Position numbers and translations under genes: made by a program
The notes under the pieces: generated by a model
Seen by the model: the letters and a program-made list of their open reading frames with translations, nothing else
What the model was told of the DNA's origin: nothing
The model's database searches: none
Assembly (NCBI GenBank): GCA_945907755.1
Contig: CAMDTN010000003.1
Coordinates: 57,429-121,428, forward strand
DNA length: 64,000 nt
Source of the DNA: Singulisphaera sp. GP187
GTDB taxonomy: Bacteria; Planctomycetota; GCA-002687715
Reading direction: 5' to 3'
Shown here: positions 1 to 64,000 of the stretch, one piece after another
Layout: each line of letters opens with the position of its first letter
Position numbering within the stretch: the first letter of the stretch is position 1

Positions 1-32
1 CACCAGCGCCGCCGCCAACAAGAGAAGACATC

Positions 33-770
33 ATGCTGAACAAAGCCCTGAAAGTCCTTGGTGTGATCATGATCGCGCAGCTCCTGTTCGTGGGACTGGT
101 GCATGTCTTCCTCAAAGTTCAGGGCAAGGACACGGACGAGTCCTACGGTGCGCTTCATCGCGTGCCAGTGTTAGGCGGCTTCTTTCCCGAGCAGGAGGTG
201 AAGCCCGTGCCACTGTCGCCAGAGGAACAGCGCGAGCGCCGCGCGCGTGAGAAACTGCTGGAAAGCCGCGAGTGCTTTCCGCTGCCGGCGGGCATGGAGC
301 CTGCTGAGCTCGAACAAATGCTGCGTGATGTCAAAGACTCGCGCACGCGCTACGAACACGGGCTGCTGGATGTGGAAAAGCAGCGCACGGACTTGGCGCG
401 GATGAAGACCGAACTCGAAACCGAGAAAGATTCGTTGGTGGCGCTGGGTTCGCAATTGGAGGAGAAAGCCAAAGACCTCCAGGCGGGCCGCGAAGAGCTT
501 GAATTCAGCACTAATCGCATTGCTTCGCAAGAGATGAAGAATCTGAAGGCGGCGGCGGTGCTGTACGAACAGATGGAACCTGCTGCCGCTGGGGCGATAT
601 TGGGTTCGCTGGGCCCAGATATCGCAGCGAAGATCTTGGCACAGATGTCGCCGCGCAAATCCGGCAAGTTGTTGGAAGTGCTGCCGACGCCACGCGCCAC
701 TGAAATCGCGCGGCGCATGCAGGCCATCGCACCGCCTGAAGACGCCACCAAACCCGCCGTGAAACGCTGA
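33..770 (+). CDS. MotE/MgtE_N-like flagellar motility protein (TM, coiled coil, MgtE-like C-terminal domain)
   Basis: N-terminal TM segment, long charged coiled coil, C-terminal AAAVLYEQMEPAAAGAILGSLGPDIAAKILAQMSPRKSGKLLEVLP typical of MgtE_N/MotE; lies upstream of fliL-like genes. Confidence 0.75.
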   Translation: MLNKALKVLGVIMIAQLLFVGLVHVFLKVQGKDTDESYGALHRVPVLGGFFPEQEVKPVPLSPEEQRERRAREKLLESRECFPLPAGMEPAELEQMLRDVKDSRTRYEHGLLDVEKQRTDLARMKTELETEKDSLVALGSQLEEKAKDLQAGREELEFSTNRIASQEMKNLKAAAVLYEQMEPAAAGAILGSLGPDIAAKILAQMSPRKSGKLLEVLPTPRATEIARRMQAIAPPEDATKPAVKR

Positions 771-809
771 GCGTTCCAGTAAATGTCGCGCCGCTGCGCA
801 GGTATTTTG

Positions 810-850
810 GCCACCGCGTGGCGATGTTCTAGCCACCGCGTGGCGATGTT
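810..850. repeat. Two tandem copies (22-bp period) of GCCACCGCGTGGCGATGTT, each holding a GCCAC-CGC-GTGGC hairpin
   Basis: Identical 19-mers at 810-828 and 832-850 in the motE-fliL intergenic region. Confidence 0.8.
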
Positions 851-990
851 GCACGCGATCTTCAGAACATCTTCCCGTGCGCCGATGAACAACGCAGGAG
901 TCAGCGCCATCGCTGCACGACTGTGGCCCCGCTCATGGGCTGCTGCCACTCTAGGGGCATGGTCGGCAAGCGCGGGGTGCGTGTAGTTGC

Positions 991-1458
991 ATGAAGAAGA
1001 AAGCCATGATTTCAGGTGTCGGTGGACTTGTGGCCATCGCCGCCGTTGCGTTTGCCGTGGTGGGCAGCGCGGGCGTTCCGCATCTTCCCCCTGATTACAC
1101 AGCGCAGCGGGGCACTGAGAGCTACTACAGTGGCGAGCCGCGTTACGAAGACCTCGCACCTTTCATTGGCAACCTCAAGGGCTCGCGCTCGAAGCTCTTC
1201 GTGAAGGTGTCCATTACTGTGGTTTACCGCCTTGGGCCCGAATTGGCCGACGCCAAGTCGCTGTTCACAGAACGCAAAGCCATCATTGCCGATCGCCTGA
1301 ACTTCATCTTCGGTGCCAAGGGCTTTGAAGATGTCGAAGGCGCAGAGCATCGCGGTGCCATCAAGGAAGAAATCAAGACTCAGCTCCAAGCAGCGCTCTT
1401 CCCAGACAAGCGCGGCCGTGTGGAGGACATCCTCTACCGCGAGTTCTACATCCAGTGA
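991..1458 (+). CDS. fliL: FliL-like flagellar basal body-associated protein
   Basis: N-terminal TM, then VKVSITVVYRLGPELADAK...IKEEIKTQLQAALFPDKRGRVEDILYREFYIQ, FliL-like. Confidence 0.75.
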   Translation: MKKKAMISGVGGLVAIAAVAFAVVGSAGVPHLPPDYTAQRGTESYYSGEPRYEDLAPFIGNLKGSRSKLFVKVSITVVYRLGPELADAKSLFTERKAIIADRLNFIFGAKGFEDVEGAEHRGAIKEEIKTQLQAALFPDKRGRVEDILYREFYIQ

Positions 1459-1925
1459 AGAAACTGCTGCTGCCTAGCGTGGTCGTGCTGCTCCTATGCG
1501 CGGTGGCCATCCCGCTGCTCGGCGGTAAGGCCGAAGCAGGCTTGGCACCGGGACTCGAGCGCTTGCGTGGCGCTCCGGAGTGGTACGAAGGCGCGGATGC
1601 GCGCATCAGCGTGCCTGTGGTTGAAGTGCAACTGCAGGGCAAGGGCGCGCCTCGCTTGTTGTTGGGCGTGGCCTTCGATTGCCGTGGTGGTTTGGATACG
1701 CGCGCGCAGCCGACGCTGGACAAGATTGCAGTCCAACGCGTGCGTGATGCGCTGATGATGGAACTGGGCACCATGACGCCCGAGCAAGTGGGCGAGAGCT
1801 CGCGCGATCGCTTCGCACTGAAACGCCGCGTGCTGCCGCTGATCGAGCGCGCCGCCTTCGCGCATGCTGAAGCTCGCGTCACCCGTGTGCATTTTGAATC
1901 GCTGCTGTTCGCAGGCGGATCATAG
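1455..1925 (+). CDS. Second FliL-like protein
   Basis: Start overlaps the upstream fliL stop; same layout with N-terminal TM and C-terminal RVTRVHFESLLFA. Confidence 0.6.
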   Translation: MKKLLLPSVVVLLLCAVAIPLLGGKAEAGLAPGLERLRGAPEWYEGADARISVPVVEVQLQGKGAPRLLLGVAFDCRGGLDTRAQPTLDKIAVQRVRDALMMELGTMTPEQVGESSRDRFALKRRVLPLIERAAFAHAEARVTRVHFESLLFAGGS

Positions 1926-1938
1926 TTCGCGGGTGCCA

Positions 1939-1963
1939 CGCTGCGCTGACAATCAGCGCAGCG
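1939..1963. terminator. Bidirectional hairpin terminator candidate
   Basis: Perfect 11-bp stem CGCTGCGCTGA-caa-TCAGCGCAGCG between convergent genes. Confidence 0.65.
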
Positions 1964-1977
1964 CGGTAGGGGCGGGA

Positions 1978-3525
1978 TTACTGCAAGACCATCTGCACTG
2001 GGTTCGAGATCTGATCGATGGTGAGTGATGCTGCTGGGTCCAGTACCACGAACGCACCATGCAGGCTCAATCCGACCAACGGCAGGTAGACCGGGAGCAG
2101 CACGCTGCCCGTTGCAGTGCCGCCGGCACTCAAGATGCCGTAGTTGTTTGGGAACAATGGATTCGGCGTGCTCATTGCAAAGTTGAAGATGGCGTCCATG
2201 TTCAAGGGGATGTTCCGCCCATCGGGCAGCGGAATCCCGGGGATGCTGCCGCCGGACCACGCGAAGGCGAATGCCTTGTTGGGGTCTGACGCGCTGCTGA
2301 GCGTGAAGTTGATGGAAGTGCCCATGATGGGCGGTGTCGTGCGCGTCAGCGTTGCTGCGTAGGTGGGTGCCACGGGAACGATCTTGAATACTTCGCCGCC
2401 GTTCAAGTCGCAGATGTACATCTCGCCAGCCGCGTCCTGGCCGAAAGACGAGACTGAAGTGATGCTGGCCGCGCCCGCGGGATCCAACTGCACAGTGCGG
2501 TCTGTGAACGATCCGTAGCCAGCGACAGTCTTGCGCAGCGACCAGATCTTGTTGCTGCTGTTGTCAGCGAAGAAGTAAGTTCCCTCAAGTCCAGGAATGG
2601 CGTTGCCGCGATAGACATAACCACCGATGACGCAGAAACCGTTGGTGCCTTGGGCGTAGGCGTACAGCGGCGCCGTCATGGTCCCAATCGCAGCGCAGCC
2701 CGAAGTGTTGTAAGCGTTGTTGCCTTCGTAGCAGCGCCAACCGAAGTTCTTGCCGCCAGGAGTGCCCGCAGCCAGATAGTCGATTTCCTCAACGGCGTTT
2801 TGACCCACATCGCCGATCCACAGATCGCCGTTCCAGCGATCGAATGAAAAGCGCCACGGATTGCGCATGCCGTAGTGCATTACGGAATCGTGGCCTGCGG
2901 TGGCGCCGTAGTAGGGGTTGGATGGCGGGTTGGACCAGAACGGAGCCACTGGGTTGTCCACATCAATGCGCAGCATCTTGCCCAACTGCGAAGTCAGATT
3001 CTGGGCGTAGCCGTTGGGGTCGCCACCGCTGCCGCCATCACCCATGCCGATCCAAAGGTAGCCATCTGGTCCGAAGGCCAGCATGCCTCCGTTGTGATTC
3101 GAGAAGGGCTGTGCGACCGCGAACAGAGTCGTGCCCGCGGCGGTGGCTAGATCGGGGTTCGCTGGAGAACGCTGGTAGCGCACGATCTGCGTGTTGCCTG
3201 CGGCAGTGTTGTCCGTGAAATTCACGAAGAAGTAGCCGTTGGCGGCGTAGTTCGGGTGGAAGGCCATGCCGAGCACGCCGCGTTCGTTGCCGCTGACGCC
3301 CGCTGTGGGAATGGTCAAGAATGCAGTGGTTAGCAGCACTCCGTTCTTCACCAGCCGGATGCGTTGGCTGAGCTGTTCGATGACGAACACGCGTTCGAGG
3401 TCGCCCGGGGGCGAGCACACAAACACAGGGCGCACCAAGCCCGATGCGAATAACTGTGTGCCAAAGGACTGCGCTTGCAGCGGCAAGGTGGCCAAAGTGA
3501 GCAACAGGACAGCGACGATTTTCAT
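1978..3525 (-). CDS. Secreted PQQ-dependent sugar dehydrogenase-like (GSDH/HHIP beta-propeller) protein
   Basis: Signal peptide; GLVRPVFVCSPPGD, FFVNFTD, NHNGGMLAFGPDGYLWIGMGDGG, GMRNPWRFSFDRWNGDLWIGDVGQNAVEEID. Confidence 0.88.
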   Translation of the reverse strand: MKIVAVLLLTLATLPLQAQSFGTQLFASGLVRPVFVCSPPGDLERVFVIEQLSQRIRLVKNGVLLTTAFLTIPTAGVSGNERGVLGMAFHPNYAANGYFFVNFTDNTAAGNTQIVRYQRSPANPDLATAAGTTLFAVAQPFSNHNGGMLAFGPDGYLWIGMGDGGSGGDPNGYAQNLTSQLGKMLRIDVDNPVAPFWSNPPSNPYYGATAGHDSVMHYGMRNPWRFSFDRWNGDLWIGDVGQNAVEEIDYLAAGTPGGKNFGWRCYEGNNAYNTSGCAAIGTMTAPLYAYAQGTNGFCVIGGYVYRGNAIPGLEGTYFFADNSSNKIWSLRKTVAGYGSFTDRTVQLDPAGAASITSVSSFGQDAAGEMYICDLNGGEVFKIVPVAPTYAATLTRTTPPIMGTSINFTLSSASDPNKAFAFAWSGGSIPGIPLPDGRNIPLNMDAIFNFAMSTPNPLFPNNYGILSAGGTATGSVLLPVYLPLVGLSLHGAFVVLDPAASLTIDQISNPVQMVLQ

Positions 3526-3685
3526 GGGCAACTCTCGGCTGAGTAATGGACCGGAACTCATGCGGGATGACGGTCAGATCATACTGTGCCACCAAGGTCC
3601 GGGACAAACCCAATCTGGTCTCGCCTCCAACCTGCACGGCCAAAGGGGTTTCGCACTACAGTTTGCCCCGCGACGGGGGTCCATT

Positions 3686-4501
3686 TTGGCGTCACGCTTC
3701 GATCAAATCCATCACGAATACAGCGGTTTACAGCGGCGGCAGGCGTTGGTCTTGGGCCCCTGTGCGGTACTGGCTGCCGCTGCGGTGGTTCCTCAGGCGG
3801 ATAGTTGGGCGGCCACCATGGGCGCACTGCTGGCCACACTGGTTGGCGTTCCGTTGGTGCTGCACCGCGTGCTGCCGTTGTTTCTGCCGCCGTATCGCAC
3901 TTGGGCGCAGCGCGCGGGCGCCATCAAGCTCGAACTCGCGGGGCTGCGTGCGCACATGGCCGCAGTGTTTGGAAAGTATCGCGAGCGAGCGAAGGGCGAG
4001 CGCTTCAAGCAGGCCTACGATTTGTCGGGGCGTTCTGTGCGCGACCTCGAAGAGGCCTTGGCGGTGGGCATGTTTCGTGAAGGGCGCGAGGTATTCGTGA
4101 CAGCGTTCATGCGCGGCGGCGTGGCGCAGCGTGTCACAGCTTCCATCGGGTCGCCCTTCCGCTGTTCAGCGGCGGACGACCCCGCAAAGTGGGGCGGGCA
4201 TGTCGAGCGTCTCGGCTGCGACGAAATCCGCCAGTACCACAATCACCCACACCACCACGGTCACACGCGGCCTTCAGCAACCGATGCGCGTTCCACGGGA
4301 CAATTGCAACGCTTGTTGGGCCCGCACCGCAGCAAGTTGTGCTCGCTGATCATTTGTTGGAACGGATTGCAGGAGTGGCGCGTGTTCCAATATGACGCAG
4401 CGGGCCAGTACGCGCTGCACTTCGCCTTCGATGCGGCGCTGGATTCACAGGCGTCTCTGCCGAGGGTCCAAGGGGAACGCACCCAGCTTCCGCGTCGTTG
4501 A
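3686..4501 (+). CDS. Membrane-anchored JAMM/MPN(+)-like protein
   Basis: Hydrophobic N-terminus; HNHPHHHGHTRPSATD resembles the JAMM HxHP...SxxD motif; TTG start at 3686 inferred because the longer ORF is antisense to the dehydrogenase. Confidence 0.5.
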   Translation: MASRFDQIHHEYSGLQRRQALVLGPCAVLAAAAVVPQADSWAATMGALLATLVGVPLVLHRVLPLFLPPYRTWAQRAGAIKLELAGLRAHMAAVFGKYRERAKGERFKQAYDLSGRSVRDLEEALAVGMFREGREVFVTAFMRGGVAQRVTASIGSPFRCSAADDPAKWGGHVERLGCDEIRQYHNHPHHHGHTRPSATDARSTGQLQRLLGPHRSKLCSLIICWNGLQEWRVFQYDAAGQYALHFAFDAALDSQASLPRVQGERTQLPRR

Positions 4502-5319
4502 CCACTTCGCCACCATCAACATCTGCTGGCGACCTGCAGGAACTCTTGCCGAGCGGCAAGGCGAACTTGTTGGGTAACCGCGCCCATTGGGCTTTTGTCT
4601 ATTTGAAGAAGGCGGGGCTGGTGGAGTCGCGCAAGCGTGGGATCTACTGCATCACTCCACGCGGCTTGGATGTTCTGGCGCAGCAGCCGACGCGCATTGA
4701 TTGCAAATACTTGGAGAAGTTCCCAGAGTTCATTGTCTTTAGAGACTTGCGGCATGATGAGGATGCTTCGGTTGCTGCAACTGCTGACCCACCGACTCAG
4801 GGGACGCCCGAGGAGACACTGGATGCCGCGCATCAAAGACTGAGCCTTGATCTTCAGAGCGAACTCCTCGACCAAGTGAAGAGTGCGTCGCCAGCGTTCT
4901 TCGAGCGCCTTGTGGTGGTACTCCTCGTTGGCATGGGCTATGGAGGCACGCTGCAAGACGCAGGCGCATCTGTGGGCAAGAGTGGCGATGGCGGCATCGA
5001 CGGGATCATCAAGGAGGATCGGCTGGGTCTGGATGTCATCTACATCCAAGCCAAGCGCTGGGAAGGGACTGTCGGGAGGCCCGAGATCCAGAAATTTGCC
5101 GGCGCACTGCAAGGCCAGCGCGCACGCAAGGGCGTGTTCATTACGACTTCGTCGTTTTCCAGTGACGCGCGCGATTACGTCAAGACCATCGACAGCAGGA
5201 TTGTGCTGATGGACGGCCCTGAGTTAGCGAAGCACATGCTGGATCACAACATCGGCGTATCGCCTGTGCGCTCCTACGAAGTGAAGCGCATCGACTCCGA
5301 TTTCTTCAGCGAAGAGTGA
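4498..5319 (+). CDS. mrr: Mrr-family restriction endonuclease (N-terminus apparently truncated or frameshifted)
   Basis: ELLPSGKANLLGNRAHWAFVYLKKAGL (Mrr_N end), RIDCKYLEKFPEF, catalytic GDGGIDG...DVIYIQAKRWEGTVGRPEIQKF, GVFITTSSFSSDARDYV. Confidence 0.88.
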   Translation: MTTSPPSTSAGDLQELLPSGKANLLGNRAHWAFVYLKKAGLVESRKRGIYCITPRGLDVLAQQPTRIDCKYLEKFPEFIVFRDLRHDEDASVAATADPPTQGTPEETLDAAHQRLSLDLQSELLDQVKSASPAFFERLVVVLLVGMGYGGTLQDAGASVGKSGDGGIDGIIKEDRLGLDVIYIQAKRWEGTVGRPEIQKFAGALQGQRARKGVFITTSSFSSDARDYVKTIDSRIVLMDGPELAKHMLDHNIGVSPVRSYEVKRIDSDFFSEE

Positions 5320-5340
5320 GCGTGGACCGCAGGCGCCGGA

Positions 5341-6999
5341 CTACTTGTCCGACTTCGCGGCTTTGGGCGGTTTCTTTTCACCGAACCAATCCGTGTGGGC
5401 GCCGATGGTTTCGGGGCGCTTGTCCGCGTTGGCGGCGCGCAGGCCGAGCAGGAAAGCCATGCGCACAATGCGTTCGACCTTGGCCACTTCGATCTTGTCA
5501 GGATCGTCGCTGGTCATGTGATAGTCAGCGTGCTCGTCGTCGCAGAAGAAAACAACCGGCACGCCCTTCTTCGCGAAGTTGTAATGATCGCTGCGCGTGT
5601 AGAAGCGGTCGCCGTTGGCGAGATTCAGATCGAATGCTTGGCCTAGAAACGCCGCGTCGCGTGTGAGAGTGGAGTATTGCTTGTGGCGCCATGTGGGCGT
5701 GACGGAGATGGCCGTCGTGGGCACGCTCGCAGTGCTGCGTCCGATCATGTCGATGTTCACATTGGCGATGAGCTTCTCTAAAGGCCATGTCGGATTGTTG
5801 GCAAACCACTCCGAACCCCACAGCCCGAGTTCTTCACCAGACACCGACAAGAAAATAATGCTGCGGCGCGGGCGCTCGTCGCCTTTGAGTTGGCTGTACG
5901 CCTCAGCGATTTCCAGTATGGATGCTGTGCCGCTGCCGTTGTCGTCGGCACCATTGAACGCCTGACCATCTGGCGCCATGCCCACATGGTCCATGTGCGC
6001 GCTGTAAACAAGTGCTTCGTCGGCCACTGCGGTGTCGCGGCCTGGCAAATACGCTGCAACATTGGTGGCGGTGGACTTGCCTTCTTCGGCCTTCAGCACG
6101 ATGTGCAACTTGGTGGGCCCAGCGTGGGCTTGCACGCCACGATCCAACGCGTCTGCATCCACGCCCATTGCGGCGAGCAGTGCATCTGCGTCGGGGCCGC
6201 CGACGACCAGCACCGGGATCTTCGCGCGCGCCGTCATGCTCATTGCGCCCATGGCCGATTGCTTCATGCTCACTTCAGGCTTGCCCGGAAAGACCGCCAT
6301 CATGTTTGCGGCGGACAGAAACGGCTTGTTCAATTTGCGCGTGACGATGATGGCGCACTTGGCTCCGGCGGCGCTGAGCAAACTGGCGGCTTGGCGCACG
6401 GCGCCAAATTCCACCATCATGCCCTTCATCATGGCGTCGTTCACAGTCATGCCTTCATCGGCGCTGGTGTCCATCGGCACTGACACCACGGGAATGCACT
6501 TGGATAAATCCTTGCCTTCGAGGTCGCCCTTCTTGATGCGCCCGAGGAACAGCGGCTCTGCACTGACATCCAGTGCGGCTTCTGCGATGTCCTTAGGGAG
6601 CACCCACGCGCCATGCTGCGTGACAGGCTTGTCGTCGGCACCGAACACGCCCGAGCCCGCAAGCACGCTGCGAATGTGCACTGGATAGTGTTGCAGCCAC
6701 TGGCGCGGCGCGTCTGGCGCGTCGCTAGTCTTGTCGCCGAGCGGCTTCAATCCCAACGATTCAAAACGCTTGATGATGTAGTCGGCGGCTTTGCGCTGGC
6801 CAGCAGTGCCGGTGAGACGGCCTTCGTACGCATCGGACGCGAGCTCATTCAAGTGCGCAGCCAAGTCTGCTGCGAGAATGCTCTGCATGGCTTGCGGCGC
6901 GGCGTCGCGTGCGCCGTTGGCGGCCGCAGTGCCCCAATCTTGAGCAACGGCGGACAGCGCAAACAACGCAAGACAAGCGAACAGTCTGGTGATTCTCAT
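5341..6999 (-). CDS. M28 family metallopeptidase with signal peptide
   Basis: VYSAHMDHVG, FNGADDNGSGTASILEIAEAY, FLSVSGEELGLWGSEWFA, TRSDHYNFAKKGVPVVFF zinc-ligand motifs. Confidence 0.9.
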   Translation of the reverse strand: MRITRLFACLALFALSAVAQDWGTAAANGARDAAPQAMQSILAADLAAHLNELASDAYEGRLTGTAGQRKAADYIIKRFESLGLKPLGDKTSDAPDAPRQWLQHYPVHIRSVLAGSGVFGADDKPVTQHGAWVLPKDIAEAALDVSAEPLFLGRIKKGDLEGKDLSKCIPVVSVPMDTSADEGMTVNDAMMKGMMVEFGAVRQAASLLSAAGAKCAIIVTRKLNKPFLSAANMMAVFPGKPEVSMKQSAMGAMSMTARAKIPVLVVGGPDADALLAAMGVDADALDRGVQAHAGPTKLHIVLKAEEGKSTATNVAAYLPGRDTAVADEALVYSAHMDHVGMAPDGQAFNGADDNGSGTASILEIAEAYSQLKGDERPRRSIIFLSVSGEELGLWGSEWFANNPTWPLEKLIANVNIDMIGRSTASVPTTAISVTPTWRHKQYSTLTRDAAFLGQAFDLNLANGDRFYTRSDHYNFAKKGVPVVFFCDDEHADYHMTSDDPDKIEVAKVERIVRMAFLLGLRAANADKRPETIGAHTDWFGEKKPPKAAKSDK

Positions 7000-7057
7000 A
7001 GGGGCAGCTTCCATGCCACGCCTACGGGCTTCAAGGGGCGCAGCCCCCGCGCCCAGA

Positions 7058-8779
7058 TCAGCGCGCCGCTGGCGCAGAGCCTTCAACGACTGTCCAATAA
7101 CGATCGATGGCTAATGGGCCCAATTCCTGCACACTGCCGCCGGGCCAGCGAATGGTGAGCTTCTGGATGCTGCTTTCGGAACCGAGTCCGAAATGCAGAC
7201 GCGGATCGTTGCTGGAGGCATAGCTGCCGCCTGCCATGACTTCGCGCACTTGCGTGCCCTGAGTTGTTTGCAGCGTGATGCGCGCGCCCACAGCGGCGCG
7301 GTTGCATTGGATACCTTTGAGGCTGAAGCCGATCCAGTGGCCCGATGCAGCCGATTGGTTCTTGAACAGCCGCGCGCGGTCGATGTTGTGCATCACAAAC
7401 ATGTCTTGCCGGCCATCGTTGTCGTAATCGATGACCACCGAGCCGCGCCCGACGCGGGGTTCCGCCACATCGCCTTTTTGCGCCGCGCTGAGTTCGGTGA
7501 ATACAGCCTTGCCGTTATTAAATAGGACTTGGTGTGGCTGGCGATAGCGCGTGATCTCGTTCAAGTCCTGCGTGTCGTCCATCACATGGCCGTTGGCTGT
7601 AAAAATATCGAGGTCGCCGTCGTTGTCGAAGTCTGTCAGGTTGTTGCCGAAGCCGAGGTTGACCAGTGTGGGTGCGTGCAGCCCTGCAATGCGTGTGGCG
7701 TAGGTGAACTCTTCGCCGCTGCCCAAATAGAGCGCGTTCGTTTCCATGCTCAGGTTCGTGACATAGACATCGATGTTGCCGTCGTTGTTGACATCGCCGG
7801 TGGCCACGCCCATGCCCGCTTCGGTCTTGCCGTCGTCGTTGTGACTGCAACCCAGCCAAACGCCTTGTTCTTCAAACTTGCCGCCGCCGAGGTTGCGATA
7901 GAGCTGATTCGGCGTCGAATCGTTCGCCACATAGATGTCGGGCAATCCGTCGTTGCCCACGAAGTCGGCGATGCCGAGGCCCAAGCCTTTGCCATCGACA
8001 TCAACCAAACCGCTATCAGCGCTGGCATCTTCAAAGGTGCCGTCACCGCGGTTGCGATAGAAGCGATCTGCGGAGTGCCGGTACACATCGGGATGGCAGG
8101 TGGACACCTTGCCTTCAGTGAGCTTGCCGCAAGGCCGGTGCTTGGCCACAGTGAAATCGAGATAGTTCACGACGAAGATGTCCAAGTCGCCGTCGGGCTC
8201 GGCATCGAAGAAGGCGCCGCTAACGCTCCAGCTCGAGTCGCCAACGCCGGCGGCTGCAGTGACATCCGCAAATGTGCCATCGCCATTGTTGCGCAGCAGC
8301 ACATTGGCGCCGAAGTTCAGCAAGTACAGATCGGCGTCGCCATCGTTGTCGTAGTCGCCGGCGATGACACCTTGGCCATAACCGCTGCCGACTGCGTGCG
8401 CCTTCTCTGTGACATCATCAAAGCTGCCGTCGCCGCGATTGCGATAGAGCTTGTTGGTGCCGGGTTCGACGACGGTGTCAGTGCCGGGAATGCGCCCAGA
8501 TTCCAACACGTACAGGTCCATGTATCCGTCGCTGTCGAAATCCAACACCGCGGCACCGGCTCCCATGGTCTCAACGATGTACTTCTTGCCGCTGCCACCT
8601 GCGTGGTGCACAAAGTCAATGCGCGAGGCGCTGGTGACATCCGCGAACAGGCCACCAGCGCTTGGTGCCGCTGCGGCTGGCTTCGCCAATTCACTGGAAT
8701 TCGGAGTGGCGCTTTGGTCGGAACACGCGCAAAAAATAACGAGCAGCGCCGCAAGCGTGGCGTAGCGAGGAAGCAACAT
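7058..8779 (-). CDS. CRTAC1 family lipoprotein (FG-GAP/VCBS repeats, C-terminal ASPIC/UnbV)
   Basis: Lipobox-like FCACS; repeated DYDNDGDADLYLLNFG / DFDNDGDLDIF motifs; GFSLKGIQCNRAAVGARITLQTTQGTQVREVMAGGSYASSNDPRLHFGLG. Confidence 0.93.
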   Translation of the reverse strand: MLLPRYATLAALLVIFCACSDQSATPNSSELAKPAAAAPSAGGLFADVTSASRIDFVHHAGGSGKKYIVETMGAGAAVLDFDSDGYMDLYVLESGRIPGTDTVVEPGTNKLYRNRGDGSFDDVTEKAHAVGSGYGQGVIAGDYDNDGDADLYLLNFGANVLLRNNGDGTFADVTAAAGVGDSSWSVSGAFFDAEPDGDLDIFVVNYLDFTVAKHRPCGKLTEGKVSTCHPDVYRHSADRFYRNRGDGTFEDASADSGLVDVDGKGLGLGIADFVGNDGLPDIYVANDSTPNQLYRNLGGGKFEEQGVWLGCSHNDDGKTEAGMGVATGDVNNDGNIDVYVTNLSMETNALYLGSGEEFTYATRIAGLHAPTLVNLGFGNNLTDFDNDGDLDIFTANGHVMDDTQDLNEITRYRQPHQVLFNNGKAVFTELSAAQKGDVAEPRVGRGSVVIDYDNDGRQDMFVMHNIDRARLFKNQSAASGHWIGFSLKGIQCNRAAVGARITLQTTQGTQVREVMAGGSYASSNDPRLHFGLGSESSIQKLTIRWPGGSVQELGPLAIDRYWTVVEGSAPAAR

Positions 8780-8784
8780 GCGGC

Positions 8785-9840
8785 CTACCTTCCTTGTTGC
8801 AGTAACTGGCGCGCGGCTTCTTCCGCGCGGTCGGCTTCTTCGCGCGCACCCAACAGGCGCAGCGCTTTGGACATCTGGAAAAACACCGTGGAACCTGGAG
8901 CTGTGCGGCGCAGAGTGTCCAGATGCGTCATTGCATCGCGCGCGCGACCGGCCTCCAGCAAGAGCTTGACCAACTCAATGCGCAGCGCGGCGTTGTTTTG
9001 GTTTATCTTGACCGCCGTCTCGGTGTACTCGATGCGTTCGTTCAGCGCGGCCAACGCTTTGAAGCGCGTGAATTCGGCCTTGGCTTCTTCCTTGCGCCCC
9101 AGTCTTTGCAACGCGCGCGATAGGTTCCAAAGCGCGCCCACATGCCCCGACACTTTTCCAAGCACTTGGCGCATAGTCACAATGGCGGCCTCGACAGCGC
9201 CTTCGCCCAATTGTGTGCGCCCCAGCAAGAACAACGCTTCAATGTTGCTCGGCTCCAGCGCGGTTGCCATTTGCAGCGCGGTCAGTGCGCCCTTGCTGTC
9301 GCTCACATCCGTGCGCGCCAAGCCAAGGCTGTACCACGCCTGAGCGTGCTTGGGGCTGTGTGCAACACACGCTTCAAAGTCGGCAATGGCGGGCGAATAC
9401 TCCGCGGCTTCCAAAGAGCACAGGCCGCGGTTGTAGAACCACACGCCGTAGTTGGGGTCGGTGCGTGGGCCGATGGTGAGTGCGCGAGTGAGCGCCTCAC
9501 GAGCAGCCAGCGGCTTGCCGTTATCCAAGAGGCATTTGGCGTAGGCCTGAAACCAAGCGCCCTTCGCTTGCGGCGCTGCGATGGCAATTTGCAGCCAGTT
9601 CTCGGCATCTTTGATCTTGTAGAGCTGGATGGCGCAGACGCCTACCCAATAGGCGAGTTCAGGAGTGGGCGCCGCGGAGTAAGCGGCCGTGTAGGCGACA
9701 GCAGCGGCTTCGTAGTTGCCGCGCTGGAAATGCTGCTGCCCTTCGGCGATGGTTGCCGCGACGGGCTGTTGCGATAGTGCAAGCGAGCAAAGAAAAACCA
9801 GTGTCAGGAAGGTGCGCACGCGCTGGACTGTATCAGCCAA
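8785..9840 (-). CDS. Secreted TPR protein
   Basis: Signal-like N-terminus, successive TPR units. Confidence 0.75.
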   Translation of the reverse strand: MADTVQRVRTFLTLVFLCSLALSQQPVAATIAEGQQHFQRGNYEAAAVAYTAAYSAAPTPELAYWVGVCAIQLYKIKDAENWLQIAIAAPQAKGAWFQAYAKCLLDNGKPLAAREALTRALTIGPRTDPNYGVWFYNRGLCSLEAAEYSPAIADFEACVAHSPKHAQAWYSLGLARTDVSDSKGALTALQMATALEPSNIEALFLLGRTQLGEGAVEAAIVTMRQVLGKVSGHVGALWNLSRALQRLGRKEEAKAEFTRFKALAALNERIEYTETAVKINQNNAALRIELVKLLLEAGRARDAMTHLDTLRRTAPGSTVFFQMSKALRLLGAREEADRAEEAARQLLQQGR

Positions 9841-9891
9841 TGCGACCTACGGGCTTGAGCACGCGGGAGCACAGTGCGGCGCTGACTTCGA

Positions 9892-11523
9892 TCACAGCGT
9901 CTTCACCCAATTGCGAAAATCTTTGTCCAAGGCGTCGAAATCCACATCCTTGAAGGCCAGATCCACGGCGCCATCCAAGATCTTCCCAATCTCGTCGCCC
10001 ATCAGGCGCATCCTGCGCATCATCTTCTTGTCTTCGTCGCTGGTCTTGTCGTCCTTAGCGTCTTTCTCGTCTTGTTCCTTGTTGAAGACTTGGGTCTTGG
10101 CAACCAACTCTTTGTAGTACATGTCTGGAATGTCTTGCCAGCGTTTGTTCTTGGTCACCTTGCGCAAGAAATAAACCAGCGCCCAGCCTTGGGCGTATTT
10201 GAATCCGCCGTTGGTGTAGTACTCCGATTGGGGATAGCGCACCAATGATTTCACTGGGATCAGGTCGTTGCCTTTGCCCATGTGGTCCTTCAAGTGGCCG
10301 ACGCGCCAATCGAAGGTGTCGATCTTGACCGACTGCCCGCCAATGGTGGAGCCAGCAAAGTAGTCGCCGTGCCCTTCGTTGAACCACGAATGCGGCGCCA
10401 GATCACCTGCCGCATAGAAGATGTATTGGTGGAACGCCTCGTGATACATCACCGATTTGCAGTACTCGCGCGAGTTCTTCTTCGACTCGCCGGTGAAGCG
10501 CGTGAACAGAACCAATTCTTCTTTCTCGCTGTTCCAATAGCCGGCAGAGCCCTGCGGGCCGCCGTAGCCGTGGTAATCCGCTTGGTTTGAAAACACGCGC
10601 ACGGTGCTGATCTCGGTAATCGGTTTCAGCGGCGGGAACAGTTTCTCGTACACCTTGGCGCGAATGATCTCGATTTCCTTGCTGAGCTCTGTGAGGAAGC
10701 CCTTCTCGGGCTCATCGCTCAAGAAAACATAGTTTTTGCTGTCCGTTGCGTACCAGCCGGGATTGCCAGTGATGCTGGCGCGAATGGCTTCGCGCTTTGC
10801 GGGCCCTTCCAGTTTGGTGATGTCGCGATTGACCGTGGCGGCGCCTGGCTGGCCTTCCGGCGGAAACAGCTTGAAGCTCTGAATGCTCTTCAAGTAGATC
10901 TCTGCCCAGTTCTTCTTGTAGGTTTCTTCGAAGGCGGTGTAGACCACGCCCCATTCCACATTGTCGCCAGTGAACACAGCGACACAGATGGTCTGTGCGC
11001 GCGCGCCCCATTCCGCGCTCCAGCCCTTCAATGCACCCGCCTTGATGTCCTTCTTGGTGTAGCGCTTCGCGGCGCCTTCGTACTCGTTCTCAATCCACTC
11101 TTCCATGGACTTCGGTTCTGCCTTCTTGCCAAACCTGATCACGGCACCCTTGACTGCCTCCTCAACACTTCCCTCACTCACGGGCTTCACTTCTTCCGCG
11201 GGTTTGTTGGGCGCGGTTGTGGTGCCCGGCAGCGGCACTCGCAGAATGCGCAGCTCGGCCACCTGCGCTTCGTTGTATTGCTCGTAAGCCCCGCGGCGTT
11301 CAAGCTCGGCCATGTCCGGTTTCCAGCAACCCACGACATACTTCGTGCCGGTTTCCACCGTGGTGGACTTCCAACCTTTGATGGGGCGGATGCTGTAGCC
11401 CCACTCTTTGATCTTCTGCACATCGCCGAGTTCTGCTGGGCCTAGGAAAGCGAGAGGCGCAAGCACCAGAGCGAATAGGACGGCATTGCTGGGCAGTTTG
11501 ATGAACGGGCTCCTTGCGGGCAC
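9892..11523 (-). CDS. DUF1570-like putative zinc metallopeptidase
   Basis: Signal peptide; VMYHEAFHQYIFYAAGDLAPHSWFNEGHGDYF (HExxH-like HEAFH) and YAQGWALVYFLR. Confidence 0.65.
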   Translation of the reverse strand: MPARSPFIKLPSNAVLFALVLAPLAFLGPAELGDVQKIKEWGYSIRPIKGWKSTTVETGTKYVVGCWKPDMAELERRGAYEQYNEAQVAELRILRVPLPGTTTAPNKPAEEVKPVSEGSVEEAVKGAVIRFGKKAEPKSMEEWIENEYEGAAKRYTKKDIKAGALKGWSAEWGARAQTICVAVFTGDNVEWGVVYTAFEETYKKNWAEIYLKSIQSFKLFPPEGQPGAATVNRDITKLEGPAKREAIRASITGNPGWYATDSKNYVFLSDEPEKGFLTELSKEIEIIRAKVYEKLFPPLKPITEISTVRVFSNQADYHGYGGPQGSAGYWNSEKEELVLFTRFTGESKKNSREYCKSVMYHEAFHQYIFYAAGDLAPHSWFNEGHGDYFAGSTIGGQSVKIDTFDWRVGHLKDHMGKGNDLIPVKSLVRYPQSEYYTNGGFKYAQGWALVYFLRKVTKNKRWQDIPDMYYKELVAKTQVFNKEQDEKDAKDDKTSDEDKKMMRRMRLMGDEIGKILDGAVDLAFKDVDFDALDKDFRNWVKTL

Positions 11524-11765
11524 TTGGACGCATGCGGGGGAACCCCGACTCCGTTCATTGAGGAACCGAGACGAAGTCGTGCCACCCGCGTGTCCGGGCC
11601 CATCATCTCACGGTTTAGTGCTCCCGTGCAGGTTTCCTTGGGGCCCGCCCAATTGCGCCATTCAGATTCAAGCGTCGCCGCGCACCTTCCGATGGTGATA
11701 CAGACCGTCCGTCTGATTGGGTCACCGCTACGACCCATTCCTACGCCGGTTGAAAGGCAGCTTTC

Positions 11766-13079
11766 ATGGACCCGCGACCCCCCGAGGCCTCCTCGGATTC
11801 ACAGCCCCGCCAGCCCCGCAAGATCGCCATCATCTCGGCGGAATACCCACCAGAGACCGCGGCGGGGGGCATCGGCACCTACGCGGCAACCGTGGCCCCA
11901 GCGTTGGCCCGGGCGGGCTGCGAAGTCACTGTGGTCTCGCGCAGCCTGAACGGCAGCGACAGTTTGGAACAGCGCGACGGCGTGCGACTCTTGCGTTTGG
12001 TGGACTTGGCCCCTCCGGAAGGGTTTTGGGCTGCCCCGTTTGAACAGGCACATGTGCGCGCGGCGCAGGATTACTACCAGCGGGCCTACACCGTTGCCGT
12101 CGCTTTCATGACCATGCCCGAATTGGCGGGCAACGAATTGATCGAAGTTGCGGACTGGGGCGGGGAAGGCGCGTTGCTGCGAGCGGCATTGGCAGACACG
12201 CCCATCGTGGTCCGCTTCCACACACCTGCGCGCTTGGTGGCTCGCTGGAATGGTGTGGGCCAAGGTGCAGACCGCGGTTTCTGGGATGCGCTGCACGCCC
12301 TGGAAACTATGGCGGTGTCCAACGCTTCGGCTTGGACTTGCCCCTCGCAATGGATGGCGCGCCCCTGCGAAGAACTCTTTGGGTTAGTGCCGGGCAGCGT
12401 GCAAGCCATTCCGAATCCGTTCGATGCTGCGGCATTTGCAGCAACGACAGGTGCTGCTGCTGCGATTGGGCACATATCGCCAAACGCCGTGCGCGGCAGC
12501 GACATTGTCACCATCGGTCGCGTGGAAGCGCGCAAGGGTGTGGTTGAAGGGGCACATGCCATCGCCAAAGTGTTGGCGCTGCTGCCCGAAGCGCGCTGGG
12601 TGTTGGCAGGGGCCGATACACGCACCGCACCGGACGGTGGCAGCATGGCGCGGTTCTTGCGCGCGTTGCTGCCCGAAGACTTGCGCGGGCGCGTCGTCGT
12701 GACGGGCTCGCTGCCACGCGAACAACTGCCTGCGTTGCTCAGCCACGCTGGGGTGGTTTTTCTGCCCTCGCGTCACGAGAATTTTCCATACACCTGCCTC
12801 GAAGCCATGGCTACCGGCGCGCCGGTGGTCGCGTCAAAGCACGGAGGCATGGCGGAGATGGTTCAGAATGGATGGAGCGGCTTGCTGAGCGACCCCGCAG
12901 ATGCCGACGCCACTGCAAAGGCGCTGTTGCGCGTGCTCCTGCAACCGTGCGTGGCCGAAACCCTCGGGCGCGGCGCTGCCGCCGCTGTGAAGCGTTTCGA
13001 CCCGGATGCAGTGGCCGCGCGGCTGCACGCGCAGTACGCAAACACTGTTGCTGCTGCCGCAGCGGAGGTGCGTTCATGA
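11766..13079 (+). CDS. Glycosyltransferase family 4
   Basis: IISAEYPPETAAGGIGTYA, TIGRVEARKGV, SRHENFPYTCLEAMATGAPVVASKHGGMAEMV. Confidence 0.9.
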   Translation: MDPRPPEASSDSQPRQPRKIAIISAEYPPETAAGGIGTYAATVAPALARAGCEVTVVSRSLNGSDSLEQRDGVRLLRLVDLAPPEGFWAAPFEQAHVRAAQDYYQRAYTVAVAFMTMPELAGNELIEVADWGGEGALLRAALADTPIVVRFHTPARLVARWNGVGQGADRGFWDALHALETMAVSNASAWTCPSQWMARPCEELFGLVPGSVQAIPNPFDAAAFAATTGAAAAIGHISPNAVRGSDIVTIGRVEARKGVVEGAHAIAKVLALLPEARWVLAGADTRTAPDGGSMARFLRALLPEDLRGRVVVTGSLPREQLPALLSHAGVVFLPSRHENFPYTCLEAMATGAPVVASKHGGMAEMVQNGWSGLLSDPADADATAKALLRVLLQPCVAETLGRGAAAAVKRFDPDAVAARLHAQYANTVAAAAAEVRS

Positions 13080-16000
13080 TCCCGTGCCGCATCCTCATCA
13101 GCGATGTGTGGTCCATTCACAACGCGGGGGACCGCGCCATCTTGGAAGCACTGCTGCTGGAACTGCGCCGCCGCTGGCCGCAAGCCAACATCACAGTGGC
13201 CGCGCGTTTCCCCGAAACTTGCACGGGCCTTGGGCCGGTGACAGTGCTGCGCGACCCGCTGGCCTTTGATGCCGCCGCATTGCAAGCACAGATCGCACAT
13301 CGTTACGGTTCCGATGCAGCGTTAGATGCCTTGTGCACTGCCATTGAGTCCGCAGATCTTGTGGTCAGCACCGGTGGATACTTCCTGAACGCATCGCCCA
13401 ACAACGCGTTCGAGTTTGTCTTTCTCTCACGATTACTGCGCTATCAACTTGCGCTCGATCGCGGCATCCCAGTGGCGCTGCTGGCGCAATCCTTTGGGCC
13501 ATTCACCACGCCGCAATTGCAACATGCCGCGCGCAGCACATTGGTGCGCGTGCCGCTGATCACCGCACGCGATGTCGATGGCTTCGCCGCTTTGCACTTC
13601 AGTGGCATCGCGCCGCAGTGCATGCTGACCGCCGACATGGCAGCTCTGTTGCCAGTGGCGCCAGAAGCTGAAGTCGACGCCGCAGTGCGGCGTTGGAACA
13701 TCCCGCCGGGCGCCTTCGCTATCAGCGTGCGCCAGTATCCAGGCACACCGGTGGGGGCCTTCGCCGCTGTGGCGCAAATCGCCGACCGCATTGTGGAAAA
13801 AACTGGACTACCGATTCTGCTGATCGGCACCACGGTGCCGCCGGCGCAGCACGCCGAAATCGTGCGCACGGAACGCGCACTGGGCAACGACGATTCGCTC
13901 GCGTTGGCCGAAGTGCTTGCAGCCATGCGTCACAAAGACCGCGCCGTGCTGGTGAACGAAGCGCTGCCGCCGCGCGTGCTGAAAGGTGTGCTGGGGCGTT
14001 GCCACGCATTCTTAGCCACGCGCATGCACGCGGCGATTCTGGCCACCACAGCGGGAACGCCCACGCTGGGTATTGCGTACGAACCCAAAGTGATCGGCTG
14101 GTTCGATCAGTTGGGGCTACCTCAGATGGTGCTGCCGTTGAGCGCCATGAATGCAGCCGAACTTGAATGCGGCACCAATGCACTGTTGGAGCAAGCGGCT
14201 GCGCTGCGCGCCCACTTGGAAATGGTGCGGCCTGAAGTGGAACTGCGCGCACGCATGAATTTCGATGCATTGGAACTGTTGTGTGCAGCGCTGCCTGAAC
14301 CAGCTGGCGCAAGCGTCGCGCCGTCAGCGGAGGCCCCGCCCGCTGCCGCGGACGCGCGCCAATCGTGGGAGAGCGAGAGCCATCACTACGACACGCTGCA
14401 CACGCGCTTGCGCAAAGTGGCGGAATTCGTCGATTCATTGCCCGGCACACGCGTGCTGGACATCGGCTGCAGTGCAGGCACTCTCGGTGCAGCGCTGCAA
14501 CCGCGTTGGACTTATCACGGCTGCGACATTTCCGCCTCGGCGGTGGCCAGTGCGCCGCGGGGCACTTGTGTGGCGTGGGATTTGGAAACCGGTTTGCCGC
14601 CCTTCGACGGCCAGCCCTACGACGTGATTACGGCGTCGGGCATCCTCGAATACATCGCCGATGTGCCCAAGTTGTTGCGCACGGCGCAGGCGCGCTTGAA
14701 ACTCGGCGGGTCCTTGGTGGTTTCGTACTTCAACATGCAGCATGTGTCGCGGCGCGGCACCAATGCCTTCCGTCACGAGCACTGGAAAAACAACTGGAGT
14801 GCGGCGCAGTTCCGCGAGCAGTTGGAACAAGCGGGGTTCAGTGTGGCCACAACCACCTTCAGCACGCGCGGCAACGCGAGTGCGCCAGATGTGCGCGACG
14901 AAGCCGCAGTGTTGGCCGCTGAAGCGGCGCAAGACTGGAGCGCAACCAACATCGACGACCTTGCGCACACACTGATCTACACATGCACATCGGTCGCGGC
15001 AACGCCCCATTGTGATGTCAGCGTCGTCATTCCAGCGTGGAACAGGCTGGATCTGCTGGCCCCAGTGCTGGAGGGCTTTGTTCGCGAAGCTACTGGAAAA
15101 TCCGTCGAGATCATCGTTGTGGACGACGGTTCGGAACCGCCGGTGGCCACGCTGCTGGCAGCAATGGGCCAGCCCGCATGCGTGCGCGTGGTGCGCCACG
15201 AAAAAAACAGCGGCCGCGGCGCAGCCTTGAACACGGGCTTTGCGCAAGCGCACGGTGACATCGTCATTGTGTGCGACAGCGACATCGTTCCAGAACCGAA
15301 CTTCATCGACGATCATGTGCGCTTTCATGCGCACCATCGCGACGCGAAGGCCACATGCTGCGGGGCCTTGGTATGGGGCGTGGATGCCGGCTTGCTCGGG
15401 CGACTCTTAGGAGCGCGCTCCAATCCGCGATTGGAAGGCGGTGATCTGGAAGGCGCAGATGCGCATGGCGCATTCGGTCCCGTGGGGCGTTCGTTGCCCT
15501 GGACTCAGTGGTACACCGACAATTGGTCGTTCAAGCGCGCGGGATTCAGCGCGGAAGAAATGCGCTTCGACAGCAGTTATCGCGCTTGGGGTTTTGAAGA
15601 CCTTGAACTTGGGCGCAGATTGGCGCTGAGCGGCGCTACCAACACGCTTATGAGCGCAGCTCGCGGGCGCCACCTGAAGCCCGCCACTTTTGACGGCTTG
15701 CGCTCGTGCTTCGCTCGTTCGGTGCCCAACTTGCTGTTGTTGGCCCAAGCCGCACCAACAGAATCGGCCGTGCGCGATTGGATGGGCTGCCGCTGCAGCA
15801 ATCCCAAGGCTCTGGCCGCAGCGGAAAATCTCGTTGCCGCGCACTGGCGCCGCTTGGAAACCCTCGAACGCAATTTCGGCATGTGGGACAGTGCGGTGCC
15901 GGAAGACATGCGCCGTTTCGTAGCCACGGCTCTCTCGGATGCGCTCTTCCGCATTGGCGTGGCGCGCGGTTTCGCGAACAACAATGACAGTGCCACGAGC

Positions 16001-16240
16001 GCGGCCAGCGCAGACCCAACGCCCTTCCTCATGGACTTCGCACCGTTGGCCACAGCATGCATGTTGCTGGGCATTGCGTTGGGCGACGAGGAACCGAGTT
16101 GGGATTTGATGCGGACAGAAGTCACCAACCTTCAGAAAGCCGCGCGCCAACCCGCTGCCTTCGAAATCAATTTCCTAAAACGCATTGCGTTGCATACCGA
16201 CGCGCACGTGGGGCAGGCTGCCTCAGCCGCCGGAGCCTGA
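13076..16240 (+). CDS. Three-domain fusion: polysaccharide pyruvyl transferase - SAM methyltransferase - GT2 glycosyltransferase
   Basis: SDVWSIHNAGDRAILEALL and TRMHAAILATTAGTPTLGIAYEPK (PS_pyruv_trans-like); RVLDIGCSAGTLGAAL (methyltransferase); VSVVIPAWNRLDLLAPVLEGF...IIVVDDGS and YRAWGFEDLELGRRL (GT2); ATGA overlap with GT4. Confidence 0.85.
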   Translation: MIPCRILISDVWSIHNAGDRAILEALLLELRRRWPQANITVAARFPETCTGLGPVTVLRDPLAFDAAALQAQIAHRYGSDAALDALCTAIESADLVVSTGGYFLNASPNNAFEFVFLSRLLRYQLALDRGIPVALLAQSFGPFTTPQLQHAARSTLVRVPLITARDVDGFAALHFSGIAPQCMLTADMAALLPVAPEAEVDAAVRRWNIPPGAFAISVRQYPGTPVGAFAAVAQIADRIVEKTGLPILLIGTTVPPAQHAEIVRTERALGNDDSLALAEVLAAMRHKDRAVLVNEALPPRVLKGVLGRCHAFLATRMHAAILATTAGTPTLGIAYEPKVIGWFDQLGLPQMVLPLSAMNAAELECGTNALLEQAAALRAHLEMVRPEVELRARMNFDALELLCAALPEPAGASVAPSAEAPPAAADARQSWESESHHYDTLHTRLRKVAEFVDSLPGTRVLDIGCSAGTLGAALQPRWTYHGCDISASAVASAPRGTCVAWDLETGLPPFDGQPYDVITASGILEYIADVPKLLRTAQARLKLGGSLVVSYFNMQHVSRRGTNAFRHEHWKNNWSAAQFREQLEQAGFSVATTTFSTRGNASAPDVRDEAAVLAAEAAQDWSATNIDDLAHTLIYTCTSVAATPHCDVSVVIPAWNRLDLLAPVLEGFVREATGKSVEIIVVDDGSEPPVATLLAAMGQPACVRVVRHEKNSGRGAALNTGFAQAHGDIVIVCDSDIVPEPNFIDDHVRFHAHHRDAKATCCGALVWGVDAGLLGRLLGARSNPRLEGGDLEGADAHGAFGPVGRSLPWTQWYTDNWSFKRAGFSAEEMRFDSSYRAWGFEDLELGRRLALSGATNTLMSAARGRHLKPATFDGLRSCFARSVPNLLLLAQAAPTESAVRDWMGCRCSNPKALAAAENLVAAHWRRLETLERNFGMWDSAVPEDMRRFVATALSDALFRIGVARGFANNNDSATSAASADPTPFLMDFAPLATACMLLGIALGDEEPSWDLMRTEVTNLQKAARQPAAFEINFLKRIALHTDAHVGQAASAAGA

Positions 16241-16423
16241 TGCCAAACCCTGCTTTCAGCGCGCGCTGCAATTGGTGCCCGCGCCAATAAACCGCAATTC
16301 CTGAAGGTCTTGCTTTGCGCCATGGCTCAGCACGGCCGTGGCAGCCGCAAAGTGAAATCTTGAAAGTTAATTTGAAGCTCCTTCGCGCCAGTTTTCGATA
16401 ACGGCGCTGGAGTCCCATCAGTC

Positions 16424-17464
16424 ATGTCATCGCATTCCTTCGAAGTTCATTTCCGCACTGCTGCCCGTCGAGGCGGCAGCCTTGGTCCCGCGTTGCGCAC
16501 CGCCGCATTGGCCGATGGCATGCAACATGCGGATCTGCCTGTGCGCACCACGCTTGTTGCCAGTGCGCCTCCGGAAGTGCACGACCTGCTCTATATGCGC
16601 GTGCGCAACTTGGTGGCGCTGCCGGAAGAGTTCGTGTCGGACCTCGACGGCCATGGCTCCAGCGTGCCCGATGTGGTGATTGTCGATCCGATGCCGCCAG
16701 GCACGCCAGCGCACTCATTGATTCAAGCGGGCACAATTCTGGTGGAGCGTTTGGATGGCGCCATGTGCGACGACGACGGCCAGCCCATGGCGTGCCGCAT
16801 TCACCGCCGCGACGGCAGCGTCCGAGTGATCAGCGGCGAAGCGTCCATGCTGCTGGACCCTGCCTTGCCGCAATTGCGCGCGCAGCGCAAACCCAGTGGG
16901 CGCCCGCCTCGCGAATTGCTGATTCTTCTTGGCGCTGGGGCGCATCCCGTAGCCGAGCTGCGCATTGCCGAAGAACTCGCGCCCTTGGCGAAGACTTTCG
17001 AGCGCATCGACTTTGTGACGGGCTTCCACTCCACGACAGCGCACAGGCGCCAACTCGAACGATTGTTGCCAACGGCGCGCATCATCCCTGGCGCGCTGCG
17101 TCCTGCGGCGCTGCTCGCACGCGCGGATATTGCCATTGTTGCTGGTGCCGCTGTGGTGCGTGAAGCGGCGGTCTTAGGCACGCCCGCATTGCTGCTCAGT
17201 TGCGCAGACAAAGACCTCAGCGCCGACGCAGCCTTCGCGGCCCGCGGCAGTGCGCTGCACTGTGGGCACTTCGAAGCGCTCTATCCGCGCAAGCTTGCGC
17301 AGTTATTGCGCAGCCTCAGCGAGGACGACTTGGCGCGCATGGCCGCGCGCGGCCCAGAGATTAATGCCGGCAACGGATTGGTCACACTGCTGCGTGAATT
17401 GCGCTTGCAACCCGCAACAAAGCCCGCGAAGTTCTCTCGCAAAGTCAGCATCGCGACCAACTAG
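16424..17464 (+). CDS. PseG/SpsG-like putative nucleotide-sugar hydrolase
   Basis: GG(S)LGPALRTAALADGMQ, ADIAIVAGAAVVREAAVLGTPALLLSCADKD resemble the PseG GT-B-like fold. Confidence 0.55.
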   Translation: MSSHSFEVHFRTAARRGGSLGPALRTAALADGMQHADLPVRTTLVASAPPEVHDLLYMRVRNLVALPEEFVSDLDGHGSSVPDVVIVDPMPPGTPAHSLIQAGTILVERLDGAMCDDDGQPMACRIHRRDGSVRVISGEASMLLDPALPQLRAQRKPSGRPPRELLILLGAGAHPVAELRIAEELAPLAKTFERIDFVTGFHSTTAHRRQLERLLPTARIIPGALRPAALLARADIAIVAGAAVVREAAVLGTPALLLSCADKDLSADAAFAARGSALHCGHFEALYPRKLAQLLRSLSEDDLARMAARGPEINAGNGLVTLLRELRLQPATKPAKFSRKVSIATN

Positions 17465-17482
17465 GGCGCACCAAGACAACGC

Positions 17483-18472
17483 TCACATCGAATCGAAGCC
17501 TTTGAAATAGAGCGGCATGAGTCCGGGCGTTGTGTTGAGGCCGAAGAGTGTGACTTCTGCTGGCGCCGTGGTACTGGGCGTTGCGCCGCCGCACCGAGCG
17601 AAGAGATCCGCCGGGTTGAGCGCTTGCAGCATGCCGAGGGCCCCATGCACGATGGGAACGCCACGAGCTGCAATCAACTGCATGGTCTTGTGTTGGTGCG
17701 GGCCACCCATCAGCACGATGTTGTCGCGGCCATCCAGCGCGAAGCACGCGCGAGCCAATGCCAGCACCGCTTCAGGCACACCTGCCCATTCATGAATGCA
17801 GCCTTGCAAATCGTGCCCCTTGCCGCAAACCGCGTAGGCATCGGGCACGCCGGCAGTTCGGGCATGCACCAAAAGCGTCATGGCGGGAATGCGCAGCAGC
17901 TCTTCCCAGTGGGCAATGCTGCGCAGCGTTCCCACCGGTTCGGCGTCGTGCAGGCGCATGAGCGCTGCAATGTCGCGTTCGGTGGCGCGTCGAATGCGCG
18001 GGCCTGCGTCGGGCGCAATGGCAGCCGGAAGCAATGCCAGCCATTCGCAACCAGCACGCACGAAACCGGCGCGTTCATAAAGCCCAGGTTGCGTGGCCCA
18101 GAGGACCAGCACATCGATGCTGCGTGCGCGCGCTTCATCTTGCAGGCGGCGCAGGACTTGCGAGGCCAGCCCGCGGCCGCGTTGCGCTGGGTCTGTGGCC
18201 ACAGCACCAATGACGCCGACGCGCAGCAGCCCCATAGGTGTGCGCAAGCGCTGCACGAACAGGGCCGCATGAGCACTGATCATGCCGTCGCATTCGGCCA
18301 CCATGCGTAGCGCACGCGCGCGGCGTCCCAAGAGCAGCGGGCAATCGTCCGTGGCACTGATGCTGGCGTCGGGGCGCAACCATGAATCCAGAATTGGAGC
18401 GAAGCAGCCTTGTTCCGTTGGCGCGAGCTCGCGCACAACGCACTTGGCTACGGTGGACGGCATCACAACCAA
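17483..18472 (-). CDS. GNAT family N-acetyltransferase
   Basis: VGVIGAVATDPAQRGRGLASQVLRRLQDEARARSIDVLVLWATQPGLYERAGFVRAG. Confidence 0.82.
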   Translation of the reverse strand: MVVMPSTVAKCVVRELAPTEQGCFAPILDSWLRPDASISATDDCPLLLGRRARALRMVAECDGMISAHAALFVQRLRTPMGLLRVGVIGAVATDPAQRGRGLASQVLRRLQDEARARSIDVLVLWATQPGLYERAGFVRAGCEWLALLPAAIAPDAGPRIRRATERDIAALMRLHDAEPVGTLRSIAHWEELLRIPAMTLLVHARTAGVPDAYAVCGKGHDLQGCIHEWAGVPEAVLALARACFALDGRDNIVLMGGPHQHKTMQLIAARGVPIVHGALGMLQALNPADLFARCGGATPSTTAPAEVTLFGLNTTPGLMPLYFKGFDSM

Positions 18473-19929
18473 TTCAGCAGCGACAGTTGCTGCACACGGG
18501 TGGCCATCATCAGCGACGCGTTGTACAGGCCTTCTTGCTGCTTCAAGTTGATCATGACTTCGGCCATGTCCACATCGGCCTCGCTACTGCGCAGGCTCTC
18601 AAGAGTGACATCCAAGTCGGCGAGGCGCTCGCCCGTGCGCTCGATCTGCGACGACCGCCCGCCCAAACGAGCGATAGCCGAGCTGAGCGTGCCAGTGCCG
18701 CGATCCAAATCGGCCATGGCGCTGTTCAGTTGCGCGCTCACTTCCGCCGGCGGCAGCGTGCTATTGCTGAGGATGTCGCGAATGGCGAGCAGTGCGTCGA
18801 ACACATTCGAGCTGGTGCCATAGCGCACTTCGGTGGTGCCGCTGCGGTTGATGCCGCGAGCGTCCACATGCAGCACCGCGCCGGTTTCGCTGTCCACAAC
18901 TTGCTGGGCGTTGTTGCTGAAATCAATGGCCACACTGGTGACGCCACCGTCGGTTGACATCGTGCCGCGGCCATTCACGCCGACGCTGGCATTGCTGAGG
19001 CTGGGTGTCAGTGCGGACACATCCACAAACAGCTTCTCGCCGTTGGCCCCGGTGACTTCTAAATTGGTTTCGCTGCCAGTGAAAGTTTGCGCAGGGCCGC
19101 CGTTCAGGCTGATGCTGCCGGCGCCGGTGGCATCGGTGCTCAAGACAATGGATGCACCGCTGCCGAGAACCGTGTCGGCTGCAACGGACGAAACGCCGGG
19201 CTTAAGGCCGGTTATCGGATCGGTGCCGTTCGCCGTTGGTGTGGCGCCAAATAGTGTTTGCGTATGCCGCAACAGCAAGCGGTCGAAGCCGGTGCCCGAA
19301 TCTGAGCCCGCTCCTACGAGCGCACCTGTGGTGCCGTTGAAAGTTGTGGCGCTGCGCGGGCCCGACGCGAACACTTCGCTGCCAGGCAGCGTGAGTTCGT
19401 GAAAAACCGAAGGCGCCACTTCCACCGCGTAACTGCTGTTGTCTCCGGCATAGCTGACGCGCTGCAAGCCGTCGCTGCCCGTGACCATGCGGTAGGGCAC
19501 GGTGCTGCTGCGCGTGCCTGCGAATAAGTGCCGTCCATCGATTTGTGTGTTGGCCGCAGTGAGAACATTGCCCAAGATGGCTTCTAATTCGGCGGCGATA
19601 GCGGCGCGGTCGCCGGGGGCCATCGTGCCGTTGGCGCCTTGCACCGCTAGTTCGCGGGCACGCGACAGCGAATCAGTGATGTCGCTGAGCGCAGCAGTGG
19701 AGCTATCGAGGTAAGCCTGCCCGCGTTCGCCCGCAGAGATATGTCGTGAAATAGCTTCGCGCTGCGCGGTCAAGTCCATCACGCGGCGCGTGGCGGCGGG
19801 GTCGTCCGATGGCCGTTGCAAACGCTGGCCGGTGGTCAGCTGCGTCTGGCTCTTGAACATCTGCCCATAGTTGCGAAACACAGAGTTGCGCAACTGGCCC
19901 AAGACTTCATTGAGTGAGATGCGTTCCAT
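18463..19929 (-). CDS. flgL: Flagellar hook-associated protein FlgL
   Basis: LRNSVFRNYGQMFKSQTQLTTGQRLQRPSDDPAATRRVMDL and C-terminal DVDMAEVMINLKQQEGLYNASLMMATRVQQLSLLNWL. Confidence 0.92.
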   Translation of the reverse strand: MERISLNEVLGQLRNSVFRNYGQMFKSQTQLTTGQRLQRPSDDPAATRRVMDLTAQREAISRHISAGERGQAYLDSSTAALSDITDSLSRARELAVQGANGTMAPGDRAAIAAELEAILGNVLTAANTQIDGRHLFAGTRSSTVPYRMVTGSDGLQRVSYAGDNSSYAVEVAPSVFHELTLPGSEVFASGPRSATTFNGTTGALVGAGSDSGTGFDRLLLRHTQTLFGATPTANGTDPITGLKPGVSSVAADTVLGSGASIVLSTDATGAGSISLNGGPAQTFTGSETNLEVTGANGEKLFVDVSALTPSLSNASVGVNGRGTMSTDGGVTSVAIDFSNNAQQVVDSETGAVLHVDARGINRSGTTEVRYGTSSNVFDALLAIRDILSNSTLPPAEVSAQLNSAMADLDRGTGTLSSAIARLGGRSSQIERTGERLADLDVTLESLRSSEADVDMAEVMINLKQQEGLYNASLMMATRVQQLSLLNWL

Positions 19930-19931
19930 AA

Positions 19932-22271
19932 TCAGCGTGCCATGTCGAGCAGGACGTCGTTGACTTCCTGCATGGTTTGCAGATAGCGGCCTGCTACCTG
20001 GTAAAGCTGCTGGAACTGCTCCATCAGAAGCAATTCTTCATCCAAGTTCACGCCAGATTCGCTTTCGCGTTTGGCTTCGAGCGATTCCAACACCAAAGAC
20101 TGGGTGTCCAATGCGGTGGCCGAGCGCGCCGATTCGCCGCCCAATTCGGTGACCAAGCTGCGATAGAAGGAATCGGCGGTGGAATTGCCGAGGCCTTCGA
20201 TTTGAGTGTCCTGCAACGCCATCATGCGCAGCAAGTTGCCGTTGTTGCTGCTGCCGGCGTCCAGTCCAGCGCTGAACATCGTGGGGTCTGCTTCCAGCGC
20301 GGCGTTGACACCAATGTTGGTGGCGTCGGAGCCGGTGAAGAAAGCATTAAGGCCGATAGCGGCCAGCACATCGGCGCTGTCGCCGTCGGCCACGAGATCA
20401 ATGCTGAAGCGTTCACCCGAAGCACTGTCCAGATTGCCGGGGCCGAAGCGGATCTTGGTGCCGTCGATCAGCCCGAGTTCGCTATCAGGCGTGTATCCCT
20501 GGCCCACATCCAGTACTCCAACGATTTGGCCCGTGGCCGCGTCGCGCGCTTCCACTTGCAAGCCCGGCGTCACACCGATGGTGCCAGCGCCAAGTGGCGT
20601 GAACACCAGCGTGCGCGATGTCCCCGCATAGGTGCCGCTGGTCTTCACTGTCACGCTGTGATCGGAACCGGTCTCTAAGGCGGTGGACAAACCCAGCAAC
20701 GCGGCAGGCGCACCTACGCCGTCGGTGATTTTCAAAGTTGAGGTGGTGCCGTTGCTGTTCGAGCGCAACACGATGCGGCCATCCACCACAGATGCCGTGG
20801 CGCCCGATAACTGCGCATTCATCGTGGCGGCTACTTCTTGCAGAGTGGCAGCAGCGGGCACGGCGAATGATGCTGGGTTGAAGCTGATGGTTTGCGGCGT
20901 GCCGCCATCCACAGCGACGGTCATGGCCGCAGCGCTGGACAGATTGATTGGGCCAGTCGCGCCCACGAGGCTCGCTTCGGCCGCGCCGAATGTGCGCCCG
21001 AGGTTTTCTTGCGGCAACACACGGTTGCTGAAATCGAAGCGCTTGTTGCTGGCAGATTGCAATCGCAGCGTGCCAGTGGGATCGACCACCGCATCCAGCC
21101 CTGGAATGTTGTCCAGTGCAGTCTTCAGATCGCCCACGGTCATGCTGTTCGGGTCGATGACAATGCGCGTGCGCGTGACCACACCGGTTGCGGTGTCGGT
21201 CATGTTCACCACCAACTCGCCTTGACTGATGTCGAAGGGCAAGCCCGCTGTTGCCAAGCGGTCGTCACTGACAGTGCCGGAGCCATTCACATCCACGAAG
21301 GGCGTGGTACTGGCGAGTTGCGAGAAGCCACCCGCAGGCGGCACGCCGGTGGAGTGGCGCTTGTTGAACTCGAAGATCATGTTGCCGGCCAGTTTGTTCA
21401 GCGACTGCATGCGCTCTGCAGTGCTCTGCCCGGCGAGGTCCATGAGGGCGCGGAGTTTGCCGCTCTTAGGGCGGAACGCCGCACTCCCGCGCAGCGCTTT
21501 CACTTCGAAGCCGTCGCTGGCGAGACCGGTGTCTTTGATGTCCAAATCCACCACGCCTTGAGGGCTGACCAAGAGCGTTCCGCCGCTGACCACATTCAAG
21601 CGGCCTGATGCATCGCGACGCGCTTGCACATCCACATGGTCGGCGAGTTCGCGCAACAGTTGTTCTTGGCGGTCCAGCAGACCGGGTGCGACTTGACCGT
21701 TGATGCGGTTCGCGGCGATCTGGTCGTTCACCCCGGCAATTTGGTGCGCGAGGTTGTTGACGGTGTCGACTTCGGCAGCCGCAGCCGCTTCGAACGAAGC
21801 GCCGATGCCGCCGAGTTGCTGTTGCAACAATTGGAACGAATCCGCGAGCCCGCGTCCCGATTGCAACACGGAAGTGCGCAGTCCTGAATCGTCCGGATCG
21901 CTTGAAAGGGCAGATAAGGAACCTTGGAAGTGCGCCATCACGCTGGCGAGACCGTTAGGCCCCGGCTCTTGGAACACGCCTTCCAATTCCAACAGATACG
22001 CGCGCACTGTGCCTTGGCGGCTGACTTCGCTGCCTTGCGCCCGCAAGCGCCCGAACAGCAAGTCGTCGCTGACGCGCTCCACCGCGCTCAAGTCCACGCC
22101 GCGTCCAATCCAGAGGTTGCCGCTGCTGGAAGTGGGGCTGAGCGAGCTCAGTTGCACGCGCTGGCGGGTGTAGCCCGGCGTGGTGGCGTTGGTCAGATTG
22201 TGGCCGATCACTTGCAGCGCGCGTTGCGCAGTGGTGATGGCGGAAAGAGCGGTTTGGAATCCGATGCTCAT
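19932..22271 (-). CDS. flgK: Flagellar hook-associated protein FlgK
   Basis: GFQTALSAITTAQRALQVIGHNLTNATTPGYTRQRV; C-terminal SGVNLDEELLLMEQFQQLYQVAGRYLQTMQEVNDVLLDM. Confidence 0.95.
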   Translation of the reverse strand: MSIGFQTALSAITTAQRALQVIGHNLTNATTPGYTRQRVQLSSLSPTSSSGNLWIGRGVDLSAVERVSDDLLFGRLRAQGSEVSRQGTVRAYLLELEGVFQEPGPNGLASVMAHFQGSLSALSSDPDDSGLRTSVLQSGRGLADSFQLLQQQLGGIGASFEAAAAAEVDTVNNLAHQIAGVNDQIAANRINGQVAPGLLDRQEQLLRELADHVDVQARRDASGRLNVVSGGTLLVSPQGVVDLDIKDTGLASDGFEVKALRGSAAFRPKSGKLRALMDLAGQSTAERMQSLNKLAGNMIFEFNKRHSTGVPPAGGFSQLASTTPFVDVNGSGTVSDDRLATAGLPFDISQGELVVNMTDTATGVVTRTRIVIDPNSMTVGDLKTALDNIPGLDAVVDPTGTLRLQSASNKRFDFSNRVLPQENLGRTFGAAEASLVGATGPINLSSAAAMTVAVDGGTPQTISFNPASFAVPAAATLQEVAATMNAQLSGATASVVDGRIVLRSNSNGTTSTLKITDGVGAPAALLGLSTALETGSDHSVTVKTSGTYAGTSRTLVFTPLGAGTIGVTPGLQVEARDAATGQIVGVLDVGQGYTPDSELGLIDGTKIRFGPGNLDSASGERFSIDLVADGDSADVLAAIGLNAFFTGSDATNIGVNAALEADPTMFSAGLDAGSSNNGNLLRMMALQDTQIEGLGNSTADSFYRSLVTELGGESARSATALDTQSLVLESLEAKRESESGVNLDEELLLMEQFQQLYQVAGRYLQTMQEVNDVLLDMAR

Positions 22272-22272
22272 G

Positions 22273-22818
22273 TCAGAGCTCCGTGCTGATGACGCGGCGC
22301 ACCGGAGGCAGCATGCTGCTCTGGGCACTGCGGTTGTAGGTAACGGGTTCGTCGCCGCCGCCGAAGACGGTGTGCACGATGGCGCGGTGCAAGTCCAGGC
22401 CGCAGCGCACCACTGCGGCGTTCGCGCGGTTCACCGCGCGAATCGCTTCCAGTGCAACAACCAGTGCGCTGCGTGCTGTGCTGAAGCGCTCGCGGTCTTG
22501 CGGCAAGGTGATGCTTTCCAGTTGGGTCAAGCGGATGCGATCTGCGCCCATGTTCAAGCGGCGGCCCACGGCCGTGAACACGCGCAGGCGGCGGCGCGTG
22601 AGTTCTTCGAGGCGCGCGAGTAGCGGGGAGGCGCCTTTCAAGCAGGCCTCCAAGCCCGGCATGTCTTGCACGCGCAACGCTTCGCGCTGTGCTTGCAACA
22701 CCAATAGCAGTTCTTGCTGCAAGGTGGTTTCATCCTCCATCCACGCCATCAACAGATCCACATCCGCGCTGGCAAGAGAGGTGGCAACGGTTCCGATCAC
22801 AGGGGCAGTAATGTTCAT
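22273..22818 (-). CDS. flgN: FlgN-like flagellar export chaperone
   Basis: Helical protein between flgJ and flgK; LMAWMEDETTLQQELLLVLQAQREAL. Confidence 0.65.
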   Translation of the reverse strand: MNITAPVIGTVATSLASADVDLLMAWMEDETTLQQELLLVLQAQREALRVQDMPGLEACLKGASPLLARLEELTRRRLRVFTAVGRRLNMGADRIRLTQLESITLPQDRERFSTARSALVVALEAIRAVNRANAAVVRCGLDLHRAIVHTVFGGGDEPVTYNRSAQSSMLPPVRRVISTEL

Positions 22819-23096
22819 TTGCGTGGCTCCTTTACGGCATCTGCGTCCATGGTTTGCAAGATGGATTCCCGCAAACCGGTGCCGCCGCCATCGCACAATT
22901 GCTGCGCAAGGTGTTCGTCGAACAGGCCTTCGTAAACAGAACTGCCCGGCCCGCCGCCAAAGAGGCCTTCAGGCAAGCTCTGGCGCATCTCTTTCACCAG
23001 CAGCGACATGAACACGCATTCCAACTGCTCTGCCGCTTCCTCGCGGCCCTGCACTGGTGCGCGCGACGGGTCGATGTTCAGTGGTTGAATGCTCAT
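22815..23096 (-). CDS. flgJ: FlgJ-like rod-binding protein (single domain)
   Basis: EAAEQLECVFMSLLVKEMRQSLPEGLFGGGPGSSVYEGLFDEHLAQQL. Confidence 0.88.
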   Translation of the reverse strand: MSIQPLNIDPSRAPVQGREEAAEQLECVFMSLLVKEMRQSLPEGLFGGGPGSSVYEGLFDEHLAQQLCDGGGTGLRESILQTMDADAVKEPRK

Positions 23097-24187
23097 TGCA
23101 CGATCAACTCCGCTTGCAGTGCGCCTTGTTCTTTCAACATCTGGAAGATGGTGATCAAATCCAATGGCGACACACCTAAGGCTTTCAACGCTGCCGCCAG
23201 TTCGCCTGCGCCCACGGCGCCAGGAAGCATGCGGATGGGCGTGCTGTTTTCGGTGATGGACACATCGCTCTTCGGAATCACTTCCGTGCTGCCGGAATTG
23301 TTGAAGGGGTTCGGTTGCGAGACATCGAAGGCCTCCTTCACCGAAATAGACAGGTTTGAGTGCGTGATGGCCACCGGGAGCACCACCACATCGCCGCCAG
23401 CCACAATGGTGCCGCTGCGTTCGTTGATGACTACGCTGGCGCGCGGGGTGACGCGCACTTTCAATTCACCCAGCTTGGCCACGCATCCGACAACATCGCG
23501 GCGATCGGCTTCGCTCAGTTTGATTTCGATGGCAAGGCCATCCACCGCACGCGCGCTGCCGGGCAAGATTTTGTTGATTTCTTCAGCAAGGTTCTTCGCC
23601 GTTTCATAGCTGGCTTTGCGCAAGTGCATCACCACTTTGCCGTCTGGTGCCAGTATTTTCTGTTGCACTTCCAATTCCACGATGGCGCCGCCAGGGATGC
23701 GCCCTGCGGTGGGGTGATTGATGGTTTCCTTGCTGCCAGTGGCGCCGGAAGCTGATACCGCGCCGGTCAGCACGGGGCCTTCAGCGATGGCATACACCGT
23801 GCGGTTGTCGAAACCCACCAATTGCGTGGCCACCAATTGGCCGCCGCGCAAAGAGCTGGCGTCGCCCATGCTGGCAACAGTGATGTCGATGCGTGCGCCG
23901 GTGCGCGTGAAGGGCGGGAGCGTCGCCGTGACCATCACCACGCCCAAGTTGTCGGGGTTGATCTGCGCGGGCAAGAAATTGTTGCCCAAGCGTTTCAGCA
24001 GGTTCGCCGCCATTTGGCGCGCGGCAACGCCGCGATCGCCAGTGCCGTTCAAACCCACCACCAGCCCGATGCCGCGGATCTGGTTGTCGCGCACGCCGGA
24101 GATCTCCACGAGGTCGCGGATTCTGGCTTGCGCGCCAACAGTGGCGCAGAGGGCGAGCAAAAGTGCAGCAATAGTCGTAATGCGCAT
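23093..24187 (-). CDS. flgI: Flagellar P-ring protein FlgI
   Basis: RIRDLVEISGVRDNQIRGIGLVVGLNGTGD; C-terminal LKALGVSPLDLITIFQMLKEQGALQAELIVQ. Confidence 0.97.
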   Translation of the reverse strand: MRITTIAALLLALCATVGAQARIRDLVEISGVRDNQIRGIGLVVGLNGTGDRGVAARQMAANLLKRLGNNFLPAQINPDNLGVVMVTATLPPFTRTGARIDITVASMGDASSLRGGQLVATQLVGFDNRTVYAIAEGPVLTGAVSASGATGSKETINHPTAGRIPGGAIVELEVQQKILAPDGKVVMHLRKASYETAKNLAEEINKILPGSARAVDGLAIEIKLSEADRRDVVGCVAKLGELKVRVTPRASVVINERSGTIVAGGDVVVLPVAITHSNLSISVKEAFDVSQPNPFNNSGSTEVIPKSDVSITENSTPIRMLPGAVGAGELAAALKALGVSPLDLITIFQMLKEQGALQAELIVQ

Positions 24188-24197
24188 GAGGTGTTTC

Positions 24198-24782
24198 TCA
24201 GAACGGCCAGACATGGTCAACGAGTTCCGACAACCAACCCTTATTGGTGGCGCGGCTCAAGGGGCCATCGCCCTCGTAAACAATCGAAGCGTTGGCGATG
24301 TTCTCGCTCATGACGCTGTTGAATCCGGTGATGTCATAGGGGCGCACCACTCCTGTGATGCGCACCGTCTTCTTCTCTTTGTCCATGATGACTTGGCGGC
24401 GGCCTTCGATGATCAAGTTGCCATTGGGCTGGACATCGATGACCACCACGGAAAGGCGCGTCTGAAAGCTGCCTTCCTTGTCGTACTGGCCGTCGCCGCT
24501 GAACTCGCGCGTGTTCGTGGCGCTCATGCCTGGCAGTGTGCCGAAGGCGTTGGGCAGCACAGCAAAGCTGCTCAGCGCCGCGTTCAGCGAGCCGCTCTTG
24601 CCGAAGTCCGATTGCTCTTTGTTCTTGATGGTCTGCTTTTCAGAGATCATCACCATCAGCAAGTCGCCGACTTGGCGCGCGATGGCGTCGCTGGTTAGCG
24701 ACGGCATCGGACGCGTGGCGTTCCAAAGTGATTGCGCCGGCAGCGTGGCGGCCAGCAGCAAGATGAGCGAGGCGAGTTTCAT
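24198..24782 (-). CDS. flgH: Flagellar L-ring protein FlgH
   Basis: IARQVGDLLMVMISEKQTIKNK; GNLIIEGRRQVIMDKEKKTVRITGVVRPYDITGFNSVMSENIANASIVYEGDGPL. Confidence 0.95.
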   Translation of the reverse strand: MKLASLILLLAATLPAQSLWNATRPMPSLTSDAIARQVGDLLMVMISEKQTIKNKEQSDFGKSGSLNAALSSFAVLPNAFGTLPGMSATNTREFSGDGQYDKEGSFQTRLSVVVIDVQPNGNLIIEGRRQVIMDKEKKTVRITGVVRPYDITGFNSVMSENIANASIVYEGDGPLSRATNKGWLSELVDHVWPF

Positions 24783-25756
24783 GGTGATTGCTCCTTTGTG
24801 GGCGTCAGTTGCACGCGCACGGTGCGGCTGTCGATGACTTCTGCTGAAAGCACTCTGTTGCCGGGGCGCGTTTTTACCGACACGCGTTCGCCCGTGGCGC
24901 CGTCGCCTTGCACCAGACCTTCACCGCGCACGGTGAGTCGTCCGCTGACGATCTCGATGACCACAGGGTCGCCACGCACAACGGCGGGTGGGCGGCGGAA
25001 ATCGGACAGTTGCAGCGCGCGGCCAACTTCGATGCGGCCCTTGGGCAGCAGGCCGATCACAATTTGAGGCGCATCGATAGGTGCTGGCGGCAAGGCTGCG
25101 GATGGCATTTGCACTAACTTCACATCGTCGCTGCTGAGGGCGCGACCAGGCAGCAGCATGCGTGCCGCCACCAGCACGCGCACTTCGGTGGCCAGCAGCA
25201 GTTCCACTTCCACTGCAGGCCCCGGTGCGCCATCGACGACAGCACGCACTTGCACGCGCACGCGCGCAGGCAGAGGATCGCTGGTGCTCACCACGGCGCG
25301 GAAACTGGTGCAAAACCTGCCAGCGGGGGCGCGCAGTGCCGCAGGGGCGGCAGCCAGCGAAAGGCGCGCATCGGCTGTGCCCAAGCGTTCTGCCACGGCA
25401 CGGCGTGCGAGCAAACCCACTTCCTCGCTAGACAAACGCACTTCATCAGTTTGCACGCGACAAGCGTCGGCGCCAGTGATGCGCACGCGCAAGTTCGGTG
25501 CCGCGCGAAGCAGCAGGGCGCTCACTGTTTCGCGAGTGAGGATGCGGCCTTCGCCAGGCGCGGGCGCGGTGCCTAGGACCAAGTTGTGCGCCGCGAGCAA
25601 GCGCTCGGGGTCGTCGGCATATAGGTCGGCAATGTCGACCAAGCGCAGTTGCAAACCGCGCGCGTTGGCATCGGCACGCAGGTGCACCACCAAATCCGTA
25701 GTGTCGGGGCTCACGCCGCCGCTCAAGATTCCGAGGATGAGTGCGATGAGGGTCAT
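24779..25756 (-). CDS. flgA: Flagellar P-ring assembly protein FlgA
   Basis: SAF-like segment VAARMLLPGRALSSDDVKLVQ; C-terminal GERVSVKTRPGNRVLSAEVIDSRTVRVQL; gene context. Confidence 0.9.
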   Translation of the reverse strand: MTLIALILGILSGGVSPDTTDLVVHLRADANARGLQLRLVDIADLYADDPERLLAAHNLVLGTAPAPGEGRILTRETVSALLLRAAPNLRVRITGADACRVQTDEVRLSSEEVGLLARRAVAERLGTADARLSLAAAPAALRAPAGRFCTSFRAVVSTSDPLPARVRVQVRAVVDGAPGPAVEVELLLATEVRVLVAARMLLPGRALSSDDVKLVQMPSAALPPAPIDAPQIVIGLLPKGRIEVGRALQLSDFRRPPAVVRGDPVVIEIVSGRLTVRGEGLVQGDGATGERVSVKTRPGNRVLSAEVIDSRTVRVQLTPTKEQSP

Positions 25757-25759
25757 GGT

Positions 25760-26539
25760 TTAGCGGCTCAGGTTGTTGGCAGTGTTCAGCATCTCGTCAG
25801 CAACTTTGATGGCCTTCGAGTTGGTCTCGAAAGCGCGCTGGGCGAGGATCAACGAGATGAGTTCATTGGCAACATCAACATTGGAACGCTCGGTGTAGCC
25901 GTGCATCAGCGTGCCGGCGCCATTGGTGCCAGGCTGCACGGTTTGCGGGTCGCCCGAGTTGGCCGTGACCTGATAAAGGTTGCCGCCCGATGACGACAGC
26001 CCCGCAGGGTTTACGAAACGGATCAGTTTCAATTGGCCGATCTGGTTTGTTGCTTCGCCCTGTTGATAACTGACGGTGCCGTCCGCCGTGATGTCGATGC
26101 GCACCGCTTCTTGGGGGATGTTCAGCCCCGGTACCAGCTTGAGGCCTTGCGCTGTCACCAAGTCGCCGTTGGCGTCTTTGAAGAAGCGCCCGTCGCGCGA
26201 GAACAAGCGCTCGCCGCCCAAGCCCTGCAATTCGAAGAAGCCGTCACCAGAGATAGCCACATCGAAGTTGCCGCCGGTTTGCGACATGGTGCCAGGCGTG
26301 AACACTTTGGTGGTGCTCACCAAGCGACTGCCGCTGCCCACTTGCGCGCCCGCCATGCCAGAGCCGTTGGCGTTCATGGCGCCGGGCTGCTGCAAGGTGG
26401 TGTACAGCAAGTCTTCGAAGTGCGTCATGCTGCGCTTGAAGCCCGAGGTCTGCACATTGGCCAAGTTGTTGGCAATGACATCCAGCTCGGATTGTTGGGC
26501 CTGCATTCCAGAGGCCGCGGTGTACATAGCTTTAATCAT
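25760..26539 (-). CDS. flgG: Flagellar distal rod protein FlgG
   Basis: MYTAASGMQAQQSELDVIANNLANVQTSGFKRSMTHFEDLLY; C-terminal ERSNVDVANELISLILAQRAFETNSKAIKVADEMLNTANNL. Confidence 0.97.
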   Translation of the reverse strand: MIKAMYTAASGMQAQQSELDVIANNLANVQTSGFKRSMTHFEDLLYTTLQQPGAMNANGSGMAGAQVGSGSRLVSTTKVFTPGTMSQTGGNFDVAISGDGFFELQGLGGERLFSRDGRFFKDANGDLVTAQGLKLVPGLNIPQEAVRIDITADGTVSYQQGEATNQIGQLKLIRFVNPAGLSSSGGNLYQVTANSGDPQTVQPGTNGAGTLMHGYTERSNVDVANELISLILAQRAFETNSKAIKVADEMLNTANNLSR

Positions 26540-26559
26540 GGTGTGTTTCCTCGCCGGGC

Positions 26560-27273
26560 TCAGCCGCGGCCGATTAATTTCTCGTAGCTGCGGTTAAGAA
26601 CGCTGATGACCCGTTGTGCGGATTCGAATTCGCGGTTGGCGGCGATCATGCCCACCAAGCCAGCCACGCCGCGCTCGGCGGGCATTTCCAACATGCGCCC
26701 TTTCACCATGGCTTCGTCCACATTGGTGAGCGCAGCGCCGGAGGGATTCAAGAACAAGGTGTCGCCTGCGCGTTCCAGCGCGCTGCGGTCGGCCACATCG
26801 GCGACACGCAAAGCGCCCAGCACTTGGCCGTCTTGCATCAGAGTGCCGCCGTCGCGGATTTCCACCGGGCCGCCATCAGGCTGCCCTTGCAGCGAACCGG
26901 AGGCTCCTTGCACGGCGTAGCCAGCGCGGGTCACCAGCGTGCCGCTAGCATTCAGCATGAAATCGCCATTGCGTGTCAGAGCTGCGCCTTGGGGTGTGTC
27001 CACTACGAAGAAGCCATTGCCGGAAATGGCTGCAGCCAAGGGCGATTGCGAAACGGTCATGATCCCGCCTTGGAATGAGGTTGTTTCTTTCACCTCAACC
27101 AGCGAGGCCTCGCGGCCCAGTTCTCTGTCGAGATCCGTGGAGAACGCGCGCACCGCCATCCCGCGGGGCACATATCCAGGCGTGTTTGCGTTCACCGCGT
27201 TGGCGGTTGCGATTTCCAACTGCGTCATGCATGCGGCCATGCTGGATGCAGCGGCGTGGAATCCATCGTTCAT
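26560..27273 (-). CDS. flgF: Flagellar basal-body rod protein (FlgF-like)
   Basis: MNDGFHAAASSMAACMTQLEIATANAVNANTPGYVPRGMAV; C-terminal AANREFESAQRVISVLNRSYEKLIGRG. Confidence 0.8.
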   Translation of the reverse strand: MNDGFHAAASSMAACMTQLEIATANAVNANTPGYVPRGMAVRAFSTDLDRELGREASLVEVKETTSFQGGIMTVSQSPLAAAISGNGFFVVDTPQGAALTRNGDFMLNASGTLVTRAGYAVQGASGSLQGQPDGGPVEIRDGGTLMQDGQVLGALRVADVADRSALERAGDTLFLNPSGAALTNVDEAMVKGRMLEMPAERGVAGLVGMIAANREFESAQRVISVLNRSYEKLIGRG

Positions 27274-27318
27274 GCGAGTCTCCGGGCCCAGAGTGGACAG
27301 GCCCCGCACATGTGCACA

Positions 27319-27333
27319 GCAAGTGCAGTGCCG
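27319..27333 (-). promoter_or_regulatory. Sigma-54-like promoter candidate upstream of flgF
   Basis: Minus strand CGGCACTGCACTTGC versus TGGCACG-N4-TTGC; GG/GC at correct spacing, about 46 nt from start codon. Confidence 0.4.
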
Positions 27334-27533
27334 TGGCGTGGCGTCGCAACGCACGAATGATGCAAGTCGTTGTTGCAGCCCAGCTCACTGGTTTTCCGCT
27401 GCTTTGCAGCAGCGCCAATGTGACGCAATTCACTACAGTTGCGCGCTCCAAGGCTTGCGGACGAGCTGCGCATCCGCTGCAATTCCCGGCGAGTGTCAAC
27501 CCATGAGCAGGCGCTGTCCAGCATGCGGCGGCC

Positions 27534-29645
27534 TCAAGCGGGGGCGAGTGCGACCTTGTCCAGTGCAGGATCGAAGGGCGTTTGCAGCAGCTTGGCCACA
27601 TCCACTTGCGCGCCGTAGGGCAGCGCTGGGTCCAAGTTCCATTTTTGCTTGAACACTTCCCAGTTGTCCAGCAGCAAACGGTTGTAGTCGATGTTCGCGG
27701 TCTTGGAGGTGCGGCTGCCGAGGTGGCGGATGAAGCAATCTTTGGCGATGCGCAATTGCCAACCTGCGCGGCGCGCACGGATGCAATAGTCGTCGTCCTC
27801 GAAGCCCCAGCGGCCATAGCGTTCGTCGATGCCGCCGATCTGATCGATGACTTCGCGGCGGCACAGCATGAAGAACAGAATCAAACGCGAGGTGTAGCCA
27901 TGCTCGCCCTTGCGCGCGTTGTGGAAAGTGTTGGCGAAGGCGTCGAGTGTGGTCTGCGGACCAGGAAGCAAGTTCGATTTCTGCCCGCCGCTGACGTAGT
28001 CGCTCATAGGTCCGACGATGCCCACATCTTTCCACGCGCCGAGGTGGCCCAGCAGAATGCTGCGCCAATTGGGCGTGAAGATGACATCGTTGTCGCAGAA
28101 CAGGATGTTGTCGCCGCGCACATTCTCGAGGGCGCGATTGCGTGCGGCAGGGGCGCCAATGTTGCGGCCCATTTCCATGAGGCGCACATCACTCTGTTGG
28201 CGCAGCCATTGCAAGCTGCCGTCGGTGCTGCCGTTGTCGACAATGATCAGTTCCATCGGGCCGTCGGTGTGCTTGCGCAACGACGACAGCGCTTCCTTCA
28301 CATGGGGGAAGCCGTTGAGGTTGGGAATGACCACGCTCGTGAGGCCCTTGGACAAGTCTGCCCCGCCGCGCGCTTCCGCCGGCGTGAAGCCAAGTTCTGC
28401 AGCCAATTGACCGCGCAAGCATTCATGCGTGCTGATGCGTTGCGTCTTGGCGCCCATGTCGCGCAGGAAAGTGTCGGCGGCTTCGCGCACTGAGGGCAGT
28501 GGCGAACTCTGCGCCAAGCGCACTTGGCTGGCTAGTTCTTGCACCAGGGGTTCGTCGGTTTCCAGCTTGCGGCGCACGGCGGCCCAGAAGACTGCGTCGG
28601 GAGCAGTGGGCTGAAAGATCAACTTGGGTTCGCGGTGTTTGCGCCACATGCGGTGCGTGTTCACGCCCAACAAGAATTGGCGGCGCATGTAGCGGTCGAT
28701 GTCCAAGTCGTGGTCGTGGTGCGCCACAATTTGCGGGTCGAAGAACACGCGCAGGTCGCACTGCTGCTGCAAGCGCCAGCCGAGTTCTGAATCTTCGCAA
28801 ATGGGGTGTGGGAAGTTTGCGTCGAAGCCACCCACTGCATCCAAGCAGCGCCGCGGAATGGACAGATTGCAGGTGTAGAAGAAGCGCCAGTCATTCAGCG
28901 CATTCGGCTTCATCTGGGTGTATTCGAAGAGCAGATTGGTGCGCTGCATCAATTGAGTGAAAGGGTGCGCCAGCTTTTCTGGCAAGAAATCGAAGCGGCC
29001 CAGCACGGCCATGTCGGTGGTGCTTTCCAATTGGCGCAGCAAGTGGCGCCGCAGTACATCGGGTGCCAGCACAGCGTCGTCGTTCAGAATCAGCACCCAA
29101 GGGGCTTTGGCCTTTGCTAACGCAAGATTGCGCGCAGTGGCGGGGCCCGCGTTGGCTTGGCGCAGCAATTCCACCTTGAAGGGCAGCGTTTTCGCAGTGA
29201 TAGCCGCCGGGGTGGGCGAGCCGTCGTCAACCACAACCACTTCGAAGGCCGATGGCGCCAAGTCCTGCTGGGCGAGGGAGTCGAGCAGGTTGTTCAGTGC
29301 ACCGTTGCGTTGGTAGGTGGGCACGATCACGGAAAGGAACGGGTCTGCGTCGCTGCGGCTGACGCTGCGCTGTTGGGCGTCGCACTGTGCCAACACCTCC
29401 GCAAGATTGCTGAGTGCGTCGTTGTCCGCGGAATCCAAGCGCAGCGCAGTGCGGAACGCAGTGACTGCGTCGTCGTTGCGCCCCATGGTCCAGGCAACCG
29501 CACCGAGGTCGTTCCAAGCGCGGCTCCATGACGAGTCGGCTTCGACCGCCGCCAAAAAATGGCGCATCGCTTCTTCAAGATTGTTTGCTCGAAATGCCGC
29601 CTCGCCTTGCGCGGCGCATGCTTGTGCTGTTGTGCGTGGGTCCAT
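27534..29645 (-). CDS. TPR - GT2 - GT2 fusion glycosyltransferase inside the hook/rod gene run
   Basis: TPR-like N-terminus (GEAAFRANNLEEAMRHFLAAVEADSSWSRAWNDLGAV); two GT2 domains (LSVIVPTYQRNGALNNLLDSLAQQ...VVVVDDGS and TSVVIPNLNGFPHVKEALSSL...IIVDNGSTDGS); FEDDDYCIRARRAGW. Confidence 0.88.
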   Translation of the reverse strand: MDPRTTAQACAAQGEAAFRANNLEEAMRHFLAAVEADSSWSRAWNDLGAVAWTMGRNDDAVTAFRTALRLDSADNDALSNLAEVLAQCDAQQRSVSRSDADPFLSVIVPTYQRNGALNNLLDSLAQQDLAPSAFEVVVVDDGSPTPAAITAKTLPFKVELLRQANAGPATARNLALAKAKAPWVLILNDDAVLAPDVLRRHLLRQLESTTDMAVLGRFDFLPEKLAHPFTQLMQRTNLLFEYTQMKPNALNDWRFFYTCNLSIPRRCLDAVGGFDANFPHPICEDSELGWRLQQQCDLRVFFDPQIVAHHDHDLDIDRYMRRQFLLGVNTHRMWRKHREPKLIFQPTAPDAVFWAAVRRKLETDEPLVQELASQVRLAQSSPLPSVREAADTFLRDMGAKTQRISTHECLRGQLAAELGFTPAEARGGADLSKGLTSVVIPNLNGFPHVKEALSSLRKHTDGPMELIIVDNGSTDGSLQWLRQQSDVRLMEMGRNIGAPAARNRALENVRGDNILFCDNDVIFTPNWRSILLGHLGAWKDVGIVGPMSDYVSGGQKSNLLPGPQTTLDAFANTFHNARKGEHGYTSRLILFFMLCRREVIDQIGGIDERYGRWGFEDDDYCIRARRAGWQLRIAKDCFIRHLGSRTSKTANIDYNRLLLDNWEVFKQKWNLDPALPYGAQVDVAKLLQTPFDPALDKVALAPA

Positions 29646-29728
29646 GGTTTTTCCGTGTGTGTTTGCGAGGGACTGCGCTGGCGCCGACCGAGGCGGGCGA
29701 TGCGACGCCAGCGTGAAGCCCTCAAGGA

Positions 29729-31669
29729 TCAGACGAGGTTGACGAGCTCCTGCAAGACTTCGTCGGCGGTAGTGATGATGCGGGCGTTCGCTTGGAATCC
29801 GCGCTGTGCCTCGATGAGGCGCACGAATTCTTCTGCGATGTCCACATTCGAGCCTTCGAGCGTGCCAGCCACGATGCTGCCGGCAGACGCTGTTTGGGCG
29901 GAGGTGATGACTGGGTCGCCGCTGTTGCCGCTGATCTGCCACAGGCTGTCGCCCACGGAAGACAAGCCGGCGCTGTTCTCGAACAGCGCGACGCCGATGT
30001 CGTCCAGATCCAAGATCTGGCCGTTGCTGTAGAAGCCTTCGATGATGCCGTCGCCGCGAACGGCTACGGACGACAACGAACCGGCGGTGTAGCCGTCAGC
30101 CACGCCGAACACCGAGCCAGGCAGACCGAACTGAGTCATGCCGCTGGTTTGGCCAGCAGTGCCGAAGTCGAGGCTCAGGTTCTGCACGCCAGGCACCGTG
30201 TTCCACTGCACTTGCAGCAGATTCGGCGGCACCATGTTCAGTGTGCCGTTCTGGTCGAAGCCGAGGCCGCTGATGGTTGGCGTGATCACCGTGCCTTCGA
30301 GCGGGTCCACCGAAGCGGTCACATCCCATGTGCCGTCGTCGCGGCGCGCGAAAGCAAAGCTGACCGCATGGGCCTGGCCCGCGCTGTCGTAAACCGTGGT
30401 GGTCACCGTTTCGGCGTCCGGGTCTGCGCCTTGTGTGATGGTGCGGAAGAAATTGCTGGACCAATTGCTGCGCCCAACGGAGGCGGGCAGATCTTGAATC
30501 GTGATGGTGAGCGCTGCCTCACCAGTGGCGTTCGCCAGCATACTGATGGTGCCGTCGGTGTTCAGCGTTGCAGTGGCGCCGCCTGTGCCCGAGTTGAACA
30601 TAGTGTTCATCTTGCCGAGGAGCGCACCGAGCGTGGTGCCGTCTTGGCCCACGCCGGAGCCGAACACAAAGATGCCGCTGACCGGAGTGCCGTCAGGGCG
30701 TGAACCAGTGATGCGGATCTGATCGCCCGGCACATAGTTGATGGTGTTGGTGGACAAATCGCTCAGCAGCGTTGTGCTGTTGGCAACGGATTCCGTGCCC
30801 ACAGCCGCGACGCCGATGGACGCCGGAGCGAACATCGCGGTGGCGCCAGTGGACAGCGGATCGATGAATACATTTTGAGCCGCGCCCGAGCCGTTGGTTT
30901 GCAGCACCAGCGAGCCGCCGCTGTCAACAGCCGTGATGCCAGTGGCCTGCGCATTCACCGCAGTGGCGATTTCTGCTGCAGTCATGGCACCAGGCACAGC
31001 AGGCACAGGCAAAGTGATGATCTGCGTGGCACCGAAGTTGGCGCGCAGCAGCAGTGTTTCGCCGCCGACGAGCGCATAGGGCCCGGCGTTGCCGGTGAGG
31101 CGTGCGGGTTGGAAATCCCTGAAAGGCTGGTCGGTGGTGAGCAATTCCGACAGCGGGCCTGAGACCACTGCGGGCAAGTTGCCCTGCAGTTCCACATTGG
31201 TGCTCGCCTGCGCAGGGATCACCGTGTTCAGTTGAATCCTGATGTCTTGGCCGCTGGTGTTCTGCACGCGGAACCCCGTGCGCAGGTCGACGAAGTTGTC
31301 ATTGGCATCCACACCGAATGCACCCACGCGGGTGTAGAAGTTTTGGTTGCCGTCGCTGACCACGAAGTAGCCTTCGCCCTGCAGGCCGAGGTCCAAGCTG
31401 CGGCCGGTGTTCAACAAGCTGCCTTGCACCATGCGCACATCAACGCTGCCGATGCCGGCGCCGCTACCGATTTCGGATGGGTTTCTGCCGCCAGAGAGCC
31501 CCGTGGGGCCCGAGGCCGGGCGATACGCCTGGCCGAACATCTCGACGAACGACACGCGCGAGGCCTTGAAGCCGTTGGTGTTGGCGTTCGCCAAGTTGTT
31601 ACCGATGACATCGAGGTACTTCTGGTTCACGCGAAGACCGGACAGAGCTGAGACAAGTGCGTTTTGCAT
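29729..31669 (-). CDS. flgE: Flagellar hook protein FlgE
   Basis: LVSALSGLRVNQKYLDVIGNNLANANTNGFKASRVSFVEMFGQ; C-terminal EGSNVDIAEEFVRLIEAQRGFQANARIITTADEVLQELVNL. Confidence 0.96.
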   Translation of the reverse strand: MQNALVSALSGLRVNQKYLDVIGNNLANANTNGFKASRVSFVEMFGQAYRPASGPTGLSGGRNPSEIGSGAGIGSVDVRMVQGSLLNTGRSLDLGLQGEGYFVVSDGNQNFYTRVGAFGVDANDNFVDLRTGFRVQNTSGQDIRIQLNTVIPAQASTNVELQGNLPAVVSGPLSELLTTDQPFRDFQPARLTGNAGPYALVGGETLLLRANFGATQIITLPVPAVPGAMTAAEIATAVNAQATGITAVDSGGSLVLQTNGSGAAQNVFIDPLSTGATAMFAPASIGVAAVGTESVANSTTLLSDLSTNTINYVPGDQIRITGSRPDGTPVSGIFVFGSGVGQDGTTLGALLGKMNTMFNSGTGGATATLNTDGTISMLANATGEAALTITIQDLPASVGRSNWSSNFFRTITQGADPDAETVTTTVYDSAGQAHAVSFAFARRDDGTWDVTASVDPLEGTVITPTISGLGFDQNGTLNMVPPNLLQVQWNTVPGVQNLSLDFGTAGQTSGMTQFGLPGSVFGVADGYTAGSLSSVAVRGDGIIEGFYSNGQILDLDDIGVALFENSAGLSSVGDSLWQISGNSGDPVITSAQTASAGSIVAGTLEGSNVDIAEEFVRLIEAQRGFQANARIITTADEVLQELVNLV

Positions 31670-31704
31670 GGAAGGTTCCTTGCTTTCTTAGAGGGGTTGT
31701 TTGT

Positions 31705-32256
31705 TCAGAGCGCCACTGCGTCGTTCACAGACAGCGCGGAGTTGGGGGTTGACGCAGGGGTGTTCGCTGCGCCATTGGAGGAGCCGCCGCCAGTACCAGT
31801 ACCGCCACCAGTACCAGTGCCGCCGCCCGAGAGGGGCGTGCTGATGATCACGATGTTGCCGGCGGGGATCACATGACCGTCCACCTCAACCATCACGCCT
31901 TCTTCAGCGAAGTACACGCTCTGAACCGTGCCGCGCGCTTGGACGCCGGTGATCGGATCGATGTACTCCACCGTCTTGCCTACAAGCGCTGCGCCCTGCG
32001 ACAGGCCGCCCAACACCAACTGCGCTTCTTGCGCGGCCAAGATGTTGCGCAGCAAGCCGCTGGTGGATTGCTGCTCTTCCAATTGGCTGAAAGTCGCCAA
32101 CTGCGCGAGGAACTGCTCGTTCTTCACGGGCTCAAAAGGGTCTTGCGATTTCAACTGGTGCACCAGCAATTGCAGAAACTGGGACTTGTTCACATCCGAG
32201 GCGCCGAGGGCCTGCGAGATGGGGCTGGAGTTATTGCTGACGGCTTCGATAGGCAT
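31705..32256 (-). CDS. flgD: Flagellar hook assembly protein FlgD
   Basis: VNKSQFLQLLVHQLKSQDPFEPVKNEQFLAQLATFSQLEEQQSTSGLLRNIL. Confidence 0.93.
   Translation of the reverse strand: MPIEAVSNNSSPISQALGASDVNKSQFLQLLVHQLKSQDPFEPVKNEQFLAQLATFSQLEEQQSTSGLLRNILAAQEAQLVLGGLSQGAALVGKTVEYIDPITGVQARGTVQSVYFAEEGVMVEVDGHVIPAGNIVIISTPLSGGGTGTGGGTGTGGGSSNGAANTPASTPNSALSVNDAVAL
31780..31828. repeat. Short tandem repeat encoding GGGTGT units near the FlgD C-terminus
   Basis: Near-identical ~18-bp units built from GCCACCAGTACCAGTACC. Confidence 0.65.
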
Positions 32257-32267
32257 GGGTGTGGTCC

Positions 32268-34142
32268 TCAGATCACCAAGTCGAGGCCGTGTTGGGCCGC
32301 AACTGGGCTGTGTTTGGTGCCGCGCGGCGTTTGCTGCGAGGCCTTCGTTTCGTTGCCATTAGCGCTGCGGGTGTGCGCTCTCTGTTCGTGACTTGCACTG
32401 TCGCGTTGCTGCGTCGTGCGCTCATGCGCGTTGCGCGGCTGCGCGTCGTCTTGCGAGCGAATGTCCACACTGGCGACGCTCAGCCCGGCTTCTTGCAAAG
32501 TGGATTTCAGCCCGTGCAGGTCCTGTTGCAGCGCGTCCGCCACATCCGCGTTGCGCGCGGTGATGCGAGCGTGCAGCGCACCTTGGTGCAAGAGCATGCG
32601 CACATGCACTTCGCCCAGTGCGGGTGGGTCCAAGATGATGGTCACCTCGGGCCGCGCCTCGGACATGTGCAGGCGCACTTGTTCAACGGCTTGTGCGCGT
32701 TCTTGCGTGCTCAGTGCGGGGACTTCAACCACGGCACTGGCCAACACAAGTGCATCCACCTTTGCGCTCGGCATTGGTGCCCCAGGAATATGTGCCGAAC
32801 CAAGCGGGGCGGCGTTGATGGTGCTGCGGCCTTCCGGATGAGTGGCCACGCTTGCGGCTGCATTTGCAGGAGTGCCCGTGGTGGTTGCACGCAGTCCGCG
32901 GAGCGCGAGAGCTTGCTCTTCCGCATCCATTGTTCCGCTGTTGGTGCCTATAGCCGCCGCGAAGGAAGTGTGTTCAGCCGAGGTGTTCAGCGTGCCGGGC
33001 TCGCCGAGCACTAGTGCCGTTTCATCGCCGACCTCTGTGGATGGCGCTGCGTTGCTATTGGCAGACGCGGTGTTTGTCGAAGGGCGCTGCGATGTGCCGC
33101 CTGCCACGACGCGCTGCGAAGTCGATTGCGCGGCGACATTGCGCGCGGTTGTGCTGCCCGCCAGTGCGTTTGTCTGTGTGGACGCGGCGTTCAGGGCCGT
33201 TGCAACGGGGGAGGCCGTGCCGTCAACGATTGCGCGCGTCGCGTTGTCTGCGGCCGCGCTCGTGATTCCATGTGCTGCCCCAGCGGATGCTGCGTTTGCA
33301 GAGGTCCCGCTCGCCGTTCCAACAGCGGCGGCGTTTGCAGAGGCCTCAGCGCCATTCAGCGCGTTCGGCTGGCCACCGTCCGCAGAGTTCGCGTTGCTGC
33401 CCATGCCAATTTCCTGTGCTGCGGCGCTGGCTCCCTGCGCCGCACCTGCACTAGTGCCCATTTGATTTGCGCTGGTGTTGTGGGCATGCGTGGTCGTGGC
33501 GTCTGCCGCAGTGTTGGCTGCCGCTGTGGTCGATGCCGCGCTTGCAGTTGCGAGCGATGCCACCCCGGCGACACCACCGAGCGCAGCGTTTGCAGCGCCA
33601 GCAACACTGGCGCTGGGCGCGAAGGTTGCGGTGCTCGTGGCGCTGTTGAGGAAAGCAGCTACTCCTGCGGCGCCACGGAGCGCTGCTTCGGGGTTGCGTC
33701 CATATTCGATGCTGCTGTTCGGCGTACTGATCACCGCATTGGCCGTGGCTGTGTTTCCAGCGGCATTCTCGTCAGCCAACTGCATCGCCGCATCCGTCCC
33801 CGCGAAGGGCTCCTGGGTCACAGAGCCGCCGCTGCTTGCCGCCGCTGCAGCAGCGTCGCGCCCCACCGCCTCTTGTCCATTGGTGCCAAGTTCAAATGCG
33901 TTGTTGTTTTCCGCAGGCCCTTCGGCCCTGCGGGTGTCGCTCGCTTCGCGGCGCGTGCTGGATTCCGCCGCTAACTCGGCGGCGAAGTCTGCCCCCTCTT
34001 CGCGAACCTCGGAGCGACCCGTAGCGCGGGCGGTCGCCGCTTGGCTGCTGCGAATGGAGGCGGCGCGCTGTTGGGCATCAGCGCGTTCGGCCTGCGCAGC
34101 AGCGGCGGGGGCTTGGTTCAGGGTTGGAATGGAGAGTCTCAT
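32268..34142 (-). CDS. fliK: FliK-like flagellar hook-length control protein
   Basis: Very Ala/Thr/Ser/Asn-rich N-terminus; C-terminal EVTIILDPPALGEVHVRMLLHQGALHARITARNADVADALQQDLHGLKSTLQEAGLSVASVDI matches the FliK C-terminal domain; upstream of flgD. Confidence 0.9.
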   Translation of the reverse strand: MRLSIPTLNQAPAAAAQAERADAQQRAASIRSSQAATARATGRSEVREEGADFAAELAAESSTRREASDTRRAEGPAENNNAFELGTNGQEAVGRDAAAAAASSGGSVTQEPFAGTDAAMQLADENAAGNTATANAVISTPNSSIEYGRNPEAALRGAAGVAAFLNSATSTATFAPSASVAGAANAALGGVAGVASLATASAASTTAAANTAADATTTHAHNTSANQMGTSAGAAQGASAAAQEIGMGSNANSADGGQPNALNGAEASANAAAVGTASGTSANAASAGAAHGITSAAADNATRAIVDGTASPVATALNAASTQTNALAGSTTARNVAAQSTSQRVVAGGTSQRPSTNTASANSNAAPSTEVGDETALVLGEPGTLNTSAEHTSFAAAIGTNSGTMDAEEQALALRGLRATTTGTPANAAASVATHPEGRSTINAAPLGSAHIPGAPMPSAKVDALVLASAVVEVPALSTQERAQAVEQVRLHMSEARPEVTIILDPPALGEVHVRMLLHQGALHARITARNADVADALQQDLHGLKSTLQEAGLSVASVDIRSQDDAQPRNAHERTTQQRDSASHEQRAHTRSANGNETKASQQTPRGTKHSPVAAQHGLDLVI

Positions 34143-34335
34143 CACCCCATGCATTGCACATGCCGTGCCGGGTCGCAGAAAACGCAGCGCTTGCAACCGA
34201 ATGCGCACTAATGGAGTTGGCGCAAAGCAGGAAAGGGCAATGGGTTATGGATGGGAGGAGATGGGTTTGCTGGGTGGGGAATGGGGCCAAAGGGACTCAA
34301 GGGCGCTGATTAGCTCAGGAAAACCTTTCCTTTGG

Positions 34336-34343
34336 GCCGATAC
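34336..34343 (+). promoter_or_regulatory. Sigma-28-like -10 element (GCCGATAC) upstream of flgM-like gene
   Basis: 7/8 to GCCGATAA; no convincing -35. Confidence 0.3.
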
Positions 34344-34491
34344 TGGAGGAAGAGCTTTCCTCCCTTCTGTTCCTTCATGGACAAAAAACGTTCACCGGTT
34401 CAAGAAGGCAGGGCGGGCTCCGAATATGAAACTGTTGGACTGGAATCACACCTGCCTCCGAGGGGCGGCAGACCGGGTTCCGGGAAAGTGA

Positions 34492-34797
34492 ATGAACATG
34501 GATATCTCAAAGATCTCAGCGAATGCAGCAGCGATGATGGGGAGCAACGGCGTCCCGTCTGATGCTGCAAGTGCAGCGCGTGCGAACTCGGCCGCGAAAG
34601 CGGCCGGCGGCGATGACAGCTACACGGGTTCCGTTGCCGCGAAGAGTGTGGCCCAAAAGGTCGCGCAACTGAAGGCGGATGCGGACGGCGAAGTGCGCGA
34701 AGACATCGTGGTTGCCTTCAGTGCGCTGATGGGCTCGGGTGCACTCGACACACCTGATGCCGCCGAACGTGCCGCCAGCGCAATGCTGCGCGGCTGA
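34492..34797 (+). CDS. flgM: FlgM-like putative anti-sigma-28 factor
   Basis: Small Ala-rich protein; VAQKVAQLKADADGEVREDIVVAFSALMGSGALDTPDAAERAASAMLRG; located between fliK and flagellin. Confidence 0.55.
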   Translation: MNMDISKISANAAAMMGSNGVPSDAASAARANSAAKAAGGDDSYTGSVAAKSVAQKVAQLKADADGEVREDIVVAFSALMGSGALDTPDAAERAASAMLRG

Positions 34798-34824
34798 GTT
34801 TCAATTCCAACCGCCTAACACTCG

Positions 34825-34846
34825 CACATCGCAACTGATGTGCGCT
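34825..34846. terminator. Hairpin downstream of flgM-like gene
   Basis: Perfect 8-bp stem CGCACATC-gcaact-GATGTGCG. Confidence 0.5.
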
Positions 34847-34851
34847 AAACG

Positions 34852-34877
34852 AGCCGACTCGCAAGAGCCGGCTCGCG
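34852..34877. terminator. Second hairpin downstream of flgM-like gene
   Basis: 7-bp stem CGAGCCG...CGGCTCG, with embedded palindrome GAGCCGGCTC. Confidence 0.4.
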
Positions 34878-34999
34878 CCATTTGATCCATGCCCGCCGCC
34901 TTGCCGGCTTTTCTCTGGGAATGTCGATCACCGCGTCTCAGCCCGTTATGCAGCGCAACCGCGCAGCTTCTGAGTGTGTGATTCTTCGACACTTATTTT

Positions 35000-35026
35000 T
35001 AAGACGATTCTTCATGTGCCCGATAG
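35000..35026 (+). promoter_or_regulatory. Sigma-28-type promoter for flagellin
   Basis: TAAG-N15-CCCGATAG versus TAAA-N15-GCCGATAA; SD-like GGAAGGAG before ATG 35110. Confidence 0.75.
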
Positions 35027-35109
35027 TCACGCATGGCTGGGGCGCGTAGCTGGTCTTGATGGACTGGACGAACGCCCCTTGGAATTGGTGACTGGAAGGA
35101 GTGCCTCAC

Positions 35110-35934
35110 ATGGGTCTTCGCATCGGAACAAATGTGTCCTCATTGACCGCGCAGCGCAACCTCGCTCGCGCATCTGAAGCCCTCGGCCGCAACTACACGC
35201 ACTTGTCCACCGGCAAGCGCGTCGCCAGTGCATCTGACGATGCCGCGGGATTGTCCATCTCTTCGCGTCTGTCAGCGCAAATCCGCGGCCTCGACCAGGC
35301 TGTGCGGAATACGAACGACGGTGTTTCGATGGTGCAAACCGCGGAAGGTGGGTTGGCGGAAATCGACAACGCCCTCAGCCGCATGCGCGAACTGAGCGTT
35401 CAAGCCAACAACGGCACGCTGTCTGGCGCTGACAGGGACAACCTGCAGGCTGAGTTCACACAGCTCAGCAGCTTGGTTGACCAAGTCGCGAACAGCACCT
35501 CGTTCAACGGCACCAGCCTGTTGAATGTGGCGGCGGCGGTGACCTTGCAAGTTGGCTCTGGCACGACCGCAGGTGTGGACACCATGAGTGTGTCCACCGT
35601 GTCGGTAACCGCCTCCAGCTTGAGCATCAGCGCGCTGAACATCGGCTCCACAGGCGACGCGTCGGCGGCCATCGCGGCCCTCGACACTGCCATGCAGTCG
35701 GTCAGCAGCTCGCGCAGTCAGTTCGGCGCGGTTCAGAACCGCCTCTCGGCCGTGGCGAGCTCGCTCACCGTGCGCAGTGAGAATCTCAGCGCCGCCAACA
35801 GCCGCATCATTGATGTGGACGTTGCCCGCGAAACCGCCGAGATGACCAAGAACAGCATCCTGCAGCAGGCCGCGATCAGCGTGCTCGCTCAGGCCAACGC
35901 ACAACCTCAGGCGGCCCTCCGCCTGATTGGTTGA
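35110..35934 (+). CDS. fliC: Flagellin (short, about 274 aa)
   Basis: [60 protein letters not shown]-terminal [34 protein letters not shown]. Confidence 0.97.
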
Positions 35935-35956
35935 TGTGAGTCTCCCATGATCGCCC

Positions 35957-35980
35957 GCACGCTTCGATCGTGAAGCGTGC
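35957..35980. terminator. Hairpin downstream of flagellin
   Basis: Perfect 9-bp stem GCACGCTTC-gatcgt-GAAGCGTGC. Confidence 0.55.
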
Positions 35981-36007
35981 ACTCTCTCCTCGAGATAATC
36001 GCCGTGT

Positions 36008-36042
36008 AGCCGGGACCTTGTGGGTCCCGGCTCACTTTATTT
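36008..36042 (+). terminator. Rho-independent terminator downstream of flagellin
   Basis: Perfect 10-bp stem AGCCGGGACC-ttgtg-GGTCCCGGCT followed by CACTTTATTT. Confidence 0.8.
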
Positions 36043-36055
36043 GGCGGCGCGCGAA

Positions 36056-37597
36056 CTAGTCGATGACCGTGATGCGCAGGCCTTCGGTGAGCCAGTAGGT
36101 GTTGAGGCTTGGAGAATAGAGCGCGGCTTGTAAATACACCTGCGCTCCCACGGGGCTCGGGAGCGGCGTCGCAGGCGGGATGGGCAACGGAATGAGCTGC
36201 GCTGGTGTTGCAGCGCTGAGTGTCAACGGCCATTGGAGAAAAGCGGTCAGTGGGTCCACATTGAAAGTCAGACCCGTGTAAGGGGGACCAAGCACGATGG
36301 GCGCTGGAGGGATCGCGAAATCCAACCACACCAAACCGACGCCATCGGTAGGGAAGGTGCCTGTGCCGCGGACACCTACAGCAAAGGTGGCCGCGCCTGC
36401 TCGCGGCAACAGATAGGTATTAGGCGTGCTGTTGGCGATGTCCCAAGCAACATCAAATGCCGCCGCTGCGCCGCCTAGGCTGGTGGCGGGTCCGAATTCG
36501 GACGGGTTTTCCGCGACAGCGCAACCGCTGACCACGCCCCAGCCGCCACTGGGCCCTCCGGACAGTTTCACTTCCGCACCTGTGGGTGGGCGGTGCATCA
36601 CATCCATCGCGTTGGGCCCATAGAACTCGCGCGACGCGTAGATGCTGCCAGTGAAGCGCTCCACCGCCACGCTGTTGCGCGCATAGCTGCCGCCGCTGAT
36701 GTACGACACCGCGCCCGCTGGCACTGTGACCAATGCGAAGTTCTGTGTGGATGGGCCAGTGGGCCCCAGCAATCCGGCAATCAGCGTGCCATTCGTGCGC
36801 GTGGCTAGCGACAGCACATAGTGCGGCACAGTGGCCAGCAGCACAGGCCCCGCAGCCACTGCAGGAGGCAGCGTTGTCGGCAGCGGCACGCTATAGATGC
36901 GCGATTGCCCCGCAGCCGGAGAATTGATCATCGCGAAATACGCGGTGGTCTGATCGGGGCTCACGCACAGCGCGTTGATGGCGCCTGCGGGCACTGCGGT
37001 CAGTTGCAACGGGAACAAGTTCACGCCGTATTCGGTGTAAAAACCCAGCGGCGTACCGCTCGCGGCGGTGAACCCATTGCCGTTCACACCGCGGATGGCG
37101 AACAACAAGCGGTGCTTCAAGTTTGCCGCGGCGGGGTCTGGCAGCACCACAATCTGATCAATGCTGCCGAAGGGCGTGGTGGTGCCAGAGCCAACGGCCG
37201 TGCCAACCACGATGGGCAAAGTCGTTGCTGCAACGCCCGCGAGGGACACCAAGTGCAGTTGCACTTGCGAGCCCGTGGGGCTGATCTCGCCCACGGCAAG
37301 ACCACCACTCGGGAGCGAAGGACTACGCGGCATCCACGCAATGCTGTTAGTGCCGATGCGTGCGGCGCTGGAACCCGCGCCAGTCAGGGTGGCGGGGAGA
37401 TTCGTGACCTGCAGCGGCGTCTGATCGGCCAAGCGTGGATGCAACATCCAAATGCCGCCATTCCCGGCGAAAGGCGCCGCCGCGGTGGGCAGGCCATTCA
37501 CTTTGAAACTGCTCACCGCCAACCAACCGTCCCACGAACTCGGTGGCTGAGCCGTCAACAGGGCGCACAGAAAGAGCACTAATGCAATGATCCGCAT
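36056..37597 (-). CDS. Secreted protein of unknown function
   Basis: Signal peptide; repeated beta-propeller-like segments; C-terminal module resembling that of the 1978-3525 product. Confidence 0.55.
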   Translation of the reverse strand: MRIIALVLFLCALLTAQPPSSWDGWLAVSSFKVNGLPTAAAPFAGNGGIWMLHPRLADQTPLQVTNLPATLTGAGSSAARIGTNSIAWMPRSPSLPSGGLAVGEISPTGSQVQLHLVSLAGVAATTLPIVVGTAVGSGTTTPFGSIDQIVVLPDPAAANLKHRLLFAIRGVNGNGFTAASGTPLGFYTEYGVNLFPLQLTAVPAGAINALCVSPDQTTAYFAMINSPAAGQSRIYSVPLPTTLPPAVAAGPVLLATVPHYVLSLATRTNGTLIAGLLGPTGPSTQNFALVTVPAGAVSYISGGSYARNSVAVERFTGSIYASREFYGPNAMDVMHRPPTGAEVKLSGGPSGGWGVVSGCAVAENPSEFGPATSLGGAAAAFDVAWDIANSTPNTYLLPRAGAATFAVGVRGTGTFPTDGVGLVWLDFAIPPAPIVLGPPYTGLTFNVDPLTAFLQWPLTLSAATPAQLIPLPIPPATPLPSPVGAQVYLQAALYSPSLNTYWLTEGLRITVID

Positions 37598-37662
37598 GAT
37601 GCGCAGATCCTACCGCCTCGAATGGCCTTACGCGTTGCAGCGCTCGAGGCGCGGAGCGCGGT

Positions 37663-38301
37663 CTACCAGGTGGCGACCAGGCGCGCGCTGGCGTACGCAC
37701 TGAAGCGTGCTGGCGACAGCAAGATCGTGCGCCATCCATTCACAGTGTCGGCGGCGTGGTCGAGGGCGGTGTCGTGCCAGTTGTGCACATCGCGAGCGCA
37801 GCGCGCGTCGCCGGCATCGAACAGCGCACTGGTGGACCACACAACGTCGCCGGCTCCTGAAGACACCAGGTTCAATTGCAGGCCTAAGAGCATTGGCTCG
37901 TAGGCGCGATAGCGCGTGACCACACCGTAGAGCACTGCATCAGCATGATGCTCGCGCGAAACTCTGACCAGCGCTTCTTTGTCGATGGTGCCCGAATGCA
38001 GGAAGCGTTCTTCTTCCTCGTTGGTGAGGATCTTTGCATCGGCATGGAACACTTCGAAGGGTTGGCGCCGCTGAATCTCGTCGACCACGCTCTGCATCAC
38101 GGCACGAGATTCCACAGGATGGCCGGTGAGATCTTGAAAGGGCACTACAACCACGCGGCGGATCTTGTGCCCGTCGATGGTGGGGCTGCGCCATGCTGCC
38201 GGAATGCGCTCGGCATCCGGCGTTGATTCCTCGGCAGCGCCAAACATTGCGCAAGCGCCCAAGAGGCAGCCAACCACAAGCAGCGCGGCAAAGCGCATCA
38301 C
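37663..38301 (-). CDS. Putative lipoprotein
   Basis: Lipobox VGCLLGACAMF; RRVVVVPFQDLTGHPVESRAVMQSVVDEIQRR. Confidence 0.55.
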   Translation of the reverse strand: MMRFAALLVVGCLLGACAMFGAAEESTPDAERIPAAWRSPTIDGHKIRRVVVVPFQDLTGHPVESRAVMQSVVDEIQRRQPFEVFHADAKILTNEEEERFLHSGTIDKEALVRVSREHHADAVLYGVVTRYRAYEPMLLGLQLNLVSSGAGDVVWSTSALFDAGDARCARDVHNWHDTALDHAADTVNGWRTILLSPARFSAYASARLVATW

Positions 38302-38765
38302 TTGTTGTCTCCGCCGCGGGCGAGGTCTGCCAACTTCAAGCGCAGCATCTCCTGTTCCAGCTTCAGTCGAGCAATGCGTGCCTTCACGACTTCTTCAGTG
38401 AGAGCCTTCTGTTCGGTGACAGAGCGCTCTAACAGCGTGCGCAGTTGCAGCAATTCGGCATCGTTGCACTTCGAAAGTTCTTGCGCTGCTGTGGCGCGGG
38501 TTTCTGCATCAATCACAGCCTTCTCAAGTTCCGCCACGCGGGCCTTCAGTGTGCTGTTCTCGCGCGACTTCTCATCCAGAAGTTGCAGCGTGGTTGGCTG
38601 CGTCGCGCGGGCTGCGTCGCTGATGCCCACCGTGGGGCCTTCCTTCAGATAGTCCGTGCCATGGACATCGCCCAAGTTTGCACCCAAGGGCAAGGCGTTG
38701 GTGTCAGGTGTGCTAGCGCAGGCGCAGAAGAACACAGTGAGAGCACAGAGGCTTAGGAGTTTCAT
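38298..38765 (-). CDS. Putative coiled-coil lipoprotein
   Basis: Lipobox FFCACAS and C-terminal coiled coil. Confidence 0.6.
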   Translation of the reverse strand: MKLLSLCALTVFFCACASTPDTNALPLGANLGDVHGTDYLKEGPTVGISDAARATQPTTLQLLDEKSRENSTLKARVAELEKAVIDAETRATAAQELSKCNDAELLQLRTLLERSVTEQKALTEEVVKARIARLKLEQEMLRLKLADLARGGDNK

Positions 38766-39013
38766 GGCGTGGGTTCTTCCGCGGCGTCGTCGCCGCCATA
38801 GAGGCAATCGAAACGGGTGACACGCCCGCAAGCACAAGTGACTTCAACGCCTTCCACCAAGTCGCCTTGGCGCACAAAGCGGATGGACGCAGAGCCCCCG
38901 CCGACAGCGCAAGTGTCTTGCTGCTGGCCTGCAACAGAATGCGCTGCGGCCAGAATCGGGCTGGTCATCAAGCGCACCGCAGATGCTTTCAGCACATTGC
39001 GCGCCATGGTCAA
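38762..39013 (-). CDS. Small Cys-containing protein in the fliA operon
   Basis: IRFVRQGDLVEGVEVTCACGRVTRFDCLYGG; 4-bp overlaps with both neighbours. Confidence 0.55.
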   Translation of the reverse strand: MTMARNVLKASAVRLMTSPILAAAHSVAGQQQDTCAVGGGSASIRFVRQGDLVEGVEVTCACGRVTRFDCLYGGDDAAEEPTP

Positions 39014-39873
39014 GCTTCCGCGTTGTTTTCTGCGACGGCCTTGCGCGTGGGAGTGCTGCGCGCGGCGACCGGTTGGGCAGCGATTGGTTGGGCAGCAATC
39101 GTGCGTTCGGCAGGGTCAGGCTTGTCCGACAACTTGCTGTTCAACAGCGCCAAGGCGCGCGAGTGCAGTTGGCTGACACGCGATTCGGTGATGCCTAACA
39201 CCGCGCCGATTTCTTTCAGGCGCAGTTCTTCGGCGTAATACAGCACGATGACGCGGCGTTCGCGTTCGGGCAGTTGTTGAATGGCTGCGGCCAAGCGCAC
39301 CTTCATTTCACGCTGTGCGGCTTCATCTGCGGGGTTTGGGGAAGTGGGCAAGCTCACGCAATCCATGAGGCGCGCGGGCCCATCGTCACCACCACCAGAA
39401 CCGGCGTTGTCTTCCAACGACAACATGGCCATGCCATGCGCGTGCACCAGCGACTCTTCCACCTGCTCTAGGGTGAGCCCCGTTTCGGTAGCAAGTTCTT
39501 CGGGCGTGGCGCGGCGTCCGATGCGTTCTTCGACGCTGCGTTCGGCGCGGTCCAGCAATTTCACGCGGTCGCGCCGGCTGCGCGGCACCACATCGTGTTT
39601 GCGCAATTCGTCCAAGATGGCACCACGGATATTCACGAAGGCGTGCGTCTTGAAGGATGCTCCGCGCGCGGGGCTGTAGCTGGTTGCGGCGTTCATCAAA
39701 CCCAACACGCCGACATCAAACAAGTCGTCGCGGTCGAGGGTCGTGGGCAAGCGCAGTGGTAGGCGGCCCAACACATGGTGCACCAATGGCAAATAATCAG
39801 TGACCAATTTGTTGCGCTGCTCGTGCGTCAACACGGTGGCGGCACCATAGGCTTCCAGCGCGTGAGCGTTCAT
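39010..39873 (-). CDS. fliA: RNA polymerase sigma factor FliA (sigma-28)
   Basis: DYLPLVHHVLGRLPLRLPTTLDRDDLFDVGVLGLMNAATSYSPARGASFKTHAFVNIRGAILDELR; LPERERRVIVLYYAEELRLKEIGAVLGITESRVSQLHSRAL. Confidence 0.95.
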   Translation of the reverse strand: MNAHALEAYGAATVLTHEQRNKLVTDYLPLVHHVLGRLPLRLPTTLDRDDLFDVGVLGLMNAATSYSPARGASFKTHAFVNIRGAILDELRKHDVVPRSRRDRVKLLDRAERSVEERIGRRATPEELATETGLTLEQVEESLVHAHGMAMLSLEDNAGSGGGDDGPARLMDCVSLPTSPNPADEAAQREMKVRLAAAIQQLPERERRVIVLYYAEELRLKEIGAVLGITESRVSQLHSRALALLNSKLSDKPDPAERTIAAQPIAAQPVAARSTPTRKAVAENNAEA

Positions 39874-40136
39874 CGGTCACCGCCTGGTCGCGCTTCGCGG
39901 ACTAATACTGGCGCGAGGTGGCGCCCTACGAACGAGCCAATCCAGCGGCCTAAGACCAACCCGATGACGAAGGCAATGCCGCCGCGCAGTAACGCAGTGG
40001 GTGCCTCGACACCCATGGAGATGCCCAAGACGAACACAAAAGTCAGTGCAACCGTGCCGCACCAACAGGCGCAGATTTTTGCAATGGCGGCACTCACGGG
40101 TGCCAAGGGAGTGTGGGGTTGGTCGGTCTCAAGCAT
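39870..40136 (-). CDS. Small membrane protein between flhA and fliA
   Basis: Hydrophobic segments; overlaps fliA start. Confidence 0.5.
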   Translation of the reverse strand: MLETDQPHTPLAPVSAAIAKICACWCGTVALTFVFVLGISMGVEAPTALLRGGIAFVIGLVLGRWIGSFVGRHLAPVLVREARPGGDR

Positions 40137-40216
40137 TGGACGGTCACGCTCGTGCTGGAGGGCTCGGGCGTTCTTTCACCCCATCGGCTGGAAAAGGTGT
40201 GCGGCATGAGGTCATT

Positions 40217-42355
40217 TCAGGCAGGGCTCGGGATGACGCGGCGCGGCGGCGCAGCAGAGCGGGCTGGGGCGACAGGTGCAACTTGCTCCGCAGCTTGGAT
40301 TTGCACTACGCCAACGGCGTCCACTCCAGGGGCGGAAACCACTTCGCCATAGGACAGCACCGGGATGGGCGGTTTCAGGTGCGCGAACAAACCGGCCAGA
40401 TGGCGGCGCAGCGGTGCGCGCACCACCAACACAGGGTCGCGGCCTGAAGCTTGCGCTTCGGCGTAGCGCGCGAGCACGGCGTCTTGCAGTTGTTGCAAGC
40501 CAACGGCACCAAGGCCGGAGCCATCGCCATGGAATGCCTCCAGCAGCATCTGCTCGGTCTGCGGCGCCACCGTGATGGCTTCGATGCGTCCACCCGTGCG
40601 TCCGTGGATCTCGCAAAGTGTGCGGGCGATGCGCGCGCGCACCAGTTCGGTCAACTGGTCTGCGTCCTTCACGGTCTTGCCGTGGTCGGCGAGCACTTCC
40701 AACACCTGCGCCAACTGCCGGATTGGCACGCGCTCTTTCAACAGCCCAGCGAGCACGCGCTGCACCTGGCCCACATTCATGATGTCGGGAATGAGCTCCG
40801 CCACCACGGTGGGGTTGGATTCCTTCACGCGGTCCACCATGCTCTGCGCATCTTCGCGCGACAAGATTTCGTGCGCGTGATCCTTGATGATTTCGGTGAG
40901 GTGTGTGACGAGGACGGATTCCGGGTCGACCACCGTGTAGCCCATCAGTTCGGCGTCGCTCTTGCGCGACACAGGAATCCATGTTGCTGGCAGCCCGAAG
41001 GTTGGGTCCTTCGTATTGATGCCTTGCAGTTTCTCGCGCACATGGCCTGGATTCATGGCCAGTACATGTTCGGGATACAACTCGCCACGGCCCACTTCTT
41101 GGCCGCCAACGAGCACTCGGTAACGGTTGGGCTCCAGCACCAAGTTGTCGCGCATGCGGATGGGCGGCACCACAAAGCCATGCTGCTGTGCGAATTGCTT
41201 GCGCACCATCGCGATGTGGTCCAGCAAGTTGCCGCGGCGCTGTTCGTTCACCAGCGGGATCAAGCGGTAGCCGATCTCGATGCCCATGCGATCGACTTTC
41301 AACAAGTCTTGCAGTGCTTCCGGCGTGAGCTCGGCGGCGTTTTCAGGTTCCGGTTTTTCTTCAACAGGCTTGGGCGCAGCGGCAGCCTTCATGGCCTTGT
41401 CTGCGTAGCTCGCAACAAAGAACAAGCAACCGGAAAGCAGCACGAAAGGCAGCAGCGGCATGCCGGGCACTAATCCCACCAACAGTGTCAAGGTGGCGGC
41501 GAGGCGCATGGCTGCGGGGTGCAGCAAGAATTGGTCCACCATTTCCACGGAGAGCTTTTCTTTGGTGCGCGCCTTGGTCACCAGCAAACCCGAAGCGATG
41601 GAAATCAGCAGCGCGGGGATCTGCGTCACCAAGCCGTCACCGATGGTGAGAATGGCGTACTTGTGCAGCGCATCCATGATGCCCATGTCTTTGGAGATAC
41701 CGAGGCCCACGCCGCCCAAGATGTTGACAGCGATGATGATCAACCCGGCAACCGCGTCGCCGCGCACGAATTTTCCGGCACCGTCCATGGCGCCGTAGAA
41801 CTCTGCTTCGGCGCTCACCGCTTCGCGCCGGCTGCGCGCAGTGGCTTCGTCGATCAAACCGGCGTTCAAATCGGCATCAATGGCCATCTGCTTGCCGGGC
41901 ATGGCGTCCAACGTGAAACGCGCGGCCACTTCGCTGATGCGGTTACTACCTTTGGTGATCACGACGAATTGCACGACCATCAGAATCATGAAGATCACGG
42001 CACCGATGAGCAGGTTGCCGCCCACCACGAAATCGCCGAAGGCTTGAATCACTTCGCCGGCGTTGCCCTTCATCAGGATCAAACGCGTGCTGGCCACATT
42101 CAAAGCCAAGCGGAACAGCGTCAGGAACAGCAACAATGAAGGGAAGGTGCTGAACTCCAGCGGCTGCTTCAGCGTCAGCGTCATCAGCAGCACCATCAGC
42201 GATGCCGCGAGGTTGAAGGTGATGGCCAAGTCCAACAGGAACTGCGGTAGCGGCACCAGTAACACGAACAACAGCACGATCATCCCCAGTGCCAGCAGCT
42301 TGTCTGCATGGCGGGTGATCGGCAGTGGACCGGTAGGAAGTGGGGCGGTGCTCAT
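40217..42355 (-). CDS. flhA: Flagellar export protein FlhA
   Basis: LGMIVLLFVLLVPLPQFLLDLAITFNLAASLMVLLMTLTL, FHIPEP-type DAMPGKQMAIDADLNAGLIDEATARSRR. Confidence 0.98.
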   Translation of the reverse strand: MSTAPLPTGPLPITRHADKLLALGMIVLLFVLLVPLPQFLLDLAITFNLAASLMVLLMTLTLKQPLEFSTFPSLLLFLTLFRLALNVASTRLILMKGNAGEVIQAFGDFVVGGNLLIGAVIFMILMVVQFVVITKGSNRISEVAARFTLDAMPGKQMAIDADLNAGLIDEATARSRREAVSAEAEFYGAMDGAGKFVRGDAVAGLIIIAVNILGGVGLGISKDMGIMDALHKYAILTIGDGLVTQIPALLISIASGLLVTKARTKEKLSVEMVDQFLLHPAAMRLAATLTLLVGLVPGMPLLPFVLLSGCLFFVASYADKAMKAAAAPKPVEEKPEPENAAELTPEALQDLLKVDRMGIEIGYRLIPLVNEQRRGNLLDHIAMVRKQFAQQHGFVVPPIRMRDNLVLEPNRYRVLVGGQEVGRGELYPEHVLAMNPGHVREKLQGINTKDPTFGLPATWIPVSRKSDAELMGYTVVDPESVLVTHLTEIIKDHAHEILSREDAQSMVDRVKESNPTVVAELIPDIMNVGQVQRVLAGLLKERVPIRQLAQVLEVLADHGKTVKDADQLTELVRARIARTLCEIHGRTGGRIEAITVAPQTEQMLLEAFHGDGSGLGAVGLQQLQDAVLARYAEAQASGRDPVLVVRAPLRRHLAGLFAHLKPPIPVLSYGEVVSAPGVDAVGVVQIQAAEQVAPVAPARSAAPPRRVIPSPA

Positions 42356-43443
42356 GAGGCGGCTCCGGCAGCAGAGCGGCGCGCTCCGTGCTTGCGATTG
42401 CGATAGACCCACGCGAGGACTTTGGCCACGGCGCGGAAGAGTTCTTCAGGGATGGTGCGACCGACTTTCACGCTGCGGTAAAGCTGACGGGCCAGTGGCG
42501 GTTCACTTTTCACCGGCACGCCTGCGCGTGTGGCGATGTCAACGATTTTGAGGGCCATGAAATCCATGCCCTTGGCTACGACGCGCGGCGCGTTGTCTTT
42601 GCCGTTCTCGTAGCGCAACGCAACGGCATAGTGCGTCGGATTGCGCACGACCACAGTGGCCTTCTTCACATCTTCGAACATGCGACTGCGCGCCATCTGG
42701 CGCTGGATCTGACGGATGCGGGCTTTGATCTTCGGGTCGCCATCAGATTGCCGGTGCTCTTCTTTGACCTCTTCCTTGGTCATCATCATGTCTTTGGCGT
42801 GGCGGAAGCGCTGCCAAAACACATCGATGAGCGCCAGCGCCAACATGAAGGCCGCGGTGCGCAGCCCAAGATCCAGCGTGGTTTCAGCGACAAATGCTGC
42901 TTGTGCGCCCAGGCCGCACTCCGAGGCGTAGCGCGCATCCATCAACAAAGTGTCCAGTGCTGACCAGCACACACCCACCAACGCGGCGCACTTCACCATC
43001 GAAATGGCCACCGACATGATGCTGCGCGTTGAAAACAAGCGCTTGAATCCAGTGATCGGATTCAGCTTGTTCATGTCCGGCTGCACGCGCTCCATGTTGA
43101 AAGAGAAACCCACTTGCATGTGGGCTGCGACCAGCGAAGCGGCCACCACAGTCAGCAGCAGCGGCATCAGAATCATGATGCCTGTGCCGAAACTGTCGGC
43201 CAGCACGCTGCCAATGTTGGTTGGGTTCACGGAACGGAATGCTTGCAACGAGAAGGCTCGTTCGAACAGTGCGCTCAATTCTGCGGCCGCATTGCCGCCG
43301 CCCATTTTCATGGCCCAGAGCACCAACAGCAGCAACAGCGCGCCGCCGAGTTCCCGCGAATACGCAATCTGCCCCTTCTGTGCGGCGTCTTCCAAGCGCT
43401 TGAAGGTGGCGTCCTCTGTCCGTTCTTGTGCGCTGTCGCTCAT
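42352..43443 (-). CDS. flhB: Flagellar export protein FlhB
   Basis: QERTEDATFKRLEDAAQKGQIAYSREL; autocleavage-type VVRNPTHYAVALRYENGKDNAPRVVAKG. Confidence 0.97.
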   Translation of the reverse strand: MSDSAQERTEDATFKRLEDAAQKGQIAYSRELGGALLLLLVLWAMKMGGGNAAAELSALFERAFSLQAFRSVNPTNIGSVLADSFGTGIMILMPLLLTVVAASLVAAHMQVGFSFNMERVQPDMNKLNPITGFKRLFSTRSIMSVAISMVKCAALVGVCWSALDTLLMDARYASECGLGAQAAFVAETTLDLGLRTAAFMLALALIDVFWQRFRHAKDMMMTKEEVKEEHRQSDGDPKIKARIRQIQRQMARSRMFEDVKKATVVVRNPTHYAVALRYENGKDNAPRVVAKGMDFMALKIVDIATRAGVPVKSEPPLARQLYRSVKVGRTIPEELFRAVAKVLAWVYRNRKHGARRSAAGAAS

Positions 43444-44234
43444 TAGGAAGCGCCTCCGGCGAAGGTCATCAATTGTTCGCCTGCGCGATCGAGGAACACT
43501 CCGAAGCTGGTCGAGAAATCTGGCAGGAACAGGAACATCAGGCCAAAGCCGGCCAACAAGCGGATGGGATAGCTCGCTTCCAACACGTGCAGCGCGGGGG
43601 CCACTTTGGCAAGCAGCGCGATGCACGCGGTAACGATCATCAGAATCAGCAACGCAGGCCCCGCCATGCGGAATGCTGCGGTCACCATGTCGCTACTGAA
43701 GGCCATCAAGCCGTCGATGAGGCTCTCGGTGAAAACGAACGAGCCCGGAGGCACATGTTCGTACGAATGCAGCAGCGCGGCCAACACCAACTTGTGCCCG
43801 CCGGCGCAGAAGAACAGCACGAAGGACAGCGACTGCCACAGATTGGCCACGGGCGTTTGCGACGCCTTGGTCATCGGGTCCAACTGCGAGGCCATGTTCA
43901 ATCCCATTTCGCTGGCCACGAGCCCGCCCGCTGTGCGCACGGCTTCAAACACCAAGGACATGGTGAAGCCGAGCAGCAATCCGAACAGAACTTCGCGCAT
44001 CACCAACAGCGTGGCATTAAACACATCTTGCGGCAGAGGAGGGGCCTCCATGTCCGCCCGCGCAGCGGCGGCAGAGAAACCCAGCACCGATGCCAAGCCC
44101 AGTTTCACGAAGCGCGCGCCAGCGCCCTGACCAAACACCGGCAGCACCCAGAAAATGGCCAACGCCCGCAGCACATGCAGCAGCGGGCCAGCCAGTAGGC
44201 GTTCGAGTTCAGTGTTGGTGACAGGTAAATCCAC
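43443..44234 (-). CDS. fliR: Flagellar export protein FliR
   Basis: Multi-TM; EVLFGLLLGFTMSLVFEAVRTAGGLVASEMGLNMASQLDP. Confidence 0.93.
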   Translation of the reverse strand: MDLPVTNTELERLLAGPLLHVLRALAIFWVLPVFGQGAGARFVKLGLASVLGFSAAAARADMEAPPLPQDVFNATLLVMREVLFGLLLGFTMSLVFEAVRTAGGLVASEMGLNMASQLDPMTKASQTPVANLWQSLSFVLFFCAGGHKLVLAALLHSYEHVPPGSFVFTESLIDGLMAFSSDMVTAAFRMAGPALLILMIVTACIALLAKVAPALHVLEASYPIRLLAGFGLMFLFLPDFSTSFGVFLDRAGEQLMTFAGGAS

Positions 44235-44241
44235 AGCGGCC

Positions 44242-44505
44242 TTACAGCGTGCTCATTTGCGCGAAGGTCGCGCGTGTGAAGCCCAAGATGGTTTCGATCA
44301 TCCAAGGCATCAGCAGCACCAGAGTCAGTGCCACTGCGAGCATCTTGGGAATCTGCGACAGCGTTTGCTCTTGCACCGATGTTGCGGCTTGCACGATGGC
44401 GACCACCAACCCCACCACCAGCCCGACGATCAGCACCGGCGCCGCTAGCAGCATCGTCGTCCACAAAGTTTCGCGGGCAATGCCCACTACAGATTCAGGG
44501 GTCAT
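44242..44505 (-). CDS. fliQ: Flagellar export protein FliQ
   Basis: ESVVGIARETLWTTMLLAAPVLIVGLVVGLVVAIVQAATSVQEQTLSQIPKMLAVAL. Confidence 0.97.
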   Translation of the reverse strand: MTPESVVGIARETLWTTMLLAAPVLIVGLVVGLVVAIVQAATSVQEQTLSQIPKMLAVALTLVLLMPWMIETILGFTRATFAQMSTL

Positions 44506-44516
44506 GGTTGTGCCTT

Positions 44517-45338
44517 TCAGCTTTGGAAGCTCACGAACAACGAGCGCACCACCAAATCCCAGCCGTCCACCAGGACGAACAACAAGATCTTGAAGGGCGT
44601 GGAGATAATCACGGGTGGCAACATGAACATGCCCATGCTGAGCAGCACGCTGGCCACCACCAGATCCACAATCAGGAAGGGCAGATAGACGAGGAAGCCC
44701 ATTTGGAATGCGGTGCGCAATTCGGACAGCGCGTAGGCGGGGATGAGGATGCGCAGCGGCAAATCGTTGGCCGTTTCTGGCACTGGCGTTTGCGTCAGCT
44801 CGACCATCATCAGCAAGTCTTCGTCGCGCGTTTGCGCGGACAGAAACTGCGCCAGCTCGTTGCCCGCTAAGTCTGTGGCCACCGAGAGTTTCATTTCCTT
44901 GGCCAAGTAGGGCTGCAGCGCTTTGTCGTTCACCGCTTGAATCACGGGGTTCATGATCACGAGGGTCAAGAAGAATGAGATTCCCAGCAGTACTTGATTG
45001 GGCGGTAGTTCGGGCACGCTCAAGGCGCGGCGCACGAAGGACAGCACGATGATGATGCGCGTGAAGCAAGTCACGGTCATCAACAGCGCGGGCGCCAAGG
45101 CCAGCAATGTCAGCACCAGTGCGATTTGCACCGGAGGCGACAGGTCGTCCAGCACATCGCCGCCCGTGCCGAGAGCATCGGCGGCTTCCATCATGGCGCT
45201 CAGTGGCGCGGGCGCGCTCGGATCGGCGCTAACGGCAGCGCTTGGTGTGGGTGTGGCGGTGCTGGCTGGAATGCCGGCTTCTTGCGCAGTTGCAAAGGCA
45301 CAGCACAGCAGCAATGTTGCGAGGATGCGTGGCATCAT
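44517..45338 (-). CDS. fliP: Flagellar export protein FliP
   Basis: QIALVLTLLALAPALLMTVTCFTRIIIVLSFVRRALSVPELPPNQVLLGISFFLTL. Confidence 0.97.
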   Translation of the reverse strand: MMPRILATLLLCCAFATAQEAGIPASTATPTPSAAVSADPSAPAPLSAMMEAADALGTGGDVLDDLSPPVQIALVLTLLALAPALLMTVTCFTRIIIVLSFVRRALSVPELPPNQVLLGISFFLTLVIMNPVIQAVNDKALQPYLAKEMKLSVATDLAGNELAQFLSAQTRDEDLLMMVELTQTPVPETANDLPLRILIPAYALSELRTAFQMGFLVYLPFLIVDLVVASVLLSMGMFMLPPVIISTPFKILLFVLVDGWDLVVRSLFVSFQS

Positions 45339-45340
45339 GT

Positions 45341-46093
45341 TCAGGCCTCCAGTTCCACGCTTTGTTCGCGTTCGAGTAAATGACGGAATGCGGCGGGCAC
45401 GCGCTCGGGACGGCCTGCCGCGCGGGTGACGCGCACTGCTGCCTGCGCGGTCACGACGGCTTCGGCATCGGGCACCGGCGCTGAAGCAATGCGCTCGGCT
45501 ACGGCGGCTGCAACCGGCGCGGTTTGAACGGTCTGCACTGCCTCGGGAGCGCTGCCCAGTTCGTCAACGGTGTAGTCCGCGATCAAGTTCACGCCTTCGC
45601 CACCTGATGCAATCAGCAGCGTGCGGCCTTCGAAGGCCACCACATACAGCGCCTTCTTCGGGCCCAGCGAGAGCACATCTTGCAGCTTCAGTTGTTGCTT
45701 GCGGCTGGCTGGCAGCATGCGCGCTTTGCGCATGAACTTGGCGGCCAGGAACAGCGCGCCCACCAATCCGCCTAATAGCGCGATACCAATGACCAGCGCC
45801 TGCACCGGCGAAGTGCCCGATTCCGAAGCCGCCGCTTTTGCGGTGGGCTTGGGGAATGCACGCGGTGTTGGCGCTGCCGTTGTCGGTGTTGCCGTGGTCT
45901 GCGTTGCCACGGCGGCATTGGTTTGGGGCGCCACAATTGCGCGCGGTGCGGCGGGCTCGTTCATGTTGCGCATGACGAGCGTGACGCCGAACAGCAACAG
46001 CGCCATCGCGCCGAAACCCAGCAACAGTTTGGGCACAGCACCGCGCAGAGCAATGCGGCTGGCGATGCGATTTGTAAAAGCTGGCATGTCCAT
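45341..46093 (-). CDS. fliO: FliO-like flagellar biosynthetic protein
   Basis: TM then RMLPASRKQQLKLQDVLSLGPKKALYVVAFEGRTLLIASGGEGVNLIADY; directly upstream of fliP. Start may be ATG 46087, which has the better SD spacing. Confidence 0.85.
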   Translation of the reverse strand: MDMPAFTNRIASRIALRGAVPKLLLGFGAMALLLFGVTLVMRNMNEPAAPRAIVAPQTNAAVATQTTATPTTAAPTPRAFPKPTAKAAASESGTSPVQALVIGIALLGGLVGALFLAAKFMRKARMLPASRKQQLKLQDVLSLGPKKALYVVAFEGRTLLIASGGEGVNLIADYTVDELGSAPEAVQTVQTAPVAAAVAERIASAPVPDAEAVVTAQAAVRVTRAAGRPERVPAAFRHLLEREQSVELEA

Positions 46094-46107
46094 GCCCTCC
46101 CGTGTGA

Positions 46108-46122
46108 GCAAGCCCTGTGCCA
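46108..46122 (-). promoter_or_regulatory. Sigma-54-like promoter candidate upstream of fliO
   Basis: Minus strand TGGCACAGGGCTTGC, 10/11 to TGGCACG-N4-TTGC; predicted TSS falls near the SD, which weakens the call. Confidence 0.35.
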
Positions 46123-46329
46123 CGGCAAGTTTTTCCTGCCCCTGCCGCATTTCGCAACACTCGCAGCGGGCCGCGCACTTGGGGAGGCGCAGCGGTCGAC
46201 GAAGTGTGAGCCCCCTCTGTCGCGAAGTTGGGCAGTGTTGCGTCTTGCGACGCTGGGCTGTGCTGCGTCGCGCTTTGCGTCACTGCTGCCGATTCAAGTG
46301 TGCTTCGCTCTCTGGTCGATGAAGCCGCA

Positions 46330-46518
46330 ATGTCGGGCTCCAAAGCAGCACAGCGCCACTGGATCGGCGTGCTCTTCGAATGCTGCGGTGTTTACTCGCG
46401 CCTCTGGCGCACCGACGCGCAGCAGGAGTATCGCGGTGCTTGTCCGCGGTGCACGCGTTCGGTTCGCTTAGTGGTTGCGCCCGGCGGCTCCGACGCCCGC
46501 ATCTTCCGCGCTAGCTGA
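46330..46518 (+). CDS. Small putative zinc-ribbon protein (62 aa)
   Basis: HWIGVLFECCGVYSRLWRTDAQQEYRGACPRCTRSVRLVVAPGGSDARIFRAS; four clustered Cys; overlaps the convergent kinase stop by 8 bp. Confidence 0.5.
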   Translation: MSGSKAAQRHWIGVLFECCGVYSRLWRTDAQQEYRGACPRCTRSVRLVVAPGGSDARIFRAS

Positions 46519-49500
46519 GCCGTTCCCATGGGATGTAGGGCGGAATCAGCGCCAAGTCCACTGGGCTGAGCCCTGCGCGCAAGCAACGCCACACGGGGCG
46601 GTGATACAAGGGCAACACAATTGCTTCGCGAGACAGCAGCGCTTCGAATTCCTCGTACAGCTCGCGGCGGGCCAACGCGTCGGCTTCAGAGCGTGCTGCG
46701 GTCAGCAGGCGTTCTATTTCAGGGTTGTTCACAAACGGTGACAGCAAGCCGCTGCCTGGCAAGAACAGTCCGTGCGCAAAACTGTCGGGGTCTGGGAACT
46801 CGGCCAGCCAACGCCCCAACACCAAATCAGCACTGCCCTCATGCAACAAACGGAAGAAGTCTCTGGCGCTGGGTTCGACCAAACGCACGCGCACTCCTTG
46901 GGCACGCAAAGCGCCGAACAATGCAGCCGCCACTCCACGTAATTGTCCGTCGGGCAGCGGGGCCACTAACGCCGACAGTTCTTGTTGCAGCAAGATTTCG
47001 GGCACTTCGTCGACCTCTACCGGGGGAGGCACTTGTTGCGGCACCGCACCAGCCATGCCTGGCGGGATGATGCCGAACGCACGCACTGCGCGGCGCGGAA
47101 TGATTTGCGTGAGCACTCCGGGCAATGACACCATGCGCATCAAACTGCGGCGCGCTGCACTGCTTGCCAGCGGGCCACTGCGAGAATTTGCTGTCAAGAA
47201 CACCGTATTCAATCCGGGAACTTCGTGGAAACCGGCAGATGTCGCTGCATTGGTGCGCAGCGCTTCAGCATCGGTGGCGCCTAAGTTCGACACCATCGCC
47301 CACGCGCCACTGCGAAAACCTTCGAGTGCATCTTGCGCGCGCACGCCGAAGCGGAACTCCAAGGCCTGCACGCCGGGGACATCGCGGCGCCAACCTGTGT
47401 GAGCAGCAAGTTCCAACATGCGTCCGGCTTCCCACGCACGCACGCGGAAGGGGCCCGTGCCGATGGGCATGTAATTGCGACTAGGCGCCACTGTGAGTTC
47501 CGGCAGGATTGCCGTGGAGATGTGGGTCAGCAGCACCGGGAAATGCGGCACCGGTTGCGACAATTCCACAACGAGTTCGTGATCCGAAAGCAATTGCAAT
47601 CCGGCCAGTGCGCGTTGGCGCCCTTGCATGCACTCGTGTGCGCCGCGCACAACATCCAGAATGCAGCCGCTGTCCTTTGACGCGCTGAGCAGGCGCTCGA
47701 AACTGGCGCGCACATCGCGGGTAGTCAATTCGCGCCCGTCATGAAAGCGCACATCTTCGCGCAACTTGATGCGCCAGCGCAACGCGCCCGCTTCGGGTTC
47801 GACGCTGCGTGCCAAGTGTGCGCCCACTGAAGAGCCCCAATGCACTCGCGTGAGCGTGTCGTAGATGCAAGGCAACACCTCCAAGGCGGCGAGGCCGTGG
47901 GCCACGGCGGGGTCCAGGGAAGCGAGTTTTTGCGGCAGCGGCACAGCGATGCGCCCGCTGCGGCGCCGCACCAGTGTTGAAGACGATTCTTCCGCAGCTT
48001 TCCAAGCGAGGCTGTAGTCCAGCGTGCTGCCGCGCAAGCGCAAGCCGCGCACCGTGGCGCCGGACACGATCAGGGTGCTGCCATGGAACAGTGGGGCCAC
48101 GAACGCGTCGCGTCGCAATGCGTCTTCGAAAGCGGCATAGGAACGACTGCGCTCGCCGGCGTCGTGCAAACTGCGCCCTTGCTTGATGTGCGCATCCAGT
48201 TCTTTGCTGCCGCACCAGGCGCGCAACAGTCCGCGCTGCGAATCGAAAAGGCTGCCTGCGAATGTGTCCGGGTCGTCGTGGTCGGCCACCCAACGGCGCA
48301 GCACCAGATCGAATCGCTTGGGCGATTCCATCGCGCTCAAGTAGCCCGCCATGTCGCGCGTGCCCACATGCACTTCAAAGCCGGCGGCCTTCCATTGCGC
48401 CAGCAACCCTTCCAGTAGCGGCCGGTGTTGGTCTAACCACAAAGGGTGAACTGCTGCGCGAAGTTGCAGCGGCACGGCGACACCGTTGTCGATCAACTGG
48501 CGGCGCACAGTGGCTGGGTCGAGAGTAAAAGTTCGGCGGTTTTGGTCGAAGCCCAGAAACCCCGGCGGCAAGATGCCTCCGGCGGGCAACATCTTGCCGC
48601 TGGGCACACCACTTTGCAGCGCACTGACATCCGTGGCCGCGAGGAAATTGCGGCGCAATTCTGCATCGGCGAAGGCGCCACTGTTGGCGCGCAGCACCAC
48701 AAACCAAGTTGAACGATCGCTGCTCTCCAGCGTGCGCACGCCCAAACGCGGATGGGTGAGCACACCCGCGAGGTCTGCCGCGGACAACTCGCGCACCACA
48801 TCCAAGCGGTTGGACTTCAAGCCTTGCGCCATGCTGGCCGACGCCATGCCCGGGCGAAACTCCAGCGCATCCAAGAGCGGTTTCTGTTCGCCCCAGTGTC
48901 CATCGAAGCGCATCAAACGCACCAACGCTGGTTCCCACGATGCAATTTGAAAGCGCCCGGTTCCAGTGAATCCCTGCCCGTTTGCACTGGGCAGCGCGAT
49001 GCCAAGATCTGGTCCGGCCAACAGCGCAGGCAAGATGGGCAGCGGTTCCTTCAGCGTGATCTGCACGACATCTGCCGAAGGTGCGTGAATGCAATTGTGC
49101 TCAAGCGCGCCCAGTTCCGCGCGAATCCAGCCATCAGAATTCGCGATGGCGTGCTCTAACGAGGTTTTGACTGCGGCGGCATCCAGCACACGGCCGTCAT
49201 GAAAACGCACTCCAGAGCGCACCATGATTTCGTAGCGCAGGCCGTCGGCCGACACCGCAAAGCCGAGTGCGAGGTTGGGGGCCACGCGCCCGTGATCGCC
49301 CGGCAAGAACAACGTCTCGTGAATGTGCGAAAGCACTTCAGTGTTGTCACGCGTGCGTGCATGGGCTGGGTCTTGCGCGAGGTCCGGCGACGACAATGCC
49401 ACCGTGAGCGTTCCACCAGTCCGCGATTCTTCGGCGTTCTCTGCACTGGCGGCCGTTGCGGCAGTGCCGCGCAAGATGGCGAGGTTCGATGCCAAGCGTT

Positions 49501-52000
49501 CCAGCCTCGCCGCAAGGCCAATGACCTTCTCGTGCGCAGCTTGTGCCAACGCAGCGCGCCCCCGTGCCACAGCGGCTTCGACATCTTCCATGCGCCGCAA
49601 CACGAACGCACTTTCGGCGCGCAAGAGTTCTGCTTCCGCTCGTGTTTCCGGAGGTCCTGAGGCCACCAAGCGCACGCAATCCTGCGCCGCTTCGTAGGCA
49701 GCGGTGTCGTCGCCATCCGCATGGGCGGAACGCGCCAGCAGCAACAGTGCGCGCGTCTTGCGCGTGTCGTCGCCATGCAGTGCGGCAGTGCTCACCAGCG
49801 CTTGGGCCGCCCTGCGTGCACTTGCTGCGTGGCCAAGGCGCAGTTCCGATTCGGCAAAATGTTCTGCGCGCCGCAACAGCACGCCGGTGGCTTGGCCTGC
49901 GATGGCGTGTTCCACCACCAACGCGAGTGTCGCGGTGCTGGGTTCACCGGCGCGGGCATCCAACTGCTCTGCGGCACGCAGATGAATCAGGCGGCGGCGG
50001 CGCAGCGGCAGCCCTGCGGCCAGCACCGAGCGCATCACCGACGAAGGCATCACTAACCACTCTTCGCCATCGCGGGTGATCTCTTGCAAGTGGCCGCGGT
50101 CAATCAAAGGTGCCAGCGTGCGGTCGGTAGGCTCCGCCCCCAACACAGCACTTAGCGTTTCCAGTGGAAAGTCGTGCCCCAGAACGGCCGCTGCTTGCAG
50201 CAATTCGCGTGCGTCATCGGGCAAGTCGCTGATGCGTTGCTCCACCACATGCCGAACGCTCAACGGCCAGTCTTGTGGCGCGACGCCGGTGCTGGCCACG
50301 AAATGGCCGGCAGCGTTGCGCACCAATGCGCTGGATTCGAGTTGCGTGCGAAGGATTTCGAGCGTGAAGAACGGATTGCCATCGGTGACCGCATACAGCT
50401 TCTCGACAAAGCCATCGTCTTCCATGCTGCCGCCGAGAAACCCTTCGACCAGCAGGCGAAAACTGCCGCGGTCCAGCGGCCCTAGACGCAACGCGCTGAA
50501 ATGTTCTTTGCCCGCGAATGCTGCTTGCAGGCGCGCCGCAAGAGCGCGCGGATCGCGGCCGCTCTCGATGACAGACACGACGAAGAGGACCGGCAGGTGG
50601 GCCAGCCGCAACATCAAGTTGCTAAAGAGTTCGGTGGGCACCGCTGCGGTGTGGCAGTCGTCCAAGTGCAGCACCATCGGCATGCCTGCCAGCGCGAAGA
50701 GGCGTCCGAGCGCTTCGGCCAGTGGTACAGGTGTGCTGCCGCCCGCCCATGTGGGCCCCGTGCCGCTTTCGGATTCGCCAGTGTCCGACCAATCCAGCGA
50801 TGGCAGTGCCGCGCGCAGCGTCGGCCTCAGCGCGCGCAGTTGTGCTTCGGCTTGCGGGCGCAAGCTGTGCAATTCAATGGTGAAGTTGCGCACCAATTGT
50901 GCCCATGCGGCTTCAGCATCACCGCTGAAGCGCGTTTCTACGAACAGTGCGCGGCGAGTGCGCACTTGCTCGGCGAACTCTGAAACCAAGCGCGAGCGCC
51001 CCGTGCCAGGATCGCCGCTGAGTAAACACAGTTGCGCGTTGCTTGTACAAGCACTGTCGAAAGCGGCGGCGAGCGCGGTGTATTCCTTTTCGCGCCCAAC
51101 GAACACACCCAGTGCTTGCGTGTCGTTGGCTTGTTTTTGCGGGCGTTTGAGCAACTGAGACGACAGCGCGTCGCCGCTGAGCCGCTGCTGCGCGGCGCGC
51201 AAGCCAGAAGCAATCAGTGCAGCGTGGGCTGGGCGGTCTTCCTTGCGCTTGGCGAGGCACGCGAGGATCAGTTGTTCCAATTCGTGGTCGAGGCTTAGGC
51301 CCGAGCGTGCAAACGAGCGCGGCACTTCGTGCAAGATGCGATGCAGCACAGCATCTTGTTCGCCGCGGAAGGGTGGGCGCCCCAAGATGGACTCATACAG
51401 CAGCACACCCAGCGCGTACAAGTCTGCGGACGCATCCACTTCTTCGCCGCGCACCTGTTCGGGGGACAGGTAAGCCAATGTGCCGATCATGAAGCCGCTG
51501 CGCGTGATGTGCGCGTCGCCGCGGCTGCGAGCAAGGCCGAAGTCCATAACGCGCGCGCGCAGGCGGCCGCCCTCTTCGCGCGACACCATGACATTGCCGG
51601 GTTTCAAATCGCGGTGCAGCACGCCGTGGGCATGGCAATAGGCAACGGCCTCTGCTACTTGCACGCCGGTTTCCAAAACATCGCCGAGGGCGAGGTCGCC
51701 GTTCTTCACATGGTCGCGCAGGGTGGTTCCTGGCAGCAGCGGCATCACAAACCACACGCCTTCGTCGTCGCGCCCTAAGTCGTGCACGGGCACGATGCCG
51801 GGATGGTCCATGCGGGCCACCGTGCGCGCTTCGCGCAACACGCGCTCTTCGGCTTCAGGAGTGAGCGTTGAGCGCGGCACGATCTTCACAGCGACATCGC
51901 GTTCCAACAGTAGGTCGCGCGCGGCGTACACCACGCCCATGCCGCCTCGGCCAAGCTCCGAGACCACGCGATATCTACCTTGTAGGGTCCTGCCAATCAT
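46511..52000 (-). CDS. Ser/Thr protein kinase - AAA_16-like ATPase - TPR-like - tandem SBP_bac_5 fusion protein
   Basis: Kinase: GRGGMGVVY, DVAVKIV, HRDLKPGNVMV, MDFGLARS, YLSPEQ. ATPase: LLSGDPGTGRSRLVSEF and VLHLDDCH. SBP1 from GGTLTVALSSPDLAQDP (aa ~862) with RYEIMVRSGVRFHDGRVLDA; SBP2 from aa ~1347 with LRWRIKLREDVRFHDGRELTTRDVRASFERLL and LPLYHRPVWRCLRAGLSPVDLALIPPYIPW. Confidence 0.9.
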   Translation of the reverse strand: MIGRTLQGRYRVVSELGRGGMGVVYAARDLLLERDVAVKIVPRSTLTPEAEERVLREARTVARMDHPGIVPVHDLGRDDEGVWFVMPLLPGTTLRDHVKNGDLALGDVLETGVQVAEAVAYCHAHGVLHRDLKPGNVMVSREEGGRLRARVMDFGLARSRGDAHITRSGFMIGTLAYLSPEQVRGEEVDASADLYALGVLLYESILGRPPFRGEQDAVLHRILHEVPRSFARSGLSLDHELEQLILACLAKRKEDRPAHAALIASGLRAAQQRLSGDALSSQLLKRPQKQANDTQALGVFVGREKEYTALAAAFDSACTSNAQLCLLSGDPGTGRSRLVSEFAEQVRTRRALFVETRFSGDAEAAWAQLVRNFTIELHSLRPQAEAQLRALRPTLRAALPSLDWSDTGESESGTGPTWAGGSTPVPLAEALGRLFALAGMPMVLHLDDCHTAAVPTELFSNLMLRLAHLPVLFVVSVIESGRDPRALAARLQAAFAGKEHFSALRLGPLDRGSFRLLVEGFLGGSMEDDGFVEKLYAVTDGNPFFTLEILRTQLESSALVRNAAGHFVASTGVAPQDWPLSVRHVVEQRISDLPDDARELLQAAAVLGHDFPLETLSAVLGAEPTDRTLAPLIDRGHLQEITRDGEEWLVMPSSVMRSVLAAGLPLRRRRLIHLRAAEQLDARAGEPSTATLALVVEHAIAGQATGVLLRRAEHFAESELRLGHAASARRAAQALVSTAALHGDDTRKTRALLLLARSAHADGDDTAAYEAAQDCVRLVASGPPETRAEAELLRAESAFVLRRMEDVEAAVARGRAALAQAAHEKVIGLAARLERLASNLAILRGTAATAASAENAEESRTGGTLTVALSSPDLAQDPAHARTRDNTEVLSHIHETLFLPGDHGRVAPNLALGFAVSADGLRYEIMVRSGVRFHDGRVLDAAAVKTSLEHAIANSDGWIRAELGALEHNCIHAPSADVVQITLKEPLPILPALLAGPDLGIALPSANGQGFTGTGRFQIASWEPALVRLMRFDGHWGEQKPLLDALEFRPGMASASMAQGLKSNRLDVVRELSAADLAGVLTHPRLGVRTLESSDRSTWFVVLRANSGAFADAELRRNFLAATDVSALQSGVPSGKMLPAGGILPPGFLGFDQNRRTFTLDPATVRRQLIDNGVAVPLQLRAAVHPLWLDQHRPLLEGLLAQWKAAGFEVHVGTRDMAGYLSAMESPKRFDLVLRRWVADHDDPDTFAGSLFDSQRGLLRAWCGSKELDAHIKQGRSLHDAGERSRSYAAFEDALRRDAFVAPLFHGSTLIVSGATVRGLRLRGSTLDYSLAWKAAEESSSTLVRRRSGRIAVPLPQKLASLDPAVAHGLAALEVLPCIYDTLTRVHWGSSVGAHLARSVEPEAGALRWRIKLREDVRFHDGRELTTRDVRASFERLLSASKDSGCILDVVRGAHECMQGRQRALAGLQLLSDHELVVELSQPVPHFPVLLTHISTAILPELTVAPSRNYMPIGTGPFRVRAWEAGRMLELAAHTGWRRDVPGVQALEFRFGVRAQDALEGFRSGAWAMVSNLGATDAEALRTNAATSAGFHEVPGLNTVFLTANSRSGPLASSAARRSLMRMVSLPGVLTQIIPRRAVRAFGIIPPGMAGAVPQQVPPPVEVDEVPEILLQQELSALVAPLPDGQLRGVAAALFGALRAQGVRVRLVEPSARDFFRLLHEGSADLVLGRWLAEFPDPDSFAHGLFLPGSGLLSPFVNNPEIERLLTAARSEADALARRELYEEFEALLSREAIVLPLYHRPVWRCLRAGLSPVDLALIPPYIPWERLS

Positions 52001-52081
52001 GGTTTTGCCGTGGCGTCATCGTCCCCGTTGTTGCGCGGGCATGTCAAGTAGGCCCGAACCAGTGGCTGCGGCGGACAAAGG

Positions 52082-53980
52082 CTACAAATCCAGCGCGACG
52101 ACACTTTCCGCACGGTTCATCACAAAATCGAAGCGCGCCGAGGCATCGCGGCCCATCAGTTCGGAAATGGTTTTCTCCGCGGCCAACGGCTCGGTGATTT
52201 CCACTCGCAGCAAGCGGCGCTGCGCTGGGTCCAGCGTGGTCTCCCACAGCGTCTCTGCCGGCATTTCACCGAGGCCTTTGAAGCGCGTGATCTCGGCCTT
52301 GCCGCGATGCTTCGCAAGGATGCGGTCGCGGTCGGCGTCGTCGGCGGCCCAGTGAGTTTCGCGCCCAATGTTCACGCGGTACAGCGGCGGTTGCGCAATG
52401 AACAAGCGCCCGTTGCGGATCAGTGCCGGAAGCATGCGATAAAAAAAGGTGAGCAGCAGTGTGGTGATGTGATGCCCATCGCTGTCGGCGTCGGCCAACA
52501 AGATGACGCGCCCATAGCGCAGCTTCTCGAGGTCGAAGTGTTCGCCGATGCCGCAGCCGAGTGCAGTCACAAGATCGCAGAGCTCTTTGTTCTCCATCGC
52601 TTTCTTGGGCGTCAAGCCTTCGACATTCAGCACCTTGCCGCGCAAGGGCAAGATGGCTTGATTGGTGCGGTCGCGGCCTTGCTTGGCCGATCCACCAGCG
52701 CTGTCGCCTTCCACCAAGAACAATTCGGTGTCGACGCCATCGGTGCTGATGCAATCGCTGAGCTTGCCTGGCAAGTTCAGCCGATGGCGCGCCGAAGTCT
52801 TGCGCTTCACCTCCGCCGAAGCCGCGCGACTGGCCGCACGCGCCCGCGCTGCCAAGATGATGCGCGCGACGATGGTTTCCGCCGTGCTGCGGTTGTGGTT
52901 CAGCCAATGTTCCAAGTCTTGGCGCACACGGCCTTCCACCACAGCCTGCACTTCCGTGTTGTTCAGACGGTCTTTGGTTTGGCCTTGGAATTGCGGCTCT
53001 TCCACGAACAAAGAGAGAATGACGGTGATGCCCTCGCGGATGTCTTCGGCCGTCAGTTCCACGCCGCGTGGCAGCATGTTGTGCGTTTCAATGACATTGC
53101 GCAGTGCCTTCAACAAGGCCGAGCGCAAACCGTTTTCGTGGGTGCCGCCGCTGCCAGTGGGAATGCCGTTCACATAACTGCGCACAGATTCAGCGGTGGA
53201 TTCGGTCCACACCAGTGCGACTTCCATGCGCGGGTCGGATTCAGAACGCAGCAAGAACGGCTCGGCATGCACCGCCACCGCTTTGCTTTCTGCCAACAGC
53301 TTCTTCAGATAGTCGGCCAAGCCTTCTGCGTGCTCGAACTTCTCGTCGCTGCCGCTGCCTTCGTTGATGCACCGGAAGGTAACGCCGCGGTGCAAATAGC
53401 TGGCGACTTCCATGCGCTCGCGCAGAAGCGCCGCATCGAAGCGCGTGTCTTTGAAAATCTCTGGGTCGGCGCGGAAGGCAATGGTGGTTCCGGTGCCGCG
53501 TGCGGGGCCGGCTTGTTGCAGCTTGCCCTTGGGCTTGCCGCGACAAAACTCCATCTCCCACGCCATGCTCTCGCGCTTCACACGCACATGCAGCCATTCC
53601 GACAAGGCATTCACCACACTCGCGCCCACGCCATGCAAGCCGCCCGAAGTGCGGTACGAATTGCGCTCGAACTTGCCGCCGCTGTGCAGCGTGCACAGGA
53701 TGGTCTCCACCGCGCTTTTCCCCGTCTTCGGGTGTGCATCCACAGGGATACCGCGGCCGTCGTCGCTGACAGTGACAGTGCGTTGGTCCTTCGACAGCGT
53801 CAGCGTGATGGACTGCGCGTGGCCATTCATGGCCTCGTCGATGGAGTTGTCAAGAATTTCCCAGGCCAAGTGATGCAGCCCCGTGCGATCAATCCCGCCG
53901 ATGTACATGCTGGGCCGCTTGCGCACTGGCTCAAGGCCTTCCAACACGGCAATGTCTTTGGCGCTGTAATCACTGGCCAT
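52082..53980 (-). CDS. parE: Type IIA topoisomerase ATPase subunit (ParE/GyrB)
   Basis: LEPVRKRPSMYIGGIDRTGLHHLAWEILDNSIDEAMNGHA; VEGDSAGGSAKQGRDRTNQAILPLRGKVLNVE; LADADSDGHHITTLLLTFF. ParE versus GyrB not resolved by eye. Confidence 0.85.
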   Translation of the reverse strand: MASDYSAKDIAVLEGLEPVRKRPSMYIGGIDRTGLHHLAWEILDNSIDEAMNGHAQSITLTLSKDQRTVTVSDDGRGIPVDAHPKTGKSAVETILCTLHSGGKFERNSYRTSGGLHGVGASVVNALSEWLHVRVKRESMAWEMEFCRGKPKGKLQQAGPARGTGTTIAFRADPEIFKDTRFDAALLRERMEVASYLHRGVTFRCINEGSGSDEKFEHAEGLADYLKKLLAESKAVAVHAEPFLLRSESDPRMEVALVWTESTAESVRSYVNGIPTGSGGTHENGLRSALLKALRNVIETHNMLPRGVELTAEDIREGITVILSLFVEEPQFQGQTKDRLNNTEVQAVVEGRVRQDLEHWLNHNRSTAETIVARIILAARARAASRAASAEVKRKTSARHRLNLPGKLSDCISTDGVDTELFLVEGDSAGGSAKQGRDRTNQAILPLRGKVLNVEGLTPKKAMENKELCDLVTALGCGIGEHFDLEKLRYGRVILLADADSDGHHITTLLLTFFYRMLPALIRNGRLFIAQPPLYRVNIGRETHWAADDADRDRILAKHRGKAEITRFKGLGEMPAETLWETTLDPAQRRLLRVEITEPLAAEKTISELMGRDASARFDFVMNRAESVVALDL

Positions 53981-53981
53981 T

Positions 53982-56339
53982 TCAGTTGCCCTCCCCAGTG
54001 CGTGGTGCTTCGCGCACGACGCTGGTGAACCCGCCGGTCTTCATCAACTCTCTGCCCGCGCCACCGCGTCCGGTGGGCGTGTACTTCGCAGAGCTGATGG
54101 TTTGCTCTGCACCGCGCGTGGTTTGCACGCGCATCAGATCGCGCTCGCCGCGGCTGGCCATGAAGCCCAGCACCACATCGTCATCACCGAGTTTGATGTA
54201 GATGACGCCTTTGCCAGGCCCGGCCAAGAAGGCCACTTCGGATGCAGGTGCCAGCAGCGCGCGCCCGCCCTTGGTGGCGGCGATGACGATTTCCGAACCG
54301 TCAATCAATTCCACGCCCAAGACTTTCGCCGCAGCAGCGGGCTTCATGAAGCGACGGCCACTGCGCGTGCTGGGTTCGGTAAATCCGCCCAGCGGAAAGC
54401 GCACGGAGTAACCATCGCTGGTGAGCGCGAGCCCATGACGCGGCGGTTCCGTGTCGGCACCCGGCGCGCCGATGTCGCCGCACTGCGTTGCGTCCAGCGA
54501 CAGCGCCGCCACGATGCGTTCGCCATCGTCCAGCTTGAAAAACTTCTGCACCGGTTCGCCGTGGCCGCTGCTGGCAGGCATGTCTGCGATGCGCGCGGTG
54601 TAGCAAGTGCCGCGGTCGCTGAAAAACGCCACGGTGGCCCGAGTGCTGCCAAGCACCACTGCAAGAATCTCGTCGCCTTGGCGCAGGCGCGTCTTCCCAA
54701 GGTCTTTCACTTCGCGTTGGCGTTTCACCCAGCCGTCGCGCGTCAGCAACACCACCGCTTCTTCATCCACGATGAAGTCTTCGGCCTTCAGCTCGGGCTC
54801 TTCTTCGGCGGTTTCGATGAGCGTGCGGCGCACGCACAACGGGTCTTGCTTCCATTTCTCGGCCAGCGCTTCCAGCTCGCCGCGCACCAGTTTCCAGCGC
54901 GCTGCGGTGTCGCCTAAGAGTTTCTTCACGGCCTTGGCGCGCGACCACTTGGCATCCAACTCTTCGCGGATGACCAAGATTTCCAAACGCGCAAGGCGGT
55001 ACAGGCGCAGTTCCAAAATGGCGTCGGTTTGCAATTCGTCGAGGCCGAAACGCTTCATGATCTGCTGCGCGGAGTCTGCCTTGCCTTCGGACTTGCGGAT
55101 GATCTTCAAGATCTCGTCCAAGGCGTCGAACACTTTCTCTAAGCCCTGCAACACATGCAGGCGCGTTTCCAGCGCGCGCAGTTCGTCTTGCAACTTGCGC
55201 GTTTGCACTTCCAAGCGGAAATCCAAGAAGTGCCCCAGCACTTCGCGCAGCCCGATGCGTTCGGGACGGCAAACATCTGCCTTCGAAGTTGGGATCAAAC
55301 AAGTCAGGTTCACGCTGAAATTGGTTTGTAGCGGGGTGTGCTTGAACAGCCACGCCATGACCATGGAAGTGTCCGCCTCGCGGCGCAGTTCCAGTTCGAT
55401 GCGCACATCGTCGGCGGACAAGTCGCGCACATCCAACAATTGCGGCAGCTTCTTGGTGGCCACCACTTCTGCGATGGTCTCCACCAGAGTGCTCTTGTTC
55501 ACGCAGTAGGGGATGGAAGTGATGATGACGGTTTTCGAGCCGCGAGTTTCTTCACCCTCTTCGTGGATGGCGCGCACTTTCAGCGAGCCGCTGCCGGTGC
55601 GCACGATTTCGCGCCATTCCTCGGCGCTGTTCAGCACCCAGCCTCCAGTGGGGAAGTCTGGGCCGCGAATGATTTTCGCCAGTTGGGCCGGCGTGATGTC
55701 GCGATCATCCAACATTTTCAGGGTGCCGCGCAGCACTTCCAGCGGGTTGTGCGGAGGAATGCTGGTGGCCATGCCCACCGCGATGCCAGTGCAACCATTC
55801 ACCAACAGATTGGGAAAGCTCGCAGGCAGCACCACTGGTTCTTCGCGCGTGGCGTCGTAGTTGGCGCGCTTCGGCACAGTGTCTTGCGACAGTTCATCGA
55901 GCAGCCCGCCGGCAGGCGCGGCCAAGCGGCATTCCGTGTAGCGCATGGCAGCGGCAGAGTCGCCATCGAGGCTGCCGAAATTGCCGTGGCCATCCACCAG
56001 CGGCAGGCGTAACGAAAAATCCTGCGCGAGACGCACCAGCGCTTCATAAATGGCATCGCCACCGTGCGGGTGGTAGTTGCCCATGACATCGCCAACGATT
56101 TTCGAACACTTGCGCGGCTTGGCCTTTGAGTCCAAGCCTTGTTCGTGCATGGTGTGCAGAATGCGCCGCTGCACGGGCTTCAAGCCGTCACGCACATCCG
56201 GCAACGCGCGCGCGGTGATGACGCTGAGCGCGTAGTTCAGGTAGCGCTCTTCCGTCGCCGTGTGCAGCGCAACGGTTTGCACGCCGCCTTCACGGAACAG
56301 CCCGTCTTGCTGATCCGCTGCCTTCTTCTTCCTAGCCAC
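53982..56339 (-). CDS. parC: Type IIA topoisomerase DNA-cleavage subunit (ParC/GyrA)
   Basis: [87 protein letters not shown]. Confidence 0.87.
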
Positions 56340-56452
56340 GCGATTCCCCCTTGCGCAAACCCCAAGTTCGTGCTCGACAGCCCGCCGAGCGCAGGGATTA
56401 TAGGTGCAACGCTTGGGCTTGCTCGTTGCGGCGCAGCGGCGAGAATCAGCAC

Positions 56453-57229
56453 ATGGCCAGCGCTATCGAAACCCCCATGAAACGCGTGTTGGTGACCGGC
56501 GCTTCGCGGGGCATCGGCGCTGCGGTGGCTCACCATTTCTTGGAAGAGCACTGGGAAGTGGCGCTGTGCGCGCGCAGCGTGTCAGGGTTGCAGAAAGTGG
56601 CCTTGGCGGCGGGGCTGTCGCGGGGCAAGGCCCGCTGTGTGCCCTGCGATTTGTCCAACCGCGGTGCGAGCGATGCGGCCATGGCGTCGTTGCTGGCAGA
56701 TTGGAGCGCGCTGGACGGCATCGTGCTGGCTCACGCCTTGAACATCGCGACGCCGCTCGCTGGCTCGCTCGCCGATTTCGAGCGCATGATCGAAACCGAC
56801 CTCACTGGGCCGCTGCGTTTGTTGCGCCAACTGATTCCCGCACTGCAACCTGGATCGCGCATCGTCTTGATCGGTTCCGTGCTCGGGCGCTTCGGGGTGC
56901 CGGGGCAGCATGGCTATTGCGCCGCCAAGGCAGGGCTCGCCGGCCTCGCTCGGGGGCTGGCGCTGGATTTAGCCCCGCGCGGCATCACGGTGAATTGCCT
57001 GCAACCCGGTTGGGTGGACACCGACATGGCGCGCGCGGCCATCGACGCACAGTGCGGCAGCATGGGCATGAGTGCTGTCGAAGCCCGCGCCTTCTTCGAA
57101 GCGCAACTTCCTTTGAAGCGCTTTTTGACGCCCAAAGAGGTGGCGGGGCATGTGCGCTGGCTGTTCAGCCCAGCGGCTGCGGGGCTCACCGGCCAAGTGC
57201 TGAATCACGACTGTGGCACTTTGGCGTAG
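56453..57229 (+). CDS. SDR family oxidoreductase
   Basis: [60 protein letters not shown]. Confidence 0.93.
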
Positions 57230-57284
57230 GCGCTGGGCCCCCGCACTGTCGCGTTATGCGACATGAAGAGGAAAGCAGTTCCGG

Positions 57285-57292
57285 ACCGATAG
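57285..57292 (+). promoter_or_regulatory. Sigma-28-like -10 element (ACCGATAG) upstream of fliM
   Basis: 6/8 to GCCGATAA; weak TGAAG upstream with non-ideal spacing. Confidence 0.3.
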
Positions 57293-57317
57293 ATGCTCTG
57301 GCAGACGCCATACATCC

Positions 57318-58304
57318 ATGCCGGAAGCACCACTCTCCTCACTTGAGATCGACCAGTTACTCACCGTCTTCAAAGGGCGGCGACGCAAGAGCGATCTGCC
57401 TGCCGATGTGACCTCGCTGGACTTGAATCGCCCGGTGCCCATCCCCAAGGGCATCTTCGAAACGCTGCAAGTGCGCCACGAGCAGGCGGCGCGCGCCACC
57501 CGAGCAGGCTTGCGCGAGATATTGCGCCGCAACCTTGGCGTGCGTTTGGTGCAACTGAAACTGGATCGCTTCGCCAGCTTCAAAGAAGCGCTGCCCGAGC
57601 CGTCTTGCGGGTTTGTGGTGGAAATGCTGCCACTGCGTCAGCCGGGTTATTTACTGCTGGACTACCCATTCGTATTTGCCGCGCTCGATCGCGTTCTGGG
57701 TGGGCAAGGGAGCACCGAAGGCGAAGCACGCGAACTCACCAGCACAGAAACATCTGTGCTCACAGAATTGTTGGGCATCATCATTAACGAGCAGGTCACG
57801 GTGTGGTCGCGTTGGTTGAAGCTGACGCCGCGCGTGCTGCGCAGCACCAGTGTGCCGCGCTACTTCCGCGAGGCGCGCGCCGACGACCCGGTGTTGGTCG
57901 CGACCTACGCTCTGGAAGGCTTTGCAGACGGGGCCAACTTTTGCTTCGCCTTGCCGTTGCCCGGGCTGGAACCGCACTTGCAGTGTGCGCCCAAGCAAGA
58001 ACAAGATGCGGCGCGCACTGCAGCGCCGGTAGCGCGTGACACCATGCTGCGTGCGTTGAATGATGTTGCGCTGAATCTGTCGGTGCGCCTTGGCGGCGCG
58101 TCGCTGAGTGTGAACGATGTGCTGCAACTGGAGCCGGGCGATGTGCTCGTGCTGGACAGCGGCCCGTCGCGTCCGCTGCAATTGTTGGTGGAAGGTTTGC
58201 CCCGCTTTCACGGGCACCTGCACAGCAGTGGTGGTCGCCTTGTATTCCGTGTTGGCAGCGAGCTGGATAGCCCGGCCAACACGACTCCGTCCGAAGGAAA
58301 ATGA
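57318..58304 (+). CDS. fliM: Flagellar motor switch protein FliM
   Basis: LSSLEIDQLL; FETLQVRHEQAARATRAGLREILRRNLGVRL; C-terminal SpoA-type domain; followed by fliN. Confidence 0.9.
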   Translation: MPEAPLSSLEIDQLLTVFKGRRRKSDLPADVTSLDLNRPVPIPKGIFETLQVRHEQAARATRAGLREILRRNLGVRLVQLKLDRFASFKEALPEPSCGFVVEMLPLRQPGYLLLDYPFVFAALDRVLGGQGSTEGEARELTSTETSVLTELLGIIINEQVTVWSRWLKLTPRVLRSTSVPRYFREARADDPVLVATYALEGFADGANFCFALPLPGLEPHLQCAPKQEQDAARTAAPVARDTMLRALNDVALNLSVRLGGASLSVNDVLQLEPGDVLVLDSGPSRPLQLLVEGLPRFHGHLHSSGGRLVFRVGSELDSPANTTPSEGK

Positions 58305-58307
58305 ACC

Positions 58308-58667
58308 ATGCCGCTGAATGAATCCATCGAATCGGAGAAAACCAATGTCAGCTCTGCCTTGTTTCCAGAATTGGCTGCGGGGGCGGCTTGCGGCCCAAAT
58401 GCGGGTGCGGCGGGTAACAACCTCGGGCTGATCTTGGATGTCGAAGTGCCTGTCACCGTAGTGCTCGGCAGCGTGCGTAAGTCGCTGGCCGAAGTACTGT
58501 CACTATGCGAAGGCCAAGTGATCGAATTGGATCGCGTGGCCGGAGAGCCCGTGGACTTGCTGGTGAATGGCAAGTTGGTGGCGCGTGGCGAAGTGGTGGT
58601 GGTCGACGAACGCTACGGCCTGCGCGTGTCGCAAATCGTTGCGCCCACAGAGCGCTTGCGCCGCTAA
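58308..58667 (+). CDS. fliN: Flagellar motor switch protein FliN
   Basis: NLGLILDVEVPVTVVLGSVRKSLAEVLSLCEGQVIELDRVAGEPVDLLVNGKLVARGEVVVVDERYGLRVSQIV. Confidence 0.97.
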   Translation: MPLNESIESEKTNVSSALFPELAAGAACGPNAGAAGNNLGLILDVEVPVTVVLGSVRKSLAEVLSLCEGQVIELDRVAGEPVDLLVNGKLVARGEVVVVDERYGLRVSQIVAPTERLRR

Positions 58668-58677
58668 GGCGGCCTTG

Positions 58678-58694
58678 CCGCGCGCTGCGCGCGG
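58678..58694. terminator. GC-rich hairpin downstream of fliN
   Basis: CCGCGCGC-T-GCGCGCGG inverted repeat; no T tract. Confidence 0.4.
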
Positions 58695-58742
58695 CCGCAA
58701 AGCGCTTGACCTTGGTCAGGGGCGTGACAAGATGCGCCCACC

Positions 58743-59129
58743 GTGCCCTACGACATCATCAATGCGGCCATTTTTCTCCTGATCTTGGTGGCAGCGGCGT
58801 TGCATCACCAACGCCTCCGGCATGTGAAGCTGATGAAGTTGTGCTTCGTGCTGGACCTCGCTCTACTCATTGCGGTCGAATTCTTGCGCGACAAGCCCAG
58901 TGCGGTGGCGAAAGCCATCGGCACAATGACGCATGTCGAGCGCAATAATATGGTGCTGGCCATTCACATCGCGTTCTCGGTGCTGGTATTGGTGCTGTGG
59001 GTGGTGCAACTGGTGCGCGGCTCTCAGGTGCTGCGCGGCAATGCATCAATGCTGCCGTCCCACGCGCGCTGGGCCAAATACTTCTTGCTCGTCCGCGCCG
59101 GCAATGTGATTACCGCCTTCATGGTCTGA
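58743..59129 (+). CDS. Small multi-TM membrane protein
   Basis: Three to four hydrophobic segments; GTG start inferred. Confidence 0.45.
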   Translation: MPYDIINAAIFLLILVAAALHHQRLRHVKLMKLCFVLDLALLIAVEFLRDKPSAVAKAIGTMTHVERNNMVLAIHIAFSVLVLVLWVVQLVRGSQVLRGNASMLPSHARWAKYFLLVRAGNVITAFMV

Positions 59130-59147
59130 GCCCTTCGCGCAGCCACG

Positions 59148-59558
59148 CTATTCTTCCACCGGGCTGTTGGGTTGCGCGGGCGCACTCTCTGCTCTTTCCT
59201 GAATCTCGCGGCGGATCCGCGGTACGGTGATCCACTCTTCATGGGCGGCGAGCAAGAGCACTACGGCGGCCCAGACCCACAAGCCTAGCTTGTCGAGGAA
59301 GAATGCGCATAGGGCGAAAGCGACGCTGAATGCGCCCGCAACCGCGAGACAACCCCACTTGCATCCCAAACGAGATGCGTCCATAGCTCTTGCTTGTTCC
59401 ACCCCTTCGGACGCCGTGCGTTCTTGGCGATATGCGTCGAGTTTGCCTGGAACCACGCCTAATAACATCCCTGCACCCATGAAGACTAAGAGCCAATCAG
59501 AAGAGCTGATGCCGACGGCAATCTGGCCGCACCCCAAAATGCAGTAGTAGATGAGCAC
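59148..59558 (-). CDS. Small membrane protein
   Basis: LIYYCILGCGQIAVGISSSDWLLVFMGAGMLLGVVPG and a second TM pair; GTG start inferred. Confidence 0.45.
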   Translation of the reverse strand: MLIYYCILGCGQIAVGISSSDWLLVFMGAGMLLGVVPGKLDAYRQERTASEGVEQARAMDASRLGCKWGCLAVAGAFSVAFALCAFFLDKLGLWVWAAVVLLLAAHEEWITVPRIRREIQERAESAPAQPNSPVEE

Positions 59559-59644
59559 TCCGCGTAGCCGCTTGGCTCTGCGGCTCAGTATGGGGCTCGT
59601 TCCTCGTTCGCTGGCATGGAGGCGGGATTCTACAGCCGCAGGAA

Positions 59645-60634
59645 TCAGTCGGCAGGTTTGAAGTCGCGCTGCCACTGGGCCAGCGCGGCGCCAAGGCGAG
59701 CGCGCAATGTGGTTTCGTCGGCATCGGGAGCCAACACATTCACAAGGCCAAGGCGCCCGCAGTGCACCACATGGGTGCGTAACGGTGCAGCGAGGCGCAC
59801 ATACAGGCCATGGCGTGGCATTTGCGGATGCGATTTCAGCGCGGCCAAAGTTTGCAGCGCGGGGTCGCCGCCGTTGGTCAAGGCCGCCATAACTAGGGCT
59901 GGGCAAGCACCAGTTTCTAACTGGCGCACCAATTCGCCAGTATCGGCGAGGCGCACCACCGTGGCATCGGGCAATACGCGGTGCAGCATTGCGGCGCTGT
60001 TTTCATCGCCAATGCAATAGACCAGCACGCGTTGCGCATCGTTGGATTGCGGTGCGGCGGCTGCCGCTTCGGGAAACCAACTCTGCGGCACCAACAGCAC
60101 CGCATGGTGTTGTTGCTCGCCCTCGTTGAGGCGGAGTTCTGTGCGTAGCCAAGTGCCTGCGCCCAGCGGATCGCTGCGCCCTTCAAAGGCGGCGTTATCG
60201 ACGAATAGCGTCCCGCCAGGCTGCAAGTCTTTGTAGGGTTCGATGGCGTCAGCCGTTTGCGCCAACGCGGCTAATGGCGCTGCGAGGGTAGCGGCCAAGC
60301 CAGCGAGGATGTCGCGTTCTTTGTCGTTGAAGGCTCGTGGCGGTGCAGCAGCGGTGTGCGTTGCGGCGGGACGCTGCGCGGCCAATGCGTGCCGTGCAAC
60401 GGCTTCGTCCAACAGCAACAGAGCTGGTGCGTGTTCGCTGCGGCCAAGACTCGCCACCACGGCGCGTGCGGGCAACTGGGCCCGCGCGGCATTGGCATCC
60501 AGCGTTGCAGTGGCGTCGGCGCTCAGCGTGAGCTCGCAGTGGAGAGAATCTCGTAGCGCCTGCGCCAAGTGTGGCAACAGATCGGCCAACGCTGTGGCGT
60601 GATCGCGCGAGTGCTGAAGCGTGGTGTCGTCCAT
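59645..60634 (-). CDS. Putative pseudo-receiver protein, possibly with an N-terminal CheC/FliM-like region
   Basis: C-terminal RVLVYCIGDENSAAMLHRVLPDATVVRLADTGELVRQLETGACPALVMAALTNGGDPALQTLAALKSHPQ resembles a REC domain lacking the phosphoacceptor Asp; ALLLLDEAVARHAL vaguely CheC/FliM-like. Confidence 0.4.
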   Translation of the reverse strand: MDDTTLQHSRDHATALADLLPHLAQALRDSLHCELTLSADATATLDANAARAQLPARAVVASLGRSEHAPALLLLDEAVARHALAAQRPAATHTAAAPPRAFNDKERDILAGLAATLAAPLAALAQTADAIEPYKDLQPGGTLFVDNAAFEGRSDPLGAGTWLRTELRLNEGEQQHHAVLLVPQSWFPEAAAAAPQSNDAQRVLVYCIGDENSAAMLHRVLPDATVVRLADTGELVRQLETGACPALVMAALTNGGDPALQTLAALKSHPQMPRHGLYVRLAAPLRTHVVHCGRLGLVNVLAPDADETTLRARLGAALAQWQRDFKPAD

Positions 60635-60712
60635 GCTGCTGTTGTGGCGCATGCAAATGCGTCACTGCATCATGCTCGGACTTCACGCAGCGGACATGAG
60701 CTGCGCCGCCGA

Positions 60713-62065
60713 CTATCTTTGCGCTGGAGCGGGGTAAACCGGCAGAGAACGATGGCCGGCTTTGTCCACGGCTTCTACAGCGAACAGCCAATCGTCCTTA
60801 GAGCGTTCAATAACGATGGCAGTCGTGCCTGCGGGCACCATGCGGCGTTCGTTCTTGTCCCAGTCGGGCTCGTGGGTGCGGCGCATGTTCACGGCATAGC
60901 TTGCGATGTCGGCTTCCGGTGAAGCCTCCCATCGCAATTCGGTGTGCGGCGACAGCCCAGCGGTGAGCATGCGCACTTGCCGCAGCGCTGCGGGCGCCAA
61001 GGCCAGTTCGTGAATAGCGATGGCGTTCACCATAGCCACCTTGGCCATGAATTTGTAGTCGAGTGCTTCGGGCAAGTCGCCGAAGGGGCGCCCTTCAATG
61101 CTGCGCACATCTTGGTGCTGGCGCTCGTAGTTCTCGTGGCACTCTGTGAAGCGCACTGCGGCGCAACCAACATCGTTGAAGCTCTTGTGGTCGCCGCCGC
61201 GCAAGTAGCGGTCTTGGCGGAAGATCATGCGCACATCGAAATCCGCTATGCGGCCCTGAGCATGCTCGCGCACATAGCGCGCCAGTTGGCGGCTGGGTGC
61301 GTCGTTGTCGCTGCCAATAATGGTTTGGGCTGGGCGGCCGCGCTCGCTGAGCGGGCCCGAGGGCACGCCCTCGCTAAACAAGCGCACGAAATTGTTTTCG
61401 CGCTGGCCCGACGAACCGATGACGCCACCGACAATGTCGTTGGTCAACATGGCGCTGACACGCACGCCTTGTTCTTTCAATTGCTTCGCATGCGCCCCCG
61501 AACCCAGCAGCCCTTGTTCCTCGCCGGAGTAGGCGACGAAAAGAATCGTGGCGCGCGGTTGCAGGAACACCAACGCTTCGGCGCACTGCAGCATGACGGC
61601 TACACCCGAGGCGTCGTCGTTGGCGCCGGGGGCATCCGCATTCGCATCCATGGGTTCTGAAGCGCGGCTGTCGTAATGGCCCGACACAATCACCACGCGC
61701 TCCGTTTCTGTGCCGCGCAGTGTCGCCACCACATTTTCCACTGTTGCCCCTTGCGGCACTCGCGGCCCGGGCGGCAGCGTGAAAGCTTCGACGCCCACAG
61801 TCATGCGCCCGTCGCTGCGCTCAGCGATTTGGCGCATCCGCTGCACCAACCAATCGCGTGCCGCGCCGATGCCGCGCTTTTCATCGGTGCGCGACGACAG
61901 CGTGTGGCGCGTGCCGCAGGCCACCAACGCGCGCACATCCGCTTCCATGGTTGCAGGAGCGATGGCCGCGAGGCGGCGGTCGATTTCCGGAAGCTGCGGC
62001 GCCACTTGCGCGCAGAGGGAGGACGCAATGAATAGAAGCAGCAGGCTGGTGCGCATGCTGGGCAT
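60713..62065 (-). CDS. M28 family metallopeptidase with signal peptide
   Basis: VIVSGHYDSRASEPMD, APGANDDASGVAVMLQCAEAL, FVAYSGEEQGLLGSG, YLRGGDHKSFNDVGCAAVRF. Confidence 0.92.
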   Translation of the reverse strand: MPSMRTSLLLLFIASSLCAQVAPQLPEIDRRLAAIAPATMEADVRALVACGTRHTLSSRTDEKRGIGAARDWLVQRMRQIAERSDGRMTVGVEAFTLPPGPRVPQGATVENVVATLRGTETERVVIVSGHYDSRASEPMDANADAPGANDDASGVAVMLQCAEALVFLQPRATILFVAYSGEEQGLLGSGAHAKQLKEQGVRVSAMLTNDIVGGVIGSSGQRENNFVRLFSEGVPSGPLSERGRPAQTIIGSDNDAPSRQLARYVREHAQGRIADFDVRMIFRQDRYLRGGDHKSFNDVGCAAVRFTECHENYERQHQDVRSIEGRPFGDLPEALDYKFMAKVAMVNAIAIHELALAPAALRQVRMLTAGLSPHTELRWEASPEADIASYAVNMRRTHEPDWDKNERRMVPAGTTAIVIERSKDDWLFAVEAVDKAGHRSLPVYPAPAQR

Positions 62066-62079
62066 CTTAGTCGCGAGGC

Positions 62080-62829
62080 TTAGTGGGTGCGTTTGGTGGC
62101 GCGGTGCAGGGCGACGGCGCCCATCATCAGCGGCCAGCTTTCGACATGCGCGAAACCAACCGTGCGCACCACGTGTTCCAGAGCCTTGCGATCGGGGAAG
62201 TGGTCCGTGGAGCAAGCGAGGTAGCGATATGCCTCGCGGTCGGCGCCACTGAGGCGCGCTTGCAGTGGCATCACCAAATGGCGATGCAGGAAAAAGAGGC
62301 CGCGCACGGGAGCAAAGGATGGCCTGGACATGTCGAGGCACACGAATGTGCCCCCGGGCTTCAGGATTCGCAACACTTCATGCAGCGCGGCTTGCAGGTC
62401 GCTGCAGTTCCTGAGGCACCAGCCCATGGCGACCACATCCGCCGAAGCCGAGGGAAGTTCCGTGGCGCACGCATTGCCAAGGCGGAACTCCAACTGGACG
62501 AGCCCTTCAGCCGCGCGTTTCTGCTCGGCTTGCTCCAGCATGTTGGCGGACAGATCAACTCCCGTGACGCGACCCTCGGTGCCGACGATGTGGGCGAACA
62601 GGAGGGCCAGTTCACCCGTGCCGGTACCGAGGTCCACCACTTGTTTCCCCGATGCCGCACCGGACCGCTCCACGAGGAGCTTGCGCCAGCGTGCATCGCG
62701 GCCGAAACTAATCCGGCTGTTCAGCCGGTCGTACGGCGCCGCGATGCGGTCGAACATAGAGCGCACATAGCGTTCTTTTTGTTCGCCTGCGAGGCGTGCA
62801 CCGGTTCGAGCATCGAGAGTAGTGGACAT
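62080..62829 (-). CDS. ubiE: UbiE/MenG-like class I SAM methyltransferase
   Basis: YVRSMFDRIAAPYDRLNSRISFGRDARWRKLLV; VVDLGTGTGELALLFA; GWCLRNCSDLQAALHEVLRILKPGGTFVCLDMSRP. Confidence 0.9.
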   Translation of the reverse strand: MSTTLDARTGARLAGEQKERYVRSMFDRIAAPYDRLNSRISFGRDARWRKLLVERSGAASGKQVVDLGTGTGELALLFAHIVGTEGRVTGVDLSANMLEQAEQKRAAEGLVQLEFRLGNACATELPSASADVVAMGWCLRNCSDLQAALHEVLRILKPGGTFVCLDMSRPSFAPVRGLFFLHRHLVMPLQARLSGADREAYRYLACSTDHFPDRKALEHVVRTVGFAHVESWPLMMGAVALHRATKRTH

Positions 62830-63190
62830 GACATCAGATACTACGCCCCAAGGTTCCAGCGGCAACGAACGGCATTTTCTGTCACGCATTTTTTCTGGGA
62901 ATGCTGCGCGGGCCCCACTCGTGCAGGTGACATTGATATCGCGCAATATGTGCCCGCTGTGTGACGAGGCGCGGGAAACGCTGCTGCTGCTCAGCAACCA
63001 ACTAGGCTTCGAGATTGTGGAGCAGAAGATCGATCATGACCAAGTGCTGGAAGACCGCTACGGGCTGGAAGTGCCTGTGGTTCTTGTGGATGGGGCGCGC
63101 CATGCCTTTGGATCGGTGAACCCTCAGCGCCTGCAAACTGCAGTGGAAAGTGCGCGCCGCCAACGCGGCCCAACGCAGCGTCCCGAGTAG
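62828..63190 (+). CDS. Glutaredoxin-like/thioredoxin-fold protein
   Basis: VTLISRNMCPLCDEARETL (CPLC) and GLEVPVVLVDGARHAFGSVNPQRLQTAVE; in-frame GTG at 62921 is an alternative start. Confidence 0.75.
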   Translation: MTSDTTPQGSSGNERHFLSRIFSGNAARAPLVQVTLISRNMCPLCDEARETLLLLSNQLGFEIVEQKIDHDQVLEDRYGLEVPVVLVDGARHAFGSVNPQRLQTAVESARRQRGPTQRPE

Positions 63191-63217
63191 GATCGCGCGC
63201 GCAAAGGAGCTCGCATC

Positions 63218-63664
63218 ATGGTGAAGAACCCCCCGGAAGGCTGTCAGCGCATCATCCCTTACTTGGCCTATGCGGACGCCGCCACGGCCATCGACTACCT
63301 CTGCCGCGTTTTCGGATTCACCGAACGCATGCGCATGCCCATGCCTGATGGGCGCGTGGGCCACGCGGAACTGGATTTGGAAGGCGACTGTTTGATGCTG
63401 GCCAGCGCAGGCCCCGAGATGAACATGGTCAGCGCGCGCGGCCTGCCCGGACTTCACGCTCTGATGGCGGTGTATGTCACCGATGTTGACGCGCACTATG
63501 CGCGCGCGTGCGCGCAAGGCGCGACCATCTTGCAAGAGTTGACCACGCAGTTCTATGGCGATCGTTCGTATCGCGCTGTGGATTGCGAAGGGCAGTGCTG
63601 GACTTTCGCCACTCATGTGAAAGACCCGACGCCCGAAGAACTCGCCGCCGGTTGCGGCGGCTGA
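63218..63664 (+). CDS. VOC/glyoxalase (PhnB-like) protein
   Basis: IIPYLAYADAATAIDYLCRVFGFTERMRMPMPDGRVGHAELDLEGDCLMLA; YGDRSYRAVDCEGQCWTFATHV. Confidence 0.92.
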   Translation: MVKNPPEGCQRIIPYLAYADAATAIDYLCRVFGFTERMRMPMPDGRVGHAELDLEGDCLMLASAGPEMNMVSARGLPGLHALMAVYVTDVDAHYARACAQGATILQELTTQFYGDRSYRAVDCEGQCWTFATHVKDPTPEELAAGCGG

Positions 63665-63670
63665 CTTGCA

Positions 63671-63910
63671 CTCCGCAAGATCAGCATCCAATCCCTGCGC
63701 ATCTACCGGGGCGGGAACCGCCTCTATATGGTGATTGAGGCAGACGACGATTTTGATCCTGCGCGCTATCAGGCGTATGCGCAGGAACCGCGAGCCGAAG
63801 CATGGGACGCGCTGATGCGTCGATTTCAACAACCGGCGCCCTTCGCAAAATAGGGAGAGTGGTGGGCGCCGCTCGAAGAGATCTTCGACATCAATGCCTC
63901 TGCGCACTGA
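63671..63910 (+). pseudogene. L-rhamnose/L-fucose mutarotase-like remnant, N-terminally truncated with in-frame TAG at 63851
   Basis: One frame reads LRKISIQSLRIYRGGNRLYMVIEADDDFDPARYQAYAQEPRAEAWDALMRRFQQPAPFAK*GEWWAPLEEIFDINASAH*. Confidence 0.65.
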
Positions 63911-63925
63911 AGGCGCGCTGCCGCG

Positions 63926-64000
63926 TCAGCGCTTGAGGCGCTGGGCGTCGCAATCGATTTCGAGCAGCACCACGGGCTGCGCTTCGTCGATGTCGAACTG
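63926..64000 (-). CDS. C-terminal end of an unidentified protein running off the window
   Basis: Minus strand reads QFDIDEAQPVVLLEIDCDAQRLKR*. Confidence 0.35.
   Translation of the reverse strand, partial: QFDIDEAQPVVLLEIDCDAQRLKR

Follow-up and report, generated by a model that had tools for sequence, protein, structure and literature searches.

A Probable STAND-Type Ser/Thr Kinase Variant with Tandem Peptide-Type Solute-Binding Modules in Planctomycetota

The Gene and Its Domain Content

The window, i.e., the whole stretch of 64,000 nucleotides that was analyzed, carries a long gene whose product joins a protein kinase, a nucleotide-binding domain, a TPR-like region, and two solute-binding modules in one chain (Table 1). 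A preliminary description of this DNA had reported an uninterrupted 1829-aa open reading frame here. The coordinates proved correct, and the gene lies on the minus strand, with an ATG start at 52000 and a stop at 46511–46513; the plus strand across the same interval contains many stops. The contig around the gene measures 121 kb and belongs to a genome of 2.68 Mb that is 97% complete. A sigma-70 promoter scan found no sites. The order of Pkinase, AAA_16, TPR-like, and two SBP_bac_5 domains read earlier was recovered by Pfam, a fold model, and matches to solved structures, and Pkinase, AAA_16, and SBP_bac_5 each score above their own Pfam cut-off. The dN/dS ratio against L009 is 0.09–0.16 in every domain, which indicates purifying selection, although the values are rough because dS is 1.0–1.4. 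Together, the domain scores and dN/dS rule out a shadow or chance frame.

Table 1. Features of the kinase gene, listed from the N-terminus to the C-terminus of the protein.
Feature	Residues	Position in window	Strand	Basis
Complete gene; STAND-like Ser/Thr kinase, tandem SBP_bac_5 modules	1829 aa	46511..52000	-	ORF, Pfam, homologues
Protein kinase domain, PknB-like	10–262	51215..51973	-	Pfam Pkinase 4.4e-47; PknB structures 6.9e-47; alignment
AAA_16/STAND-like nucleotide-binding domain	300–474	50579..51103	-	Pfam 2.8e-17
Walker A GDPGTGRS, Lys replaced by Arg	329–336	50993..51016	-	Alignment
Helical/winged-helix-like and TPR-like region	481–860	49421..50560	-	Fold model; PDB matches (TPR proteins, STAND PH0952/6mfv)
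SBP_bac_5 module 1	862–1327	48020..49417	-	Pfam best stretch; solved GsiB/YliB and DppA homologues
Asp1240, module 1 equivalent of OppA Asp419 (peptide alpha-amino anchor)	1240	48281..48283	-	Alignment
SBP_bac_5 module 2	1336–1829	46514..47995	-	Second Pfam stretch; solved OppA match
Glu1734, acidic module 2 equivalent of OppA Asp419	1734	46799..46801	-	Alignment

The kinase domain has the features of the Hanks-type (PknB-like) group, namely the VAxK lysine, HRDxKPxN, DFG, and an APE-type motif. In the alignment, K39, HRDLKPGN (129–136), and DFG (153–155) are intact, and SPE occupies the APE-type position at residues 179–181. All six family members described below retain the catalytic residues, in line with the earlier view that the kinase appears catalytically intact. 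Nine further kinase-bearing loci occur in the same genome, with similarity confined to the kinase domain.

Distribution and Gene Neighborhood

Six proteins with the same domain order were found in five Planctomycetota genomes, at 31–81% identity. The succession of kinase, AAA domain, helical region, and two SBP modules is given by Pfam in three relatives and by alignment in all six. A Planctomycetota MAG recovered from Lake Baikal and publicly available encodes a homologue with 80.8% identity, and the protein is present in all three sampled genomes of the genus. A fourth genome, from another genus of the same family, carries a homologue at 35%, and two copies at 32% occur in a genome from a different class of the phylum. 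The identical order in independent MAGs rules out an assembly chimera and, with the purifying selection, marks a single genuine gene rather than separate genes joined during assembly.

The fused form is rare. It occurs in 5 of the 393 sampled Planctomycetota genomes; a sixth listed genome holds a stand-alone SBP only. A profile search centered on another class added no further fused cases. Beyond Planctomycetota, the search was a single contig pattern scan, which detects close relatives only. Among plasmids, 2791 records matched, none of which covered 80% of the query. Five of these matches were opened, and four are ordinary transport SBPs. The fifth, a Leptolinea plasmid protein (L054 1305–4799), is a fusion of a different kind, with a Peptidase_MA domain joined to SBP_bac_5.

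At 40217–56339 of the window, the genes run on one strand as parC-parE-[kinase gene]-fliO-fliP-fliR-flhB-flhA, and within the genus this whole order is conserved over the reach of the contigs. In more distant relatives the neighbors differ and include enolase and MoxR/BatA genes in some, a POT-family transporter together with a hybrid histidine kinase in others. Because the gene order is lost in these relatives, the context points to no firm functional partner. The POT-family gene (L039 2927–4540) adjoins a distant homologue in a single case. With parE and fliO on either side, the gene does not belong to a transport operon. Another contig of the same genome carries an Opp-type operon (L047 2218–9802, G000:C8) with two SBPs, two permeases, and a double ABC ATPase. 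The two SBP_bac_5 genes of this operon are divergent, and one of them forms a long tree branch and lacks the usual GW motif.

A Common Chassis

A STAND NTPase is expected to have an AAA/NOD core with a P-loop, an acidic Walker B, and a GxP motif, followed by a winged helix and a sensor made of repeats, with an effector at one end of the chain. In the alignment, the AAA domain contains VGRE, LHLDD, and TDGNP motifs. Its Walker A lysine is replaced by arginine (GDPGTGRSR) in all three genus members, the window protein included; the lysine is kept in 8/8 parsed relatives of the kinase-AAA-TPR type, and the distant homologue L039 has a lysine at the Walker A Ser/Thr position. Because of the arginine, an ATP-driven switch or multimerization is doubtful in the genus, where the NTPase may be in decay. 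Even with the altered Walker A motif, conformational control by a ligand could operate.

The helical stretch that follows had been called TPR-like from the sequence. Pfam gives no repeat match there, yet the predicted fold agrees with the assignment. A two-sequence AlphaFold model contains paired helices in the manner of TPR hairpins at residues ~703–850, with pLDDT mostly 75–90; the rest of the middle-region model is of low confidence, and the winged helix lacks a confident model. In a Foldseek search, the middle-region model matched TPR proteins, and PH0952, whose STAND architecture includes a TPR sensor, ranked fourth as a weak match with a low TM-score.

A profile of the AAA-TPR middle matches 124 of 296 Planctomycetota genomes. 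Six such proteins were opened, and four of them combine a kinase, AAA_16, and TPR, including one that adds GAF and a sigma-54 activator and one that matches only part of the kinase profile. Of the other two, one has a redoxin and a cyclase in place of the kinase, and one is without a kinase in the ORF taken. The C-termini on the kinase-AAA-TPR part vary across the phylum. STAND Ser/Thr kinases are a recognized bacterial class, and STAND proteins place the sensor after the switch core, with an inducer setting off multimerization (PMC6468293). The combination of kinase, AAA_16, and TPR is thus widespread in Planctomycetota as a STAND-type chassis, which the present protein appears to share, and its novelty lies in the putative sensor.

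Two Complete Solute-Binding Modules, Probably inside the Cell

The two SBP_bac_5 modules of the preliminary description are both complete. Pfam detects two stretches, with a whole-protein E-value of 4.5e-84 and 283 bits against a gathering cut-off of 32.4, and the best stretch (residues 906–1255) covers profile positions 2–364 of 368. Both modules align nearly full length with solved SBPs, and their closest solved homologues are mostly peptide-type. For module 2, the matches are OppA, aligned over residues ~1361–1802, and a murein-peptide binding protein. An AlphaFold model of the tandem, built from the window and L009 rows, reached a pLDDT of 31.

The absence of a signal peptide and of a transmembrane segment, claimed earlier, was borne out by a hydropathy scan. 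The highest 19-residue mean of the protein is 1.71 and lies inside the AAA domain. In the hydropathy scan of all six family members, no N-terminal signal peptide is visible and no stretch long and hydrophobic enough for a clear membrane helix lies between the kinase and the SBPs, and a membrane receptor Ser/Thr kinase is rejected on this basis. Since no membrane or signal segment was found, the SBP modules should share the presumed cytosolic location of the N-terminal kinase. The lack of such segments and the neighbors parE and fliO also argue against an SBP of ABC transport.

In a maximum-likelihood tree of 28 SBP domains, the six first modules form one clade and the six second modules another, and the two clades are sisters (99/96). 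Both stand apart from OppA, DppA, NikA, SgrR, and the SBPs of plasmids. They are equally separate from the transport SBPs encoded by the same genomes, and the main representatives of these transport SBPs cluster with OppA. The simplest history suggested by this topology is one capture of an SBP followed by one tandem duplication before the family split, with both copies retained.

A clue to the ligand is a single residue. An acid of the OppA Asp419 type anchors the peptide alpha-amino group in OppA and DppA (PMC9967938, PMC5736914), and a glutamate at this position is regarded as functionally analogous in BbOppA3 (PMC5736914). The position is acidic in all twelve modules of the family, with Asp in every first module and Asp or Glu in every second one, and it is Asn in SgrR and Pro in NikA. 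Beyond this acid and the neighboring Trp, the OppA ligand residues are without a clear counterpart in the modules. The acid is also common among transport SBPs, so it argues for a retained amino-bearing ligand but falls short of proving peptides.

Relation to Known Systems

With the STAND Ser/Thr kinases, whose switch is akin to MalT, AfsR, and PH0952, the protein shares the N-terminal effector, the AAA/NOD-like core with VGRE and GNP motifs, and the TPR-like arm. It differs in its shorter TPR region, which is followed by two full SBP_bac_5 modules, and in the Walker A substitution of the genus. SgrR and DsvR, HTH plus SBP_bac_5 regulators, show SBP_bac_5 in a cytosolic setting, joined to an output domain (PMC13060122). 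SgrR had been named as the nearest logic, and the analogy of a cytosolic SBP-output fusion stands. The relationship does not extend further: the output of SgrR and DsvR is DNA binding through one module, whereas here it is a kinase with two modules, and SgrR lacks the anchor acid and falls on a separate, long branch of the tree. Membership in the SgrR family is ruled out by this branch, by the lack of an HTH match, and by a score of 58 against 476 bits with the SgrR model.

Solute-binding proteins have been linked to Ser/Thr kinases before. A Streptomyces coelicolor Ser/Thr kinase is fused to an extracellular Glu/Gln-type solute-binding protein (Krupa and Srinivasan 2005, PMC1262709); there the binding domain is treated as periplasmic, and the protein is not known to contain AAA, TPR, or tandem modules of family 5. 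In the actinobacterial GlnH-GlnX-PknG system, a periplasmic SBP is coupled to a Ser/Thr kinase via a membrane protein (PMC9769921, PMC6069109). An SBP controls the Ser/Thr kinase there, as is proposed here, and TPR is involved on the kinase side (PMC8546545), but the system consists of three proteins across the membrane, while the present one is a single chain without a membrane segment. In sensor kinases of the BvgS family, tandem Venus-flytrap domains drive a kinase in one chain (PMC5829827). In contrast to the present protein, BvgS is a membrane-spanning histidine kinase with periplasmic flytraps. These flytraps belong to another family than SBP_bac_5. In the open-access literature, supplementary tables aside, no description of a Ser/Thr kinase with SBP_bac_5 modules was found; a census (PMC11032199) may list such proteins without comment. 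The suggestion of an undescribed architecture has to be narrowed. The chassis is known, as is kinase-SBP fusion since 2005, and it is the tandem cytosolic family 5 sensor that was not found described. The protein is real and appears to be a variant of the STAND-type Ser/Thr kinases in which duplicated peptide-type flytraps form the proposed sensor.

Proposed Mechanism and Alternatives

The preliminary description had proposed an intracellular small-molecule sensor that drives Ser/Thr phosphorylation. Its domains and its placement are supported, and a sensor role is the best available reading of the sequence; the protein is probably a one-chain device that answers an internal small molecule, which may be a peptide, by phosphorylating proteins. 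In the mechanism that we favor, the usual C-terminal TPR sensor would have lost part of its length and gained two peptide-type Venus-flytrap modules. One or both of these would close on a small ligand in the cytosol, the likeliest candidate being a short peptide or another free-amino compound. The closure movement would travel along the TPR arm and across the AAA/winged-helix core, where it could relieve autoinhibition or bring protomers together, and the N-terminal kinase would then be activated by trans-autophosphorylation and phosphorylate its targets. The domain content and order, the conservation, the single origin of the tandem, the retained anchor acid, and the lack of a membrane segment are observed; the cytosolic location, the ligand class, the ligand control of the kinase, the multimerization step, and the targets are what we infer. 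Taken as a whole, a STAND-type cytosolic kinase switched by a ligand that closes peptide-type flytraps has slightly better than even chances of being correct. A more specific version, in which OppA-type flytraps make the protein a one-protein cytosolic peptide receptor kinase that senses intracellular or imported peptides, with each module for different ligands, is tentative and rather falls short of an even prospect. The separate Opp-type importer of the same genome could supply such peptides.

It is unlikely that the modules have given up small ligands and form a rigid scaffold or docking surface that brings substrate proteins to the kinase, for instance a transporter subunit or a protein that exposes a peptide. 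The poor match of most OppA ligand residues would suit such a role, and the SBP fold can bind proteins, since SBPs loaded with their ligand attach to receptor domains, some of which belong to Ser/Thr kinases (PMC9602780). However, the anchor acid is kept in 12/12 modules at 31–81% protein identity, and both modules are under purifying selection of about the same strength as the remaining domains.

A non-peptide ligand, e.g., a sugar phosphate, a metal chelate, or another metabolite, as proposed for SgrR or known for NikA, is likewise improbable. Family 5 SBPs do bind diverse ligands, and one cytosolic regulator of this family, SgrR, is linked to glucose-phosphate stress (PMC13060122), but SgrR and NikA are without the acid and do not group with the modules. 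The best NCBIfam SBP match of module 1 is the nickel-SBP model (4.7e-50), yet at 170 bits it is far under the cut-off of 600. Finally, a local controller that meets the Opp complex and phosphorylates according to substrate supply is very improbable, for neither in the window genome nor in its genus is the gene linked to an Opp operon, its place being between parE and fliO, even though the genome encodes such an operon and one relative's gene adjoins the POT-family transporter.

The activators of bacterial Ser/Thr kinases are named as an outstanding question (PMC6069109). Here, a probable ligand-binding domain is part of the same chain as the kinase. The domain belongs to a structural class that has been studied in depth, its anchor residue can be identified, and direct screening for the stimulus is therefore feasible. 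Transport-type flytraps would have been reused inside the cell through capture and duplication; surveys of transport SBPs set such non-transport proteins aside (PMC9602780).

Two further fusions were encountered around the AAA-TPR middle. L094 575–5830 encodes a 1751-aa protein with a kinase, AAA_16, TPR, GAF, a sigma-54 activator, and a Fis HTH, in which the kinase chassis is joined to a transcription activator. L089 991–5613 encodes a 1540-aa protein of AhpC/redoxin, guanylate cyclase, AAA_16, and TPR, and this combination suggests a redox-linked control of the cyclase.
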